DNA of 64,000 nucleotides from Roseivirga sp. (GTDB lineage Bacteria > Bacteroidota > Bacteroidia > Cytophagales > Cyclobacteriaceae): contig JAGYIY010000002.1 of NCBI GenBank assembly GCA_018402485.1, forward strand, positions 1 to 64,000, written 5' to 3'. The position numbers were made by a program, and so were the translations under genes. Below, in pieces: positions 1 to 64,000 of this stretch. How positions within the stretch are numbered: the first letter of the stretch is position 1; every line of letters starts with the position of its first letter. Below the pieces are notes generated by a model. It was not told the origin of the DNA. It did not search any database and saw nothing but the letters and a program-made list of their open reading frames with translations.

Positions 1-99
1 CAGGACGACTGAAGAATCCCCCCGTCGGAAAAGGGTGTATTACGAGGTTTCAATTGCTCCACGGAACTCAGGGATCCTGAAACAAGTTCAGGATGACGG
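1..99. repeat. Intergenic palindromic repeat, copy A (cut by window edge)
   Basis: This stretch is nearly identical to 3950-4051 and closely similar to 3673-3757. It ends in the perfect hairpin ATCCTGAA-ACAAG-TTCAGGAT followed by GACGG. The left end of the unit lies outside the window. It is non-coding and belongs to the same interspersed repeat family as the copies at 3651-4199. Confidence 0.85.
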
Positions 100-181
100 T
101 GGTGAGGGATGACGGCAGGAATGTAGCGGTAGGACCGCAGTCCTTACAAAAAAGAGATCCCTGCAGAACAAAGAACCGCTA

Positions 182-213
182 TGTCCCCCTCTGGAGGGGG
201 CTAGGGGGAGGAG
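182..213 (-). repeat. C/G-run intergenic repeat, partial inverted copy
   Basis: On the minus strand this matches the core of the 74-bp repeats at 3833-3906 and 4201-4274 (CTCCCCCTAgCCCCCTCCA followed by GAGGGGGACA). CCCCCTC and GAGGGGG can pair into a short hairpin. The remaining sequence from 214 to 507 shows no gene or recognisable site. Confidence 0.7.
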
Positions 214-507
214 ATAAACGCTTTTATCTATTTCAAATGATTGAAAATAGGCAGATTCACGACCAGAAAATAAAGTTGAAACCCAGCAGGCAATAGGTCC
301 AGAGCATGATCAGAAACAGCCTAGGCCCATGCATTGAATCACTTTACAAGCCCGGCAAACCCATTTCCCTCCTAAAATGCAAAAAAGAGTTGCAGAAACT
401 GAGGTCAATCATTATGTTTAAAGCTTCTAGTTCGAATCTTGTAGATGGGAGAAAGTATACCTTTTATAAAAATCAGGGCGTTAAAATACCAGAGGTTTGT
501 CAACGCT

Positions 508-1938
508 ATGCAAAAGCGATTCATTGCATTGATCGCTTTTATGGTGTTGATGACCTTTTTTTCTGCACAGCAGGCCATCGCTCAAGCGCCTGAAAAGAAT
601 AAGAGCCAAGAGAGCACTACTGGTGAAAAGCATACAAAAGTGCAAAGAGCATTTTGGGTACGTATTCATACCAAAAATGTGAATCTTCTGCAAGACGATG
701 AGTCCTTATCCCAGAAAATCCCATCAGAAATAATGGCTAGTCTTGGACCCTTTTTAGAGCAGGTAAAAGGGAGTCCAGATGTTACATTACTCGCATCAGA
801 TACAAGTTTTTATTTAGTAGTTGCCTGCTCTTTTGAAGTGCATCAATGGGAAAAGGGTGCCTGGAAAAACCTCTATCAGTACGATAACTATGGGTACACT
901 TGCAATAGTTATTTTTTTCAGAAGGATGGGGAAATTTCAGCCCTTGGAAGTGATGGTTTTTGGAATGCGCAGGCAGATTGGCTTGTTTTTGACAAAACTT
1001 TTGGTTCTTGGGAATTGATAAAAACCCAAAACCAGCCTTTAGGTTATTCAACTTATTTTAAAGGAATAGGACCTTCCTATGCTTATTACCTTCATGCAAA
1101 ATACCAGAACCATAGGGTAGAAGACTACACCTTGGTAGCGAATAAGTCATTTGTGCTAGACTTTGAAAGTAAACGGTGGCATGAGGTGGATTTTGGTAAA
1201 TATTATTCCTTCAACCCAAAAAAAACTCCCTATTTTATCGATAAAGAAGACGAGTATGCTATGAGTACGGAGAACTACATGGTGACTTTTGCCACCAGAT
1301 CTTCAGATGGATTGAATGGGTTTCTTATGTTGGACAAAGCGGATTGGCAGCTTAAGTTTGTGGCATCACCAATCCCTTTCAGTGATTATAAATTCGCATA
1401 CTGGAGAATGATTGAAGGAGATGAGGTACAGTATTTGTCCAGTCTAAACCGAAAAGTGAGCCTGGATATTGAAGCCCTTTACGATCAAGCGGAACCTGTA
1501 GGTCAACTTAAGATCATACAAGAGGAAAAAAGTGTATCGCCATTGTCAAGCAGCCGCATGCTTCTATTTGTTAATTTGATTGTTCTCCTTGTCGCCATTG
1601 TGTTTTATAGAAAATGGAAGGTGGCAAAAAGGGCTAATCCTGCAAACGATAGAGCAAGCGAAGCTGGTTCCTTCAATATGAATGGAGTTTCCATCTCAGC
1701 ATTGTACGATCAAGTCCTTGCACAGCAAGTACCCCTGCTATCCATCGATGAGCTGGATGAATTATTAGGAATTGAAGCTTTCAAAAACATAGATAGTAGA
1801 AAAGCAACCCGTGCGAGAATGCTCAAAAAAATCAATGAATACGCGCAAAGTACACAAGGCAAGCCATTGATTACCCGTGAAAGATCACATGAAGACAGAA
1901 GGCAATATGTCTATAAGATCACCAGAAACAACGATTGA
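508..1938 (+). CDS. Membrane-anchored secreted protein with cytoplasmic basic tail domain, unknown function
   Basis: The 476-residue product is not recognised. I chose ATG 508, not the upstream in-frame ATG at 445, because it puts a clean signal peptide at the N-terminus (MQKRFIALIAFMVLMTFFSA, cut near QAIAQ). Residues about 30-340 are a tryptophan- and tyrosine-rich extracytoplasmic region reminiscent of a beta-propeller, without a motif I can name. One transmembrane helix follows at about 352-370, then RKWKVAKR as a positive-inside anchor and a cytoplasmic domain of about 100 residues. That domain holds LSIDELDELLGIEAF and a basic stretch (DSRKATRARMLKKI) that could be a winged-helix-like or protein-binding unit; this is inference. 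The topology (sensor outside, small domain inside) would suit transmembrane signalling. It stands alone next to repeats. Confidence 0.8.
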   Translation: MQKRFIALIAFMVLMTFFSAQQAIAQAPEKNKSQESTTGEKHTKVQRAFWVRIHTKNVNLLQDDESLSQKIPSEIMASLGPFLEQVKGSPDVTLLASDTSFYLVVACSFEVHQWEKGAWKNLYQYDNYGYTCNSYFFQKDGEISALGSDGFWNAQADWLVFDKTFGSWELIKTQNQPLGYSTYFKGIGPSYAYYLHAKYQNHRVEDYTLVANKSFVLDFESKRWHEVDFGKYYSFNPKKTPYFIDKEDEYAMSTENYMVTFATRSSDGLNGFLMLDKADWQLKFVASPIPFSDYKFAYWRMIEGDEVQYLSSLNRKVSLDIEALYDQAEPVGQLKIIQEEKSVSPLSSSRMLLFVNLIVLLVAIVFYRKWKVAKRANPANDRASEAGSFNMNGVSISALYDQVLAQQVPLLSIDELDELLGIEAFKNIDSRKATRARMLKKINEYAQSTQGKPLITRERSHEDRRQYVYKITRNND

Positions 1939-2024
1939 TGCGTTTTTAGCTAGACGGATTTACTAACTTTACCAATCTCACTCACCTATTTCTTACCTAA
2001 TAGCACCTATTTTTTGGGAAGGGT

Positions 2025-2216
2025 ATGCCTCTTGCCTTCTATTTTTGGCACATGCAAAAAGCAAAACATGCAGTACAAAGATCTCTCCTGATTATCGCCA
2101 TGGTAACCCTCTATGCAATCATGTTGTTGGAAGTATTCGCTACGCACAAACAAAAGAGAGAAGCTAAATGGCATGTGCAGGTGGAAGAAGTGTTAGAGGG
2201 CTTAAGATTTGAATGA
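2025..2216 (+). CDS. Small single-pass membrane protein, hypothetical
   Basis: A 63-residue ORF; ATG 2052 would give 54 residues. It has a basic N-terminus (MQKAKHAVQRS from the second start), one hydrophobic helix (LLIIAMVTLYAIMLLEVF) and a charged C-terminal tail. No family is recognised. It fills the gap between two membrane or lipoprotein genes and has positive-inside charge, which supports a real product, but length alone does not exclude chance. Confidence 0.4.
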   Translation: MPLAFYFWHMQKAKHAVQRSLLIIAMVTLYAIMLLEVFATHKQKREAKWHVQVEEVLEGLRFE

Positions 2217-2247
2217 ATAGCAAAAAAATATTTAGAAATTTAAAATA

Positions 2248-3621
2248 ATGTATAGATATATAACCTTCATTTTCTTTATGGTTTTCTTTTCATGCGCTGA
2301 TGATGCTGAAATACCTATTGAAGAGGAACCAATAGAGGATAAGTTCGCATTTTACAGCAATGAAACTGTAATATCAGCTCCTAACATACCAGATAAGAGA
2401 TATATTATACCTACAATATCTGATGTAACTGGTTATACTCATTACGCATCAAAATCAAACGAAAACTTCATGCTTTTTTTTGGTAATATATACGATGAAA
2501 TGAGTTATAACAGTATTAATGAGGTAGAACCTGCACCTAGTATTGTGTTAAGAAAAACTGCGAATAAATGGGAATTTCACAAAGTGTACTATGAATCTGA
2601 GTTTTGGGTAGCCCGAAACTTTAAGGTACTAGATGATTTTATAACCGTTGGGGATGGAAGTGAACTTGGTAATGATCCAAGGAAGTGGGGCGCTGACATA
2701 TGGACGGCTGAAATTTTATTCAATGGAGATTTAAGTTGGAAAAGAGTCAATGGTATTGATACACGAGGTTTTTATCATGGAACAACATCCGGAGATTTAA
2801 ATGGAGATGGTTTACAAGATGTTGGCGGAACACCTGGTATAAACCATGATGGGATCAATATCTTTGTCCAAAAAACAAATGGTACTTTCGAAAGAGTAGA
2901 TGATATTTTGAATTTTGAAGGCGCAACACCTTTTACCCTAGATTTTCATGATTTCGATAATGATGGCATAGACGAAATTGTCACTGCGGATTACGGCGGA
3001 GGAAGCGTGCCTGATTCAGACGACCATGAAATAAGAATATACAAGTTTGATCCATCAACTAGACGTTTTGAATTGAATTTTAAGAATAATGAACCCAACT
3101 TTTATTCTTGGGGTAAGGGTGCTACATCAATTATTTGCAAAGATTTAAACAATGATAATTATGACGAAATTGTTGTTGCTAGAGAGGATGGGAATAGGGG
3201 GTTTGAGGTATGGCTAAATAATGGTGATGGAAGCTTCTCACCTCATTTTTCACATGAATTTGAAAATTTGGATTTCCAAGAATTCAAAATATTTGATGCC
3301 AATGGTGATGGCTATAACGATATTTTATTAAATGGCTATGGATTTAAAAGCGACTTTAGAATATTTCCTGAACAATGGAATGTGGAGGGATCTAGAGGTG
3401 TGAAGCTAAATAAACTCATTTGGTTAAATAATGGAGATGCAACATTTAATTATTACAGTGAGCAGGATCTCACATTTAGTGGTCCCACGCCTTTTTTCTT
3501 ACATCCCTATTTAGATAATGATATTCTCCATTTTTTTGGCATTTTTCAAAAAGAAGAGTTTGTTGAAAATGAAGAGGCTTTGAAAGTATATACATGGGAT
3601 TTTAAAATAGATATCAAATAA
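2248..3621 (+). CDS. FG-GAP/VCBS repeat lipoprotein
   Basis: A 457-residue protein with a lipoprotein signal (hydrophobic stretch ending FFSC, lipidated Cys at about residue 16). It carries at least four calcium-binding FG-GAP/VCBS-type loops: GDLNGDGLQDV, HDFDNDGIDEIV, KDLNNDNYDEIVV and FDANGDGYNDILL, which predict a beta-propeller on the cell surface or in the periplasm. Such proteins bind polysaccharide or protein partners, but no enzyme motif is visible and the ligand is unknown. Its base composition is more AT-rich than its neighbours, and it is flanked downstream by a repeat cluster, so it may be a lineage-specific or acquired gene. Confidence 0.85.
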   Translation: MYRYITFIFFMVFFSCADDAEIPIEEEPIEDKFAFYSNETVISAPNIPDKRYIIPTISDVTGYTHYASKSNENFMLFFGNIYDEMSYNSINEVEPAPSIVLRKTANKWEFHKVYYESEFWVARNFKVLDDFITVGDGSELGNDPRKWGADIWTAEILFNGDLSWKRVNGIDTRGFYHGTTSGDLNGDGLQDVGGTPGINHDGINIFVQKTNGTFERVDDILNFEGATPFTLDFHDFDNDGIDEIVTADYGGGSVPDSDDHEIRIYKFDPSTRRFELNFKNNEPNFYSWGKGATSIICKDLNNDNYDEIVVAREDGNRGFEVWLNNGDGSFSPHFSHEFENLDFQEFKIFDANGDGYNDILLNGYGFKSDFRIFPEQWNVEGSRGVKLNKLIWLNNGDATFNYYSEQDLTFSGPTPFFLHPYLDNDILHFFGIFQKEEFVENEEALKVYTWDFKIDIK

Positions 3622-3650
3622 AAATATATAATCAGAAGGAAAAATAATCA

Positions 3651-3792
3651 CCGTCATTCAGAAGGAGTTTGTAGGACGACTGAAGAATCTCCTTGTTGGA
3701 AAAGGGTGTATTACGAGGTTTCAATTGCTCCACGGAACTGGGAGATTCTTCGCTTCATACCGATTGCATCGGTATTGCGCTCTGAATGACGG
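3651..3792. repeat. Palindromic intergenic repeat, copy B with 12-bp terminal inverted repeats
   Basis: A 142-bp unit bounded by CCGTCATTCAGA and its perfect inverse TCTGAATGACGG. It shares its central 90 bp with copies A and C, but its right end carries a different hairpin (ACCGATTGCATCGGT). There is no ORF with coding character. The structure resembles a non-autonomous MITE- or REP-like element. Confidence 0.85.
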
Positions 3793-3832
3793 CCTTGAAC
3801 TGGGGGGGGGTGATAGTTATCGGGATGACGGT

Positions 3833-3906
3833 AGCTACGTCCTCCCCCTAACCCCCTCCAGAGGGGGACAAGGTCGCTTAGGGGGTTTGATGTAGGCGAG
3901 GGAATG
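3833..3906 (+). repeat. C/G-run intergenic repeat, copy 1
   Basis: This 74-bp stretch is nearly identical to 4201-4274. It contains CCCCCTCCAGAGGGGG, an imperfect palindrome, and a common 3' part (GATGTAGGCGAGGGAATG). A partial inverted copy lies at 182-213. Confidence 0.85.
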
Positions 3907-3932
3907 TTATGTGTACCGAAACTAATACCACA

Positions 3933-4051
3933 CCGTCATTCAGAAGGAGTCCGCAGGACGACTGAAGAATCCCCCCGTCGAAAAAGGGTGTATTACGAGG
4001 TTTCAATTGCTCCACGGAACTCAGGGATCCTGAAACAAGTTCAGGATGACG
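3933..4051. repeat. Palindromic intergenic repeat, copy C
   Basis: It starts CCGTCATTCAGAAGGAG as copy B does, and ends with the ATCCTGAA-ACAAG-TTCAGGAT hairpin and GACG as copy A does. The ends are imperfect inverted repeats (CCGTCATTCAG against TTCAGGATGACG). A short ORF across this unit is an artefact of the repeat. Confidence 0.85.
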
Positions 4052-4060
4052 TTACCCACA

Positions 4061-4119
4061 CCGTCATCCTGAAAAGCATTGCGACCGATAGGAGCAATGC
4101 GCGGTTCAGGATCTTTTTG
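4061..4119. repeat. Palindromic intergenic repeat, short variant D
   Basis: A 59-bp unit running CCGTCATCCTGAA ... GCATTGC ... GCAATGC ... TTCAGGAT: a long imperfect stem with an inner 7-bp stem. It uses the same outer ends as copies B and C around a different core, which points to modular assembly. Confidence 0.75.
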
Positions 4120-4170
4120 TAATGGAAAACGATCGTCCTTCTGGAGTGTACGTGTGGTGCTAGTTTCTAA

Positions 4171-4199
4171 GGGATCCTGAAACAAGTTCAGGATGACGG
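4171..4199. repeat. Palindromic repeat hairpin, end fragment E
   Basis: This is only the right-hand hairpin of the family (GGGATCCTGAAACAAG then TTCAGGATGACGG). It abuts the C/G-run repeat at 4201, just as the end of copy B lies close upstream of the C/G-run repeat at 3833. Confidence 0.8.
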
Positions 4200-4200
4200 T

Positions 4201-4274
4201 GGCTACGTCCTCCCCCTAACCCCCTCCAGAGGGGGACAAGGTCGCTTAGGGGGGGTGATGTAGGCGAGGGAATG
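4201..4274 (+). repeat. C/G-run intergenic repeat, copy 2
   Basis: Second near-identical copy of the 74-bp element at 3833-3906; the two differ by a few bases around the GGGGG(T/G) junction. Both copies sit immediately 3' of a GGATGACGGT(G)GCTACG-type junction, so the two repeat families travel or expand together. Confidence 0.85.
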
Positions 4275-4321
4275 ATATTACACGCATTAATTAGAAATTA
4301 GAAGTCAGAGAGTATACTCAA

Positions 4322-4416
4322 CCCAATACCCCAATCACCCAACAACCCAACAACCCAATCACCCCAATCACCCAATAACCCAACACCCCAATCACCCAAC
4401 ACCCCAACACCCCAAC
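4322..4416. repeat. C-rich 8-bp tandem array (CCCAAYNN)x12
   Basis: About twelve consecutive units of CCCAATCA, CCCAACAC, CCCAACAA and similar, nearly all 8 bp with one 9-bp unit. The array stops exactly at the stop codon of the minus-strand gene ending at 4417. On the minus strand it reads as GGG or GGGG runs spaced by 4-5 bases, which can form G-quadruplexes in the 3' UTR of that gene. Unit phase and low divergence suggest slippage variability. Confidence 0.9.
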
Positions 4417-5376
4417 TCAAAACCACCCTGTGGTGTCTAGGTATTTCTCCAAATGATTTTCTAGCTCATCTGAGATGGTTGGGAAGAAATCTAGTCCTGT
4501 TCTGCGCTCTATCTCATCAATCGAAATGGCATAATTAGAGAGGGGTAGATTGTTTTCGCCATTGGGTAAAACAAAACCGATGGCCTTTATCTCTGGCCTT
4601 TGTATGTCGAGAACGATGGTATAAATGGCATTAGGAATGGCAACACGGGCTTTATCAGTTCTTTTGGCTTTTGTATCAAAAATAGGACCTCTTACAACAT
4701 ACACCTGTCCATTTTGACTTGCCCATCTTTTAATCTGATCATTCAAAGCTGACCAGGCACCCTTTTCAAAGTTGCTTGATACAGGGCTGAACAAACTCGT
4801 GTAATTCAATTGACCTAATGCGAATTCACTGTAAGCAAAATGATCGGCAGAGGCTAAGGGTAGGGCTTTTAAATCAGCATTGCGGAAGTCGGATGGTGCT
4901 GTAGCCCCTGTTTTTACACGAGGGTCTTTCTTCAAGTTAAACCGATGCTTTGTCAAAGGCAATTGCAAACTGTCGCTATTAACGGAATAAGCTACCCATA
5001 GCGCTTGTTTACGATCCGCATCATAGCGCAGTGTATAATAGGGGCGTTCGATCACCTGTTGGTCGACAGCATAAGCCGGCCACATAAAATCAAAGGCTTT
5101 GGTGAAATAGAGATCAAATCCTCGATCATCGAACGCAGGAGTAGGGGTTTCATTAGGGGTGTCTTGCGCCGGTGAGCCTGCCTTATCCTTGTTGAAAAAA
5201 TCCATTTCAAAATCTAAACCCTCAGGAATGATACGCCCTTCATAAATCGATAAACCCACATAGCCTAGTATCACCAATAAGAAAAGACCCATGGTTACCT
5301 TGGCTAAATTCAGTTTTCTTTTCCCTGTCACTCCTAGGTGTTTACCGCCCGCACGTCTCCTCATTTTTTTTGCCAT
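4417..5376 (-). CDS. Membrane-anchored DNA/RNA non-specific endonuclease-like protein, active site apparently lost
   Basis: A 319-residue protein with a basic cytoplasmic N-terminus, one transmembrane helix at about 25-45, and an extracytoplasmic domain at about 85-319. The domain has the general pattern of the NUC1/EndoG family (PF01223): LGQLNYTSLFSPVSSNFE, then W208, RWA and GQVYVVRGPIFD. In active members a DRGH motif carries the catalytic His, and an Asn four residues before the conserved Trp binds metal. Here the matching positions read D168-L-K-A171 and E204, so both catalytic residues seem absent. I infer a binding or structural role instead of nuclease activity. ATG 5376 is used; ATG 5364 is also possible. 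The C-rich array starts directly after the stop codon. Confidence 0.75.
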   Translation of the reverse strand: MAKKMRRRAGGKHLGVTGKRKLNLAKVTMGLFLLVILGYVGLSIYEGRIIPEGLDFEMDFFNKDKAGSPAQDTPNETPTPAFDDRGFDLYFTKAFDFMWPAYAVDQQVIERPYYTLRYDADRKQALWVAYSVNSDSLQLPLTKHRFNLKKDPRVKTGATAPSDFRNADLKALPLASADHFAYSEFALGQLNYTSLFSPVSSNFEKGAWSALNDQIKRWASQNGQVYVVRGPIFDTKAKRTDKARVAIPNAIYTIVLDIQRPEIKAIGFVLPNGENNLPLSNYAISIDEIERRTGLDFFPTISDELENHLEKYLDTTGWF

Positions 5377-5448
5377 GTTTTTCTTTTATGCCATTTAACC
5401 CTTCAAAGTTATCAATTCTTGTGAATTGCTTTCCTTACCAATAAAAAA

Positions 5449-5471
5449 ACCCGATAGCACATGTATCGGGT
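5449..5471 (-). terminator. Rho-independent terminator of acn
   Basis: A perfect 8-bp stem (ACCCGATA / TATCGGGT) with a 7-base loop lies 24 bp past the aconitase stop codon. On the minus strand it is followed by a run of seven T residues (plus-strand A-run 5443-5449). Confidence 0.85.
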
Positions 5472-5494
5472 CTTATTGCTCAAAAGTGAACAGG

Positions 5495-7756
5495 TTATGG
5501 GTTCTGTTGCTTGATGAGGTTCAGTGCAGAGCCTGCTTTGAACCAGCCAATCTGCTGCTCATTGTAAGTATGCTCTGCTACGATAACATCCTTACTACCA
5601 TCAGCATGTACGAATTCAATATGGATAGGATGCCCTTCGCGGAACTGATCTAGGTCTAAGAAGTTGATGGTATCATCTTCTTGGATTTTAGCATAATCGT
5701 TTTCATTGGCAAAAGTAAGGGCCAACATGCCTTGTTTTTTCAAGTTCGTCTCATGAATTCTTGCAAAAGATTTTACAAGTACGGCTTTTACACCAAGATG
5801 ACGTGGTTCCATAGCAGCATGCTCACGAGAAGATCCTTCCCCATAGTTATGATCACCTACAACAAGGGTTGGTACACCTTGGGCTTTGTAAGCCCTTTGT
5901 GTTTCCGGAACAGGCCCATATGCTCCTGTCAATTGATTTTTCACCGAATTGGTGGCTTCGTTGAAAGCATTTACCGCCCCAATCAAACAGTTGTCTGAAA
6001 TGTTGTCGAGATGTCCACGAAAGCGTAGCCAAGGTCCAGCCATGGAAATGTGATCGGTCGTACATTTCCCAAAAGCCTTGATTAAAAGTTTGGCACCGGT
6101 AATGTTCTTTCCATCCCACGGATCGAAAGGTTCTAGCAACTGAAGCCTTTTCGAATCTGGATTCACTTTAATCTCTACCAGGCTACCATCTTTTGCCGGC
6201 TCTTGGTAACCATTTTCTTCTACGGCAAAACCTTTAGAAGGTAGCTCATCTCCAACCGGTGGGTCTAATTTAACTTGCTCACCGGCTTCATTGGTGAGCG
6301 TATCGGTAATTGGGTTGAAGCCCAATTTACCTGATATGGCAATGGCAGCTACTAATTCTGGAGAGGTAACAAAGGCATGGGTATTTGGGTTGCCATCTGC
6401 TCTTTTGGAAAAATTCCGGTTAAAGGAGTGCACAATAGTATTCACACGCTTGTTATTACCGCTACGTTCCCATTGACCGATACATGGGCCACAGGCATTG
6501 GTAAAAATGGTTGCGTCTAAATCTTCAAAAATCTTCAATAAACCATCTCTTTCTGCCGTAAATCGAACTTGTTCAGAACCCGGGTTGATACCAAATTCTG
6601 ACTTGGTTTTTAATTTCTTATCGATGGCTTGTTGCGCAATAGAAGAAGCACGGGATAAATCTTCGTAAGAAGAGTTGGTACAAGATCCAATCAGTCCCCA
6701 TTCTACCTCTGTGGGCCAGCCGTTCTTTTCTGCCTCCTCAGCAATCTTAGAAATGGGTGTGGCCCTATCTGGCGTAAAGGGCCCGTTGATATGTGGTTCT
6801 AATTCATCGAGGTTAATTTCAATCACTTGATCGAAATAGTTCTCCGGGTGGGCATAAACTTCATCATCTCCAGTGAGGTGTTCTTTTACTGTATTCGCAA
6901 GATCAGCTACATCTGAACGATCTGTTGCACGCAAGTACCTTTCCATGGCATCGTCGTAACCGAAGGTAGAGGTAGTTGCTCCAATCTCTGCGCCCATGTT
7001 ACAAATGGTGCCCTTGCCTGTAGCAGAAATGCTTTTGGCGCCTTCTCCAAAGTACTCTACAATGCATCCGGTACCTCCTTTTACGGTAAGGATACCCGCT
7101 ACTTTTAAAATCACATCTTTGGCTGCCGTCCAGCCATTCATTTTTCCTGTCAGCTTTACGCCTATCAATTTTGGGAATTTCAATTCCCAGGGCATACCTG
7201 CCATCACGTCTACAGCATCGGCGCCACCTACTCCAATGGCTACCATTCCAAGTCCGCCAGCGTTTACCGTATGCGAATCTGTCCCGATCATCATACCACC
7301 AGGGAAAGCATAATTTTCGAGTACCACCTGGTGAATGATACCTGCACCAGGCTTCCAGAAGCCAATGCCATATTTGTTAGAAACGGATTCAAGAAAATTA
7401 AACACTTCCCCTGAAGCTGTTAATGAATTGCGTAAATCTTCTTCAGCACCTTCTTTGGCAAGAATAAGGTGGTCACAATGAACAGTAGAAGGAACAGCAG
7501 CAGTAGCTTTACCTGCTTGCATAAACTGCAGCAAGGCCATTTGAGCAGTCGCATCTTGCATGGCCACACGATCTGGAGCAAAATTGACGTAAGATTTCCC
7601 TCTTTTGTACACCTCATTGGCATTTCCATCCCATAGGTGAGCGTAAAGAATCTTCTCAGATAAGGTCAGTGGTTTTTGGGTTACTTTTCTGGCAGCTTCA
7701 ATGCGTTGGGGCATTTGTTCATAAACTGCTTTAATCATATCAATATCAAAGGCCAT
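5495..7756 (-). CDS. acn: Aconitate hydratase (aconitase), mitochondrial type
   Basis: A 753-residue enzyme that converts citrate to isocitrate in the TCA cycle, in the cytoplasm. The 4Fe-4S ligands are visible in [12 protein letters not shown] and in [10 protein letters not shown]. Other family signatures are [14 protein letters not shown] and, in the C-terminal swivel domain, [18 protein letters not shown]. Length fits mitochondrial-type aconitases, common in Bacteroidota, and not the roughly 890-residue AcnA. It is monocistronic: a terminator lies at 5449-5471. Upstream, TATCTTCG on the minus strand (7809-7816) is one base off the TAnnTTTG consensus and could be the promoter. Confidence 0.98.
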
Positions 7757-8021
7757 GTGAAATGGGTTAGGTTAAAAATCGTATGTTCTCTAATCTGTTA
7801 AAATCGCACGAAGATATTAAAAACAAAGTGTTCCATAAAGTTTTTCTATGTTCAACTCCATTTTTCTAAATGCAATTCTTTTATCGCTATCGCAATCTTA
7901 TAACGCAGCTTGTGTGCTTAACGTTCGATGATGACGCATCAAAATAACCTAGAATAATAGGTCTTGCTTATTGAATGAGGAAAAGTGCTCAAAAAATCTT
8001 TTCTGCGAGCCCTTTTCATCA

Positions 8022-9371
8022 TTAGAAAACGAAGAGCAATGCGATGAAAAGAACGAAGCCTACCAGCATAACCAAACCGCTGTAAGGAAGAATGTCTTTG
8101 GCTTTTAACCGGGTGATACCCAGCAATGGTAAGGCCCAAAAAGGTTGCAGCATATTGGTCAATTGATCTCCATAGGCCAATGCCATTATGTTTTTAGGCA
8201 ATGCTACCCCCAAGGCCTGTGCTGCCTCTGCAATGATTGGACCTTGTACGATCCATTGTCCCCCTCCGCTAGGGACAAAGATATTAACGAGCGCAGCACT
8301 AATGAAAGTAAAAAAAGGGAGCGTTTGGGCGTTGGCAAGTTCCACAATGGCCAGTGATAGCTTAGCACCAAGCCCTGAATAACTCATGATTCCCATGATT
8401 CCGGCATACAAGGGAAACTGTACAATGATTCCTGAAGCGCTACCAATGGCTTCTTGTATGCCATTTAGAAAATGTGCTAAGCTGCCATGAAGCAATATGC
8501 CCAAACCAAAGAGGAAGAAGTTGATAAAATTAAGGTCTATAAAATTGAGACCACCTGCTTTTGGCGAGACGATGATTTGGCGAATGCTCAAAAGGCAAAT
8601 CAAAAGGCCCAAACCCAAAGCAAGCCATTTTGAATGATCTAATCGTTCCGCTCCACTCACTTTATTTTGAGTAAATGGAGGTGGTGTAGGAAAAGCAATG
8701 TCTATGAATGTATCTTTTCCTTTTTTGCCAAGAAAGTAAAAGAGTGCAGGTAAAACAAGCAAGAGCAAAAGCATACCTGTTAGGTTCATAGACGAAAAAA
8801 GAGTTTGCTCAATGCCAATACTTCCAATCTGTTCCATTAAAAAATGATCGTTTCCCGAAACGGTGAGTGGCGCAGAACCGGAGAGTCCACCATGCCAGCA
8901 CATCATGCCGGAGTAGCCTGCTGCACCTACCAAAGGATAGTTGATTTTTATGCCTTCTCTTTGTGCTTGCTCTCCAATCTTTCGGGCGAAAATAGCCCCA
9001 AATACGAGGCAAAGGCCCCAATTGAAAAAACTCAGGGCAATGGTGATGAAACTCACAAGCCATGCTGCACCTGCTGTGTTTCTACAATACTGGGTCAAAA
9101 AAGTAATGAGTTGGTGAAAAGGGCGGGTAAGCGCCAAGGTATGGCCAAGAATAAGGATCAATGACATTTGCATGGTGAAACGCAACAACTCCCAAAAACC
9201 TGTTTGCCAATACGTTAAAAGGGTTATTGGGTAAGCTGTAGCTGCATTTTCAGGCCTGGATGTGAAAATAAAGGCAAGCAAAAAGACGACAAGCGTTAGA
9301 ATCAGTGCAATGCTAAAGGGAGAGGGCAATATTTGCCGAAACATGCGCAATAAAATTGGATCTTCTCGCAT
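8022..9371 (-). CDS. Short-chain fatty acid transporter (AtoE/TIGR00366 family)
   Basis: A 449-residue multi-pass membrane protein. The hallmark VPSGGGQWIVQGP of the AtoE family sits near residue 365, and the whole sequence is hydrophobic with about 10-12 helices. It is expected to import butyrate or acetoacetate by proton symport. I chose ATG 9371 because an in-frame start at 9437 adds 22 non-hydrophobic residues and would overlap the upstream acyl-CoA reductase gene, which ends at 9415. The two genes are codirectional with a 43-bp gap and probably form an operon. The 7757-8021 gap downstream shows no clear terminator. Confidence 0.93.
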   Translation of the reverse strand: MREDPILLRMFRQILPSPFSIALILTLVVFLLAFIFTSRPENAATAYPITLLTYWQTGFWELLRFTMQMSLILILGHTLALTRPFHQLITFLTQYCRNTAGAAWLVSFITIALSFFNWGLCLVFGAIFARKIGEQAQREGIKINYPLVGAAGYSGMMCWHGGLSGSAPLTVSGNDHFLMEQIGSIGIEQTLFSSMNLTGMLLLLLVLPALFYFLGKKGKDTFIDIAFPTPPPFTQNKVSGAERLDHSKWLALGLGLLICLLSIRQIIVSPKAGGLNFIDLNFINFFLFGLGILLHGSLAHFLNGIQEAIGSASGIIVQFPLYAGIMGIMSYSGLGAKLSLAIVELANAQTLPFFTFISAALVNIFVPSGGGQWIVQGPIIAEAAQALGVALPKNIMALAYGDQLTNMLQPFWALPLLGITRLKAKDILPYSGLVMLVGFVLFIALLFVF

Positions 9372-9414
9372 CACACAAATATGCAAAGATTTTGAGAGAC
9401 GGTGCCAATGAACC

Positions 9415-10434
9415 TTACAGGCTACACAAAAAATCAAGTGTGTTTACGCCGTCGGCATAATCCCATAGTTCAGGTTTCTGTGCCTCACCGAAGGGGAGGC
9501 TACCTTCGTATGCTCTATTCTGAGACACAATGCATTGTATCTTGTCTTTCATGCTTGCCAAATTCAAGCTGAGTAGTGCCTCATTTTTATATCGCTCTAT
9601 GTACAAAACAGAAATGGGTGAGACCAAATCTTTTGTCTCTCGCAACAACAAAAAGCCATTGTCTAGGTGCTCTTCTCTGTTTACAAGGTAAATGGATTTA
9701 TTATAGTCGTAGTTATTTTGATATTTGTGGTGGTCGAGTACTTTTTCGAATGGCTGGAAGTGAGGAATAAGAAGGGTTAAATCATAATGTTCTGGTACAT
9801 AAATCTTGGCCACATTTCTGCATCCCAGTCCGTAATAAGTGAAAATATCCCTTCCCAAGGCCATTAGTTCCTCATCAGATTCTCTGCCATTCAGTACGCC
9901 TACCGAAACCCGATTTTTACGAATGATATGAGGATGCTTGGCAAAATAGTACTCGAAATATCGAGCTGTATTATCAGATCCGGTAGCAATTACAGCATCA
10001 AAATCAGTAAGGCGTTCGATCCAAGTAACTTGATTCGCCAATTGAGGGGCATATTCAGCCAGGGCATTAATACTCGCTTTGATCAGAACAGCATCTTGGC
10101 TTGCACATTTAACAAGTGCTTGATTTCCACTGATTAAGGTAGATAAAACATCATGAAAACCTACCATAGGTACATTACCTGCCAAAACCAGACCCACTTT
10201 TTTATTCAAATCGGGAAACGTGTAGGATTGTAGCCATTCCTCCATTTTTTCTTTCGTCAGTACCAGAGACCAAGCTTCAAAAGCCATTTGAATATGCTGA
10301 GGGGTAAACCAACTATTTCCGTCAATGGCTTTTTGCGTAAGCTTTTGAAAAGCATTAGAGGAAGTATCTGCAAACCATTGTCCTAGATGTACAAATGATT
10401 GCATGCGTTCTTCAAGGGTGGGAGATTGAATCAT
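9415..10434 (-). CDS. Acyl-CoA reductase (LuxC family)
   Basis: A 339-residue protein resembling LuxC/PF05893 acyl-CoA reductases, which reduce acyl-CoA or acyl-enzyme to fatty aldehyde with NADPH. Visible family features are LVLAGNVPMVGFHDVLSTLI, IATGSDNTARYFEYYFAKHP and the probable catalytic Cys region GLGCRNVAKIYVP. It stands back to back with a dicluster ferredoxin and upstream of an AtoE-type transporter, a context that points to acyl or carboxylate metabolism. ATG 10434 leaves only 3 bp between start codon and a perfect -7 box (10438-10445); ATG 10404 (MQSFVHLGQWF) would give a normal leader, so the start is open. Confidence 0.9.
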   Translation of the reverse strand: MIQSPTLEERMQSFVHLGQWFADTSSNAFQKLTQKAIDGNSWFTPQHIQMAFEAWSLVLTKEKMEEWLQSYTFPDLNKKVGLVLAGNVPMVGFHDVLSTLISGNQALVKCASQDAVLIKASINALAEYAPQLANQVTWIERLTDFDAVIATGSDNTARYFEYYFAKHPHIIRKNRVSVGVLNGRESDEELMALGRDIFTYYGLGCRNVAKIYVPEHYDLTLLIPHFQPFEKVLDHHKYQNNYDYNKSIYLVNREEHLDNGFLLLRETKDLVSPISVLYIERYKNEALLSLNLASMKDKIQCIVSQNRAYEGSLPFGEAQKPELWDYADGVNTLDFLCSL

Positions 10435-10437
10435 TCA

Positions 10438-10465
10438 CAAAAATAACATTAATGGTTGCGCCAAA
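10438..10465 (-). promoter_or_regulatory. Bacteroidota-type promoter for the acyl-CoA reductase operon
   Basis: On the minus strand the -7 box TATTTTTG (10438-10445) matches TAnnTTTG exactly, with TTTG (10462-10465) 16 bp upstream as -33. Spacing is slightly short. It lies back to back with the ferredoxin promoter. Confidence 0.6.
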
Positions 10466-10488
10466 AGAAAATTTTGCTCTTACTTTTG
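10455..10488 (+). promoter_or_regulatory. Bacteroidota-type promoter for ferredoxin
   Basis: The -7 box TACTTTTG at 10481-10488 matches TAnnTTTG exactly; a TTG at 10455-10457 is a weak -33 candidate, 23 bp upstream. The leader would be about 70 nt before ATG 10567. Confidence 0.6.
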
Positions 10489-10560
10489 TGCGCAACGGAA
10501 CAGACAATGAACCAACTACGGGTTTTATTGTTATTATTTTTGATGACTTTTAAAAACTGA

Positions 10561-10911
<351 letters not shown>

Positions 10912-10944
10912 GTATAGCCTGTTAAGAAATTGTATATCAATAGA

Positions 10945-11850
10945 TTATACCATTTTATTTCGCTTAATTAAATAGGCTTTAAGTACTTGTTCAAAGCCCT
11001 GGTTAATGTCAACTGTGATCAAATCAATTTTTAGCTGGGCGCATTTTAAGTACAAAGATTGATAGTATGCGTCCATTTTTTTTCTGAATTCAGCTTTAAT
11101 GTTTGAAGGGTTCAATTTCAGTTTTTCATTGGTCTCAGCATCAATGAATTCATAGGGGCGGTCTTCGAACTCAAAATCTAACTCAGTACGATGGTCTGTG
11201 ACATGAAACAATAAGATCTCATGCTTTTGGTGTTTTAGGTGTTGTAGTGCGGCAATCAATTCTTTTTCATTTTCTTCATTGTCGAACATATCACTAAAAA
11301 GAATGACCAGCGAACGCCTGTGTACTTTTTGAGCCAACTCATGTAGAATGCCAGCAACACGGGTTTTCTTTCTATGCTCAGGTTTTTTGAGTAATTCATT
11401 GAAATGCACCATCAGCTGATGCATGTGCGATGCCGATGATTTAACCTGCGTTTCGATTTCCAATCGGTCAGAAAAGGTATGCAAACCCACAGCATCGCGC
11501 TGTTTGTGAAATAAATAGGAGAGAGCAGCAGCTGCCAAAACACTGAAACGCATTTTTCCGTAATTTTCTTTGGGATAAAACATGGACGAGCTTTGATCGA
11601 GTACCAGCTGACAGCGAAGATTGGTTTCTTCTTCGTAGCGTTTGGTATAGAGACGGTCCGTTTTCGCAAAAATTTTCCAATCGATATGGCGCGTACTCTC
11701 TCCATTATTGTACAAACGATGTTCGGCAAATTCTACTGAAAAACCATGATAGGGCGATTTATGTAAGCCTGTAATGAAACCTTCCACCATTTGCTTGGCC
11801 AATAACTCTAGGCTGCCAATCGCTTGAACATTGTTCAGGGTTACTTCCAT
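10945..11850 (-). CDS. DUF58 domain protein (vWA-like fold)
   Basis: A 301-residue protein with the DUF58 core GESTRHIDWKIFAKTDRLYT and a metal-ion-dependent-adhesion-like site (LVLDQSSSMF, DxSxS). DUF58 proteins usually sit with a MoxR AAA+ ATPase and BatA/BatB proteins and are thought to act as assembly or chaperone factors. No MoxR or Bat gene is seen in this window, so it stands alone. A strong promoter (TTTG, 18 bp, TAAGTTTG) lies 27 bp upstream. Confidence 0.9.
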   Translation of the reverse strand: MEVTLNNVQAIGSLELLAKQMVEGFITGLHKSPYHGFSVEFAEHRLYNNGESTRHIDWKIFAKTDRLYTKRYEEETNLRCQLVLDQSSSMFYPKENYGKMRFSVLAAAALSYLFHKQRDAVGLHTFSDRLEIETQVKSSASHMHQLMVHFNELLKKPEHRKKTRVAGILHELAQKVHRRSLVILFSDMFDNEENEKELIAALQHLKHQKHEILLFHVTDHRTELDFEFEDRPYEFIDAETNEKLKLNPSNIKAEFRKKMDAYYQSLYLKCAQLKIDLITVDINQGFEQVLKAYLIKRNKMV

Positions 11851-11876
11851 GCGGTCTCTATTAATGTATGTATCTC

Positions 11877-11906
11877 CAAACTTAAATATAGGGTACGCAA
11901 CTCAAA
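11877..11906 (-). promoter_or_regulatory. Promoter of the DUF58 gene
   Basis: Minus strand: TTTG (11903-11906), 18 bp spacer, TAAGTTTG (11877-11884). Both boxes and the spacing fit the Bacteroidota primary sigma-factor consensus. Confidence 0.75.
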
Positions 11907-12022
11907 TGTGGGCACATAAGTTGCTCTTTTTCTATAGACCAATTTGTATTACTAAACTTTATTGCCTTATATTAACGCCGTAATTAAAACCAATTCATAA
12001 CATTTTTAGAAATCATTAAGCA

Positions 12023-12355
12023 GTGGAAGACAAGAACGAGATATTTTCGCAGAAGGTAAGGGCAGGAAAAAGAACCTATTTTTTTGACGTAAAGGCCACT
12101 CGGTCACAAGATTATTACCTCACCATAACCGAAAGCAAACGTAAGTTTAAGGATGATGGAGTAGCTTATGAAAAGCATAAAATTTTTCTTTACAAAGAAG
12201 ACTTTCACAAATTTCTCGAAGCCTTAAATGGTGCTGTCGCACATGTGAAAGACGAACTCCTGCCAGATGTTGATTTCGAGCAGTTTGAAAGGGACGATTA
12301 TTCTGAATCTACAGACCATAATGTGGATGCTGATACAGAACTAAAGTGGGATTAA
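12023..12355 (+). CDS. DUF3276 family protein (PUR-alpha-like nucleic-acid-binding)
   Basis: A 110-residue protein with a GTG start and the family pattern EIFSQKVRAGKRTYFFDVK and YYLTITESKRKF, followed by an acidic tail. DUF3276 (PF11680) is related to the PUR repeat fold that binds single-stranded DNA or RNA, and is almost confined to Bacteroidota and Spirochaetes. The start was set by the conserved N-terminal EIFS segment; no ATG is available upstream. It is probably monocistronic, just before ychF. Confidence 0.9.
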   Translation: MEDKNEIFSQKVRAGKRTYFFDVKATRSQDYYLTITESKRKFKDDGVAYEKHKIFLYKEDFHKFLEALNGAVAHVKDELLPDVDFEQFERDDYSESTDHNVDADTELKWD

Positions 12356-12413
12356 ACCGCTTTTCTTTCGCTCATTTGTTTTCGTATTTCTGTACCTAGT
12401 AACAGGCTTTTCT

Positions 12414-12421
12414 TATCTTTG
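12414..12421 (+). promoter_or_regulatory. -7 box upstream of ychF
   Basis: TATCTTTG is an exact TAnnTTTG match 29 bp before ATG 12451. No convincing -33 TTTG at the expected spacing. Confidence 0.5.
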
Positions 12422-12450
12422 CGCCTTATTTTCTAAACGATTCGTTCGAT

Positions 12451-13548
12451 ATGGGCTTAAAATGTGGTATCGTGGGGCTTCCTAATGTGGGGAAATCTAC
12501 TCTTTTCAATGCGCTTTCTAGCGCTAAGGCAGAAGCTGCTAATTTTCCGTTTTGTACCATTGAACCCAATGTGGGAGTAGTGAGCGTGCCGGATGTTCGC
12601 TTAAAAGTGTTGGCTGATTTGGTTCATCCAGAAAAAGTATTGCCCACCGTAATTGAGTTTGTCGATATTGCAGGCCTTGTCAAAGGGGCAAGTAAAGGAG
12701 AAGGCCTTGGAAATAAATTCTTAGCCAACATACGCGAGGTAGATGCCATCATTCACGTAGTTAGATGTTTCAAAGATGATAATGTAGTGCATGTTGCGGG
12801 TCAGGTAGACCCGGTTTTTGACAAAGAAATCATCGATACTGAGCTTCAATTGAAAGACCTTGAGTCGATTGATAAGAGAATACAGCGTCTATTGAAAATA
12901 GCAAAATCTGGTGATGCTGTCGCTAAAAAAGAATTAGCTGTTTTAGAAAAATTCCAAAAATCTCTAGAGAGTGGCGCGAATGCACGGGCGCTAGAAACAA
13001 CAGAAGAAGAAGACCTATTGATTCGAGAGCTATCCTTGTTGACTCGAAAGCCTGTGATTTATGTAGCCAATGTTGAAGAGGCTTCCATTCATGTGGGTAA
13101 TGAATATGTAGCCGCCTTAAAAGAAGCGATTCAACAAGAAGGAGCAGAACTGATCATGATCTCCGCTTCCATTGAGTCTCAAATTGCTGAATTGGAAGAT
13201 GCAGATGAAAAAGCCATGTTTCTGGAGGAGTATGGCTTAAAGGAATCTGGCTTGAATAAATTGATTCGTACGTCTTACGATGTGTTGAACTTAATCACCT
13301 ATTTTACCGCTGGCAAGCAAGAGGTAAGGGCTTGGACCATTCAAAAAGGATGGAAAGCGCCGAAAGCAGCTGGGGTTATTCACACCGATTTTGAGAAAGG
13401 CTTTATTCGAGCCGAGGTCATTAAAATTGATGACTACCAACAATTGAAAACAGAGGTGGCTGTAAAGGAAGCTGGTAAAATGTCGGTAGAAGGAAAGGAA
13501 TATGTGGTGAAAGATGGAGATGTGATGCATTTTCGCTTTAATGTTTAG
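12451..13548 (+). CDS. ychF: Redox-regulated ATPase YchF (Obg-like ATPase)
   Basis: A 365-residue P-loop protein that binds ribosomes and prefers ATP to GTP. The G1 motif is [14 protein letters not shown], followed by [14 protein letters not shown], the G3 region [16 protein letters not shown], and a C-terminal TGS domain ([31 protein letters not shown]). Length is that expected for YchF. The upstream gene DUF3276 is codirectional but has a separate -7 box between. Confidence 0.98.
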
Positions 13549-13665
13549 CCCATCGAATAAAGCTCCCCTTTCTTTTTCATCCCATTGAATAAACAATCTT
13601 TTATAGATAACTGTTAACGTTTTGTATTTCATACCGTTGACGTTTGTCTATTAAAAGATTGATCT

Positions 13666-14478
13666 GTGAGAGTACGAGTTATATTTAAATTAATGAACAA
13701 AGGGGAGAGTTTACCTTTCCACCACCAATACCTTTTGGCTCAATTTTTAAAAGGTGTACTTGTAAATGCCAATGAAGAGCGTTATCTCAACTACGACTTT
13801 TACAATTTCTCTGGATTGAAGGGGCAAACGCGTGTTTCTAGAGATGGATTACATTACCACTCCCATTTGGTTACTTTGGTACTTTCTGCCGAAGACAAAG
13901 GTTTTCTAGACTTTTTATTGGGGCAGATCTTTGCATTGGATACCATCAGTTTAGGTAACCTTCAGCTCAAGCCGCTCTTTACGGAAATTGAAAAACCCGT
14001 AGACCTCACCGAAGACACCAAGTTCATTTGTATTTCTCCGATTGTTCCGCTGAAAGCGAAATTCAATGATTCGGCAGCAAAACGGTTTATCCATCCGGAA
14101 ACTGATGAATTTTCAGATTTGATCTACGACTCTACCTTGCGGCGACTTGAAAAGACAGGACGTTACAAACCCGAAGATTTTGATGGATTCACAAAATTTC
14201 AAATCCTGCCAGATCATTCTTACATAGAACGATTGAAGGCCAACGATAAAAAGTTCGCCCGCATATACAGCCTTTTTGAATCAGATGTAAAGTACGACGT
14301 AAGGGGATATACCTTGCCGATCCAGTTACTTGCGGCCAAAGAATTACAGGAGTTTGTTTTTCATTGTGGTTTAGGCAATTATACCTACAAAGGCTTTGGT
14401 ATGTTAGACTTGGCCAATGCCGATCCTAAAGACCGTACCGAAAGATATACTTTCGATCGAGAGATGATCAACGCCTAG
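13666..14478 (+). CDS. cas6: Solitary Cas6-like CRISPR-associated endoribonuclease
   Basis: A 270-residue protein with a GTG start. The N-terminal segment FKLMNKGESLPFHHQYLLAQ resembles the first ferredoxin-like fold of Cas6, and the C-terminus holds the glycine-rich loop G235-L-G-N-Y-T-Y-K-G-F-G245 typical of the Cas6/RAMP family, which cleaves CRISPR repeat RNA. H19 and H20 are possible catalytic residues; this is not certain by eye. No CRISPR array and no other cas gene exist in the 64 kb. It sits between housekeeping genes (ychF upstream; the T9SS plug gene downstream, convergent with an 11-bp overlap), so it is either a stand-alone enzyme serving a remote array or a domesticated RNase. 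Confidence 0.8.
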   Translation: MRVRVIFKLMNKGESLPFHHQYLLAQFLKGVLVNANEERYLNYDFYNFSGLKGQTRVSRDGLHYHSHLVTLVLSAEDKGFLDFLLGQIFALDTISLGNLQLKPLFTEIEKPVDLTEDTKFICISPIVPLKAKFNDSAAKRFIHPETDEFSDLIYDSTLRRLEKTGRYKPEDFDGFTKFQILPDHSYIERLKANDKKFARIYSLFESDVKYDVRGYTLPIQLLAAKELQEFVFHCGLGNYTYKGFGMLDLANADPKDRTERYTFDREMINA

Positions 14479-15736
14479 CGTTAACATTCACGCGAAAATA
14501 ACCGACTAGCTCATCGCCTCTGCTACCCATCGCCTGGTAATACACAAATACCTCATACAGGTTCTCGGTATCAAAAAAGCTTTTTGAAACTAAGGTACCG
14601 TTCTTTTCAGCTTCAAACTTGTAGTTGTAAAGACCTTGCTTCATCAATATACTTGCCTCATAAATGCCTTTCTCTGTATTGTAGCTCATTTTATTGGCAT
14701 CAGTCTTTTCCCAATCGTTAAAGGCGCCAACCACAAACAGTTCTTCTTGATAAGGAGACGCCGCTTCCAGTTGAAATAGAACTTTTACATACTCAGCAGC
14801 CAAATCACCCAACTGACTTTCATTGTCTTTCACGTAGAATTGTCCGTTGATATCTAGTTGCTGAAGATAGGCCTCGCGAAAGGGGCGGTTTGGGTTTAAA
14901 GTAGCTAATACTTCACCATTACGATAAGTGGTAGAAACCACGTTTCTCCCTGTCATATTGATGCTGCTTAAATCAAAAAAACGGTATTCATTTCCACCTT
15001 CAAACTCATTGCCATCTCCAAGGTTTTGATACCGAATGCTTCGGTTGCTTTCATCGATAAACGTGGGTGACAAAAAGCGCTGTTGATCTGGCCTTTGGTT
15101 TTGTACAACCTTTACCCTGAATTGTTGCTGCGGATCATTCACCAATAATTGGCCATAATTCATCAATACTTCCACGCGCTGACGGCTCAAACGCATGGCT
15201 GTTTCTGAGGAGCGAAGCACAGAAGCGCCTACACCGACCTGCTCATCTACCACATAAAACCTACGACTAAGCACGATGTCTTTTTTGTCTTGGTTGCGAT
15301 AAACCACGGCCAAATAATTACCACTGTAATTGAAAGCAGGCAGCTTTACATCATAATGAACGTACTGTTGTTTGGCTTCTACAGAAAAGTCAAAGGTTGT
15401 AATTTCAAATGCATTGAACCTATTCAAAAACAAAGCAGAGCTTAGTTTAGAAGGTTGCCAGTCTGCATTACAATGAATAAAGTACACGTAATAATAATCA
15501 GCATCTTCGCGCAGGTCATCGAAAGAAAGGGTCAAACGGTTTGCAATTCCTGTTGTGGTTACGGGGGGGGCGATACGGCTATTGACAGAGTTGCCGGTAG
15601 GATACAGTTGTACAGTTCGAATGGTGGGTTCATATACTTTATTGACAGGATGAAGTATTTTATTTTGCCCATGTGCGAGTTGAGCTAGACTCAAGTAGAG
15701 TGGCAAGGCAACCAACAAAAGAAATAAATACTTCAT
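14468..15736 (-). CDS. Type IX secretion system plug protein (DUF5103)
   Basis: A 422-residue periplasmic protein with a signal peptide (MKYLFLLLVALPLYLSLAQL, then AHGQ). It matches the DUF5103 family: N-terminal IRTVQLYPTGN and LTLSFDDLREDADYYYVYFI, and a C-terminal immunoglobulin-like part with FVVGAFNDWEKTDANKMSYN. In Flavobacterium johnsoniae the DUF5103 protein plugs the periplasmic side of the SprA translocon of the type IX secretion system. Its presence implies that the organism has a T9SS, although no other T9SS component lies in this window. A possible minus-strand -7 box TATTTTCG lies just upstream (one mismatch). Confidence 0.88.
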   Translation of the reverse strand: MKYLFLLLVALPLYLSLAQLAHGQNKILHPVNKVYEPTIRTVQLYPTGNSVNSRIAPPVTTTGIANRLTLSFDDLREDADYYYVYFIHCNADWQPSKLSSALFLNRFNAFEITTFDFSVEAKQQYVHYDVKLPAFNYSGNYLAVVYRNQDKKDIVLSRRFYVVDEQVGVGASVLRSSETAMRLSRQRVEVLMNYGQLLVNDPQQQFRVKVVQNQRPDQQRFLSPTFIDESNRSIRYQNLGDGNEFEGGNEYRFFDLSSINMTGRNVVSTTYRNGEVLATLNPNRPFREAYLQQLDINGQFYVKDNESQLGDLAAEYVKVLFQLEAASPYQEELFVVGAFNDWEKTDANKMSYNTEKGIYEASILMKQGLYNYKFEAEKNGTLVSKSFFDTENLYEVFVYYQAMGSRGDELVGYFRVNVNARR

Positions 15737-15798
15737 CGGGTTAAAAATATAAAAACCGTTCCGAAAATACCATTTTATCGAGACATGTTACGAAAAGC

Positions 15799-17706
15799 TT
15801 AGCTTTCTTCCATCATTTGCTCATAAACGGTTTCCCATTTTTGATGAAGCTGCTCCAATGTCCTTTCGGCTTGCCTGCGTTTTTCGCTGTACTCTTTTAA
15901 AGCTTCTGCTTTCTCATAAATGTCGGGGAGTGCCAAAGCTTCATCGATGGCCTTAATTTCCGCCTCTTTGCTTTCAATCGCTTGTTCCATATCTGCAAGT
16001 TCTCTTTCCAATACATTATGATTTGGAGTAGTAGGGGCTGTTTTCTGAGGCGAATGAGCGGGCTTCTCCTTCTTAGGTACTTCTTTTCTTTCAGACTTTG
16101 CCGCAGCCTCTTCGCGCTGAGCCATCCAATAGCTGTACTCCTGGAATGTACCCGGATATACTTTGATTTGTTGGTCTTCGATGTACCATATTTTGTTTGC
16201 AATCTGTTCGATGAAGTGCCTGTCGTGAGAAACGATCACATAGGTACCTTCATATTGCTGTAAGGCTTGTACAAGAATATTCACGGAGAGAAAGTCTAAA
16301 TGGTTGGTAGGTTCATCCATCATAAGGAAGTTGGCGTCTGATAGCAGTGTTTTGGCCAAGGCCACCCGGGATTTTTCACCGCCCGATAAAACCTTTATCT
16401 TTTTAAAGACTTCTTCATCCTGAAATAAGAAGCAGCCTAAAATACCTCTAAGTTCACGCTCTGTCTTACTACTTCCTGCTTGTTGTAGTTCTTCTAAAAT
16501 CTCATTTTCTACCTGCAAGGCTTCCAATTGATGCTGAGCGTAGAAGGCAGTATTGACATTATGACCTTCCTTACGTTCTCCGTCTATGCGTTCTGTACCG
16601 GCAATGATCCGAAGCAAAGTAGATTTTCCTTTGCCGTTTGCTCCAATCAAGGCAATTTTATCCCCCCTTTCAATTTGCGCCTCCGCGTCCTTTAAAATGG
16701 TCAGGTTACCATAGGCTTTATTCACGTGCTTCAGATCCATGACAAAACGTCCTGACTTCTGCTTAAAGCCAAACCTAAAATTCATGGTCATGTTTTCGTC
16801 TACCACATCTTCGATTTTATCCATGCGGCCTAGGGCTTTAACCCGAGATTGTACTTGCCGCGCTTTGGTAGCTTTTGCTCTAAATTTCTCGATAAAACGC
16901 TCTGTTTGCTTAATTTTTTGTTGCTGGTTTTCGAATGCGTTACGCTGAATTTCTTCTCGTTGCTCTTTTTCTGTCAGGTAAAAAGAGTAATTACCGCTGT
17001 AATGTGTGAGCTTAGCACCAGCAACTTCTACCGTAGAAGTAATGACACGATCAAGAAAGGTACGGTCGTGAGAAACTACAATGACAGCACCCTCGTAGGC
17101 CTTAAGGTAATTTTCAACCCATTGAATCGAAGGTAAGTCCAAGTGGTTGGTAGGCTCATCGAGCATGAGAAGAGAAGGTTTTTGCAAAAGCAATTTGGCC
17201 AGCATGACACGCATGCGCCAGCCACCGCTAAATTCTCTCAAGGGCCTGTTTAAATCAGCGGTTTGAAATCCTATGCCTTCGAGTATGGCTTCTGCCTCAG
17301 ACTGCATGCTGTAACCACCCAAGGATTCAAATTGCTCCTGCGCTTTGGTAAGCTTTTCAACCATATGATCTTCGTAATTAACTTCCATTTGGTGTAAAAG
17401 CTTATCGATTTTATCCTGAAGTGCATTGGCTTCTTCGAAGGCTTCCATTGCAATACCTACGATACTTTTGTCAGATTGAAACGACAAAAGATCTTGATTA
17501 AGAAATCCAAGGCTCGTTTCTTTGCTTTTGCTTATGGTGCCAGAAGTGGGGTCTATCTCTCCATTGATGAGTTTGAGTAAGGTTGATTTGCCTTTACCAT
17601 TTAAACCAATCAGGCCTATTTTATCATTAGGTTTGATGTGAAGGTTGGCCTCATCGTAAAGCGGGCGATCTCCTAGGTAATAAGACAAGTTGTTGATGGC
17701 AATCAT
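15799..17706 (-). CDS. ABC-F family ATP-binding protein
   Basis: A 635-residue soluble protein with two ATP-binding cassettes and no membrane segments. The first has Walker A GLNGKGKST, signature FSGGWRMR and DEPTNHLD; the second has GANGKGKST, LSGGEKSRVALA and DEPTNHLD. The linker between them and a charged, coiled-coil C-terminal extension (about 545-635) match the Uup/EttA/YheS group that acts on ribosomes. Which subgroup cannot be settled by eye. The promoter at 17711-17740 places transcription start at or next to the ATG. Confidence 0.95.
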   Translation of the reverse strand: MIAINNLSYYLGDRPLYDEANLHIKPNDKIGLIGLNGKGKSTLLKLINGEIDPTSGTISKSKETSLGFLNQDLLSFQSDKSIVGIAMEAFEEANALQDKIDKLLHQMEVNYEDHMVEKLTKAQEQFESLGGYSMQSEAEAILEGIGFQTADLNRPLREFSGGWRMRVMLAKLLLQKPSLLMLDEPTNHLDLPSIQWVENYLKAYEGAVIVVSHDRTFLDRVITSTVEVAGAKLTHYSGNYSFYLTEKEQREEIQRNAFENQQQKIKQTERFIEKFRAKATKARQVQSRVKALGRMDKIEDVVDENMTMNFRFGFKQKSGRFVMDLKHVNKAYGNLTILKDAEAQIERGDKIALIGANGKGKSTLLRIIAGTERIDGERKEGHNVNTAFYAQHQLEALQVENEILEELQQAGSSKTERELRGILGCFLFQDEEVFKKIKVLSGGEKSRVALAKTLLSDANFLMMDEPTNHLDFLSVNILVQALQQYEGTYVIVSHDRHFIEQIANKIWYIEDQQIKVYPGTFQEYSYWMAQREEAAAKSERKEVPKKEKPAHSPQKTAPTTPNHNVLERELADMEQAIESKEAEIKAIDEALALPDIYEKAEALKEYSEKRRQAERTLEQLHQKWETVYEQMMEES

Positions 17707-17710
17707 GCTG

Positions 17711-17740
17711 CAAAATTAGCCGAAGCCAACGGAAAACAAA
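17711..17740 (-). promoter_or_regulatory. Promoter of the ABC-F gene, leaderless geometry
   Basis: Minus strand: TTTG (17737-17740), 18 bp spacer, TAATTTTG (17711-17718), then four bases and ATG at 17706. With a normal -7 position the transcript would start at about the A of the ATG. Confidence 0.75.
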
Positions 17741-17799
17741 CCATGCCGCTGATAAAAATGAATAAGAGTTTGTCAGCTTAATTTTTTACATTGAACCTT

Positions 17800-18969
17800 A
17801 TGAAAACGAAATCATTCAAAAACACCATACTGATGCTATTGCTAACGGCCTTTGCCTTTTTGGCCTGCGAAAATGAGCAAGAAGCAATAGTTCAATTTCC
17901 CGAATATGATACTTTGCTTTCAAAAATTAATTTGCCGGAAGGATTTGAGATCTCCATTTATGCAGCAAATGTTCTTGATGCGCGTTCCTTGGCTCGTACC
18001 GAAGATGGTAAAACGGTTTTTGTTGGCAATAGAAGAAGAAAAAATGTCTATGCTTTAACAGATACCAATGGGGACAGGGTAGCCGATAGGGTAGATACCA
18101 TCGCCAAGGGATTAAACATGCCCAATGGAGTAGCATATCGAAATGGCGATTTATATGTGGCTGAAGTAAATCGGGTTCATGTTTTCAAGGACATCATGAA
18201 TCAACTGGATCACCCTGTTTCTGAAGTGATTTACGATGCGTATCCAACAGATCGACACCATGGTTGGAAGTTCATTGCCTTTGGGCCTGATGGTAAATTG
18301 TATGTCCCAGTGGGTGCACCTTGCAATGTATGTAATAAGGAGGATGAAAATAAGGTTTATGCTTCCATTACACGCATGGATGCAAACGGTTCAAATATGG
18401 AGGTATTTGCAAGCGGGGTAAGAAATTCAGTGGGTTTCGATTGGCATCCTGAAACCAATGAAATGTGGTTTACGGATAACGGTCGCGACATGATGGGGGA
18501 TGATGTACCTGCCTGTGAGCTAAACCATGCACCTGAAGCCGGAATTCATTTTGGCTTTCCTTTTTGGCACCAAGGAGATGTGGCAGATCCTGATTTTGGT
18601 GAGGCTTATCCATCATCTGAATTTAAAGCACCTGCCTATAGATTCGAACCACATAGTGCCCCTTTAGGCCTGCGTTTTTATAGGGGAGACATGTTCCCTA
18701 AGAAATACCATAAACAAGCCATTGTGGCACAACATGGTAGTTGGAACAGGTCTACGGAAGCAGGTCATATTGGCTATCAATTGAGATGGATTCAGATTGA
18801 AAATAATGAGGTGGTAAAAAGTGAAATTTTTGCAGATGGCTGGCTGGATAAAGAAACCAACGAAGGTTGGGGGAAACCTGTTGATATCTTGGAAATGCCC
18901 GATGGTTCTATTTTGGTGTCTGATGATGTAGCCCACTGCATATACCGCATTAGCTACCAAGGGGCCTAA
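17800..18969 (+). CDS. PQQ-dependent sugar (sorbosone) dehydrogenase-like lipoprotein
   Basis: A 389-residue protein with a lipoprotein signal ending in LAC (ATG 17800 chosen over an in-frame TTG at 17791). It shows the six-bladed beta-propeller pattern of L-sorbosone/glucose dehydrogenase-like proteins: LPEGFEISIYA at the start, HHGWKFIAFGPDGKLYVPVG, VRNSVGFDWHPETNEMWFTDNG, and AQHGSWNRS near the end. Members use PQQ or heme, and the substrate here is unknown. It would be anchored to a periplasm-facing membrane leaflet. The next gene (ABC ATPase) begins 56 bp downstream in the same direction. Confidence 0.9.
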   Translation: MKTKSFKNTILMLLLTAFAFLACENEQEAIVQFPEYDTLLSKINLPEGFEISIYAANVLDARSLARTEDGKTVFVGNRRRKNVYALTDTNGDRVADRVDTIAKGLNMPNGVAYRNGDLYVAEVNRVHVFKDIMNQLDHPVSEVIYDAYPTDRHHGWKFIAFGPDGKLYVPVGAPCNVCNKEDENKVYASITRMDANGSNMEVFASGVRNSVGFDWHPETNEMWFTDNGRDMMGDDVPACELNHAPEAGIHFGFPFWHQGDVADPDFGEAYPSSEFKAPAYRFEPHSAPLGLRFYRGDMFPKKYHKQAIVAQHGSWNRSTEAGHIGYQLRWIQIENNEVVKSEIFADGWLDKETNEGWGKPVDILEMPDGSILVSDDVAHCIYRISYQGA

Positions 18970-19025
18970 ACAATTTCTGCTATTCTGGGCTGTAATATGG
19001 CTCAAAATGTTTTTCTTCGCGTGAA

Positions 19026-20000
19026 ATGCTGGAAGTCAAAGAACTGTTTTTTCACTATCCTTCAGCCAAAGATTACGTGCTGAGAAAAATCAGCTTGTCT
19101 TTGGGAAAACACCAAGTGCTTTCCATCGTCGGACCTAGCGGGTCGGGGAAAAGCACCTTATTACAACTTCTAGCGGGATTACTGCGGCCTACATCGGGTA
19201 GCATTATATTTGAAGGAGAGCAACTGGCTAATCCTGAAGAACAATTGATCGCCGGGCACAACTTAATAAAACTTGTTTTTCAAAACTTTAAGGTCATGCC
19301 TAATCGAACAGTGGAAGAAAACATTCGATACAAGCTGCTTCATTGTGAAGATGATTATCAAAAGGAGCGAACGGAACAACTATTAAAGCTTTGCGGATTA
19401 ACATCACATCGCAGTAAACCCCCATCTCATTTAAGCGGCGGCCAACAACAACGTTTGGCTTTGGCCAGAACTTTGGCAGACGACCCTAAACTGTTATTGA
19501 TGGATGAGCCTTTTAGTAATTTAGATCCTGTAACAAAGGAAGAGCTTCTGGAGCAGGTGATGGAAATTGTTCAAAAGGAATCTCTTGGTCTTATCTTGGT
19601 GAGCCATGATACGCGTGATGTGCTCCGGGTTACGGATAAAATTTTATTCCTCTCGGAGGGAATTTCTTTGCAAGAAGCCACACCAACAGAAATGTATGAG
19701 CACCCAAAAAATGAGTTGGTGGCCCGCTTTTTCAGTCCATTAAACGATGTTTCTCACCTTTTAAATCAGAAAGGCGCTTTTGTGCGAAGGGAGCACATTC
19801 GCTTTACCACCTCAGCAGTAAAAGGTTATGCTGCACAATTTTTAGATGCTACTTTTATGGGAGATCACTACCTCATTCGACTTGTAAACAACCGAGGAGA
19901 TAAAATAATAGGCTATGGCCCATCATTAGACTTTGAACAAAACCAGACGGTTTATTTTTCTTTTGAAAAAGCAGATGTATTACAATTTCAGGGTGCGTAA
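19026..20000 (+). CDS. Orphan ABC transporter ATP-binding protein (PotA/FbpC-like)
   Basis: A 324-residue ATPase with Walker A GPSGSGKST, signature LSGGQQQRLALARTL, Walker B LLLMDEPFSNLD and H-loop LVSHD. Residues about 240-324 form an extra C-terminal domain of TOBE type, as in polyamine, iron or sulfate importers. No permease or binding protein is adjacent, so the partner must be encoded elsewhere. It follows the sorbosone-dehydrogenase-like gene closely and may be cotranscribed. Start is ATG 19026, the only one consistent with the conserved LEVKELFFHYP beginning. Confidence 0.93.
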   Translation: MLEVKELFFHYPSAKDYVLRKISLSLGKHQVLSIVGPSGSGKSTLLQLLAGLLRPTSGSIIFEGEQLANPEEQLIAGHNLIKLVFQNFKVMPNRTVEENIRYKLLHCEDDYQKERTEQLLKLCGLTSHRSKPPSHLSGGQQQRLALARTLADDPKLLLMDEPFSNLDPVTKEELLEQVMEIVQKESLGLILVSHDTRDVLRVTDKILFLSEGISLQEATPTEMYEHPKNELVARFFSPLNDVSHLLNQKGAFVRREHIRFTTSAVKGYAAQFLDATFMGDHYLIRLVNNRGDKIIGYGPSLDFEQNQTVYFSFEKADVLQFQGA

Positions 20001-20062
20001 CGAAAAATCACTGGTTATTGGAACCTAATTTTAAAATGGTTTTCATTGTTTTGATCTGACTA

Positions 20063-21271
20063 TCATTTTCTCTTTTGCCGAAAGGAGCGTCCTTTTTGCT
20101 CAAATTTTTTATTGGCTTTGGGGTTATATTCCGGCCCTTCACCAATTTTGGCTGGAGGCTGTAACTTCCGAATCTCAGATTCCATCATGCGTTCAATGCG
20201 TTCAAATTTACCTTGATCTTCTTGATTGATAAAGGTAACACCTTCACCTTCACTTGCAGCCCGCGCTGTACGCCCAATGCGGTGAATATAATCTTCGGGG
20301 TCATTGGGCACATCATAATTGATGACCATATCAATATTATCTACATCAATCCCTCTAGAGATTACATCTGTTGCTACCAACATTTGAACCTGCTTGTTTT
20401 TGAATGCCCGCAGTATTTCTTCGCGTTGTTTTTGTTCTAAATCACTGGAAATCTCTTTGGCATCTAAGCCTTCCTTTTGAAGCGCTTTGGCTATTTCCTT
20501 CACTTTTATTTTGCGAGAAGCAAAAATGATAAGACTTGGAATATCGTTGTAGCGTAATAGATGTTTGATGATCTCAATTTTTTGATGATCATAAGCCATA
20601 ATGGCTACTTGTGTAACACGTTCTGCAGGTTTTGAAACAGCAATATTTATTTCAACCGGATCTACCATCGCCTCTTTGGCCAGACTTCTTATTTTGGGCG
20701 GCATAGTAGCAGAAAACATTAAATTCTGCCGGTCTTTGGGTAAAAAACTGATGATTTTTTTTAGGTCATCGCTGAAGCCCATATCAAGCATACGGTCGGC
20801 TTCATCGAGCACCAAGTTTTGTAACTTCGACACGTTCACATAGCCCATATTAAGATGTGAGATAAGTTTTCCGGGTGTACCAACAACAATGTGGGTGCCT
20901 TTACTCAAAGCGCTTTTTTCTTGTGTAAAAGCATTTCCATCACCCCCTCCATAAATAGGAATGGAGGAGACACCCGTAAAGTAACTAAGACCTTGTAATT
21001 GTTGGTCGATCTGAATGGCGAGTTCTCGCGTGGGACATATGATCAGGCTATTTACATGGTCATCTTCAATGTTCTCACTGCATATCTTATGCATCAATGG
21101 TAGCAAGAATGCTGCAGTCTTGCCAGTACCTGTTTGTGCACATCCGATGATGTCTTTTCCTGCTAGCACATGGGGGATAGCCTGCTCTTGAATAGGGGTG
21201 GGCTGATCGAAACCAATGGCCTCTAGGCCTGCCAGCACATTTTCGTGTAATTTTAATTCTTTGAATGTCAA
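20063..21271 (-). CDS. DEAD-box RNA helicase (RhlE-like)
   Basis: A 402-residue helicase with all core motifs: Q motif (FDQPTPIQEQAIP), motif I AQTGTGKT, Ia PTRELAIQ, II DEAD, III SAT and VI HRIGRTARA. The short basic C-terminus (KFEQKGRSFRQKRK) is typical of RhlE-like helicases that act in ribosome assembly or RNA decay. It is monocistronic as far as visible. On the minus strand TATCTTTC just upstream is one base from the -7 consensus. Confidence 0.96.
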   Translation of the reverse strand: MTFKELKLHENVLAGLEAIGFDQPTPIQEQAIPHVLAGKDIIGCAQTGTGKTAAFLLPLMHKICSENIEDDHVNSLIICPTRELAIQIDQQLQGLSYFTGVSSIPIYGGGDGNAFTQEKSALSKGTHIVVGTPGKLISHLNMGYVNVSKLQNLVLDEADRMLDMGFSDDLKKIISFLPKDRQNLMFSATMPPKIRSLAKEAMVDPVEINIAVSKPAERVTQVAIMAYDHQKIEIIKHLLRYNDIPSLIIFASRKIKVKEIAKALQKEGLDAKEISSDLEQKQREEILRAFKNKQVQMLVATDVISRGIDVDNIDMVINYDVPNDPEDYIHRIGRTARAASEGEGVTFINQEDQGKFERIERMMESEIRKLQPPAKIGEGPEYNPKANKKFEQKGRSFRQKRK

Positions 21272-21350
21272 GGTATGAACTATATTCGTTTGAAATTTGT
21301 AAACTGAAAGATAGTAAGAAGCGAGCTTATGTCAATCTAAAAAGGAGGAA

Positions 21351-21578
21351 ATGAAGAAACTTACATTCAAAACAAACATCAACTGCGGAGGCTGCATAGA
21401 GAAAGTAACTCCCTATTTAACCCAAGCAAAGAGTATATCAGCCTGGGATGTAGATACCAGTTCCAAAGATAAAAAACTTACGGTAACAGGGGTTTTTCCT
21501 GACAAAATGGAAGTGATTGGCTTGGTACAAGAAGCTGGCTTCGATATTCAAGAAAAGAAGAGGTTGCTTTCTTTTTGA
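21351..21578 (+). CDS. Heavy-metal-associated (HMA) domain protein
   Basis: A 75-residue single HMA domain. The metal site is INCGGC (CxxC, residues about 12-15) in the usual loop after strand 1; it lacks the Met two residues before the first Cys seen in classic copper chaperones. Such proteins carry Cu(I) or Zn(II) to P-type ATPases or buffer them in the cytosol; no P-type ATPase is nearby. The stop codon directly abuts that of trkH on the other strand. Confidence 0.9.
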   Translation: MKKLTFKTNINCGGCIEKVTPYLTQAKSISAWDVDTSSKDKKLTVTGVFPDKMEVIGLVQEAGFDIQEKKRLLSF

Positions 21579-23039
21579 CTAACGTTTTCTCCAAAAATAG
21601 GGGCTCAAAAGCATAAGAACGGTAAATAATTCAAGCCTGCCTAAAATCATAAGGAAGGAAAGCAACCATTTACCACCTACCGGCATGCCCGAAAAGTTAT
21701 TGGCGGGGCCTACATCTCCAATGCCAGGACCTACATTACCTAAACTTGTGGCCACGGCACCAAAAGCCGTATCAAAATTTACATTCATGGAAGAGAGTAA
21801 GGTAACGCCAACCAGAAAGACGAGGATGTAAATCATGATAAATGCCAGTACATTATAAACGATATTTTGGTCGATGGCTTTACCACTTATGCGAACCGGC
21901 ATAATGGCAGAAGGATGTAATTGGCGTTTTAATTCTAAAAAGGAATTTTTAAAAAGTACAACATGGCGAATGATTTTAACACCACCGGCAGTCGATCCCG
22001 CTGAGCCTCCCACAAATAACAGAATGAAGAATAAAACGGTCAAGAAAGAAGACCATGAAGTGTAATCTGCTGTAGCATAGCCGGTTGTTGTGACAAGTGA
22101 AACCACTTGGAAGAGGGCATCTCTAAAAGACAAGGCCAACCCAAAATCTTGAACAACCATAAGAGCTGTCGTAACGATTGCTGTTATCACCACCGTAAAA
22201 ACCAGATAAACCACAAACTCCTCGTTCCTAAAAACCTTATTGAAGTTCCTTTTGATTAAAGCAATGTAAGTGAGTGTAAAGCTTGTACCCGCCAAGAACA
22301 TAAAAAAAATGATGATGTAATGAATGAGGGAAGAGTCGTAGTAGGCGATGCTTGCATTTTTAGTAGAAAAACCACCTGTTGCCATGGTAGTAAGTGCATG
22401 ATTAACAGCATCAAAACCACCCATACCAGCCAAATAGAGGGCTATCGCTTCTATAAAAGTAAGTCCCACATACAAATACCAAAGTCTTTTCGCCGTATCT
22501 TGAATTCTAGGCTTCAGCTTGTCGGGTGTAATTCCAGGTGCTTCAGCCACAAAGAGCTGCATACCACCAATGCCCAAGAAGGGAAGTATGGCCAAGGCCA
22601 ATACAATAATACCCATGCCCCCAATCCACTGGGTCAAACTTCTCCAAAAGAGAATACCTTTCGAAACCGACTCAATATCGCTGAGAATGGAAGCTCCTGT
22701 GGTGGTAAATCCTGAAACCGTTTCAAAAAAGGCATTGGTAATGGAAGGGATAGTACCACTCAACACGTAAGGTAATACCCCAAAGAAGGACATGACAATC
22801 CATCCTAACGAAACAATTAAATAGCCATCTTTTTTCCTTAGGTCTTTGGTGGTTTTTTTATGGGTAGCAAGCCACAAAACAAAGCCCGATAAAAGAGTGA
22901 TGGCACTGGAAATGGCTAATGAAATGCTCTCTGATTCATCATAATACAAAGATACCCCCAGACACAAAAGCATAAAACCACCATTGATGATGAGTAGAAT
23001 GCCCAAAATGTTGCCAATGACTTTGTAATTAAAATTCAT
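21579..23039 (-). CDS. trkH: Potassium uptake protein TrkH
   Basis: A 486-residue channel subunit with four membrane-pore-membrane repeats. Selectivity loops are visible in TVSGFTTTGAS, TTMATGGFSTKN, VSLVTTTGYAT and ATSLGNVGPG; GGSAGSTAGGVKIIRH is also characteristic. It imports K+ across the inner membrane together with TrkA, encoded 10 bp upstream in the same operon. Confidence 0.97.
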   Translation of the reverse strand: MNFNYKVIGNILGILLIINGGFMLLCLGVSLYYDESESISLAISSAITLLSGFVLWLATHKKTTKDLRKKDGYLIVSLGWIVMSFFGVLPYVLSGTIPSITNAFFETVSGFTTTGASILSDIESVSKGILFWRSLTQWIGGMGIIVLALAILPFLGIGGMQLFVAEAPGITPDKLKPRIQDTAKRLWYLYVGLTFIEAIALYLAGMGGFDAVNHALTTMATGGFSTKNASIAYYDSSLIHYIIIFFMFLAGTSFTLTYIALIKRNFNKVFRNEEFVVYLVFTVVITAIVTTALMVVQDFGLALSFRDALFQVVSLVTTTGYATADYTSWSSFLTVLFFILLFVGGSAGSTAGGVKIIRHVVLFKNSFLELKRQLHPSAIMPVRISGKAIDQNIVYNVLAFIMIYILVFLVGVTLLSSMNVNFDTAFGAVATSLGNVGPGIGDVGPANNFSGMPVGGKWLLSFLMILGRLELFTVLMLLSPYFWRKR

Positions 23040-23049
23040 GGGAAATTCA

Positions 23050-24390
23050 TCAAATGAAGTAGTCTTCTACCAAACCAATGCTATCTGTTTTGGTCAGCAC
23101 AACCACCCGGTCTTTTGGTAAGAATTTAAAGCTTCCGGGTGTAGTCAGTCCTTTTCCATCTCGGATAACACCACCAATGATGGCCGTTCTCGGGAAGTCT
23201 AAATCTTGCAGGGCTTTTTCCGTGATTTTTGTGTCCTCTTTTACTGCAAACTCTAGAATCTCTGCATCTACACCATGCACACTCGTAATAGATAACACTT
23301 CTCCTTGGCGAATATGACGAAAGATAAAGTTAGCTGCGATCAGCTTTTTATTGATCATTGTGTCCACGCCAATACTTTGCGATAAGTGTATGTAGTCCAT
23401 GTTTTCTACCATGGCAATGGTTTTTTTGACCCCCATATTCTTTGCCATCAGGCAAGAGATGATATTGGTTTCAGCATCCCCTGTAACAGCTATGAAGGCA
23501 TCCATTTCATTGATGTTTTCCTCCTCTAATAGTTCTACATTACGTCCATCGCCATTAATGACCATCACATCGGGTAGGGCATCTGCCAACTCAAAGCATT
23601 TCTGACCATCCTGCTCCACGATTTTAACATTGTATTTATTGCTTAATATTTTTGCTGCATGCATGCCCACACGAGAACCGCCAAGGATCATAAGATTCTT
23701 CACAGAATCTTTCTTTTTGCCTGTAAGAAATAAAAGCTTATCTACCCCTTCTTGTTGTGAGATGAAATAAGCATGGTCATTTTCCTTGAACTTTGTATCA
23801 CCATAAGGAATAATGGTTTCGTTGTCGCGAAGAATAGCAACGGTTATAAAATTTTGTTCGGGATTGATTTTTGCTACTTCAATCATTGATTTACCTAGCA
23901 AGTGGCTTTTATCATCAATGTTTACCCCAATCAATTGAAGTTGTCCTTTTTCAAATTCAAAACTGTCTGTAAGGGCTACCTCTTTTAGTAGTCTTTTAAT
24001 TTCACGAGCGGCTAAAGACTCAGGAGATATGATTTCATCTATCCCTAAATGTTTGAGGTTAAGTTTATCCTTTTTGTAAAGAAACTCTGTATTGGATATG
24101 CGTGCCACTGTCCTTTTTGAACCTAAATGCTTGGCAATGATGGCTGTAGCAATGTTAACTTCCTCAGAATTCGTAACTGCAATAAGCAATTCTGCCTCAG
24201 AAACACCTGCTTCTTCTAATACACTATAAGAGGTGGAGGTACCTTTGATAGTGACCGCATCAAGGTTATTGGCCGCAATCTTTAGTTTTTCTGCCACAGG
24301 GTCGATGAGAACAATATCGTGCCCTTCTTGTGATAATAATTTGGCCAAATGAAAACCGACTTCACCAACACCAGCTATGATTACCCTCAT
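23050..24390 (-). CDS. trkA: Trk system potassium transporter regulator TrkA
   Basis: A 446-residue cytoplasmic protein with two RCK units, each with a Rossmann NAD-binding half (GVGEVGFHLAKLL at residue 6; GGSRVGMHAAKIL at about 232) and a TrkA_C half. It gates TrkH in response to nucleotides. A perfect -7 box (TAAATTTG, 24411-24418) lies 20 bp upstream, so trkAH can be transcribed apart from the mscS and queA genes before it. Confidence 0.97.
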   Translation of the reverse strand: MRVIIAGVGEVGFHLAKLLSQEGHDIVLIDPVAEKLKIAANNLDAVTIKGTSTSYSVLEEAGVSEAELLIAVTNSEEVNIATAIIAKHLGSKRTVARISNTEFLYKKDKLNLKHLGIDEIISPESLAAREIKRLLKEVALTDSFEFEKGQLQLIGVNIDDKSHLLGKSMIEVAKINPEQNFITVAILRDNETIIPYGDTKFKENDHAYFISQQEGVDKLLFLTGKKKDSVKNLMILGGSRVGMHAAKILSNKYNVKIVEQDGQKCFELADALPDVMVINGDGRNVELLEEENINEMDAFIAVTGDAETNIISCLMAKNMGVKKTIAMVENMDYIHLSQSIGVDTMINKKLIAANFIFRHIRQGEVLSITSVHGVDAEILEFAVKEDTKITEKALQDLDFPRTAIIGGVIRDGKGLTTPGSFKFLPKDRVVVLTKTDSIGLVEDYFI

Positions 24391-24410
24391 TAATTCTTTC
24401 TTTTCTTCGA

Positions 24411-24418
24411 CAAATTTA
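24411..24418 (-). promoter_or_regulatory. -7 box upstream of trkAH
   Basis: Minus strand TAAATTTG matches TAnnTTTG exactly, in the 36-bp gap between mscS and trkA. No TTTG at ideal -33 spacing. Confidence 0.5.
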
Positions 24419-24426
24419 GTGAAAAC

Positions 24427-25590
24427 TTATTCAGTAGTGTTAGGTGAAGATTTTGTTTTGAATTCATCTAGTCCGGAGCGTACATGAATATCTCTTTGTG
24501 GGAATGGTATTTCAATGTTATGTTCTTTGAATTTTTCAAAAATGGCATAATAGAGTTCACTGCGCAAAATAATTGGACGCGAAATATAGTGGGAAGTCCA
24601 AATCAACAAATCAAAATTTAAGGAGCTGTCGCCATACGCTACAAAAAGTACCTGCGGGGCAGGATGCTTCAGAACAGATGTATGTTGCCCTGCCACTTCT
24701 TCTAAGATGGATCTGATTTGCGACGGGTCCTCATTGTAAGAAACACCTACAGGGATATGTAGCCTTACACTTCTATCATTGTGGCTCCAATTGATCACTT
24801 GTTTATTGATGAATTCTGAGTTAGGAATGATGATTGAAATATTATCGTTTGTGGTAAGCGTAGTAGCACGAGGGGCAACTTTAATGACATCACCAGAAAT
24901 GCTACCCACTTCAATGCGATCACCTACTTTGATCGGCCGCTCAAATAAAATGATAAGTCCTGAAATAAAATTATTTGCGATGTTTTGCAATCCAAAACCA
25001 ATACCAACCCCCAAAGCACCGGCCAAAACGTTGAGTGAGCCTAAGTTGATCCCTATGTTTTGAATGATGATAAAAGCACCAAATACAATGATGAGGTATT
25101 GGACAATCGTACCGATTGACTGACTGACGCCAATATCGGTGGTGTATTTAACTAAAATCTGCTTTACAAATATCGTTTTAAGCTTTCCAGTGATATAAAT
25201 TAATAAACCAAAATAAAAGGCAAATCGAATCAGGTCGAATAACCGAACAGGATTCTTCTCGCTATTCAAAAGCACATAATTCAATCGTACATCCTTGTTC
25301 AATCCTAAATTAGAAAGTAGAAAAGCCGCACCAATCAAAAGGATTACATACTTGGTTGTATTGCCAATCGACAAGATTGTTTTTCTATCGTCTATGTATC
25401 GATTTAGAATTTTGTTGATGAGTAAATGACGGATAAGATTCCCGAGTAAATTCAATAAAATCAGGAAAAGGATAGGAACAATTACGTGTGTAATGGTGAA
25501 CTCATTTCCCAAAAACGGAATAGATTCCGAAAGGAAAGGGATCTTACTATTGATGATCTCAATGAGCTTTTGATAAAACGTGCTTCCCAT
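24427..25590 (-). CDS. Small-conductance mechanosensitive channel (MscS family)
   Basis: A 387-residue membrane protein with about five helices. The pore-lining helix and following beta domain are recognisable: NVLAGALGVGIGFGLQNIA, NNFISGLIILFERPIKVGDR and ATTLTTNDNISIIIPNSEF. It opens under membrane tension to release solutes after hypo-osmotic shock. Its location just before trkAH suits a joint osmotic role. The gap to queA upstream is 22 bp. Confidence 0.95.
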   Translation of the reverse strand: MGSTFYQKLIEIINSKIPFLSESIPFLGNEFTITHVIVPILFLILLNLLGNLIRHLLINKILNRYIDDRKTILSIGNTTKYVILLIGAAFLLSNLGLNKDVRLNYVLLNSEKNPVRLFDLIRFAFYFGLLIYITGKLKTIFVKQILVKYTTDIGVSQSIGTIVQYLIIVFGAFIIIQNIGINLGSLNVLAGALGVGIGFGLQNIANNFISGLIILFERPIKVGDRIEVGSISGDVIKVAPRATTLTTNDNISIIIPNSEFINKQVINWSHNDRSVRLHIPVGVSYNEDPSQIRSILEEVAGQHTSVLKHPAPQVLFVAYGDSSLNFDLLIWTSHYISRPIILRSELYYAIFEKFKEHNIEIPFPQRDIHVRSGLDEFKTKSSPNTTE

Positions 25591-25612
25591 ATTGAAGAGC
25601 TAATATAATCAA

Positions 25613-26830
25613 TTAAATAGGTTTTGGAAGTAAGAGAGAGGAATCGCCGTAACTTAAAAAACGATACCCATGAGATAGGGCATGTGCATAGACATTTTGC
25701 CAATTTTCACCCAAAAAAGCAGAAATAAGCAATAAAAGTGTGCTCCCTGGTTGGTGAAAATTGGTTATTAAACCATCACATACCTTAAAAGAGTAACCCG
25801 GCATGATCATTATTTCTGTTGTTCCAAACAACTGTTCCATTCCTTCACCATCCATGAAATCTAATATGGCTTGAAAAGCAGCATTTCTTGTGGGCAAGTT
25901 GAAAGAATCGACCGGATATAGCTCTAATTTTTCAATGGCAAATGCGGTGTTTCCATTCAGCAACCTTTGTCCATACCAATAAAGACTTTCCAAAGTGCGC
26001 ATGGACGTTGTACCTACAGGGATGATATGCCTTGATGTAATCACTTTTTCAATGACCTCACGTTTGACCTCAATTTGCTCTTGATGCATATCGTGTGTTC
26101 TGGCATCTTCGGCTCGAAGGGGTTGAAAAGTTCCAGCATTTACATGTAAGGTAAGTTCAACTCGCTCGAAACCTAAACGATCGAGTGAGGAAAGTACTTC
26201 ATTAGTAAAGTGTAATCCAGCAGTAGGGGCCGCTGCCGCACCCTCCGATGAGGAATACACCGTTTGATATCGTTCTTTGTCTTGTGGCTCTGCTTGTCTT
26301 TGTAAATAGGGGGGGAGAGGTGTTTTTCCTGCCTGCTGAACAATATTAACAAAAGGTAAATCTCGAGGTTCCCAATAAAAGCAAACCCAACTCTTTTCTC
26401 GATCTACTAAACTTACAGAAAGCGTAACCTGACGGTTATCGATGATGAATTCTTGATCTAAGATAACATCATCGCGCCATTTTTTCAGATTTCCGATTAC
26501 ACACTTCCATGTAACAGAACCTGTCGTGGTCATGCTTTCACTCACCAAAGTTGTTGGTGCAGTAGGGGACAATAAAAATATTTCAATTTGAGCACCGAAA
26601 TCATTTTGAAACAAGAGCCGAGCAGGAATTACTTTAGTGTTGTTAAAAAATAAAGTACTTCCCTTGGGTAATTGAGAAGGCAATTGAATAAATGTCTGGT
26701 CGGTAATGGTACCCTCTCGGTACACCAATAATTTTGATTGAGAACGCTCTTCCAGAGGATATTTTGCAATTTTCTCTTCAGGCAAAAAGTAGTGAATTGC
26801 CTTTAAGTCGGGTTTAGGGGGGTGTGCCAT
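25613..26830 (-). CDS. queA: S-adenosylmethionine:tRNA ribosyltransferase-isomerase QueA
   Basis: A 405-residue enzyme that moves the ribosyl part of SAM onto preQ1 in tRNA to give epoxyqueuosine. Family signatures: FFNNTKVIPARLLF, EGAAAAPTAGLHFT, LHVNAGTFQPLR and NFHQPGSTLLLLISAF. It is about 50 residues longer than E. coli QueA because of inserts around residues 95-160, as is usual in Bacteroidota. It lies in the run pxpABC-queA-mscS-trkAH with short gaps. Confidence 0.97.
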   Translation of the reverse strand: MAHPPKPDLKAIHYFLPEEKIAKYPLEERSQSKLLVYREGTITDQTFIQLPSQLPKGSTLFFNNTKVIPARLLFQNDFGAQIEIFLLSPTAPTTLVSESMTTTGSVTWKCVIGNLKKWRDDVILDQEFIIDNRQVTLSVSLVDREKSWVCFYWEPRDLPFVNIVQQAGKTPLPPYLQRQAEPQDKERYQTVYSSSEGAAAAPTAGLHFTNEVLSSLDRLGFERVELTLHVNAGTFQPLRAEDARTHDMHQEQIEVKREVIEKVITSRHIIPVGTTSMRTLESLYWYGQRLLNGNTAFAIEKLELYPVDSFNLPTRNAAFQAILDFMDGEGMEQLFGTTEIMIMPGYSFKVCDGLITNFHQPGSTLLLLISAFLGENWQNVYAHALSHGYRFLSYGDSSLLLPKPI

Positions 26831-26872
26831 GTAGGATGCAAGTTATTTGATAGGTTCTACATTTGGAAGTAT

Positions 26873-27754
26873 TTATTCAGGATTTACAAGCATAAACCTT
26901 ACCTCATCGCCAGGTTTCATCTGTGCAGCAAAACCAATGTCTTCGTGTATAACATTAACTAGCCTCGGATAACCGCCTGTGGTTTGTGTATCTGCCATTA
27001 AAATGATGGGTTGTCCGTCGTGGGTGATTTGAACAGTTCCCGGAATAATCCCTGAAGAAATCTTTTCCACAGCATTTGAGTAAGCTTCTAATTTTTCTTC
27101 TAACCTGTAACCCATGCGATTGGAATCTGTAGAAACTGTAAACGTGCGATCAAAGAAATTAAGTAATGTATCGCTATGAAACAGATGGAATTCAGGCCCG
27201 GAGATTACTCTTATTACGTAACAGTTTGAAAAAAGACTTATTTTTTGAATTGGATAAGTGCGCTGTTCTGTAAAAGGAAATACTTCTACCGAAAAAGAAT
27301 CCGCTGCCTGAAGTGCACAAGGAATGTTTTTGTGGTCTTTCATTTGACTTATGGCACTAAAGCTACCCAGCCACTTTTTGGCTTTCCATTCACCACGAAT
27401 GGCAACGTAAGTACGACAGCCTTGCTTCGCCTGTCCAAACCGAAGTATGTCTTTCGCTTGCACGTTCAGTGTAGTATAAGACCCTACGGGTTCATTGTTG
27501 AGGGAAGGCTGCATGTTTGCTCCCGTTATTGCAATCTGGCAGCTTTTGTCGAACTCAATGATAGCCCCCTTTAAGGTCATTTCTAAAACAGGAGTATCAA
27601 TTGGGTTATCGACTAGCTGGTTGGCTATGTGATAAGACTCTTTATCCATGACCCCTCCAAAAGGAATACCTTGATGTTGATGACCTGTTCGACCATTATC
27701 TTGGATGGAGGTATAAAGTCCGGGTTCTTTTATGGTGACGATTGTTTTAGGCAT
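26873..27754 (-). CDS. pxpC: 5-oxoprolinase subunit PxpC
   Basis: A 293-residue protein of the KipA/carboxyltransferase-C family. Features: IKEPGLYTSIQDNGRTGHQH at the N-terminus, GGVMDKESY, SNRMGYRLE and DTQTTGGYPRLVNVI. With PxpA and PxpB it forms the prokaryotic ATP-dependent 5-oxoprolinase, which hydrolyses the glutamate damage product 5-oxoproline. Its start overlaps pxpB by 8 bp, implying translational coupling. Confidence 0.96.
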   Translation of the reverse strand: MPKTIVTIKEPGLYTSIQDNGRTGHQHQGIPFGGVMDKESYHIANQLVDNPIDTPVLEMTLKGAIIEFDKSCQIAITGANMQPSLNNEPVGSYTTLNVQAKDILRFGQAKQGCRTYVAIRGEWKAKKWLGSFSAISQMKDHKNIPCALQAADSFSVEVFPFTEQRTYPIQKISLFSNCYVIRVISGPEFHLFHSDTLLNFFDRTFTVSTDSNRMGYRLEEKLEAYSNAVEKISSGIIPGTVQITHDGQPIILMADTQTTGGYPRLVNVIHEDIGFAAQMKPGDEVRFMLVNPE

Positions 27755-28460
27755 CCTTTTCTAATTCTGGTTCATAGATGCCTGCTTCTTGTTTGATTTC
27801 AATCAGCCTAAATTCATCTTCTGAAATGGCTCTAAAAGATACTTCATCTCCTGTTCTTAAAAAATTTGGATTGTCTTTTGATGCATCAAAAATAGACACA
27901 GGTGTCCTTCCAATGATTTGCCAACCACCTGGAGCATCTACTGGATAAATACCTGTTTGTAGACCAGCGAGCCCTATAGAACCCGCTAAGACCCGTTTTT
28001 CAGGTGTAGCTTTGCGTGCAACTTGTAGCACTTGCGGCAGTTTGCCTAAATAGGCAAAACCAGCCACAAAGCCGAGCATGAATACACGATAAGAATGAGT
28101 TTGGTGCTCCTGAATGATGTCTTTGAAGTCCATTTGAGTTAACGCTTCTACTTGAGGCATATCCGTTGCAAAGGCAGGCGCGTAACAAACTGGAAGTGTG
28201 ATTTTTCTAACATGCCTTAACGTTTGACTCAAATCCTCTTCCTGCGCCAATTGCTGGATGAATTGAAGTGCATTAGTAAGGTCAATGGCGTTTAAATCAA
28301 CACCTAAGGTTAAGGATTGATATGCTGGTATGAGGAAGGTGAATTCAGGATGTCTTTTACATCGCTCATACAGATGTATTACTTTGTTATGCACCGCCCT
28401 ATCAATTTCATTTTCGAATGAGATTAATACAGCACTCTGACCGAATGGCTCAATCTTCAT
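27747..28460 (-). CDS. pxpB: 5-oxoprolinase subunit PxpB
   Basis: A 237-residue KipI-type protein (carboxyltransferase C/D family). Features: LPVCYAPAFATDMPQVEAL, MLGFVAGFAYLGKLP and the nucleotide-site-like GSIGLAGLQTGIYPVDAPGG. It is the partner of PxpC. In Bacillus the homologue also inhibits the sporulation kinase KinA, a role not expected here. It overlaps pxpA by 11 bp and pxpC by 8 bp. Confidence 0.96.
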   Translation of the reverse strand: MKIEPFGQSAVLISFENEIDRAVHNKVIHLYERCKRHPEFTFLIPAYQSLTLGVDLNAIDLTNALQFIQQLAQEEDLSQTLRHVRKITLPVCYAPAFATDMPQVEALTQMDFKDIIQEHQTHSYRVFMLGFVAGFAYLGKLPQVLQVARKATPEKRVLAGSIGLAGLQTGIYPVDAPGGWQIIGRTPVSIFDASKDNPNFLRTGDEVSFRAISEDEFRLIEIKQEAGIYEPELEKDA

Positions 28461-29226
28461 TTAAAATGTATTGGGTTAACAAAGAATGATCATTTAACAC
28501 ATTCCTTAAAACATCTAGCATGTTTACAGCTGAAGGGTTGTCACCGTGAATACAAAAACTCTGAGCGGCCAATGGAATTAGAGGTCCCTCATAGGTGCTT
28601 ACATGTTGCTGATAGGCAATTTGTATGACTTGTTGGGTTGCCTTTTCAGGGTCAACAATGACAGCATTGGCTAAGGTTCTTGATCTAAGCATACCATGCG
28701 GTTCATAATATCTATCGGCAAAAGCTTCAGGAATGAATGGAACTTGATGGCTTTCAGCATATTGCTGTAAGCAGCTGCCAGCTAGCCCCATAAGTGGTAA
28801 GGTTGAATCTATAGCATGAATGGCTTCAATAACGGTTTTAGCCAAGGCGATATCATTGGCCATAGCATTATACAAAGCGCCATGTGGTTTAACGTGGTGT
28901 AAGTTACCTCCTTTGCTTTCCAGCATTCCCTTCAAGGCGGCAATTTGATATTTTATAATGGCAGATAACTCCTTGGCTGGAATATGCATAGGTCGTCTGC
29001 CAAAGCCTTGTAAATCGGGGTAGCCTGGGTGTGCACCAATTAGAACCTTGTGTTCCAAAGCTAAATCAATGGTTTTTTCCATATGCCATGGATCTCCAGC
29101 GTGAAAGCCACACGCAATATTACAAGCATCAATCAAAGGCATAAGAGCTTCGTCATTACCCACCTTAAATGGGCCATAACTTTCCCCCATATCACAATTG
29201 ATCAATATCTTAGGGCTTTCATTCAT
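28450..29226 (-). CDS. pxpA: 5-oxoprolinase subunit PxpA (LamB/YcsF family)
   Basis: A 258-residue protein with the family signatures INCDMGESYG, IACGFHAGDP, IGAHPGYPDLQGFGRRPM and VKPHGALYNAMA. It is the first gene of pxpABC and probably carries the amide-hydrolysing site of 5-oxoprolinase. ATG 29226 is preferred over an in-frame TTG at 29232. The gene before it (epimerase, stop at 29272) is codirectional with a 45-bp gap. Confidence 0.97.
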   Translation of the reverse strand: MNESPKILINCDMGESYGPFKVGNDEALMPLIDACNIACGFHAGDPWHMEKTIDLALEHKVLIGAHPGYPDLQGFGRRPMHIPAKELSAIIKYQIAALKGMLESKGGNLHHVKPHGALYNAMANDIALAKTVIEAIHAIDSTLPLMGLAGSCLQQYAESHQVPFIPEAFADRYYEPHGMLRSRTLANAVIVDPEKATQQVIQIAYQQHVSTYEGPLIPLAAQSFCIHGDNPSAVNMLDVLRNVLNDHSLLTQYILNED

Positions 29227-29271
29227 AACCAATCTACAAGGTAATGATATTCCTTTGTTGAGACAATCTGC

Positions 29272-30273
29272 TTACAGCACAGAAGGGGTGATGTAACCAT
29301 TCCTTTCAAACCAGATGAAGGCTTTTTCGACTGCCTCTTGCATGCTATGATCTGGTGTATAGTTCAATTCGACTTTGGCCTTACTGCCATCTAAATGTTG
29401 ACTTCCGGCAAGTACGGATAGTGCAGTAGCAGAAAGTTGTGGTTCACTACCTTGCAAAAGTGCATATTTTATTTCTTGAACTTTTGAAAATATTTTTGCC
29501 ACTGAAAGAGGTAAGACCATTTTGGGGACAGTAACGTTGGCGCAATCGCCGATGGTCTTCACAATGGTCTTAATATCTGTGTTTTCACCGGTAATAAGGT
29601 ATCTTTCGCCTATTTCGCCTTTTTCTAAAGCCAAAAGTAAACCTCTTCCTGCATCCTCAGCAGAAACGACATTCCGATTGCCATTGACATAACCTTTCAA
29701 AGTGTTATTGGCTATTTCAACAATCAATTTACCTGTGGTAGGTCTAAAATCGTAAGATCCAAAGGTCATAGATGGAATGCCAATGATCACCGGTAGGCCT
29801 TCCTTTGCTGCATCTCTGGCCATTTGATCCATCAGCCATTTGATCTGAACGTAGTTGGATCCTCCATCAGGCTGTTTTTCGAAAACAGCTTTTTCATTTG
29901 CTAAACCCTGCTTAACTTTTGGCAGCACAGCATCTCCACCAACATAAAGAGCTCGTTCTACTTTGGCTTTTGCCACAGCTGTCAAAAAGAATTTCATTTG
30001 TAGTCGAGCTATTTTAATTTCTTCAGACAAAGGTTTAGGCGCTGTTGGATAGTAAGCTGCACAATTGGCAACAGCATTAAGTCCCTCAAAGGCATCTATC
30101 AAACTCTTTTTATCACTTAAATCAGCTTCTCGAGCTTCAAACCGCAAGTCCCTGATGTTACTTAAATCTGACTGCGGTCGATGAATCACCACAAGCTCAT
30201 ACTGCCTTATTTGAGCTGCAATGGCCAAATGATGCCCCAACATTCCCGTTGCTCCTATTATTCCTAACTTCAT
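29272..30273 (-). CDS. NAD(P)-dependent epimerase/dehydratase family protein
   Basis: A 333-residue extended short-chain dehydrogenase resembling dihydroflavonol-4-reductase or 3-beta-HSD-like proteins. The dinucleotide-binding loop is GATGMLGHH at residue 8. The usual YxxxK active site is poorly visible: the expected region reads SNYVQIKWLMDQMA, where Y and K are spaced Y-V-Q-I-K, so the catalytic pair is probably kept. The substrate is unknown. It may be cotranscribed with pxpABC. Confidence 0.88.
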   Translation of the reverse strand: MKLGIIGATGMLGHHLAIAAQIRQYELVVIHRPQSDLSNIRDLRFEAREADLSDKKSLIDAFEGLNAVANCAAYYPTAPKPLSEEIKIARLQMKFFLTAVAKAKVERALYVGGDAVLPKVKQGLANEKAVFEKQPDGGSNYVQIKWLMDQMARDAAKEGLPVIIGIPSMTFGSYDFRPTTGKLIVEIANNTLKGYVNGNRNVVSAEDAGRGLLLALEKGEIGERYLITGENTDIKTIVKTIGDCANVTVPKMVLPLSVAKIFSKVQEIKYALLQGSEPQLSATALSVLAGSQHLDGSKAKVELNYTPDHSMQEAVEKAFIWFERNGYITPSVL

Positions 30274-30309
30274 AACTTCTTTCCCTAACGAAGGCCATGA
30301 ATGTAGGTT

Positions 30310-30639
30310 CTAATAATCATCCGCATCATCATCCTCTCCTTGATCGTGATGCTTTTCTTCGTATTCCTCTTTTATTTCTTCTCTTAATTTACCATCATCA
30401 TCATAATCGTCATCATCCTCTATCATTTGCTGTGCTTCTTCAATGGTCATGCGCACGAGATAGTACTTTTCATCGGTTTCAAAGGGTAGGGCAGAAACCC
30501 TTTTCCCTTCTTTATTGGTAAAATAGATAAGAGATTCATCGAATCCCTCTGGGTATTCCAGCTTGATTTGTTGCTGAATTGACTCCTCCAGCTTATCGAA
30601 ATCTTTGATTACACGTGGTTTGTTTGAAGCTAAATTCAT
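30310..30639 (-). CDS. Conserved hypothetical protein with acidic tail
   Basis: A 109-residue cytoplasmic protein not recognised as a named family. Residues 1-72 form a compact alpha/beta region (VIKDFDKLEESIQQQIK, SALPFETDEKYYLVRMT), and residues about 73-109 are almost entirely Asp, Glu, Tyr and Lys. The regular N-terminal domain and good codon structure support a real gene. The acidic tail might mimic nucleic acid or bind basic proteins; this is inference. Confidence 0.75.
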   Translation of the reverse strand: MNLASNKPRVIKDFDKLEESIQQQIKLEYPEGFDESLIYFTNKEGKRVSALPFETDEKYYLVRMTIEEAQQMIEDDDDYDDDGKLREEIKEEYEEKHHDQGEDDDADDY

Positions 30640-30806
30640 TTGTTCGGTTTTTGATATGGATTTAGTATAAAATTAAAACATTTTTTTGTGGGCTATGCAA
30701 TAGTTAATAAATATATATTGATTTATTGAATATCGGTATCATTTAAAGAGTTTTATGCTGCTAAGAAATCGTAATAAAGCATTGAAAAAAATACTTCGAT
30801 GGGCCT

Positions 30807-31874
30807 TCACTTTATTAACATTTTAGCCTGTAAACTAATTTCCAAGTGTTGTTGATGACGATCAAATGCTAATCGAATCAGCTCATTGATCAACTCAGGA
30901 TAGGAGAGCCCTGCAGCTTCCCACATGGCAGGATACATGCTAATTTGTGTAAAACCAGGCATGGTATTGACTTCATTGATGAATAGATCGCCTGAGCTAC
31001 AAACAAAAAAATCTACCCTTGCCAAGCCTTCACAACCTAAGATGCGATAGGCTTTGGCCGCCATTTTTTTCACGCGGGCTAATTGCTCAACTGAAATATT
31101 GGCAGGAATTAACGTTTTTGAGGCCTCTTTATCGACGTATTTTGAATTGAAATCATAAAAATCTGTTGCTGTAACCACTTCACCTGGAATAGCTGTTTTC
31201 ACTTCCTGGTTACCCAATACGGAACATTCTACTTCTTTCCCTACGATGGCTTTTTCAATCAAGAGCTTGTGATCGTACAAAAAGGCTTCTTTGATTTTTT
31301 CTTCATATTCTTTTTTGTTTTTCACCTTAAAAACCCCTACCGAGGAACCTAGGTTGGCAGGTTTAATAAAAAGAATATCGCCCAATTCGAGAACGAGCGA
31401 TTCATAAGTAGGTATATGGTTTTGGTAAGCGCAGCGATAAGGGGCCGTTGATAGTCCTTCCTTTTCTAGCAGCCTCTTGGTAACATCTTTGTCCATGCAT
31501 GTGGCAGAAGCCAAAACGCCGCAGCCTACGTATGGAACATTCAATAGGCTCAGCAAACCTTGTATGGTGCCATCCTCACCATTCATACCATGAAGCACAG
31601 GGAACACAACATCAATGGTAATAATACGCTCTCCTGACTCTGCGTTGATCAGCCATGTGTTATCTTTTGCAGAGATGAAGGTAACAGAGGTGCCTGCGAC
31701 GGAAGAACTTATCTCGTCTTCAGCAATAACAGACCATAGGCCATCTTTATCGATTTTAATCAGATGGATGTGGTATCGCTTTCTATCAATGTGCTTTAAA
31801 ATGCTCTGGGTAGAAAGAAGCGAAATTTCATGTTCGGTGGACTTACCCCCGCATATCATTGCCAAATGGGTCAT
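30807..31874 (-). CDS. ddl: D-alanine--D-alanine ligase
   Basis: A 355-residue ATP-grasp enzyme that makes the D-Ala-D-Ala dipeptide for peptidoglycan. Signatures: GGKSTEHEISLLS, HGMNGEDGTIQGLL (substrate loop), KPANLGSSVGV, CEGLARVDFF and INEVNTMPGFTQISMYP. The extra segment around residues 60-80 is typical of DdlA-like enzymes. The 167 bp upstream of the preceding small gene's region (30640-30806) shows no other gene. Confidence 0.97.
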   Translation of the reverse strand: MTHLAMICGGKSTEHEISLLSTQSILKHIDRKRYHIHLIKIDKDGLWSVIAEDEISSSVAGTSVTFISAKDNTWLINAESGERIITIDVVFPVLHGMNGEDGTIQGLLSLLNVPYVGCGVLASATCMDKDVTKRLLEKEGLSTAPYRCAYQNHIPTYESLVLELGDILFIKPANLGSSVGVFKVKNKKEYEEKIKEAFLYDHKLLIEKAIVGKEVECSVLGNQEVKTAIPGEVVTATDFYDFNSKYVDKEASKTLIPANISVEQLARVKKMAAKAYRILGCEGLARVDFFVCSSGDLFINEVNTMPGFTQISMYPAMWEAAGLSYPELINELIRLAFDRHQQHLEISLQAKMLIK

Positions 31875-31951
31875 TAGTAATTCTGTTATGGATGTTCAAG
31901 TACGGAATTAAGACTCAAATTTCATATAATTTGAATTAAATCATCGAATTT

Positions 31952-32620
31952 ATGACGAACTTTCAACGCTATTATTTGAAATTAGGATTGAAACAAATAC
32001 CAGAGGAGCAATGGATCGACTGGGTCGATGCCTTAGCAGAGGATGATTACCTCATCATTGAAAATTTTATTTCAGATGATTTAATGCATAGAATTCTCAA
32101 CTATTTTAATCGCCAAAGAAGAAAAGACCAATTCGAAAAGGCAGGAATCGGGGCTTTGCAAAACCATCAAATCAAACGCTCCATCAGGGGTGATGAGGTG
32201 TATTGGTTAGACGAGAAAGTTGACAGCGAGTTGAATTTGATTTTTGAACTATTTAGAACACTCATTGATCAGCTGAATGCTTATTGCTTTCTGAGCTTAA
32301 AGGATTTTGAATCACATTTGGCCTATTACCCCAAGGGTACTTTTTATGCGCGACATCTTGATCAATTCAAAGACAGAAACAATCGACTGCTTTCTATGAT
32401 TATTTATTTGAATGAGAAATGGGAGCAAGGGCACGGTGGTGAATTGGTTTTGTACCCCATTGGCAAATCTAAAGTCATCATCCCTCCAAAGGGGAAGCAA
32501 TTGGTATTATTTAAAAGTGATGTCATTGAACATGAGGTACTACCTACCAATGTACCACGCGGCAGCGTTACAGGATGGCTTTTGAAACAACCTAAATCTG
32601 TTGGTTACCTTTTAGGGTAG
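31952..32620 (+). CDS. 2-oxoglutarate/Fe(II)-dependent oxygenase (prolyl 4-hydroxylase type)
   Basis: A 222-residue oxygenase. The iron ligands are H and D in YARHLDQFKD and the distal His in DVIEHEVLP; R in PRGSVTGWL binds 2-oxoglutarate. This HxD...H...R order fits the PF13640 group that hydroxylates protein residues. The substrate is unknown. It is divergent from ddl and followed 30 bp later by an Nramp-like gene. Confidence 0.9.
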   Translation: MTNFQRYYLKLGLKQIPEEQWIDWVDALAEDDYLIIENFISDDLMHRILNYFNRQRRKDQFEKAGIGALQNHQIKRSIRGDEVYWLDEKVDSELNLIFELFRTLIDQLNAYCFLSLKDFESHLAYYPKGTFYARHLDQFKDRNNRLLSMIIYLNEKWEQGHGGELVLYPIGKSKVIIPPKGKQLVLFKSDVIEHEVLPTNVPRGSVTGWLLKQPKSVGYLLG

Positions 32621-32650
32621 TCAATTCCGAATCATTGATTAAATTCCTGT

Positions 32651-33946
32651 ATGAAATCCAAACTGCTGAACTATGTTTTTTGGTTGGTTATTGCAGCAGC
32701 CTTTGTTGGTCCCGGAACGGTAACCACAGCTGCCGCTGCCGGCGCAGCTCATGGGTATCAGTTGTTGTGGGCCTTGTTGTTTTCTATTTTTGCTTGTATT
32801 GTTTTACAAGAAGCCGCCGCCCGATTAACCATAGTGACGGGCCTAAGCCTAGGCCAAACGCTACGGAAACGGTTTTCATCGTCGGTTTTTGTTTGGTTAA
32901 TCGGGCTTAGTATTTTTTTGGGATGCATGGCTTATGAGGCCGGAAATCTATTAGGTGCCATCGGAGGAATTTCGCTTCTTTCCTCTCATTTACCACAATG
33001 GGCTTTTACGGTTATCATTACAGGAATTTCCATTGTATTGCTTTATCTGGGGAAGACAGATCAAGTGGCTAAGGTACTTGGAGGTTTAGTAGCATTTATG
33101 GGCTTGGGCTTACTTTATGCAGCCTTTTCCACAGGTATTGACTGGCTTGAAGCGGCTAAAGGAGTCATCATACCGAGGGTTCCGAAGGGCGGTACGTTAT
33201 TAGTACTTGGATTGATTGGTACTACAATTGTACCGTATAATATTTTCCTAGGAGCCGGAATGGCTGAAGGGAAAACGTTAAGCAATATGCGACACGGTCT
33301 CATTATCTCGGTAGTGCTGGGGGGTATCATATCCATGGCAGTTTTGGTATTGGGGGCGGGCCTAACGGAATCCTTTAGTTTTGAATCTTTGTATGAAAAA
33401 CTCCGATACACGCACGGTGCTTGGATGGGCTATGTTTTTGTCTTTGGCCTTTTTGGTGCGGGTTTTACCTCAACCATTACGGCAGCATTAGCAGGAGCCA
33501 TGACCATAAGAAGCATTCATGCCAATGGGCAGGATTGGGGTGATGATTCAAAGCAATTTCGTGGGCTGTGGGCAATCATTGTGTTGGCCGGATGTATCTT
33601 TGGAGTATCAGGCGTGAAGCCGATCCCCGTCATCATAGCAGCACAAGCGGCTAACGGGCTAATCCTGCCGTTGATTACACTAGCCATTTGGGTTCTAATG
33701 AACCGCAAAAGCATGCTAAAAGAGCATATAAATGGTTTCGGATGGAATGTTGCCATGCTCATTACACTTTTGGTGACTTCGGCCTTGGGTGGTTTGAATG
33801 TAGTAAAAGCTATATTTGGCAGCTTTAACCAAACCTGGCGTGGGGAAGACGGGTTTCTATTATGGATGGTACTTTTTGCATTGGGCATTGGTTTGATTGG
33901 GTGTTATTTGGTGATAAAAGAAAGGCAAAAGAATGAAAATTTATAA
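32651..33946 (+). CDS. Nramp (SLC11)-related membrane transporter lacking metal-site motifs
   Basis: A 431-residue protein with about 11 helices in the Nramp fold (GPG at residue 20 in TM1; VPYN at residue 194 in TM6). In metal-transporting Nramp proteins TM1 carries DPGN and TM6 carries MPH; the Asp, Asn and Met hold the ion. Aligning up to the next conserved GY.LLW, this protein reads GPGT and VPYN, so all three are missing. It therefore is unlikely to be a classic MntH. In Bacillus the pxp-type kip operon includes an Nramp-related gene (ycsG), and here pxpABC lies 3.4 kb away, so transport of 5-oxoproline or another organic substrate is a testable idea. Confidence 0.88.
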   Translation: MKSKLLNYVFWLVIAAAFVGPGTVTTAAAAGAAHGYQLLWALLFSIFACIVLQEAAARLTIVTGLSLGQTLRKRFSSSVFVWLIGLSIFLGCMAYEAGNLLGAIGGISLLSSHLPQWAFTVIITGISIVLLYLGKTDQVAKVLGGLVAFMGLGLLYAAFSTGIDWLEAAKGVIIPRVPKGGTLLVLGLIGTTIVPYNIFLGAGMAEGKTLSNMRHGLIISVVLGGIISMAVLVLGAGLTESFSFESLYEKLRYTHGAWMGYVFVFGLFGAGFTSTITAALAGAMTIRSIHANGQDWGDDSKQFRGLWAIIVLAGCIFGVSGVKPIPVIIAAQAANGLILPLITLAIWVLMNRKSMLKEHINGFGWNVAMLITLLVTSALGGLNVVKAIFGSFNQTWRGEDGFLLWMVLFALGIGLIGCYLVIKERQKNENL

Positions 33947-33947
33947 G

Positions 33948-34832
33948 ATGAGGAATGTAATTTACATTGGGCTGCTTAGCTTGATGCTCTTCGCTTGTGG
34001 TGGTAGCAATACGGTTATGCCTTCCCCTGTAGTGCCTGAGGCAGTAAACTATTCTTCTTGCGTTGTTCCGGTGGGAGATGTAACTTTAGAACTAGTGACT
34101 TGGAATTTAGAGAATTTTCCCGCTAGTTTTCAAACCCGAGAACAAGTTAAACAAATCATTCTAACGCTTAATCCAGATTTAATCGCCTTGCAAGAAATTC
34201 GTTCCCTAAGCGAATTTGAATTGTTGATGCAAGATCTCGAAGGTTGGGAGGGTGATGTACTGACTGTAGGGAATGGCACACAGCGATTAGCCTTTTTGTA
34301 CAAAACCAGTGAATTGACCTTACTACAACCCATTCGAAATTTATTCGATGCCAATACAGAAGAATATAACGACGCATTTACCTCAGTCAGGCGACCTATT
34401 CATGGAAGTTTTCTTCATCAAAACGGATTGCGTTTTGAGGTGGTTAATCTGCATTTGAAATGTTGTAATGGATCAGAAGACCGCAGACGAAAGGCACTGA
34501 GCCTGATCAAAGAAAAAATAGATACAGAATGGTCACAGCAGCCAGTAGTTGTCTTGGGAGATTTTAACGATGAATTAGTAGACGATAACAATGTGTTTGA
34601 TGTTTTTCTCAACGATCCTGTGAACTATCAATTTACCACCTTGCCCATTGCTCAAGGCAGCCCATCATTCTGGTCGTACCCTTCTCGGCCCAGCCATTTA
34701 GATCATATATTGATAAGCGACGAGCTTTTTAATCGAGAATTGCTTACCTCAACACTGCGTTTATCAGACTGTTTTGCAGGCTATGCTACTTCTGTATCTG
34801 ACCATTGGCCGGTAATGATTCGGCTTGAATAA
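33948..34832 (+). CDS. Endonuclease/exonuclease/phosphatase-family lipoprotein
   Basis: A 294-residue secreted protein with a lipobox (LFAC). The EEP-fold catalytic elements are visible: TWNLENFP, LIALQEI (metal-binding Glu), VVNLHLKCC, GDFNDE and SDHWPV (catalytic His). It may hydrolyse extracellular DNA, RNA or a phosphoester; the substrate is unknown. ATG 33948 lies 1 bp after the Nramp-like stop codon; ATG 33933 would overlap that gene by 14 bp. The two genes are likely cotranscribed. Confidence 0.92.
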   Translation: MRNVIYIGLLSLMLFACGGSNTVMPSPVVPEAVNYSSCVVPVGDVTLELVTWNLENFPASFQTREQVKQIILTLNPDLIALQEIRSLSEFELLMQDLEGWEGDVLTVGNGTQRLAFLYKTSELTLLQPIRNLFDANTEEYNDAFTSVRRPIHGSFLHQNGLRFEVVNLHLKCCNGSEDRRRKALSLIKEKIDTEWSQQPVVVLGDFNDELVDDNNVFDVFLNDPVNYQFTTLPIAQGSPSFWSYPSRPSHLDHILISDELFNRELLTSTLRLSDCFAGYATSVSDHWPVMIRLE

Positions 34833-34934
34833 ATCGGCGTTTAATTCGATATTTTTAATGCTATAATGGCAATGCATTCAAGCGGACGACTAAATGATAA
34901 GGATAGATTAAACATAACCGAGACATGCGAAGTC

Positions 34935-35819
34935 TTACTCTAAATGCAATCTTTCCCAAGAGGGAAGGTCGATGGAAATGTAATAATGATTGTATTTGGG
35001 AATCATAGCATAAGGTGCCTCACGATTACTAGTGAAAATTAAAAACTTGCCATCTTCAGTGATATAGGAGCTAATTTCTTCTTCAGAACTATTAATGGAG
35101 TTGTCAAGTCGCCTAGAGGGTTGCCAAATCCCATTTTTCCGAAATGAGACATAAAGATCCGATTTACCAATACCCTCAGATCGGTTTGCCGAACTAAAAA
35201 CAATAAAATTTTCATTCGGATCCATGTAAAAGCCACCCTCATAATGTCTGCTATTAATTGCAGTACCTAACGGTTCTGGAGTATCTGATCCTTTTCTTAA
35301 CATAAAGATATCGTAGTTTTCATGACCTGAAAGTGCTGTGAAATACAAATTACCTGAATGGGTAAGAACAGGGCATCCTTTATTTCCTTTCATGGCATTA
35401 GGAATTACTAAGGGTTCTGGCTTGCTCCATTTTTGGTTGATGAAAAAAGACTCAAACAATTGATATTCCTTTGATATCTGGCCATTTGAGCCAATATTGG
35501 CTTGAAACATCATATGCTTTCCGTCAACACTAATCCAAGGATCTGCGTAATTGAAGCGATCATCGAAAGGCATTGGCTTTGGGTTGTGAAATGAGCCGTT
35601 AATATATGGGTAAGTCATGATGCGTGATTTTCCCTCTTCCCATTTTGTAAAAAACCCGATGGAGTCTTTGGTATGGAAATAGTTATTCCATTGCGATTCG
35701 TTATTTGAGACAACTCCTGGAGATAAAATTTTAGGGATTGGTTTTTCTTGTATCGATAAAAATAGAAAAACACCTCCTAAGAAAGGTATTATTAAGTCAA
35801 TAGAATATTTTAGCACCAT
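34935..35819 (-). CDS. PD40/TolB-type beta-propeller protein
   Basis: A 294-residue exported protein with a hydrophobic N-terminus (about residues 8-24). It carries repeated WD40-like PD40 blades: DPWISVDGKHMMFQANI, GCPVLTHSGNLYFTAL, MDPNENFIVFSSANR and SYITEDGKFLIFTSNR. Such propellers bind peptides or glycans at the cell surface in Bacteroidota. No enzymatic domain is seen, and the neighbours give no clue. Confidence 0.88.
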   Translation of the reverse strand: MVLKYSIDLIIPFLGGVFLFLSIQEKPIPKILSPGVVSNNESQWNNYFHTKDSIGFFTKWEEGKSRIMTYPYINGSFHNPKPMPFDDRFNYADPWISVDGKHMMFQANIGSNGQISKEYQLFESFFINQKWSKPEPLVIPNAMKGNKGCPVLTHSGNLYFTALSGHENYDIFMLRKGSDTPEPLGTAINSRHYEGGFYMDPNENFIVFSSANRSEGIGKSDLYVSFRKNGIWQPSRRLDNSINSSEEEISSYITEDGKFLIFTSNREAPYAMIPKYNHYYISIDLPSWERLHLE

Positions 35820-36226
35820 ACCTTAAAAACGAAATACAAGAGTAAAGATCTCGATTGGCTCTCATTTTTTAATCAGTTTTGTGACTAACGCAATATATTT
35901 CGTTTAAGGAGTAAGGGAAGCCTTTTCAATCTCATGATGCGCTTGGTGATTGATACCATGATCATCCCTACCTCTTACCTTTCGAGCTTATGCTTTTGCT
36001 TCTTACTAAATGATTAAAAGTGGATGGTTAAAGTTTTGATAGAGAATCTCAAACCAATCGACAGTAAACCTATCTCGTACGAAATGGTCTTAAAAAGATT
36101 AAAACTTGTTTACCTTATTATCGACCATTCTGAAAGATATTACTCCATTGCTTTGGATTTTAATGATTTTGAAAGTGGAGGAAGATTTTTAATTTTTTAT
36201 CTTTCGTTTTAGAAAACTTCTGACTT
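35820..36226. other. Intergenic region without supported gene
   Basis: 407 bp between a beta-propeller gene and an M24 peptidase gene. It contains a 62-codon ORF (36024-36212, plus) with no recognisable domain and no clear coding character. TATCTTTC near 36198 is one base off a -7 box and could serve the peptidase gene. Confidence 0.5.
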
Positions 36227-37594
36227 ATGAAAAACAATCGCTTTTTTTTCAGGTCCATTCTTACCTTGGGCTTATCTGTTTTGCTTTTTGGCCATTACTT
36301 TGCCCAAGCGCAACATCCCTACGGTGCCATTTTGAGTATGGAGGAACGGGCTTCAACGATTAATCGATTGTTAGAAGATAAAGTACAAAACACCTTGCCT
36401 CAGCTGATGCGTAACACGAATATTGACATGTGGGTAGTAATATCGCGTGAATACAATGAGGATCCAGTCATCAAAACCTTGCTTCCTGCTGAATGGCTTG
36501 CTGCCCGACGAAGAACCATTTTGGTGTTCTTTGACAAAGGAGAGGGGCAAGGAGTGGAAACGTTGGCTGTAGCACGTTACGACGTGGGTAGTGTCTTTAA
36601 AAGTGCATGGAACAAAGAAGAGCAACCCGACCAATGGGCACGATTGGCAGAAATTATTGAGGAAAGGTCGCCTCAGAAAATTGGTGTAAATATTTCCGAG
36701 CATTATGGTTTGGCTGATGGTTTAGCCGCCACAGATTATGAAGAACTAAAAGCAGCTTTATCTTCCAAAGACCAATCGAAAATTGTTTCTGCGGAAAAAT
36801 TGGCTCTGGCTTGGCTAGAAACACGTACGGCTGCTGAAATGCAGATTTATCCTCACATTATCGCTATATCCCACAATATCATCAAAGAAGCTTTCTCAGA
36901 TAAAGTGATTACCCCCGGAGTAACAACAACGGAAGATGTAGTATGGTGGATGCGAGAAAAAATTCGCGAGCTTAAATTACAAACATGGTTTCATCCAACA
37001 GTAGACGTTCAGCGCGAAGATCCCGAGCAGTTCGAACATCTAAGGACTTTTTCAAAACGGCCTGATCCCAATGTGATTTTACCCGGTGATTTACTTCATT
37101 GCGATTTTGGCATCACTTATCTGAGATTAAACTCTGATCAACAACAATTGGCTTACGTTTTAAAGCCTGGAGAAACCGACGTACCACAATACTTAAAAAA
37201 CGCACTTGAAATTGGTAATCGACTGCAAGATATATTTACTAACCAATTTGCTGTGGGTAGAACCGGTAACGAAGTGCTCAAGAAGAGCAGAGAACAAGCC
37301 ATTGCTGAGGGAATTAAACCTTCTATTTACACACATCCCATCGGCTACCACGGCCACGCAGCAGGCACAACTCTGGGCATGTGGGATGCCCAAGAAGGGG
37401 TTCCCTACACCGGCGACTACCCGCTTCATCTTCAAACAGCATACTCTATAGAACTCAATGCAGCCGTATTTTTAAAAGAATGGGATAAAGAAATACGCAT
37501 TATGCTTGAGGAGGAGGCTTTTTTTGATGAAAGTGGTGTGTGGTATATTGATGGAAGACAAGAACGCATTCATATTGTGAACCCTATGCGTTAA
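36227..37594 (+). CDS. Secreted M24-family metallopeptidase (Xaa-Pro aminopeptidase-like)
   Basis: A 455-residue protein with a signal peptide (cut near FAQAQ). An N-terminal creatinase-like domain (to about 200) is followed by the pita-bread M24 domain. Probable metal ligands: D in HCDFGITY, D in NSDQQQ, H in GYHGHAAG, E in YSIELNAAV and the last E in MLEEEA. The set fits a dinuclear metallo-aminopeptidase cleaving X-Pro bonds in the periplasm. It stands alone. Confidence 0.9.
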   Translation: MKNNRFFFRSILTLGLSVLLFGHYFAQAQHPYGAILSMEERASTINRLLEDKVQNTLPQLMRNTNIDMWVVISREYNEDPVIKTLLPAEWLAARRRTILVFFDKGEGQGVETLAVARYDVGSVFKSAWNKEEQPDQWARLAEIIEERSPQKIGVNISEHYGLADGLAATDYEELKAALSSKDQSKIVSAEKLALAWLETRTAAEMQIYPHIIAISHNIIKEAFSDKVITPGVTTTEDVVWWMREKIRELKLQTWFHPTVDVQREDPEQFEHLRTFSKRPDPNVILPGDLLHCDFGITYLRLNSDQQQLAYVLKPGETDVPQYLKNALEIGNRLQDIFTNQFAVGRTGNEVLKKSREQAIAEGIKPSIYTHPIGYHGHAAGTTLGMWDAQEGVPYTGDYPLHLQTAYSIELNAAVFLKEWDKEIRIMLEEEAFFDESGVWYIDGRQERIHIVNPMR

Positions 37595-37834
37595 AAATGT
37601 AGGAGGTATTTGCTACTAGCTTGCTTTTTGGTAAAAAGATGGGTTTGGTAAAAAAGAACTCAGAGCTTCAATTAACTCGATTGAGCTGCCTATTTGAATG
37701 TCACAAATAAACTTGTTGTCAAACAAAATCATCACCATATTTGAGCGCTAAAAAACGGTAACTTTAAGGCCAAATTGAGGGCGAGGAGAACTTGATATAA
37801 AGAGGAGTAGGGTTGACCTAATGAAAACAAACTG

Positions 37835-38416
37835 ATGGAGAACAAAAGGGCATTTTATTCATACTTTTTTAAAAACTTGCTTAAGGGGTTTGTTTATTTA
37901 GTGGTGCTCATCGGATTAGTCATTCTTTTCAAAAACTACTTCCAATCCCAGTTCGATGCCATTGAACATGCCATATCAGACAGCTATCTTAAAATGTTTG
38001 TTATTTTTCTTATTTCTGAGCTTTTCGTAGGTCTCATTCCTCCCGAGTTATTTATGGTTTGGACACTAGACGACCCTTTGCACTATTATATCCTTTCTAT
38101 TTTGGTGATGACAGTTGTTTCGATATTTGCAGGATGGCTAAATTATCTTTTTGGCAGGTTTATTGCCAATCGGGAGTTTTTTCTTCACTTGTTCAACAGG
38201 AGATTACGCCTAAAAAAATACCAAAAGCGCTTTGAACAATATGGGAGTGGACTTATTATTGTTGCAGCAGTTACACCTTTACCCTTTTCACTCATAAGTC
38301 TTCTAACGGGGACCCTTTTATTTCCTCAAAAGAAGTATCTTATTTTATCTTCTTTCCGAATCCTTCGCTTCATTGCTTATGGCATTGCCATTTACGAAGT
38401 AGGCGGATTTCTTTAA
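37835..38416 (+). CDS. VTT-domain (DedA/SNARE-associated-like) membrane protein
   Basis: A 193-residue integral membrane protein. Like DedA/VTT proteins it has two re-entrant-like segments: LFVGLIPPELFMVWTL and VAAVTPLPFSLISLLTG, with GWLNYLFGRFIANR between them. DedA-family proteins flip lipid carriers such as undecaprenyl phosphate or phosphatidylethanolamine; for this small member it is only an inference. Its stop overlaps that of the antiporter gene on the other strand by 4 bp. The 37595-37834 gap shows no gene. Confidence 0.82.
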   Translation: MENKRAFYSYFFKNLLKGFVYLVVLIGLVILFKNYFQSQFDAIEHAISDSYLKMFVIFLISELFVGLIPPELFMVWTLDDPLHYYILSILVMTVVSIFAGWLNYLFGRFIANREFFLHLFNRRLRLKKYQKRFEQYGSGLIIVAAVTPLPFSLISLLTGTLLFPQKKYLILSSFRILRFIAYGIAIYEVGGFL

Positions 38417-40281
38417 GATTTACCCTCTAAAATCCTCCTAAACTCCGTTAAGGCCATTCCATTTCCAATAACGGTAACTTGGTCGCCTAATAATAAGTGT
38501 GTATTTCCATGTGGAATAAACACCTCACCTTGCCTTCGTTGCATAATCAAAGAACCTGTAGAAGGTAAAGCCAGATCTTTGACCAACTTCCGATGTATGG
38601 ATGGGTTGGTAACTTGTATTTCTTCAATGCGATACATATCGAAGCTGTTTGAAAGGCTATCGATGGCATCGGGCCGCATGATCATGTCTTCAATATGCTG
38701 AGCAATAAGAAGTTCATGATCTACCCATTTGATATCACTAAGTGCATCGTTGAGCATATTTCTTGAAGCAGACTGTTTTCTCATAATAATTTTGCTGTGC
38801 CCAAGTTCTTGCTTTATGTATTCTGCAAGCATATGGTTGATATGGTTTGATTCGCTCAATAAAATCACTGTATCTCCGGTTCTTAATTCCAACTTATCAA
38901 ACAATTCGGTAGACAATTCTTTGATGCGTCTGACCGCTAAACCTTTGCTCTCAAAAGCATCTGCCATTTTAGCATTTTGAATAAAAGTAATGAAGGAAAC
39001 ATCATGCATTTTAAAACGCTCAGCCAAAGATAGACTAGCCCGATTCCCCGCAATAAGAATGATATTACTATGGGTTAAAACCTTTTTATTGAGTATGCTG
39101 AAGCCCAAAGGCGCGATGATACAGGTAAGAACGGAAGCTGTTACTAAAGCTGCGTTATCTGATGCAGTTAAAACACCTAGTGATAATCCAATTTGAGCTC
39201 CAGCAATGGTTTCACCAAGTCTGGCAGAGAGTAAAACACCGCCTGATAAAGCCTTTTTAAAGCCAAAAAGTCTGGTAAGAATAGTTGTTGGAATGATTTG
39301 AGTGAGGAAAAATCCTCCTGTCAGTAAAATAACAAAAGGAACAGATTCCTCTAGTTGCGCTAGGGTGGATAAATCAAGGTTAATGCCCACACTGATAAAG
39401 AAAATAGGAATAAAAAAGCCATAACTCATTCCGTCTAGCTTAAAAATAAGTGCTGAGCGATCTTTGGTTACGAAGAGGCTAAGTAAAGTGCCAGCAAAAA
39501 ATGCCCCTAAAATAGGCTCTGAATCTATCACACTACTGATCATGACAAATGCTAATAGCAATGCAATTGTTCCCCGAATTTTGATTTGACTTGCTGCATG
39601 CTCCAACCGATACAATATTCTTTCAAAAGATTTGATGCGAATAAGGCGCTTTCCCAGGATATGAAATAAAATAAAGGCAACGAAAATGAAGGCAAAAAAG
39701 AAAAGCTCAAAATCTAGTCCTTTGCTGACATAACCAGAAAAGACTGATATCAATAAAATACTTACCACAGTTGCAATCGCTCCTTGCATTAAAATAATTT
39801 GTCCAAACTTCTTTTTGAGTTCACCCTCAGATTTTAGGATTGGGACAGTGATGCCTATTCCTACTGTAGGAAAAAGTAGTGTGAAAAAGAGTACATTAAT
39901 TGCATAGAACTGATTTACCAATAACATCATTGGATACGATAGGGCCAGTGTTCCTAGGTAGATAAGTAGGGCCAGCATAAGCGTATCGCTAATGAAATAT
40001 TTCACTTTAAATTTTATGCGGCTCAGAGAGGCCACAATTTTGTTCATATCAATTTCTAAGCCTGCTAAAAAGATGAGAAAGAGAAAGCCCATCTCAGCTA
40101 AGAAGTCCAAATAGGGGGCGTTATCCACCATATCGAAAACATACGGACCAATCATTACCCCCATAAATATTTCAACGATTACAGAAGGCACTTTACCCAG
40201 TTCAAACCACGAGAGCACCAGGGGTACCACCCATGCTATGGCAATGATTAAAAAGAGAGGTGTAAAGTTAAGGTGCTCCAT
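38413..40281 (-). CDS. Kef-type cation:proton antiporter (CPA2) with TrkA-N and TrkA-C domains
   Basis: A 622-residue protein. Residues 1-380 form the Na+/H+-exchanger-like membrane domain (FLIFLAGLEIDMNKI and GAFFAGTLLSLF are typical). About 395-510 form a Rossmann TrkA_N-like regulator (IILIAGNRASLSLAERF, somewhat degenerate at the Gly motif), and the end is a TrkA_C unit (GSLIMQRRQGEVFIP, LLLGDQVTVIGN). It probably exports K+ or Na+ in exchange for H+. ATG 40281 is used; an in-frame GTG lies 3 bp earlier. Confidence 0.93.
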   Translation of the reverse strand: MEHLNFTPLFLIIAIAWVVPLVLSWFELGKVPSVIVEIFMGVMIGPYVFDMVDNAPYLDFLAEMGFLFLIFLAGLEIDMNKIVASLSRIKFKVKYFISDTLMLALLIYLGTLALSYPMMLLVNQFYAINVLFFTLLFPTVGIGITVPILKSEGELKKKFGQIILMQGAIATVVSILLISVFSGYVSKGLDFELFFFAFIFVAFILFHILGKRLIRIKSFERILYRLEHAASQIKIRGTIALLLAFVMISSVIDSEPILGAFFAGTLLSLFVTKDRSALIFKLDGMSYGFFIPIFFISVGINLDLSTLAQLEESVPFVILLTGGFFLTQIIPTTILTRLFGFKKALSGGVLLSARLGETIAGAQIGLSLGVLTASDNAALVTASVLTCIIAPLGFSILNKKVLTHSNIILIAGNRASLSLAERFKMHDVSFITFIQNAKMADAFESKGLAVRRIKELSTELFDKLELRTGDTVILLSESNHINHMLAEYIKQELGHSKIIMRKQSASRNMLNDALSDIKWVDHELLIAQHIEDMIMRPDAIDSLSNSFDMYRIEEIQVTNPSIHRKLVKDLALPSTGSLIMQRRQGEVFIPHGNTHLLLGDQVTVIGNGMALTEFRRILEGKS

Positions 40282-40366
40282 CACTTTTAGAATTTCATCG
40301 AATTTCTAAAGTAAGAAATGTTAATGATGGAATGTTAGTTCAACTTTAAAAAATGAAAATAAAAAG

Positions 40367-41824
40367 TTATTCTTGGCCAATGTGCTCTAGATAGAATTCA
40401 TAGGCATTTTTGGCCACCTGCCGTCCTAAGGCCAATCCCGCAACATTGTCTGCTTCAATGTGATAGCCGCCTAGAACGCGAGATTTCCCGGCCATATTTG
40501 CAGCTTCCGTAAAGGTTGGAAATTCAATCTTCACAGTATCTCCTAAATGATTGGGCTCGGTTAAAGCTCCAGCCACTAATGTAACGCTTGAGCCAAATTC
40601 ATCGCTTCCTTTAAATAACCTTAGCGCTTCTCCACAAGCACCACTTACGCAGCTGTGTCCCGAAACATAAGAGGGGAAAGGAGGGCATAAAAAGGTTTCA
40701 GGAGAGTAGGGCTTCCAATCTGTTCCTGGAATTTCAATAACTCCTTTACCCGGACCTCCCCAAGCCATGATTCTCTGCTCTTTAAAATACTCATGCACCA
40801 AAGCGTAAGGACGCGCAAAGTCGTAGTACATTTTAGAATCCCAAGAGGCAATAAATGCATCCATAGCCGTAATTTGATTCAAAAAGTACATTTTTACGTC
40901 TTCATCTAGCGTATGTTCATCTCTGATAGATACTTCTTGTGCAAATTTAAGCCAGTGTCCGGCTTGCTGCACGGATTGCGGTCCATCTCGCATAAATTCT
41001 ATCAGTGCCTTTTCTTCATCAGTTAGATTGGCTTGCAGTGTAATAACTTCTTTTACTTCTTTTTCTAATTGCTTCGAGCCCATCATAGGAGGCGGACCTG
41101 GCCTAAACTGACTTGCTGAATCTAAGGTAATTGGATCTACCAAATCCCAGTAAGGCGTCAGGCATTCAGGAGCATATCGTCCACCGTATTCATCTGCAAA
41201 ATACTTTGGCTGCCAGCGGTTAGGATCTATATTTATGTTGGGTGAGTTGATGGGTTGATAATTAACATAATCGAAATATGGTCTTCCATTCGATCCTGCT
41301 AGTTGTCCATATTGGTTACTACCATCATTCTTTCTACCCTCGATAACTGCCTTTGCCGCTAAATTCCCAATTCCTTGAGGGGTTGAAGGATCTAATGAGA
41401 AATCATCTGGATCAAAACCCATTTCACGCATATGGCTTTTCCAGAGCAAACTATCCGTAAAATAATACTCGTTCATGGTTCGAAGGGCGGCATAACTTAT
41501 CGCTATTTCTTTGTTCCTTAAAGTTTGCTCCGCAGTAGGTCTTCTTTCTGCTTTCAACATGACTGGAATGGCCTTTTCATCATATCGACTCCATGCATCG
41601 AATACAGATGTAAAAATTAAACCCAGATAGCGAGAGGTAATGGTAGGCCGAGGTCTAAATCTTTCAGTATCCAATGCTGTGCCTTCTAGTGCGATATGAC
41701 CCCATCTATACGCCATATTAGCTGCTCCTTTTGGTTCTTCCGGAGGGGAGCTGCCTTCACCCTGACATCCCCATAGAACCAGTGTGAAAGCCAAAATTGT
41801 AAAACATTGTAAAAATTTGCTCAT
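40367..41824 (-). CDS. Vanadium-dependent haloperoxidase-family (PAP2) lipoprotein
   Basis: A 485-residue protein with a lipobox (LWGC). The three vanadate/phosphate-binding motifs are visible: K-M-Y-Y-D-F-A-R-P (KX6RP), PSYVSGHS (P-S-x-x-S-G-H variant), and SRVLGGYHIEADN (SRxxxGxHxxxD). The family either oxidises halides with peroxide, using vanadate, or acts as acid phosphatase; sequence alone does not tell which. It would be periplasm-facing. A very good promoter sits 5 bp from the ATG. It is separated from the M28 gene by a terminator. Confidence 0.92.
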   Translation of the reverse strand: MSKFLQCFTILAFTLVLWGCQGEGSSPPEEPKGAANMAYRWGHIALEGTALDTERFRPRPTITSRYLGLIFTSVFDAWSRYDEKAIPVMLKAERRPTAEQTLRNKEIAISYAALRTMNEYYFTDSLLWKSHMREMGFDPDDFSLDPSTPQGIGNLAAKAVIEGRKNDGSNQYGQLAGSNGRPYFDYVNYQPINSPNINIDPNRWQPKYFADEYGGRYAPECLTPYWDLVDPITLDSASQFRPGPPPMMGSKQLEKEVKEVITLQANLTDEEKALIEFMRDGPQSVQQAGHWLKFAQEVSIRDEHTLDEDVKMYFLNQITAMDAFIASWDSKMYYDFARPYALVHEYFKEQRIMAWGGPGKGVIEIPGTDWKPYSPETFLCPPFPSYVSGHSCVSGACGEALRLFKGSDEFGSSVTLVAGALTEPNHLGDTVKIEFPTFTEAANMAGKSRVLGGYHIEADNVAGLALGRQVAKNAYEFYLEHIGQE

Positions 41825-41829
41825 TGACT

Positions 41830-41861
41830 CAAAGATAAGAAATGTTGAAGGTAGTTACAAA
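41830..41861 (-). promoter_or_regulatory. Promoter of the haloperoxidase-like gene, leaderless geometry
   Basis: Minus strand: TTTG (41858-41861), 20 bp spacer, TATCTTTG (41830-41837), then five bases and ATG at 41824. Both boxes match the consensus exactly. Confidence 0.75.
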
Positions 41862-41891
41862 AATGGAAGCAGACTAAAAATGGCAATAAAA

Positions 41892-41918
41892 AACCCGACA
41901 CAAAGAAAGTGTCGGGTT
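41892..41918 (-). terminator. Rho-independent terminator of the M28 peptidase gene
   Basis: A 10-bp stem (AACCCGACAC / GTGTCGGGTT) with a 7-base loop, 19 bp past the stop codon at 41938, followed on the minus strand by a T-run (plus-strand A-run 41887-41893). Its stem core resembles the acn terminator (CCCGA). Confidence 0.88.
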
Positions 41919-41937
41919 AATCTTAATTGAGCTCCCA

Positions 41938-43482
41938 TCACTCGCCACCACCTTTTCGTGTTGGTTTTCTAGGGGAAGGCCACTCCATTTGTTGACCGGT
42001 ACGCCTATTCATGGGTAATACAGAACGATCACGAGGAAATTTCTCAGGATCTTCCGACGCCATATAGGTCATGATGGCGGTTAAAATCACATTGCTTTGT
42101 ACGTCATCAAAAACCACTTTATCGTAAGTATCTCTGTTGGTGTGCCAAGTATAGGTAAAGTAATCCCAATTCAATGAACTAAGGCTAAAACCAGGGGCTC
42201 CTGCCGTCACAAATGAGGCGTAATCGGAACCGCCACCTCCTGGAGTTCCGGGGAAATTGGTGTTAATCTGTCCTTTAATGGAATTAGGAACTGGTTCCAT
42301 CCATCGCTGAAGAAACTCATAGGCATGCAAAAAACCTTGTCCACTTAAATTGACCACTCGACCGGTTCCGTTGTCTTGGTTAAATGAAGCTTGTAAACCT
42401 TCAATGATTTCAGGGTGATCTTCAACAAAAGAAGCTGAACCATTCAAGCCCTGCTCTTCACTGCCCCACAAACCAGCAATAATAGTTCTCTTAGGATTGG
42501 GATAATGCTTTTTCAAAATCCGCATTACTTCCATCATCAAGATGGACCCTGTACCGTTGTCAGTAGCACCTGTACCACCATCCCAAGAGTCGTAGTGCGC
42601 TGAAAGCACAATGTATTCATCGGGTTTTTCAGTGCCTTTAATTTCAGCGATGGTATTGAAAGTAGGTACCATGCCGTGGTCTACGGAAGTGGCTTCCACA
42701 CGAACTTTAGGAGTATCTCCATGTTCAACCATACGAGAAAGCGTTCCATAGTCTTCCAAACCGATATCAATGGTAGGTATGGTTTTAGTTTGAGCGCCAA
42801 AGACTTTGTTGACACCAAACCCCCTAGACCAATTAGAGATGAAAATTCCAGCAGCACCAGCGTCTTCTAAAGCCCCTGGTAAGGTTCTACTATTATAGCC
42901 TGTGTTTTGAACACGCATTCGCCAAGCTCTCATAGCTTCAGCCCGTTTCTCGCGCATTTTATCAAAAGAAGCGTCAGTGGCAAATTCTTGCCAGTTGTCA
43001 TCAGGTCTTCCGGTAGGCTGAGCCATATCGATCATGACAAACTTGCCTTTTATCGTCGCCAACCATTCTGTAAAAGCTGCTTGGTTTTCAACGTCAGGAA
43101 TCATAATAACTTCGCCTTCTACAATGCCGTTGCTCGGCGGACTCCAAGCCAATTGCATGGCCTCCAATGTTTTGACACGTGGCGAAATCATATCGACATG
43201 CGTGATGCCGCGCTCCCAGCCCTTCCACTCACCCCATTGTTCATTTCGGGCTGTTATCCCCCAATTCTTGTATTTTTCAACAGCCCAATCATGCGCCTTT
43301 TGCATTTGTGGCGTTCCTACAAGCCGTGGCCCAATCAGATCCATCATTTCGTAAGCCAATTCTTCGAGTTGTGAATTTTCACTTGCTTCGTCAATAATGG
43401 CACGTACAATATCGTTTTGCGCCCTAATGGTGGCACCGACAATGAGTAATCCAATAAAAATAAATTTAATCTTTCTTATCAT
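41938..43482 (-). CDS. Secreted M28-family zinc aminopeptidase
   Basis: A 514-residue protein with a signal peptide starting MIRKIKFIFIGLL (ATG 43482 chosen; ATG 43503 adds seven polar residues). The PA-like domain lies around 150-270. The M28 catalytic domain shows the zinc ligands: HYD in LSAHYDSW, D in GATDNGTGS, E-E in WGSEEQGLNGS, D in FNQDNGTG and H in YTWHTNRDTYD. It cleaves N-terminal residues or dipeptides from extracellular peptides. A terminator follows. Confidence 0.95.
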   Translation of the reverse strand: MIRKIKFIFIGLLIVGATIRAQNDIVRAIIDEASENSQLEELAYEMMDLIGPRLVGTPQMQKAHDWAVEKYKNWGITARNEQWGEWKGWERGITHVDMISPRVKTLEAMQLAWSPPSNGIVEGEVIMIPDVENQAAFTEWLATIKGKFVMIDMAQPTGRPDDNWQEFATDASFDKMREKRAEAMRAWRMRVQNTGYNSRTLPGALEDAGAAGIFISNWSRGFGVNKVFGAQTKTIPTIDIGLEDYGTLSRMVEHGDTPKVRVEATSVDHGMVPTFNTIAEIKGTEKPDEYIVLSAHYDSWDGGTGATDNGTGSILMMEVMRILKKHYPNPKRTIIAGLWGSEEQGLNGSASFVEDHPEIIEGLQASFNQDNGTGRVVNLSGQGFLHAYEFLQRWMEPVPNSIKGQINTNFPGTPGGGGSDYASFVTAGAPGFSLSSLNWDYFTYTWHTNRDTYDKVVFDDVQSNVILTAIMTYMASEDPEKFPRDRSVLPMNRRTGQQMEWPSPRKPTRKGGGE

Positions 43483-43503
43483 GGTTTCGTTCTTTAACGG
43501 CAT

Positions 43504-44034
43504 AAGATAGAACTAAGCGCTAAAGAACTCAAACCGATGGTAAAAAAAATAGCGAGATGATACTTTCAGTAACAGCTATTTTTCAATCAGTAATGGGATG
43601 GCTTTTATACTTGTTTTTGCAAATCGCCATACTCATTTAAAATACTAGTTTACAAAACCATGGCAAGCGATAAACAGTAGCGTAAATGGCAATGCTGACG
43701 ATGTAAAATAATGAAGCTCTCTTTCAAATGAAAAGTAAGGGTCAATGCATGAGACACTTTACATGCTGTTTTACTAACAATGTTTTGGGCTTCTCATGAG
43801 ACGGTCGTATTTTTAACTACTGAAAATTTCGCATCAAAGTCTATTAGTTACTGGCTTTTGCAGGGCAGTAGCCACATGTTTAGTTCAACTTTGCCAACTT
43901 ATTTAACGAAGCATGTAGGTTAGAAGATAAGCCCCTGATGGAAGTAGGCGCACCTACCTGAATCACCAAGATTTTAGAAATTACTATGCAATGGATTGAT
44001 GGACCAAGACCCTTATTTTTATATGTTTGTAACA
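43504..44034. other. Intergenic region, no gene seen; contains promoter of zinc-ribbon gene
   Basis: About 530 bp with no supported ORF, no tRNA-like cloverleaf and no copy of the repeat families found at 1-4274. The only site I can support is the promoter at 43996-44029. Confidence 0.5.
43996..44029 (+). promoter_or_regulatory. Promoter of the zinc-ribbon gene, leaderless geometry
   Basis: TTG (43996-43998), 23 bp spacer, exact -7 box TATGTTTG (44022-44029), then five bases and ATG 44035. Confidence 0.6.
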
Positions 44035-44190
44035 ATGGAAAAGAAAGAATGCCCTTCCTGTGCTATGGAAATTGAAGCCAGTGCCAAAGTATGTCCCATT
44101 TGCTCCTACGATTTTCCGGCAACACCAAAATGGCAAATAGGGGTTGCTTTACTACTGATATTGGCTTTAATCTTATGGATCGCCCTTTAA
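44035..44190 (+). CDS. Zinc-ribbon mini membrane protein
   Basis: A 51-residue protein: a four-Cys zinc ribbon (CPSCAMEIEASAKVCPICSY) followed by one C-terminal transmembrane helix (IGVALLLILALILWIAL). ATG 44035 is preferred over 43996 because the zinc ribbon normally begins within a few residues of the start and because a promoter -7 box lies in between. Tail-anchored zinc ribbons of this size are common but of unknown role. It overlaps the end of lspA by 4 bp. Confidence 0.85.
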   Translation: MEKKECPSCAMEIEASAKVCPICSYDFPATPKWQIGVALLLILALILWIAL

Positions 44191-44699
44191 GCTGATCCCT
44201 TCTCGGTCTTTTTTGAGTTTCTGTTCAAAACAAATTGATCTAAAATAATTAATCCTGTGCCCACCATAACAGAAACATCGGCCAAATTGAAAATACCGGT
44301 ATGAGCGAATTGAAGATCAATGAAGACCATATCAGTTACAGAACCATATAAAATACGGTCATAAAGATTACCAATTCCACCACCTACAATAAATGACAAT
44401 CCGACAACATTGATTTGAGAAAGCTCTTTGGTGCGTAATAGATAAATGAAAACACCAATCATAACTAATATAGGGAGGACAAGTAACAATAGCGTTCGCA
44501 CAATTGGGGGGAAGTTTGAACCCATTCCCAAAAAGGCGCCGGTGTTTTCTGTTTTTGTTAGTATAAGGTACTCCCCAATAACTTCAATGGTCTCGTATTC
44601 CTTGATTTGCTCTCGAGCCATCTTTTTCGTGATTTGATCACAGCCGATGTTGGCAAAGATTAAAACTAAAATAAGGCCTAGTCTGGGGATTCGTTTCAT
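44187..44699 (-). CDS. lspA: Lipoprotein signal peptidase (signal peptidase II)
   Basis: A 170-residue inner-membrane aspartyl peptidase that removes signal peptides from prolipoproteins. Four helices are visible. Catalytic Asp residues lie in YGSVTDMVFID and FNLADVSVMVG; IVGGGIGNLYDR is also conserved. I start at ATG 44699: the longer ORF up to 44849 overlaps the upstream gene and would add 50 unrelated residues. The many lipoproteins in this window are its likely substrates. Confidence 0.95.
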   Translation of the reverse strand: MKRIPRLGLILVLIFANIGCDQITKKMAREQIKEYETIEVIGEYLILTKTENTGAFLGMGSNFPPIVRTLLLLVLPILVMIGVFIYLLRTKELSQINVVGLSFIVGGGIGNLYDRILYGSVTDMVFIDLQFAHTGIFNLADVSVMVGTGLIILDQFVLNRNSKKTEKGSA

Positions 44700-44785
44700 T
44701 TGAAAATTTTTGGTTAAAACTAAACAATTCATTCCAGTGTAATAGAAATGTACTTTCACTATTTCACTCACCCTTGCGTAATTTC

Positions 44786-45373
44786 TTATTTCTCTGCAGG
44801 TGGAGTAATCATGATATGGGCACGATAGAGTCCTGGAAACATTAGCCAAGGATGACCCGCGCCATTGGGGCTCAAAGGCAAACCAGTGGTTTCCTGCGTA
44901 GCCAAGGGTGTATAAATGACATAGCGGTATTGAGCGCCCTCTATGGTCTCAGTTTCTGGATTGTACTTAGCCTCATCTCCGTAATAAATATGTAAAGTTG
45001 AGCCATAATTTGGTTTTTGCAAAACCCCGCTCTGCATCTCCTCTTCTCTTATCTTGAGGATTTCTGCCCTACTTTTTCCCTCCGCACGCAATGCACGTCC
45101 GCGTGCCATAAAAGCTTCAACATCATTAGGGTAACAAACCACTTCAAAACCTTCTTGAAATGGGTTATCGCTGCGGACAATAAAATTATTAGTACCTTCT
45201 CTTAAGGTGATTTGATCTCCATTTTCATTGAACCCATAAACATGAGCTTCCTCACGAACATTGACTGGGGCAGCTAAAAGCGCCTCCTTGATTTGATTTT
45301 GTACATTGATCTGGCTGCAGGCAGGAGAAGTTATAAATAAAAATAGAATTGAAGGAATGAAAAAATTTTTCAT
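44786..45373 (-). CDS. Secreted protein of unknown function
   Basis: A 195-residue protein with a signal peptide (hydrophobic LFLFITSPACSQ); the Cys might be lipidated, but SPAC is a poor lipobox. The mature part has no motif I recognise. Notable stretches are LREGTNNFIVRSDNP, EGFEVVCYPNDVEAFMARG, GSTLHIYYGDEA and the ending HPWLMFPGLYRAHIMITPP. It is codirectional with lspA, 86 bp upstream. Real coding is supported by the signal peptide and consistent codon use. Confidence 0.8.
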   Translation of the reverse strand: MKNFFIPSILFLFITSPACSQINVQNQIKEALLAAPVNVREEAHVYGFNENGDQITLREGTNNFIVRSDNPFQEGFEVVCYPNDVEAFMARGRALRAEGKSRAEILKIREEEMQSGVLQKPNYGSTLHIYYGDEAKYNPETETIEGAQYRYVIYTPLATQETTGLPLSPNGAGHPWLMFPGLYRAHIMITPPAEK

Positions 45374-45462
45374 AAGATCTGATCATTTTATATCTTTAAA
45401 GGTAAGTATTAGAATTGATAAAGACCAAAAATGGGCAGACATCTATCGTAAGACGGATCCTA

Positions 45463-46152
45463 TTATCGAGAAAACTTCTCCTTCAAAAACTGTGTAAAAT
45501 CGTTGAATCCCTCTCGGGTCAATAGGGAACAAATGATGGCTCCGCGTGTGAGTGGTTTTACCTTTTTTGTATCACGTTCGTTCCTCTTGACGACAGAGGG
45601 ATTGAATTCTTTTTGGGTGTCAGCTCCTGAAAACTTTGGCTTATAATTGACAAGACGATTGGAACGATCAAAACTTTGTTTAGCCCGATTCATGTATCCC
45701 ATTTTTTCCTCAATTAAGCCTTTGTTGTTCAGTGCAATAGCATCTTCTGGGTCTAACGCTAAAGTTTTTTCGTAGTCTGAGATGGCGCCCATAGCATCTC
45801 CAATTCTATCTTTAAAGAATGCACGCGAAGCATACCTGTAAGGGTTTTCAGGTTCTAAACTTGTTGCCCTGTCGAATTCCAAAGCTGCTTCGGAGTTCTG
45901 CTCGTCTAAATGAAGTGCAATAGCATATTCCCCTCTGTAATGGGCATTACCCGGTTGCAAGACTAATAATTGCTGAAAGTCTACAATGGAATTTTTAAGT
46001 TCATTTAACTTGAAATACACCTTGGCCCTTTGGTACAGTGCTTCATGGTTTTGTGGTGAAAGCCCAAGGACTTGATTAAAATAGGTTAAACCTATTCGAA
46101 AATCTCCATGCTCACAGGCTTCAACACCCTTTTTCATCCAAGCTTCAATCAT
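45463..46152 (-). CDS. Tetratricopeptide-repeat protein
   Basis: A 229-residue cytoplasmic protein with about five TPR units (MKKGVEACEHGDFRIGLTYF; ALYQRAKVYFKLNELKNS; PYRYASRAFFKDRIGDAM; ALNNKGLIEEKMGYMNRA) and a basic C-terminal tail. ATG 46152 is used: the longer ORF begins with TTG at 46197, and a -7 box lies inside that extension, so translation should start downstream of it. The tail (RGAIICSLLTREGFNDFTQF) is not part of a TPR. It is divergent from holA. Confidence 0.85.
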   Translation of the reverse strand: MIEAWMKKGVEACEHGDFRIGLTYFNQVLGLSPQNHEALYQRAKVYFKLNELKNSIVDFQQLLVLQPGNAHYRGEYAIALHLDEQNSEAALEFDRATSLEPENPYRYASRAFFKDRIGDAMGAISDYEKTLALDPEDAIALNNKGLIEEKMGYMNRAKQSFDRSNRLVNYKPKFSGADTQKEFNPSVVKRNERDTKKVKPLTRGAIICSLLTREGFNDFTQFLKEKFSR

Positions 46153-46176
46153 TTCTTCTTTGCTTTTCGTTTTACC

Positions 46177-46184
46177 CAAAGATA
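46177..46184 (-). promoter_or_regulatory. -7 box of the TPR gene at 45463
   Basis: Minus strand TATCTTTG, exact TAnnTTTG, 24 bp from ATG 46152. It sets the start of the gene. Confidence 0.55.
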
Positions 46185-46237
46185 AACTCCTTGTCAAAGT
46201 CTTGGTTCATTTTTTCATGAAAATAGAATCGAGTGTG

Positions 46238-46245
46238 TATATTTG
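46238..46245 (+). promoter_or_regulatory. -7 box of holA
   Basis: TATATTTG, exact match; ATG codons follow after 2 bp (46248) and 11 bp (46257). It makes a divergent pair with the -7 box at 46177-46184. Confidence 0.55.
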
Positions 46246-46256
46246 AAATGTTAACT

Positions 46257-47279
46257 ATGAAAGGGAAAGCCGAAGAAATTTTAAAAGATTTAAAGGCAGG
46301 GAAATACGCTCCTGTTTATTTTTTGCAAGGGGAAGAATCTTTCGATATCAATCGAATTACAGATTACATTGAACATCACGTGCTAACCGAAGCTGAAAAA
46401 GGCTTTAACCAAACGATTTTATATGGGAGGGAAGTAACTTCTGAACAAGTTTTGGCAGCAGCTAGACGTTTTCCTATGATGGCAGAAAGACAGGTTGTAA
46501 TTGTAAAAGAAGCCAAAGATATTCAAGATTTAAACCGTCAGGAAGGTCAGACAGCATTAATGGAGTACCTTAAAAACCCAGTACCTACAACGATACTCGT
46601 TTTTGCACATAAGCACAAAAAAATAGACGGTAGAAAACCATTGGGTAAAGTTTTACCCAAATCAGCCGTTTTTCTTACCAGCGATAAGCTCAAAGAATAC
46701 GAATTACCAAACTGGATAGAGCAATCAATCAAGGAATTAAAATTATCCATTGAGCATAAATCGGTACAAATGCTCGCAGAATACATTGGGAATGATTTAG
46801 AGCGATTAAGTAATGAAATCAATAAGGTAGCCATCAACCTTAAACAGGGTGAAGCGATTGCACCTTCCCACATTGAAAAGTATGTGGGAATTCACAAAGA
46901 TTTCAATGTGTTTGAATTAAAAAGTGCGGTAAGCCATAGGAACATTGAAAAAGCAATGCGCATCGTGCATCATTTCATGGCCAATATCAAAGCGAACCCC
47001 GTCATCCCCACAGTGGCTGTTTTATTTAGTTATTTTTCTAACTTACTGATTTATCATGGCATGAGCGGACACTCTGATCAAGAAAAAATGAGAGCTATGG
47101 GGGTTCCTCCTTTTGTAATGAAGGAATATCAAATGGGAGCAAGAAATTATCCTTTGGGTAAAGTAGTTCAAAACATCAGTATCTTGCGATCAACAGATTT
47201 AAAAGCGAAAGGTGTAGGAGTTGGTACTACATCTCAGGAAGAAATTTTAAAGGAATTTATTTACAAGATGATGCACTAA
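46257..47279 (+). CDS. holA: DNA polymerase III subunit delta
   Basis: A 340-residue clamp-loader subunit that opens the beta sliding clamp. Features: PVYFLQGEESFDINRITDYI at the N-terminus, ARRFPMMAERQVVIVKEAKD, the loss of a functional Walker A expected for delta, and YIGNDLERLSNEINKVAI in the C-terminal half. ATG 46257 begins MKGKAEEILKDLKAGK as in homologues; the 46233 and 46248 starts precede or overlap the promoter box. Confidence 0.95.
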   Translation: MKGKAEEILKDLKAGKYAPVYFLQGEESFDINRITDYIEHHVLTEAEKGFNQTILYGREVTSEQVLAAARRFPMMAERQVVIVKEAKDIQDLNRQEGQTALMEYLKNPVPTTILVFAHKHKKIDGRKPLGKVLPKSAVFLTSDKLKEYELPNWIEQSIKELKLSIEHKSVQMLAEYIGNDLERLSNEINKVAINLKQGEAIAPSHIEKYVGIHKDFNVFELKSAVSHRNIEKAMRIVHHFMANIKANPVIPTVAVLFSYFSNLLIYHGMSGHSDQEKMRAMGVPPFVMKEYQMGARNYPLGKVVQNISILRSTDLKAKGVGVGTTSQEEILKEFIYKMMH

Positions 47280-47360
47280 AATAGCGATAGGTCGTCATCA
47301 AATATAATAAGTAAACAGAAATTGAGTTTAGCAATACAAGAAGTGAGCAAAAAACAATTC

Positions 47361-50300
47361 ATGAGAAACTTCATTTTTATTCTTGCCCTGGTTTTAACCT
47401 CTTTAGAAAGTCTACATGGCCAGAACACATTACACCAAGAAAGCCATCGCAAATTTTTTCAATTTGGATTAGAGTTATGGGATAAGGAAAAATACAGTGC
47501 GGCAAGAGAACAGTTTGAAAGGTACTTGCTTACCTATCCTTCCAACATCAATCGGGCTGATGCAGAATACTACATAGCATTATGTGCCATTCAGTTAAAC
47601 AATAGCGATGGACCCAAACTTATTTCTGAGTTCGTTAGAAACCATCCAAGCCATCCCAAATCAGGGAAGGCATATTATAATTTGGGAAAAACAGCATTTA
47701 CCTCTGCCGATTATCCAACGGCGAACAAATACTTTAAATTGGCTACACCCAACGCATTAAGTGAGGAAGAGCAGTCGGAAACTAATTTTAAGATTGCTTA
47801 TTCTGCATTCATGATGAACCAAGTTCAGGAAGCTTCTCAATACTTTGACAGAGCGAAAGTAAAGGGAAGCGCATACTACTACGATGCAACTTACTATTCT
47901 GGATTTCTTGCCTATTTAGATGAGAATTTTGACAAGGCTCTAGTTGATCTAAAGCGAGCAGAGGACAGCCCAACCTATCGCTACAAAGTACCCATAATGA
48001 TTACCAGTTCCTATTTTCGACAAGGTAGATATGGTGAAGTTTTTACCTATGCCCAGCAATTTAAAAACATTGAACAAGAAAAAAAGAAGATTACAGATCT
48101 GTACCAAATCTATCAAATGGTCGCAGAATCTTCTTTCAGGGAGCAAAAGTATGAAGAAGCAATAGCCCATTACCAGCTGTACGAGCAATTAGCCGCACGT
48201 TCAGTTACTAGAGCAACACTTTATCGGCAGGGTGTATCTTATCAAGCTGTGGGCGATACTAAAAATGCCATAGATAAATTCAAGACTGTAGCGCTTAAAG
48301 ATGACTCGTTAGCACAGTTTTCCACCTACTATTTAGGAGAACTTTATGTAAAAGAAGAAAACTATCTTTTTGCTAGCAACGCATTTGAAAAGGCAGCTAA
48401 GCTTACTTTTGATGAAAACATTCAAGAGGAAGCCTATTTCAATTTGGCAAAAGTGAATTTTCTAACCAAGAAGTACGGGCAAGCCATTCAGGCGCTCGAT
48501 GAGTTCATTAAAAAGTATCCTGAAAGTACTTATTTAACAGAAGCTAATAACATGCTTTCAGAAGCTTTTTTAAATACACGTGATTTCAATCGTGCCATTA
48601 GTTTTATTGAACGCGTATCACAAATGACCCCCCGACTGCGTGCGGCTTATCAAAAAGTGACCTTTTTCAAAGGCACAGAATATTTTAATGCAGGTCAATA
48701 CGAGTCGGCGGTTCAATTGTTCAATAAGTCTCTGCGATTTAAAGAAGATAAGAATTTAGAAACAGCTGCCTTTTTCTGGAAGGCCGAGGCACTCGCTACT
48801 TCACGCAATTACACCAATGCCATAGATGCTTATTTAAGTGTGTTTAAAACGCGTAATTCCAACTCCGAATATTATTTGAAAGCCAACTATGGTCTAGGTT
48901 ATGCTTATTACAATACACGAAGCTACAGTCTGGCTAGGGTTTATTTTAAGGAGTACGTAGATGCTCTGGAAACAGCAGAGGATCGGTTAAATTATGATGA
49001 TGCCATCTTGCGTCTTGCCGATTGCTATTATGTTGATAAGGCTTATGCTACAGCCATTTCATACTATCAAAGGGCCATTGATAATAATAACCCTAATACA
49101 GACTATGCTTATTTTCAGAAGGGTGTAGTGAGGGATTTTCAAGATAAAAGTAACGAGGCCATTCAAGCTTTAGAAGTAGTCATCAATTCTTACAGCAACT
49201 CTCGTTATTATGATGATGCCTTGTATAAAAAGGCACAGATACAATTAGAGGGTAGTCTTTTCTCCGCATCCATTGCAGGGTTTACTCGCATCATCGAAAG
49301 GGAAAAGCAAAGCCCTTTTATACCTTACGCCTATGAGAGCCGCGCTCTTGCTTACTTTAACCTCAACCAACTAGAGAAGGCAGAAGAAGATTATAAAATG
49401 ATTCTCGACCAATATGTAACCAGTAAAGTAGCCAATAGTGCTTTGTTAGGCTTACAAAATACACTGAAACTCAATGATAAAAGCTTGGAGTTTGAAGGTT
49501 ACCTATCGCGCTATAAAGAGGCTAATCCTGATAATGAATCTCTAGAAAACATAGAGTTAGAGTCTGCTAAAAACCTCTATTTCAGTCAACAATACGATGC
49601 TGCAATAGGTGCATTTGAAGACTATGAAAAAAACTATGCCAGTAGTCCCTTGAGTATTCAAGCCAAGTTCTTCAGGGCGGAAAGCCATTACAGATTGAAT
49701 GGTGATGAAAAAGCGCTTGAATTATACTATGAGCTGGATCGTGAAGCACAAGCCACAGATATTGATATTGTTTATCAGCGCATAGGGGAGTTGCAATTGA
49801 GAAATGGCGACTATGGAGAGGCGGTAAATTATTATTCAAAATTAGAAAAGATAGCAGAAAGCAAAAGGCAGGAGAATGAAGTATGGACAGGACTTTTGGA
49901 AGCTCATTTTAGGTTGAGCGATTTCAAAGCCACAAGAAAGTATGCCAAGTTATTGATTGAGAAAGGGAACATCAGTCCTGATGTTGTAAATAAAGCTCAT
50001 CTTTACATGGGGAAAACATTCTATTTAGAAGGTGATTATGATACTGCCATAGATCATTTCCTTACCACCATCAATACGGCAAAAGACAAGTATGGAGCTG
50101 AAGCGCAGTACATGCTCGGTAATATCTTTTTTCAGAACCAACAATACGAACAGTCTTTAAACACCCTGTTTGAAATGGGTGAAAATTTCAGCAATTATGA
50201 ACCTTGGTTTAGTAAAGCCTTTTTATTGATTGCAGATAACTATATGGCATTAGATGAACTTTTTCAGGCAAAAGCTACTATCAATTCAATTATTGAAAAT

Positions 50301-50438
50301 TCCAGTAATGAGTCGGTATTAGCTGAAGCCAAAGAGAAACTCCAATTGATTGAAAAAATGGAAGAAGAGCGTGCCCGAAAAGAGGCTGGCGATGAAATGG
50401 CCGCGGATACAATAATTCAGAAAGGAGGAGGGCAATAA
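47361..50438 (+). CDS. Large periplasmic tetratricopeptide-repeat protein
   Basis: A 1025-residue exported protein with a signal peptide (MRNFIFILALVLTSLESLHG). Almost its whole length is a TPR solenoid of some 25 units, such as FQFGLELWDKEKYSAAREQF, YYNLGKTAFTSADYPTANKY, ALAYFNLNQLEKAEEDYKMI and YMGKTFYLEGDYDTAIDHFL. The C-terminus is charged and coiled. ATG 47361 was chosen over TTG 47322 by the signal peptide. It leads a run of codirectional genes for a barrel, SPOR, ExbB, ExbD and TonB-like proteins, so a scaffold role in a trans-envelope complex, like that of CpoB/YbgF in Tol-Pal, is a reasonable inference. Confidence 0.9.
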   Translation: MRNFIFILALVLTSLESLHGQNTLHQESHRKFFQFGLELWDKEKYSAAREQFERYLLTYPSNINRADAEYYIALCAIQLNNSDGPKLISEFVRNHPSHPKSGKAYYNLGKTAFTSADYPTANKYFKLATPNALSEEEQSETNFKIAYSAFMMNQVQEASQYFDRAKVKGSAYYYDATYYSGFLAYLDENFDKALVDLKRAEDSPTYRYKVPIMITSSYFRQGRYGEVFTYAQQFKNIEQEKKKITDLYQIYQMVAESSFREQKYEEAIAHYQLYEQLAARSVTRATLYRQGVSYQAVGDTKNAIDKFKTVALKDDSLAQFSTYYLGELYVKEENYLFASNAFEKAAKLTFDENIQEEAYFNLAKVNFLTKKYGQAIQALDEFIKKYPESTYLTEANNMLSEAFLNTRDFNRAISFIERVSQMTPRLRAAYQKVTFFKGTEYFNAGQYESAVQLFNKSLRFKEDKNLETAAFFWKAEALATSRNYTNAIDAYLSVFKTRNSNSEYYLKANYGLGYAYYNTRSYSLARVYFKEYVDALETAEDRLNYDDAILRLADCYYVDKAYATAISYYQRAIDNNNPNTDYAYFQKGVVRDFQDKSNEAIQALEVVINSYSNSRYYDDALYKKAQIQLEGSLFSASIAGFTRIIEREKQSPFIPYAYESRALAYFNLNQLEKAEEDYKMILDQYVTSKVANSALLGLQNTLKLNDKSLEFEGYLSRYKEANPDNESLENIELESAKNLYFSQQYDAAIGAFEDYEKNYASSPLSIQAKFFRAESHYRLNGDEKALELYYELDREAQATDIDIVYQRIGELQLRNGDYGEAVNYYSKLEKIAESKRQENEVWTGLLEAHFRLSDFKATRKYAKLLIEKGNISPDVVNKAHLYMGKTFYLEGDYDTAIDHFLTTINTAKDKYGAEAQYMLGNIFFQNQQYEQSLNTLFEMGENFSNYEPWFSKAFLLIADNYMALDELFQAKATINSIIENSSNESVLAEAKEKLQLIEKMEEERARKEAGDEMAADTIIQKGGGQ
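50421..50431 (+). promoter_or_regulatory. Unusually strong Shine-Dalgarno sequence
   Basis: AAAGGAGGAGG lies 8 bp before ATG 50440, inside the last codons of the TPR gene. Most starts in this window have no such site, so coupled, high-rate translation of the barrel protein is likely. Confidence 0.6.
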
Positions 50439-50439
50439 G

Positions 50440-52083
50440 ATGAGCAACATGGTCAGATATTTTGTACTTTTTGTGTTATTAGGCAACAGCTTAATGAGTT
50501 ATGCACAGCAAAATCAACAAGGGCAGCTTGAAGAAGCTGAAATTGTGATACGAAAAGACAGGAGGATTTTATTACCCCCTGCCACAAGAAATTTTGAGAA
50601 AATGCCTCAGATTCCCTTGTCAGAAGCTGCAACCCAGCAAAAATTTAGCTTCAGAAGATTTTCCTTACCCCTTCAACCGATGGTGCCCACCTTTAGGTCA
50701 GCTCAATACCAAACCAACACAAGGCGAAGCGAATTGACCAGTAATTATGTAAAATTGGGTTATGGTAATTTCGGAACTCCTTATGCTGAAGGCTATTTCG
50801 GAACAAAGAGGAACGATAGTTACCTAATTAATTTGCATGCCAGACATTTTTCGTCTAATGTAGGACCCGTTTTGGAAGAAAATTCTGCTAATTCCGACAC
50901 AGAGGCTTCTGTAGCTGCCAAGTTCTTTAGTAAAATCAATAAGGTTTCAGGGTCTTTAAATTATCGTACCCACACCCAGCACTATTTTGGTTACAGTCCA
51001 ACCTTGGAATTAACGCCTGACGACATTAGACAAAATTATAGTCGGTTTAATGCAGATGTAAAAATTGAAAATGCAGATAAAGAGAAAAATTTTGATTACC
51101 ACTTCAAAACAGATTGGCGCTTCCTGAGTGATTCATTTGAATCTAAAGAAAGTAAATTCAATTTTGACCTAGGTGGTTTTTACAAACTCAACGATCATAT
51201 CAGGTTATCTATGAGTTTGTTTGCAACACTGTCTACGCTGGAAGGGATGGAAGAGATGAATCGAAACTTCCTAAACCTTAGGCCTAGGTTTGAGTACAAC
51301 AAAGATGCTTTTTCAGTTACTGCCGGAGCTAATTTCGCAGGGGATAATGAGTTTAATTCAGGTGTGAAACTTTACCCGGTGTTAGAAGTAGGCTATGAAG
51401 TGAAAAGCGGTCTGAAAGTTTTTGCTGGATATGAAGGAGATCTTTCTTTTAATTCACTTGAGTCCTCAGTAGACATCAACCCGTGGGTGCAACAAGGGCT
51501 AGATTTGCGTAATACAGAAAAAAGAAATGATGTCTATGCTGGGCTTAATTTTAATATTTTTGAAGGCTTAAGACTAAGCTCAGGCATTTCTTATGCAAGC
51601 CTAAATCATATGCAGTTTTTCACCAATTCAGCAGCAGATTCTGCCCGGTTCAATGCGTTATACGATAATGGAATAACCCATCGATTTAATATCTATTCGG
51701 TGCTGAACTATGAACAAAACGAAGCACTACGAACCTCATTAAGGGTCGATTTTTATGATTACAACTTATCTACCCTACAAGAAGCTTGGCACCGACCAGA
51801 TTTACAAGTAAGTTGGAATAGCACCTTGTTCTTATTAGAGCGTCTCTCCTTTACCATTGATTTCTATATGTTAGAAGGATTAAATGGCCTGAATGGTGAA
51901 ACTGGTGAATCTTTTGCATTAGAGGGCATAACGGATTTAAACATTGGGGGGAAGTATAATATCAATGATCGATTCGGTGTTTTCCTTCAAGTCAATAACT
52001 TGTTTGGTAATGAATATGAGCGTTTTTTGAATTATCCCTCTAGAGGCTTACAAGTTCTTGGAGGATTGAGTATATCCTTTTAG
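50440..52083 (+). CDS. Outer-membrane beta-barrel protein (TonB-dependent-receptor-like, without plug)
   Basis: A 547-residue protein with a signal peptide (VRYFVLFVLLGNSLMSYAQ). Residues about 90-547 show alternating amphipathic strands typical of an outer-membrane barrel, such as KLGYGNFGTPYAEGYFGT, GLKVFAGYEGDLSFN and GLRLSSGISYASLNHM, and it ends in GGLSISF with the terminal Phe recognised by BamA. The N-terminal part is too short and lacks the plug motifs of a TonB-dependent receptor. The start abuts the TPR stop codon. It may be the outer-membrane arm of the ExbBD/TonB cluster. Confidence 0.88.
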   Translation: MSNMVRYFVLFVLLGNSLMSYAQQNQQGQLEEAEIVIRKDRRILLPPATRNFEKMPQIPLSEAATQQKFSFRRFSLPLQPMVPTFRSAQYQTNTRRSELTSNYVKLGYGNFGTPYAEGYFGTKRNDSYLINLHARHFSSNVGPVLEENSANSDTEASVAAKFFSKINKVSGSLNYRTHTQHYFGYSPTLELTPDDIRQNYSRFNADVKIENADKEKNFDYHFKTDWRFLSDSFESKESKFNFDLGGFYKLNDHIRLSMSLFATLSTLEGMEEMNRNFLNLRPRFEYNKDAFSVTAGANFAGDNEFNSGVKLYPVLEVGYEVKSGLKVFAGYEGDLSFNSLESSVDINPWVQQGLDLRNTEKRNDVYAGLNFNIFEGLRLSSGISYASLNHMQFFTNSAADSARFNALYDNGITHRFNIYSVLNYEQNEALRTSLRVDFYDYNLSTLQEAWHRPDLQVSWNSTLFLLERLSFTIDFYMLEGLNGLNGETGESFALEGITDLNIGGKYNINDRFGVFLQVNNLFGNEYERFLNYPSRGLQVLGGLSISF

Positions 52084-52161
52084 AAGCCTTAGTTCGGTGA
52101 ATATTTAGTTTACTGCTCTTAATTTTATTAATTTGTACGGCAATCAAGAACCAAAACACAT

Positions 52162-53037
52162 ATGGCGGCTAAGAAAAAATCAGATCAGGGAAATGAGAAG
52201 CCCAAAGGTAGACCCAATACAAAGAAGCAAAGTCCAAAGGCTAAGCCGGAACAGAATGATGGCTTAGATGATGATTTTGGCCTAGATGATATCGAATTAG
52301 ATCCTGTTGACGCTTATTTAGAGGAAACTCAACCGAAAAGCAAACCTTCAAAGCGAAAAAAGCCTGCTCAAAAGAAAGCTAAAAATGACAAAGAGGTTAC
52401 TCCATCCGAAGACCCTAAAAAGGAAACACCAATTTTGAAGGAAGAAAAAGAAAAGCCTGAACCCTTAGTTTCTCCCGCAGGTGATAAGGTAATTTTGGGT
52501 AAAGATGAAATCAAAGAAAAATCAGTTCTTTACGATAAAATCGAAGAAAAGGAAATCACCGAAAAGGTTAATAAAAAGAGTGGCGGAATTCTTTTTTTAG
52601 TCATTATCTTATTGGCTGTTCTAGCTGTATTCCTTTATTATTTTATTTTTAAAAGTGATGAGCCTAAACCGGTAGAAAAGGCGCCAATTGAACAAGCTCC
52701 TAAACCGGTGCCTGAACAAGAGTCTGAGCAAACTCCAAAGCCAGTGCCTGTTCAAGAACCAGAATCCATTGTTAACGAAGCTCAATTATATAATCTGAGC
52801 AGACTAGAAGGTAATTATTATGTTATCATTGGGAGCTTTTTTGATGAAGATATGGCTGAAGACAAGGCGAAAGCCGTAGTCGCTAATGGGCGAAATGCAT
52901 ACCTAATTGAGCCATCTGGGGATTTCAATTTCCATCGGGTAGGCATTGGTCAGTCTGCTTCTTTAGATGAAGCCATTCAGCGAAGAGAAGATTTCATCGA
53001 AGAATTTGGAGAAACTATTTGGGTAATAAAATTTTAA
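52162..53037 (+). CDS. SPOR-domain membrane protein
   Basis: A 291-residue bitopic protein. Residues 1-140 are cytoplasmic, Lys/Glu/Pro-rich and disordered; one transmembrane helix lies at about 147-168; then a Pro/Glu linker, and a C-terminal SPOR domain (NYYVIIGSFFDEDMAEDKAK ... FHRVGIGQSASLDEA). SPOR domains bind denuded peptidoglycan at division sites. It is followed by exbB after 1 bp, so it probably belongs to that complex. Confidence 0.93.
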   Translation: MAAKKKSDQGNEKPKGRPNTKKQSPKAKPEQNDGLDDDFGLDDIELDPVDAYLEETQPKSKPSKRKKPAQKKAKNDKEVTPSEDPKKETPILKEEKEKPEPLVSPAGDKVILGKDEIKEKSVLYDKIEEKEITEKVNKKSGGILFLVIILLAVLAVFLYYFIFKSDEPKPVEKAPIEQAPKPVPEQESEQTPKPVPVQEPESIVNEAQLYNLSRLEGNYYVIIGSFFDEDMAEDKAKAVVANGRNAYLIEPSGDFNFHRVGIGQSASLDEAIQRREDFIEEFGETIWVIKF

Positions 53038-53038
53038 A

Positions 53039-53734
53039 ATGATCAATATTTTACAAAATTTAGCAACGCAGGAGTCCTTAGACATGACAGCTGCGGGTAA
53101 CGAGACATTGTCTTTGTTCGATATCTTATTAAAAGGAGGGTTTTGGCTGATTCCATTGGCTGCTTTATGGGTCATTGCGATATACATATTCGTAGAGAGG
53201 CTAAGAGGTCTTAATCGTGCCTCCAAAACCCCTTTTGATTTCATGGATCAAATTAAAAGTATGGTAATCCGTGGAGATGTTAGCGGTGCGAAGCTACTAT
53301 GTGCTCAAACCAATTCACCCATTGCCAAAATGATAGAGAAAGGAATAAGCAGAATCGGTAGCCCTCTCAAAACCATAGAAGCTTCGATCGAAAATGTTGG
53401 AAAAATAGAAGTATATAAGCTCGAAAAAAATCTATCTACACTCGCAACCATTTCTGGAGCAGCTCCCATGATTGGTTTTCTAGGTACGGTTTCAGGTATG
53501 ATTCAGGCATTTATTGCCATAGCGCAAGAGGAAGGATCTGTAAGCCCAAAACTTCTTTCTACTGGAATTTATGAAGCAATGGTAACAACTGCAGCCGGTT
53601 TAGTAGTAGGCATAATAGCCTACTTAGGATACAACTACCTGGTGGCCAAGGTACAAAAAGCCATTCATTTTATGGAGTACACCTCGATAGATTTTATAGA
53701 CTTATTGCAAGAACCACAGCAGAATGGACATTAA
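53039..53734 (+). CDS. exbB: MotA/TolQ/ExbB proton channel family protein
   Basis: A 231-residue membrane protein with three helices: GGFWLIPLAALWVIAIYIFV, and a pair near the C-terminal half (TISGAAPMIGFLGTVSGMIQ; AMVTTAAGLVVGIIAYLGY). The GFLGTVSGMI and AGLVVGI motifs define the family. It forms the pentameric pore that uses the proton motive force together with ExbD. It overlaps exbD by 11 bp. ExbB versus TolQ cannot be decided by sequence alone. Confidence 0.95.
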   Translation: MINILQNLATQESLDMTAAGNETLSLFDILLKGGFWLIPLAALWVIAIYIFVERLRGLNRASKTPFDFMDQIKSMVIRGDVSGAKLLCAQTNSPIAKMIEKGISRIGSPLKTIEASIENVGKIEVYKLEKNLSTLATISGAAPMIGFLGTVSGMIQAFIAIAQEEGSVSPKLLSTGIYEAMVTTAAGLVVGIIAYLGYNYLVAKVQKAIHFMEYTSIDFIDLLQEPQQNGH

Positions 53735-54113
53735 AACCAAACATAAAGCAGAAGCGGCATTTAGCATGTCATCCATGACGGACATTGTATTCCTACTATT
53801 AATTTTCTTCATGTTGACGGCTTCTTTTATTACGCCTTCAGGACTACCCGTTAATCTGCCTACGGCTGCTTCTGCTTCGATATCGATGCAAAAGAATAGC
53901 CTAACCATAACGGCTGATTATCGTTATTTTCTAAACGACAAAGAGATATCAAGCAATACAATTGAATCTGAACTTAGCCGTCTGACAGGTGGGCAGGAAG
54001 GTACTCTTAGCTTAAACATAGATGCGGCTGTATCAGTAGGTGAGCTGGCAAAAGTAGGTGGTCTAGCTGCAAAATTGAAACAAAAAACAGTGCTTGTAAC
54101 AAAGCCAGAATAA
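53724..54113 (+). CDS. exbD: ExbD/TolR family biopolymer transport protein
   Basis: A 129-residue bitopic protein: a short cytoplasmic N-terminus, one transmembrane helix with the essential Asp at its start (SMTDIVFLLLIFFMLTASFI), and a periplasmic TolR-like domain. Only one exbD follows exbB, unlike some Bacteroidota clusters with two. It overlaps the next gene by 1 bp (TAATG). Confidence 0.95.
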   Translation: MDIKTKHKAEAAFSMSSMTDIVFLLLIFFMLTASFITPSGLPVNLPTAASASISMQKNSLTITADYRYFLNDKEISSNTIESELSRLTGGQEGTLSLNIDAAVSVGELAKVGGLAAKLKQKTVLVTKPE

Positions 54114-55108
54114 TGACAGCGCAAGAGAAGAAAGATAAAAAATTCAGCTTAATCGTTTCCCTGATCATCCACAGCTGTTTGCTTGTGTTACTGGTTTTTT
54201 TAATAGCCTGGAGGGCACCTAACCCTCCTTTACCCGAATATGGTATTGAACTTAATCTAGGTTTCCAAGCAGCGGGAAGCGGCGATACGGAAAGAGAAAA
54301 TGAGACCTTGACTAAGGATACGGAGCAGGCAGAAACACCTGATGCCAAAACCGAGACCGAAAATACACAAACAGAAGAGGAGAATACAACAACAGAAGAA
54401 ATAGGAGAAGCGGAGCAAGTTACAGAAGAACAGGTAGAGGCACAAAAAGTAGCTCCTGTAAAGGAGGTAGTTGAAGAAACGAAAGCCGAGGAGGTGGTAG
54501 AAGAAGCTGTATCGCAAGAGGAAAAGTCTGAAGTGACGGTTGAGAAGTCGCAAGAAGTAAAAAAAGAGGTTGAAGAAGAAAACAAAGAAACCGCTGCTGC
54601 AGAAGACGCCAAGAATGAAGCATCTGAGGTTGAAAAAGAAAAAGAAGTACAACCGAAGCCAAAACCGATAATCGATAACCGTGCCCTCATGGGCGGTAAA
54701 AAAACTGATGTTCAGAACACAGAAGAAGCCTCGAACAATCAGGGTAGTTCTACCGATGAAAAAGGCAATGAAGGGAATCCTGATGGAAAAGCTACGGCCA
54801 AAGGCAAAACAGATGGTGGGGCTGATATGGGCGTAAGTTATAGTCTAGATGGTTGGAAGTGGCAAAGTCCTCCCACCGAAAAAGACAATTCTCAAGTAGA
54901 TGGGGTCATCAAGTTTTCAATATCCGTAGATGATAGGGGTAAGGTGATAGCCATTTCTGTGGTGCCCGGTACTACGATTTCGGATAACACCATTGTAGAT
55001 TTTTATAAAAAACAGGTTTTGGGCATCCGATTTTTACAAACAGATGCAACAAAAGCACCGGCTCCTATATCTAAAGGAGAAGTCACCTTTGTCATTAAGA
55101 CTAATTAA
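54113..55108 (+). CDS. TonB-like energy transducer
   Basis: A 331-residue bitopic protein: cytoplasmic tail, one helix at about 18-38, a long Glu/Thr/Lys/Val-rich periplasmic linker (60-200), a region with few charged repeats, and a C-terminal TonB-like domain (DGVIKFSISVDDRGKVIAIS ... KGEVTFVIKTN). Its linker lacks the Pro-Glu/Pro-Lys repeats of classical TonB. It is the last cluster member before folC and probably transmits ExbBD movement to the outer membrane. Confidence 0.88.
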   Translation: MTAQEKKDKKFSLIVSLIIHSCLLVLLVFLIAWRAPNPPLPEYGIELNLGFQAAGSGDTERENETLTKDTEQAETPDAKTETENTQTEEENTTTEEIGEAEQVTEEQVEAQKVAPVKEVVEETKAEEVVEEAVSQEEKSEVTVEKSQEVKKEVEEENKETAAAEDAKNEASEVEKEKEVQPKPKPIIDNRALMGGKKTDVQNTEEASNNQGSSTDEKGNEGNPDGKATAKGKTDGGADMGVSYSLDGWKWQSPPTEKDNSQVDGVIKFSISVDDRGKVIAISVVPGTTISDNTIVDFYKKQVLGIRFLQTDATKAPAPISKGEVTFVIKTN

Positions 55109-55156
55109 TCTCTTTTCATTTCTCTAAGATTTCATTTTGAGGTGTAACTTCGCGTC

Positions 55157-56380
55157 ATGAACTATGAGCAGGTTTTAGAATACCTCTTTTCGGCTCTGCC
55201 CATGTACCAAAGGGTTGGTAATGTTGCCTTTAAAAAAGACCTTACAAATACCATTGCGCTATCAGAGGCACTGGGGAATCCACATGAAGGCTTAAAGACA
55301 ATTCATGTAGCAGGAACCAATGGTAAGGGAAGCAGTTCACATATGCTTGCAGCAGCTCTCCAATCGGCAGGCTATAGGGTTGGATTGTACACCTCACCGC
55401 ATCTAAAAGATTTTACTGAACGCATTCGCATCAATGGTAAGCCCATGAGGCAAAACGATGTGATTCGTTTTGTAGAAGTGAATAAGGCGCATTTAGAAAA
55501 AATCAAGCCCTCATTTTTTGAAATGACTGTCGTGATGGCATTTGATCATTTTACACGTGAAAAGGTAGATATTGCAGTAATTGAAGTGGGCTTAGGGGGG
55601 CGCTTAGATTCAACCAATATTATCCACCCCGAAGTTTCATTGATTACAAACATAAGTTTTGACCATATGGATATGTTGGGAAACACGCTGCCCTTAATTG
55701 CAGGTGAGAAGGCAGGCATCATTAAGAATGGTGTACCCGTAATCATTTCCGAATTTCATTCGGAGACCTTGCCTGTTTTTGAAAAAGTAGCAGAGAGTAA
55801 ATCAGCACCTTTAATTCAGGCATGGCATTCGCATGTTGCGTTGCCCTCTTTGCAGTTACTCGGCAAGCATCAGTTGAAAAACGCAAGGGGTGTTGTAGCC
55901 ACCCTTCAAGTTTTAAGACAGAAAGGCTGGGAAATTCAAGACAAAAATGTTGTCGACGGACTTCAGCATGTAAGTGAATTAACGGGTTTGAAAGGAAGAT
56001 GGCACTGCTTAAGTCAATATCCATTAACATTCTGTGACACAGGTCATAACCAAGATGCTTTTGAATATATACTTAACCATATTTCTACTTATGCATACCG
56101 TAAATTATACATGGTACTTGGCTTCGTCAAAGAGAAAGATTTGAGTAAATTGTTTCCCATATTACCTCAAGACGCGGTTTATGTTTTTTGTGCTCCAAAA
56201 ATCCCAAGGGCCATGTCACTGGCCACTTTAAAAGAGGAGCTGGTTAATTTTAAAGCTGAGCATCACTTTGTTGAAGATGTATCGACTGCCATTGAATGGG
56301 CTAGAGCGCGAGCCCATTCCGATGACTTTATATTCATTGGTGGAAGTACCTTTGTAGTAGCTGAAATAGAAGATTTGTAG
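55157..56380 (+). CDS. folC: Bifunctional folylpolyglutamate synthase/dihydrofolate synthase
   Basis: A 407-residue Mur-ligase-like enzyme that adds glutamate to dihydropteroate and folates. Signatures: VAGTNGKGSSSHMLA (P-loop), YTSPHLKDFTERIRING, VIEVGLGGRLDSTN, TNISFDHMDMLG and the Lys site in EKAGIIKNGVP. The gene abuts trmB and follows the envelope cluster; it may have its own promoter, as TAACTTCG just upstream is one base off consensus. Confidence 0.97.
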   Translation: MNYEQVLEYLFSALPMYQRVGNVAFKKDLTNTIALSEALGNPHEGLKTIHVAGTNGKGSSSHMLAAALQSAGYRVGLYTSPHLKDFTERIRINGKPMRQNDVIRFVEVNKAHLEKIKPSFFEMTVVMAFDHFTREKVDIAVIEVGLGGRLDSTNIIHPEVSLITNISFDHMDMLGNTLPLIAGEKAGIIKNGVPVIISEFHSETLPVFEKVAESKSAPLIQAWHSHVALPSLQLLGKHQLKNARGVVATLQVLRQKGWEIQDKNVVDGLQHVSELTGLKGRWHCLSQYPLTFCDTGHNQDAFEYILNHISTYAYRKLYMVLGFVKEKDLSKLFPILPQDAVYVFCAPKIPRAMSLATLKEELVNFKAEHHFVEDVSTAIEWARARAHSDDFIFIGGSTFVVAEIEDL

Positions 56381-57043
56381 ATGGGAAGAGCAAAGTTAAA
56401 ACGAATTAATGGGCTGGAAGAGCGCTTGAATGTATTGCAAGAAGGACATTCTCTTTATGACTCTATTAAAAGTAATTGGCGAAAAGGTTGTTTTAAAAAT
56501 GAAAACCCAATCATTCTGGAGTTAGCCTGTGGTAAAGGCCATTACACTACGGGTTTAGCTAAAATTTATGCTAATAAAAATTTCGTGGGCATTGATGTTA
56601 AAGGAGATAGACTTTGGGTGGGAAGTACCAACGCCTTAGAAGATGGGCTCAAAAATGCTGCCTTTTTAAGAGCTCAAATTCAACATATCAATCATTTTTT
56701 TGATACGGATGAGGTAGATGAAATATGGATTACCTTTCCAGATCCCAGACCAAAAGACCGAGATATCAAAAGACGATTGACTGCTCCACGCTTTTTAAAT
56801 TTGTATAAGGACCTATTAAAAAAAAGAGGACTAATTCACTTGAAAACAGACAATCTTCCGTTATTTAACTACACCATCGAAGTGTTGGAAGAACGGAATG
56901 ATGTAAAGATATTAGAAAGTACATATGATCTTTATCAATCTACTCTAATAACCGCGCATCACGGAATACAAACTGAATTTGAGAAGAAATTCTTACAGAA
57001 CGAAATTCCAATTAAGTACATGGTATTTCAGTTTGTCGATTAA
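56381..57043 (+). CDS. trmB: tRNA (guanine-N7)-methyltransferase
   Basis: A 220-residue SAM-dependent enzyme that makes m7G46 in tRNA. Features: LELACGKGHYTTGLAK (SAM loop), FVGIDVKGDRLWVG and the catalytic WITFPDPRPKDRDIKRR. Its start codon directly follows the folC stop (TAGATG), implying coupling. Confidence 0.97.
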   Translation: MGRAKLKRINGLEERLNVLQEGHSLYDSIKSNWRKGCFKNENPIILELACGKGHYTTGLAKIYANKNFVGIDVKGDRLWVGSTNALEDGLKNAAFLRAQIQHINHFFDTDEVDEIWITFPDPRPKDRDIKRRLTAPRFLNLYKDLLKKRGLIHLKTDNLPLFNYTIEVLEERNDVKILESTYDLYQSTLITAHHGIQTEFEKKFLQNEIPIKYMVFQFVD

Positions 57044-57076
57044 ACGATTAGAACATTACCTTTACGTTCTTAAGCT

Positions 57077-57751
57077 ATGACTGCTCAGAATAAATATTTC
57101 CAGCCTATCAATACATCTCTCATGGGGTGGGCAACCTTATTTTTTATGGCCTTCACCTTGTTGCTTCTTTTTTCTGCCAAAGGTGATGTAGTTTTATGGT
57201 TTACCCATCATCAAACCTCGTCGTTAAATGTATTTTTTAAGTACATCACGCATGTAGGAGATGGTTTTGTATTGATTCCCTTGGCATTGGTAATGCTGTA
57301 TCGAAGTTGGATTCATTTTCTCACTTTACTCATTGCCGTCATTTTTCAAACATTATTCGTTCAATTAGGAAAACAATTATTGTTTCCATCTACAGTGCGT
57401 CCACGATTGTTTTTTGAAGAACAAGGCATTGCACTAAATTTTATTGAGGGAATTGAGGTGCATGGTTTTCATAGTTTTCCCTCCGGACATACTGCAGTAG
57501 CTTTCACCATGGCTGCAATTCTCATTATGTTTACTAAAAATGCCTCGATGCAATGGTTTTGGTTTATTCTTGCCATTTTGGTTGGAATGAGTAGGGTCTA
57601 TATTCATCAACACTTTGCCATGGATGTATTTGCAGGAAGTATCATCGGAATTTTATCAGCTTATATTGCCTTCTCGATCATAAAAAGTAAAACCCATAAA
57701 ATCCAACTCCATAAAGGTTTGAAGGACTATCTAAGGATTTCCCCATTTTAA
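57077..57751 (+). CDS. PAP2-family membrane phosphatase
   Basis: A 224-residue protein with six helices. The three phosphatase motifs are KQLLFPSTVRPR (two residues longer than KX6RP), SFPSGHTAVAF and SRVYIHQHFAMD (SRX5HX3D), all facing the periplasm. Likely substrates are undecaprenyl diphosphate or lipid A phosphate; the adjacent glycosyltransferase group favours a lipid-carrier role. Its 3' end overlaps that of the GT39 gene by 21 bp on the opposite strand. Confidence 0.93.
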   Translation: MTAQNKYFQPINTSLMGWATLFFMAFTLLLLFSAKGDVVLWFTHHQTSSLNVFFKYITHVGDGFVLIPLALVMLYRSWIHFLTLLIAVIFQTLFVQLGKQLLFPSTVRPRLFFEEQGIALNFIEGIEVHGFHSFPSGHTAVAFTMAAILIMFTKNASMQWFWFILAILVGMSRVYIHQHFAMDVFAGSIIGILSAYIAFSIIKSKTHKIQLHKGLKDYLRISPF

Positions 57752-59296
57752 AACCAGTGTGGTTGGTTTTTCAAAGAGGTCGTGTGCTTCTCCGTGATAA
57801 ACTAAACCTTCGATACTGAGAAGAGCAGATAATTCGCTTGTTCGGCTAATCACATAGCCATTATCATGCATTGCCATTTCTGCTTCAATTTCACGCAAGT
57901 TGGCATACCGCGGTATTTCTTTTTGTAATGCAAACACAAATGCCGCATTAAATTGTCGATAAGCAATGATAGGGACATTTTCTGTTTGCATACCTGGTAA
58001 AAGCTTCCTAACCGGATTCTGCGCATCTATCGGTGGGAATATGAATTGAAAAAAGAGAAAAATGGTAAGTACCCAAATGGCAATGTTGGTGTGCAGAACC
58101 TTCTGAATTGATTTTATTTGCATCCACCAGAATATGCCCAAAAGGCCTAGTGGAATAAAAAAGTAGGCAAGGTAAGAGAGATGACGCAAGGATGAATCAG
58201 CTTCCAATGCAAAATAAATACCCAGTGGGAAGGCTAGGAGCAAGAAACCGTAGAAACCGAACCCTGAGCGATTCCACTTGTTCTTTAACCAATCGGTCGG
58301 CAGTTGGCTTAAATAAACGCCTAATACAATGGCCATCAGCGGGTAAGCAGGGGTTGTATAATTGGGCAATTTGGTACTTGAAAACGCAAAAAAGAAAACA
58401 ATCACAAAGGCACAGAGTAAGGCATACATGGTAGCCTCATTCCGTTGCTTCCATGTAAATGTAATGCCTTGAACAAGAAAAGGAATAAAGGGTAACAGTC
58501 CTAAAAGAACAAATAAAATAGGCAGTAAGAAAAAACCGTCGTGACCTTCCATGGGCTCTGTAAAACGGTTTAAGTTATGTTTAAAGAAAAATCCATTTGT
58601 CCATGCACCGTTGGTTTGTAAATGAACCTTATAATACCAGGGAAATGCAATAAACAAAGACATTAATACTCCCGCAAATGGCTGTAAACGGAGAATGGTC
58701 GACCATCGAAAATCCTTTTTCCACCATAAAAAGGTGACAGCAGCAATACCCGGAAGCGCCAGTGCAATGGGGCCTTTTGTGAGTAATCCGCAGCCTATGG
58801 CCACATAGAATGACAGCAATGCCCAGCGAGATTTCGATACATAGGCATTGTAAAACGAGAAATAGGCCCATGTAAGAAAGAATATCAAATAGGGATCAGG
58901 TACCGACATGTGGAACTGTAAATGAAAGTGCAAGGAGCTAAGTAAAACCAGAGCAGAATAGGTTGCTGCCTTTACACTGATATGCCTTTTTACAAAGAAG
59001 TAGGTTTGTATCATCGTCAAAAGAGCAAACAATGATGAAAAAAAACGCGCGCCAAATGCGCCCACTCCAAAAAGCGCGTAACCCACAGACATGAAATAAT
59101 AGTGCAATGGAGGCTTATCAGTTCTTAATTCGCCATTGTAAAGAGGTACTACATAATCTCCACTCTCAAACATTTGGCGCGCGGCTTCAGCATTTTTAGC
59201 CTCATCCAAAGCATAAATATCAAGACCACCAATATTGGAGAAGGTAATAATGATAGACACTATCAACAATACCAAAGAGAGGAGCTTATTTTTCAT
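57731..59296 (-). CDS. GT39/ArnT-type glycosyltransferase
   Basis: A 521-residue protein with about 11 helices of the PMT/ArnT (GT-C) family. The catalytic first loop holds YALDEAKNAEAARQM (D-E pair) and RTDKPPLHYYFM. The C-terminus is a periplasmic domain. GT-C enzymes move a sugar from a polyprenyl-phosphate carrier onto lipid A or protein; the likely donor is made by the GT2 next to it. The -7 box TAAATTTG (59304-59311) leaves seven bases to the ATG. Confidence 0.93.
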   Translation of the reverse strand: MKNKLLSLVLLIVSIIITFSNIGGLDIYALDEAKNAEAARQMFESGDYVVPLYNGELRTDKPPLHYYFMSVGYALFGVGAFGARFFSSLFALLTMIQTYFFVKRHISVKAATYSALVLLSSLHFHLQFHMSVPDPYLIFFLTWAYFSFYNAYVSKSRWALLSFYVAIGCGLLTKGPIALALPGIAAVTFLWWKKDFRWSTILRLQPFAGVLMSLFIAFPWYYKVHLQTNGAWTNGFFFKHNLNRFTEPMEGHDGFFLLPILFVLLGLLPFIPFLVQGITFTWKQRNEATMYALLCAFVIVFFFAFSSTKLPNYTTPAYPLMAIVLGVYLSQLPTDWLKNKWNRSGFGFYGFLLLAFPLGIYFALEADSSLRHLSYLAYFFIPLGLLGIFWWMQIKSIQKVLHTNIAIWVLTIFLFFQFIFPPIDAQNPVRKLLPGMQTENVPIIAYRQFNAAFVFALQKEIPRYANLREIEAEMAMHDNGYVISRTSELSALLSIEGLVYHGEAHDLFEKPTTLVLKWGNP

Positions 59297-59303
59297 GAGA
59301 GCA

Positions 59304-59311
59304 CAAATTTA
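59304..59311 (-). promoter_or_regulatory. -7 box of the GT39 gene
   Basis: Minus strand TAAATTTG, exact consensus, 7 bp from ATG 59296. No clear -33 box. Confidence 0.45.
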
Positions 59312-59446
59312 AATGAATTATCATTAATTGTACTGTGACGGCAGGTTTTGTAAAACGATTTATGTTAGAAGGTCTATCTGCAAGTATGGGCTTTAAATTA
59401 GGTATTTGAAGGAGAATGGATTTACTTTGTGTTTTAATTTTTGCCT

Positions 59447-60391
59447 ATGAAACTCTCTGTAGTTGTTTCCCTTTACAACGAAGAAGACAATGTAATTCCG
59501 CTTTGCGAACAAGAGTATGCAGCACTTGATGGTATTGATTATGAATTGATACTGGTAGACGACGGGTCATCTGATCGAACCGTTGAAAGAGCAAAATCGG
59601 TTGCCAACGAACGCACAAAAGTACTTGTATTTAACAAGAATCATGGCCAAAGTACAGCCATGTCGGCAGGAATCGATGCTGCCATTGGACAGTATGTGGT
59701 AACCATGGATGGCGACCTACAAAATGACCCTTCTGATATTCCTGCCATGTTAGAGAAGTTAGAAAATACCGATGTGGATGTTGTGGCAGGAGTTCGTGCC
59801 AACCGACAAGATGGATTTATTTTGCGAAAATTACCAAGTAAGATTGCCAATTGGCTGATTAGGAACATCACAGATGTACATCTAAAAGACTACGGGTGTT
59901 CGCTTCGAATTTACAAGCAAGATATAGCTAAAAATTTAGGCCTGTATGGCGAATTACACCGGTTTATTCCTGTTTTGGCTAAACTACAAGGGGCTAAAAT
60001 GACAGAGGTGAATGTTAAACACCATCCCCGAACGCACGGTACTTCTAAATATGGAATCAATAGGACTTTTCGCGTTGTAGCAGACTTACTTTTGATGATT
60101 TTTTTTCAAAAATATTTTCGAAGACCCATGCATTTATTTGGTGGATTAGGTCTATTTTTTCTATCCACAGGAGGCATTATCTTGTCTTATTTACTTGTAG
60201 TTAAGTTTGGATTTGGAGAAGACATCTGGGGAAGACCTTTGTTGCTCTTAGGTGCCATTTTACTACTCGCCGGATTTCAATTCATCACAGTGGGAATCAT
60301 TGCTGAATTGATGATGAGGACCTATTTTGAGTCACAAAATAAAAAAGTTTATCGCCTCAAAGAAACCTATATCGGTGCATCAAAAGCATAA
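59447..60391 (+). CDS. Polyprenol-phosphate glycosyltransferase (GT2, GtrB/ArnC-like)
   Basis: A 314-residue protein: an N-terminal GT2 domain (VVSLYNEEDNV, LVDDGSSDRT, MDGDLQNDP, LKDYGCSLRIY) and two C-terminal helices (HLFGGLGLFFLSTGGIILSY; LLGAILLLAGFQFITVGIIA). Such enzymes load a sugar from a nucleotide donor onto undecaprenyl phosphate. ATG 59447 is preferred to TTG 59441. The flippase-like gene starts inside its 3' end. Confidence 0.94.
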   Translation: MKLSVVVSLYNEEDNVIPLCEQEYAALDGIDYELILVDDGSSDRTVERAKSVANERTKVLVFNKNHGQSTAMSAGIDAAIGQYVVTMDGDLQNDPSDIPAMLEKLENTDVDVVAGVRANRQDGFILRKLPSKIANWLIRNITDVHLKDYGCSLRIYKQDIAKNLGLYGELHRFIPVLAKLQGAKMTEVNVKHHPRTHGTSKYGINRTFRVVADLLLMIFFQKYFRRPMHLFGGLGLFFLSTGGIILSYLLVVKFGFGEDIWGRPLLLLGAILLLAGFQFITVGIIAELMMRTYFESQNKKVYRLKETYIGASKA

Positions 60392-61256
60392 ACGTTGGCT
60401 AAAATTAATTATTCAGCTTCTTGTCGCAACAGTAGCTATCTATTTTGTTGTAAGAGAAATTGACACCGATGCCCTAAAAAAGGTACTCTTTAAGGCTGAT
60501 TTAGTTTGGTTATTGTTGGCATTAGTAGCCTTCAATTTTTCTAAAATCATTAGTGCCTATCGCCTGAACCACTTTTTTAGGGTAACAGGTTTAAAACTGT
60601 CCAACCGGTTTAATTTGAAATTATACTACTTGGGCATGCTTTACAATCAGTTTTTGCCAGGAGGAATAGGAGGTGATGGATACAAGGTTTACTTTCTGAA
60701 CAAAGCATATGGTGTGAAAGTAAAATTTTTGATTTCGGCAACTTTGCTCGATCGATTAAGCGGTGTAGTGGCTCTCACTTTTTTAGCATTATCTTTGAGT
60801 CTTTTAGGTTCACTTCCTCCTCAGATTCTAGGAGGTTGGTATGGTTTGGCAGCTTTGGCTGTTTTGGTATATCCTGTGTACTATTTATTGGTGCATTGGC
60901 TTTTTAAAGCCTATAAGTCGATCAGTCATTTAACAAATCTACAAGCCATTCTAGTACAAGGCTTCCAATTATTATCTGTTTATTTTATTCTGCGCGCCAC
61001 AGGGGTTGAAGCCAACTACATTGATTACATGACCCTGTTTTTAATTACCTCAGTAGCGGCCGCCCTACCTGCTTCTCTGCCAGGAGGTTTTGGTGTAAGA
61101 GAATTTATCTTCGCTTTTGGTAATGGTTACTTTTCCATTCAACAAACAGAATCCGTGGCCTTGGCTTCCTTGTTTTTCCTGATTACTTTATTGAGTTCTT
61201 TGGTGGGTATTGTTTTTCTTAAAATTGAGGCAGAACCTACATTTAATAACGAATGA
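60375..61256 (+). CDS. Lysylphosphatidylglycerol synthase-type TM protein (UPF0104)
   Basis: A 293-residue integral membrane protein with about eight helices, matching the flippase-like LPG-synthase transmembrane family: LGMLYNQFLPGGIGGDGYK, ISATLLDRLSG and ASLPGGFGVREF. No catalytic domain is attached, so it probably moves a lipid or lipid-linked sugar across the membrane. GTG 60375 is chosen (17-bp overlap with GT2); TTG 60327 would overlap by 65 bp. Confidence 0.9.
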   Translation: MHQKHKRWLKLIIQLLVATVAIYFVVREIDTDALKKVLFKADLVWLLLALVAFNFSKIISAYRLNHFFRVTGLKLSNRFNLKLYYLGMLYNQFLPGGIGGDGYKVYFLNKAYGVKVKFLISATLLDRLSGVVALTFLALSLSLLGSLPPQILGGWYGLAALAVLVYPVYYLLVHWLFKAYKSISHLTNLQAILVQGFQLLSVYFILRATGVEANYIDYMTLFLITSVAAALPASLPGGFGVREFIFAFGNGYFSIQQTESVALASLFFLITLLSSLVGIVFLKIEAEPTFNNE

Positions 61257-61743
61257 CTTGTACATGACCATTACCCATTTCTGTTAGGGTTACCCAAAAC
61301 ATCGTGCTGTAATCATCTTCCGACAAAGTTTCATACTCTGTATTTCCCATTAGCCTATTTACCAAGGCTGGAGTGGTATTAGAATGACCTGCTATAAAAA
61401 TAAGACCTCCTTGATACTTTTCAATGATTTCTTCAATCATATGCTCCCTATTTAAGTCATAGGTAAGTATTGCTAGATTCAATGAATCGGCCAATGGCAT
61501 TAAAGTCTCTTGTGTCCTTTTATAGGGTGTGGCATACAGAGCAGCAGGAGTGGTACGACCAAATAAATCAGCAATGGCCTCTGCGCGCTGTTTTCCTTTT
61601 TCATTCAATGAAGGATCACGTGGATCGTTTTTTCCTTTTTCAGCATGACGCATTAAAATAAAAGAAGTAGGCTGTACTTGAGTCTTGTCGTTACAAGCCG
61701 TAAAAAGTAAAAACGCAATGCATATCGTAAAGATGTTTTTCAT
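61243..61743 (-). CDS. Histidine phosphatase (SixA-like) lipoprotein
   Basis: A 166-residue exported protein with a lipobox (LLFTAC). The phosphatase core is LMRHAEKG (RHG-like, catalytic His) with the second His in FIAGHSNTTP. It lacks the larger lid of phosphoglycerate mutases and resembles SixA-type enzymes; its periplasmic substrate is unknown. It overlaps the membrane-protein gene by 14 bp on the opposite strand. Confidence 0.9.
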   Translation of the reverse strand: MKNIFTICIAFLLFTACNDKTQVQPTSFILMRHAEKGKNDPRDPSLNEKGKQRAEAIADLFGRTTPAALYATPYKRTQETLMPLADSLNLAILTYDLNREHMIEEIIEKYQGGLIFIAGHSNTTPALVNRLMGNTEYETLSEDDYSTMFWVTLTEMGNGHVQVIRY

Positions 61744-62220
61744 TTTTATAGGTTTAGATTGTTATAGTTCTCTTTTATAAATGGCTTTCCCAACCCTTTG
61801 CATGTGTTTTAAAAGCTTTTGGTATTTAAATGTTTTCCTCCCTTTGTAAATCTACGAGATAGGATACATCACTACCAATAATTTCCAAATTGAATTTACC
61901 CAAGGTCTGGCGACTCATTTTGCTGTAATGAACAACCAGACCTTCCTTTGCTAACTTAGAAAGTTCAGAAATTTCTTGCAGTAATTGGATGGCTCTTTAC
62001 AAAGTAGAAAGGTGCAGCTTCCAACACATATCTTGTTCCATTAAATCACAGACTTTTCTAATCAAAGATGTTTTTTGAAAATATAAAATTCATCTCAAAT
62101 CATAAGAAAAAGTTAAAAACACTTATCTAAGTAAGGCCTTTATCATTGGGTCTTATCTTGTAAATAAAGCGTGAAATTCCGTTTTTAATCTAAAATAGAA
62201 AGATGGCCGCTTCTTTCCAC
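61744..62220. other. Intergenic region, holding a decayed ORF
   Basis: About 480 bp. The only structure I find is the broken minus-strand frame at 61826-62089, listed separately. No promoter box or terminator could be assigned. Confidence 0.5.
61826..62089 (-). pseudogene. Possible decayed ORF with in-frame stop
   Basis: One minus-strand frame reads 30 codons, a TAA at 61997-61999, then 56 more codons to a stop at 61826. The second part looks coding (LLQEISELSKLAKEGLVVHY; GKFNLEIIGSDVSYLVDLQR) and has no ATG near its beginning except SKM in the middle. No family is recognised. It may be a degraded gene or two short chance frames. Confidence 0.3.
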
Positions 62221-62817
62221 TTAGGCATACTCATCATCTTCTAAACTTTCTAGCACATCAGCTAGGGCATCAAAGTTTTTATAGCCCGGCCGAATTTCAT
62301 TACCTCCTCGCATGGCAATCCCTTTAATAGATGTTTTTTCGATCCACTTTAATACTTCATTCCCTTCAAAAGCATTTGAAACGACCAATGGCAATTCATG
62401 GCCATGGGCAGCTACTTCTTCAAGCATCAGTGCTGAAGCATCTAATAAAATATAATCTAATTGTTTGTCGGACTCTTGCCATGCTTCCAAGGCTTCTATG
62501 AGTTGGTTGGCTTCAAAAATAACGGGAAGACCTAAGCCCAGAGCCTCTTGTATTTGTACCTGTTGTTTAATTTGAACGGCATCAACAGCATAGGAAGCAA
62601 TGAGGTTTTTAATGGGTTCATTGCTGTCTGAAACTTCCGCAACAAATGCTACTCCCGATACCCAATCAGCTAACTCTTGAAACGTTTTAGGATCAGTATA
62701 AGAGGCGTGATTAGGGTCAACAATAAAGCCCAACTGTTGGACAGCCATTCCCGCACAATAGCGTGCATCACTTAGGTTGGTTACTTCGCTTATTTTAACA
62801 AAGGTTTTTAAGGCCAT
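62221..62817 (-). CDS. TrpF-like (phosphoribosylanthranilate isomerase) protein lacking catalytic Cys
   Basis: A 198-residue TIM-barrel-like protein. It follows the TrpF pattern: VKISEVTNLSDARYCAGMAV then LGFIVDP; LLDAS with D126; and IRPGYKNFD at the end. TrpF has KICG at the start, whose Cys is the general base; here it is K8-I-S10-E11, so that residue is Ser. D126, the general acid, is kept. No other trp gene is near. I infer a paralogue with altered or no isomerase activity, not the tryptophan-pathway enzyme. Confidence 0.75.
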   Translation of the reverse strand: MALKTFVKISEVTNLSDARYCAGMAVQQLGFIVDPNHASYTDPKTFQELADWVSGVAFVAEVSDSNEPIKNLIASYAVDAVQIKQQVQIQEALGLGLPVIFEANQLIEALEAWQESDKQLDYILLDASALMLEEVAAHGHELPLVVSNAFEGNEVLKWIEKTSIKGIAMRGGNEIRPGYKNFDALADVLESLEDDEYA

Positions 62818-62924
62818 AGAAAGAATATTTAGATACCATCAAATGGATAAATGAACGATTATGCGGCGCTAAATTAGGTCTTTTTAGATGATTTATTAAA
62901 GAAATACCTATTTTCAAGATTGAT

Positions 62925-63245
62925 ATGAAAGAGGTAAGCGATAAAACAATCACTGAGGTTTTACAACAATACGAACGAGTAGTGGTAAAGTATTTTACTG
63001 ATTGGTGCGGAATGTGTCGGATTCTCACACCAAGATTAGCACGTATTTCTTTGGATGCCAAGTATGAGACCATCCACTTTGTATCCTTGAATACAGAGCA
63101 CAACCCAAATACAAAAAGGCAATATCATATCAATGCACTTCCAACCGTACAAGCTTTTTATCACGGTAAACTCATTCACAAAACGACTTCTATTAATGAG
63201 GTGGATCTGTCTGCATTGTTAAATGCACTTTTAAAAATGGAGTAA
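62925..63245 (+). CDS. Thioredoxin-family protein
   Basis: A 106-residue cytoplasmic thioredoxin: active site WCGMC (instead of WCGPC), cis-Pro in NALPTVQAFYHG, and the usual fold length. The Met in the active-site pair should shift the redox potential. It is divergent from the TrpF-like gene. The conserved buried Asp of thioredoxin is not obvious. Confidence 0.92.
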   Translation: MKEVSDKTITEVLQQYERVVVKYFTDWCGMCRILTPRLARISLDAKYETIHFVSLNTEHNPNTKRQYHINALPTVQAFYHGKLIHKTTSINEVDLSALLNALLKME

Positions 63246-63408
63246 TTGTGAGAAATTTTCATATTCCTATGGGTGTCAATTACAGTGAATTAAATAGATA
63301 CAGGTTGTGATTTTTGGATTACTTTCGTGTATTAGAAATGTGTTGCTGACTTTGTATGCTAAATATTTCAATGCTCAAAAGAGTTGTGGAGTTTATCAAA
63401 CTATAGGA

Positions 63409-64000
63409 ATGATGTATTCTTGGATAAGAAAGACGATTGTTTTTTTACTGTTATTTTTATCAAATGCTTTAAATGGGCAAGATCGCTATATGGTTTTCTT
63501 TACCGATAAAACAGGAACACCGCATACTGTCGAAGAACCAACTTCATTCCTTTCTGCAAGATCTTTAGCAAGAAGAAGTTTAAATAATGTTTCTGTCATT
63601 GCCCAAGACCTTCCTGTTTCTCCTATTTATACCAATGCCTTAAAAGATTTAGAAATACCTGTTTTCCAAAGCAGCAAGTGGATGAATGGTATCTTGGTGC
63701 AGATGGACTCTTATCAATACAAAAAGGTGAGCGAATTGTCTTTTGTAGCGCACATAGAATTTGTTGCTCCTGGCGCTCCGTTAGTAGTTCATCAAGGAGC
63801 AGGAGCTTTTGCGAAAGCTGAACAAAAGGTAGCTCAAACGGGTGTAGAGGAACTAGATCAATTAATTTTTATTGATGCACAAGAAATGCACAGGTTAGGT
63901 ATTAGTGGTCAAGGCGTATGGGTAGCTGTTTTTGATGATGGATTCGAGGCCATTACCAGTTTACCTCAACTCCGACACCTCTTTCAACAAAACCGACTAG
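63409..64000 (+). CDS. Secreted S8 (subtilisin-like) serine peptidase, 5' part
   Basis: The visible 197 residues hold a signal peptide (WIRKTIVFLLLFLSNALNGQ), a propeptide-like region (FFTDKTGTPHTVEEPTSFLS ... RSLARRSLNN) common to Bacteroidota subtilases, and the beginning of the catalytic domain, with the catalytic Asp in VAVFDDGFEAI (D176). His and Ser sites lie beyond the window edge. Start is ATG 63409, directly followed by a second ATG. Such proteins often carry a C-terminal T9SS signal, which cannot be seen here. Confidence 0.9.
   Translation, partial: MMYSWIRKTIVFLLLFLSNALNGQDRYMVFFTDKTGTPHTVEEPTSFLSARSLARRSLNNVSVIAQDLPVSPIYTNALKDLEIPVFQSSKWMNGILVQMDSYQYKKVSELSFVAHIEFVAPGAPLVVHQGAGAFAKAEQKVAQTGVEELDQLIFIDAQEMHRLGISGQGVWVAVFDDGFEAITSLPQLRHLFQQNRL

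Follow-up and report, generated by a model that had tools for sequence, protein, structure and literature searches.

A solo Cas6-family gene conserved in Cytophagales appears independent of CRISPR and is predicted to encode an RNA-binding or RNA-cutting protein

Cas6 is the guide-RNA maturation enzyme of CRISPR. In the window, that is the whole stretch of 64,000 nucleotides of Roseivirga sp. DNA analyzed here, an ORF that the original prediction had read as a solitary Cas6 lies between ychF and the T9SS plug gene, with which it converges and shares 11 bp (Table 1); the neighbors and the overlap are all as claimed. The ORF matches the Pfam family Cas6_C (PF01881) with an E-value of 3.1e-17 and a score of 64 bits for a cut-off of 23, and PADLOC Cas6b with an E-value of 1.1e-23 over residues 1–249, whereas its NCBIfam match to TIGR01877, at 53.4 bits, stays slightly below the cut-off of 58.65; curated profiles are thus matched above cut-off in two of the three libraries. 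A profile search of the PDB returned six matches to Cas6 or Cas6-like chains, the top one being 3ufc (PfuCas6nc, E=2.7e-15). The AlphaFold model, obtained from a seven-row alignment, has a mean pLDDT of 52.8 and is usable only to about residue 110, and Foldseek returned seven matches with E≤0.001 to Cas6 or Cas6-like chains, with TM-scores of 0.37–0.48 for a model reliable over that part. As for the two RAMP domains of the Cas6 family, the N-terminal part is fairly modeled and matches Cas6, and the remainder, with a pLDDT below 50, is covered by the Cas6_C profile. Judged by curated profiles, by the PDB profile search and, over the modeled part, by its fold, ORF 13666–14478 is a genuine Cas6-family protein, far beyond chance, as first proposed.

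The original prediction relied on two segments of the protein, with different outcomes. The C-terminal loop GLGNYTYKGFG, with a lysine inside, fits the Cas6 loop consensus GhGxxxxxGhG (as quoted in PMC3936711) and does point to Cas6; a looser version of the glycine-loop pattern is found in 111 of 115 orthologs. The N-terminal SLPFHHQYL is a poor identifier, PFHHQ being the very place where the solo form departs from the Cas6 proteins encoded in CRISPR loci of the order, most of which have NYQ. A KK.(A/S)R segment is typical of the solo family, the pattern 'KK..R' being loose enough to match other places in the protein. Start codons of the solo gene, in the 112 rows read from residue 1, are GTG (54), TTG (40) and ATG (17), and this prevalence of non-ATG starts (94/112) may hint at low expression.

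Table 1. Positions in the window of the solo Cas6-family gene, its conserved segments and the surrounding gene block.
Feature	Coordinates	Strand	Remarks
Solo Cas6-family gene	13666..14478	+	270 aa, GTG start; Cas6_C domain at residues 114-249
SLPFHHQYL codons, residues 15-23	13708..13734	+	PFHHQ opens helix 1; H20 in 114/115 distinct orthologs
FSGLKGQT codons, residues 48-55	13807..13830	+	K52 in 77/77 aligned loci
Glycine-rich loop GLGNYTYKGFG codons, residues 235-245	14368..14400	+	G235-L-G237-NYTYK-G243-F-G245
ychF, conserved upstream neighbor	12451..13548	+	YchF PF06071, E=9.9e-41
T9SS plug gene, conserved convergent neighbor	14468..15736	-	NF052315, E=5.6e-102; 11-bp overlap
DUF3276 gene, wider conserved block	12023..12355	+	Profile match and family loci
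DUF58/VWA gene, wider conserved block	10945..11850	-	Profile match and family loci

Orthologs are present in 102 of the 118 genomes of the family to which the Roseivirga genome belongs, that genome included, and those outside it are 43–68% identical over nearly the full length. At the level of the order, 94 of 146 genomes, 13 of them from the same family, carry the gene by profile (E≤3.5e-65), and four further genomes hold only divergent Cas6. In a draw of 197 genomes from the class, nine from the families f41, f57 and f78 gave matches of 170–238 bits; in a draw of 198 genomes from the phylum, none outside the order reached the solo-family score, the best match being 80 bits. Named relatives include four genomes of Fulvivirga, a genus of Cytophagales, and a Flammeovirgaceae MAG, all at 55–57% identity, and an unplaced MAG at 47%. 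Phage records gave no match to the solo Cas6, and none was confirmed on viral contigs in a pattern-led scan. A Bernardetia copy, annotated as Cas6, adjoins metabolic genes on a 602-kb plasmid record (L202, NZ_CP147018.1:316852-341628); this secondary replicon also carries rimM and purQ, and may for that reason be a chromid.

The overlap with the plug gene had suggested a long-settled location, and the case proved stronger than guessed, since the order ychF-cas6-plug recurs throughout the family. When the ychF-cas6-DUF5103 synteny was followed in relatives, with a sample of 70 of the 102 family carriers, ychF was directly upstream (among conserved genes) in 69 loci and plug present in 61, the nine loci without plug having at most 1.5 kb of downstream sequence. 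Outside the family, ychF adjoins the gene in 12 of the 17 best-scoring loci, drawn from 81 order carriers, in two of seven weaker order loci (L140–L146) and in four of nine class loci. The ychF-cas6-plug order is also found in the order families f5, f7, f14 and f15, one f7 locus (L145) retaining the entire DUF58-DUF3276-ychF-cas6-plug-ABCF block with a single added gene, and the ychF-cas6 pair extends beyond the order in f41 and f57. Elsewhere the solo gene has been relocated yet retained. Where synteny breaks, the ten neighbors that were scanned vary (for example transglycosylase, sugar transferase, Exo_endo_phos, DUF2461 and DXP reductoisomerase), so that a constant partner beyond ychF and plug was not seen.

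In a Cas6 tree built with 51 of the 115 distinct solo rows, chosen so as to be well spread, together with 36 of the 38 other Cas6 (labeled 'crispr' in the sense of 'not solo', L185 and L193 being left out for their short frames), the solo rows form one clade with support 100/98, apart from the other Cas6, and rows of the same family tend to cluster. The group nearest to this clade, with a weak support of 94/69, is a small set of Bacteroidia Cas6 (L158 from G154:C2, L122 and L126); L158 has PYDHQ at its N-terminus and lies about 7.5 kb from an array. Distances between solo Cas6 proteins correlate with those between YchF proteins (r=0.605 over 94 loci, a value reached by 0 of 999 permutations). 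The median dN/dS, from our own NG86 script and the 78 of 427 close pairs kept with dS <2, is 0.045 (range 0.012–0.078). Among the 12 non-carrier loci of the family with a full ychF, six have an empty site at which ychF meets plug directly, and the remaining six show no plug within the stretch. Four of the 16 gene-negative family genomes (G008, G046, G056 and G062) show no full ychF, and the solo gene may be missing from them through a gap in the assembly. In the YchF tree, whose bootstrap did not converge and in which the broken frame of L010 gives an implausible branch, the non-carriers need seven changes, at least three of them forced. Repeated losses imply that the gene is dispensable; together with synteny, the single clade, distances that track YchF and the low dN/dS, they describe an old, mainly vertically transmitted gene that is selected but dispensable. 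At the level of genome comparison, these data demonstrate a wide distribution through mainly vertical descent, in many cases at a single fixed locus, under strong purifying selection. That the gene could be a functionless remnant of a decayed CRISPR locus would agree with its Cas6 ancestry and the lack of cas genes nearby, but a dN/dS of about 0.045, residues invariant in 77 loci and a place conserved in 69 of 70 family loci leave this reading a negligible probability.

The Roseivirga genome (2.57 Mb in 17 contigs, 84.6% complete) has the solo gene as its sole PF01881 match, and the Pfam search of this 84.6% complete assembly gave no match to Cas1, type I Cas7 or RAMP proteins; in the window, no CRISPR array was detected by a repeat-spacing script, and no Rfam family at gathering score. 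As far as these searches reach, the gene is solitary, as had been stated. The same script does detect arrays elsewhere: they turned up in 9 of the 20 stretches around second or other Cas6 genes (L147–L166) and in none of the 60 around solo genes, which amount to 745,824 bases. The array scan covered the window and such stretches, and arrays at a greater distance from the gene may have escaped it. Within the family, Cas1 was without match in 60 of the 102 carriers, and 59 of them lacked Cas1, Cas7, RAMPs and a second Cas6 altogether; as judged from these searches, most carriers have no detectable cas genes. A second Cas6, 23–29% identical to the solo protein, was found in 10 of the 102 carriers by a single-protein search, which missed a whole second class of Cas6.

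These counts bear on the proposal that the solo protein processes the repeats of a distant array, in its general form a trans-acting crRNA maturation enzyme that would serve as a chromosomal backup for the arrays of come-and-go CRISPR systems and be kept because immunity is often regained. In theory, a loosely associated Cas6 could make crRNAs for different clients (PMC3652601), and across the order Cas1 is found more often in carriers (57 of 94) than in non-carriers (14 of 52; Fisher p=1.2e-4, uncorrected for kinship, the non-carriers including six genomes of 1.1–1.6 Mb without a Cas1 match). For class-1-like Cas1 (E≤1e-50), the order counts are 31/94 and 9/52 (p=0.053, again uncorrected for kinship). 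In the family, 42 of 102 carriers have a Cas1, as do 4 of 16 non-carriers (p=0.28), and class-1-like Cas1 is present in 28 of 102 carriers, compared with none of the 12 informative non-carriers (p=0.036) or 1 of all 16 (p=0.11). Many Cas1 matches are shorter, with E-values around 1e-28, and are presumably of type II, which would not need Cas6. Nine of the 28 carriers with class-1-like Cas1 already had a second Cas6, and 20 Cas1 loci were taken from the other 19, a choice that leaned towards trans-processing because these carriers had shown no second Cas6 in the initial search. Despite this selection, 17 of the 20 class 1 loci have a Cas6 of their own, either ordinary (six, one of which is truncated where the stretch ends) or of the second class (eleven; L211–L219, L221 and L222). 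The second-class proteins, of 222–268 aa, correspond to PADLOC PDLC01381/02104 and come from loci among which are types I-B, III-A and III-D; PADLOC was run on six of the eleven and names Cas6 for these six. The three loci without a visible Cas6 lie on a 3-kb contig, in a stretch cut at 16 kb and on a 13-kb contig. The apparent lack of Cas6 in several class 1 loci, as seen with an HMM made from ordinary Cas6, was discarded when PADLOC and a second HMM revealed this other class. The order-level association with Cas1 lends weak support to trans-processing, insufficient to overturn the rest: a genome in which four Pfam families return no other cas gene, the 59 carriers without any of the cas genes searched for, the 17 class 1 loci already equipped, and a solo form without the LHxxG motif that most other Cas6 keep. 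We regard crRNA maturation in trans as improbable, and the distant-array proposal as not borne out.

In the PDB profile alignment, onto which the catalytic residues of PfuCas6 were placed by reading and with what we take to be its residue numbering, the column of Tyr31 holds K29, His46 falls in an insertion absent from the solo profile and the column of Lys52 is variable. These three residues make up the catalytic triad of PfuCas6 (PMC3652601). The LHxxG motif, of the His46 type, is found in none of the 115 solo rows, compared with 31 of 36 other Cas6 (a count in which the match of L122 looks spurious and FLHGTAY of L159 was missed); in the phylum draw, which returned 13 loci, all 11 readable frames have it. 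The alignments show that the triad of PfuCas6 has been lost in the solo family and that another set of near-invariant residues is present. H20 stands at the start of a helix spanning residues 20–35 in the predicted structure, H19 is near-invariant as well, with HHQ in 106 of 115 orthologs (the nine other rows were checked by eye), and K52 is present in all 77 aligned loci, among which L001 and L008 are one and the same gene. As far as sequence can tell, the protein is a Cas6 by descent, yet not an enzyme of the PfuCas6 type.

Two outcomes are compatible with such a change. The protein could be a non-catalytic, Cas6nc-like binder of structured RNA, for example an sRNA/mRNA chaperone, a reading nested within the one that we favor and different only as to cutting. 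The replacement of Tyr31 by K29, the missing His46 segment and the variable position at Lys52 speak for it, as does the top PDB profile match 3ufc, called the non-catalytic PfuCas6nc in PMC3652601. Against it stand the near-invariance of H20 and of several basic residues and the case of SsoCas6, which cleaves although it has no active-site His (PMC3652601), so that the loss of the triad does not prove inactivity. We give the non-cutting binder somewhat less than an even chance and lean slightly towards a site-specific ribonuclease of slow turnover, whose putative catalytic His would be H20, because it is in helix 1 that Cas6e and Cas6f have their catalytic His (PMC3652601). PfuCas6 also carries a His at the column of H20, outside its triad, and H20 need not for that reason be catalytic.

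As to the RNA that such a protein would recognize, the palindromic intergenic repeats of the Roseivirga genome had been put forward, with the idea that the protein cuts transcripts at these REP-like hairpins (positions 3651–4274). Their core TTCAGGATGACG has 100 exact copies in this genome against none for the reversed control pattern. Yet copy numbers do not follow the gene: four copies are found in G057, a carrier of the same genus, and 28 and 9 in G103 and G032, both non-carriers, and the repeat is specific to a lineage whereas the gene is spread through the order. REP-like hairpins are thus very unlikely to be the general substrate. The palindromes themselves are located at 3649–4278 of the window and at G000:C1:425622-448250 (L200 and L201), with 27 forward and 12 reverse copies of the core within about 23 kb, interspersed with polysaccharide-export, AbiEii, Fic, HipA and AAA_14/DUF4143 genes; beside the palindromes, positions 4312–4431 of the window hold tandem ACCCAAC-like repeats spaced 8 bp apart. 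Two other candidates were rejected, and the candidates considered here yielded no RNA target. The 5' leader of the gene has no conserved structure, with no covarying pair, and hence no covarying helix, in 13 ychF-cas6 leaders. Flavo-1 RNA (RF01705) occurs in only 26 of the 118 family genomes (10 above cut-off), is absent here and is present in the non-carriers G035 and G061. It can be multi-copy, with 31, 34 and 11 matches at E≤0.001 in G048, G069 and G033.

Taken together, our results reveal a genuine Cas6 lineage that spans the order and seems to be independent of CRISPR, and we consider it probable that the solo gene encodes a domesticated Cas6 of Cytophagales, predicted to bind or cut RNA. 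According to this model, this Cas6 would have parted from CRISPR immunity long ago and settled in the chromosome of Cytophagales, where it is passed on by inheritance; three other families of the class have relatives of it. Its RAMP fold and glycine-rich loop would hold one or a few structured RNAs encoded by the chromosome. A bolder version, which we advance tentatively and judge a little more likely to be wrong than right, would make this the first core Cas6 that works independently of CRISPR. In this version, the protein would have been tamed by the time Cytophagales arose, or close to it, and would serve generally in RNA processing or as an RNA chaperone, with an active site and a cellular RNA substrate of its own. 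It might perhaps fill a gap of the Hfq type, Bacteroidota not being known to possess global RNA chaperones such as Hfq. In one public record, such a gene is already annotated as Cas6. Among the matches listed in a search of open-licence PMC papers, we found no report of a core CRISPR-free Cas6 in these bacteria, and the excerpts of PMC3652601, PMC3727216, PMC3936711, PMC8730458, PMC8866350 and PMC4158269 contain none. If the preferred reading is true, a cas gene can become an RNA gene of the cell itself, with an everyday role in the handling of cellular RNA. It would offer a handle on the RNA biology of Bacteroidota through one gene, natural deletions and culturable genera such as Fulvivirga, and it carries a warning for annotation, since a gene annotated as Cas6 in Cytophagales does not indicate CRISPR.

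The other Cas6 of the order (L147–L166) belong to the same family, are mostly of about 260 aa and have a glycine-rich C-terminal end. They have arrays in 9 of 20 stretches and most keep NYQ..IY and FLHxxGY, whereas the solo form has PFHHQ, lacks the His46 motif and keeps a conserved place, with no array at any of 60 loci. The second Cas6 class (PDLC01381/02104), which acts as the Cas6 of 11 of 20 Cas1 loci in genomes that also have the solo gene, is a separate sequence class. Sequence and profile searches of the PDB give their best matches to the archaeal PfuCas6nc (3ufc) and PH0350 (3qjj, 3qjp), the latter being, we assume, non-catalytic. 3ufc is called non-catalytic in PMC3652601, and the solo protein is likened to it by sequence only. 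Exapted CRISPR derivatives, such as STAND-linked type I-E modules, are likewise Cas proteins recruited to other tasks (PMC8730458), but they are multi-gene modules, and no lone core Cas6 is named in the excerpt of that review. The 'solo Cas6' of PMC8866350 is, from the part of that paper at hand, an ordinary pre-crRNA enzyme. With PfuCas6 (3i4h, 3pkm), finally, the solo form shares the Cas6 fold and the P[FY]xHQ that opens helix 1, but it does not keep the triad of Tyr31, His46 and Lys52.
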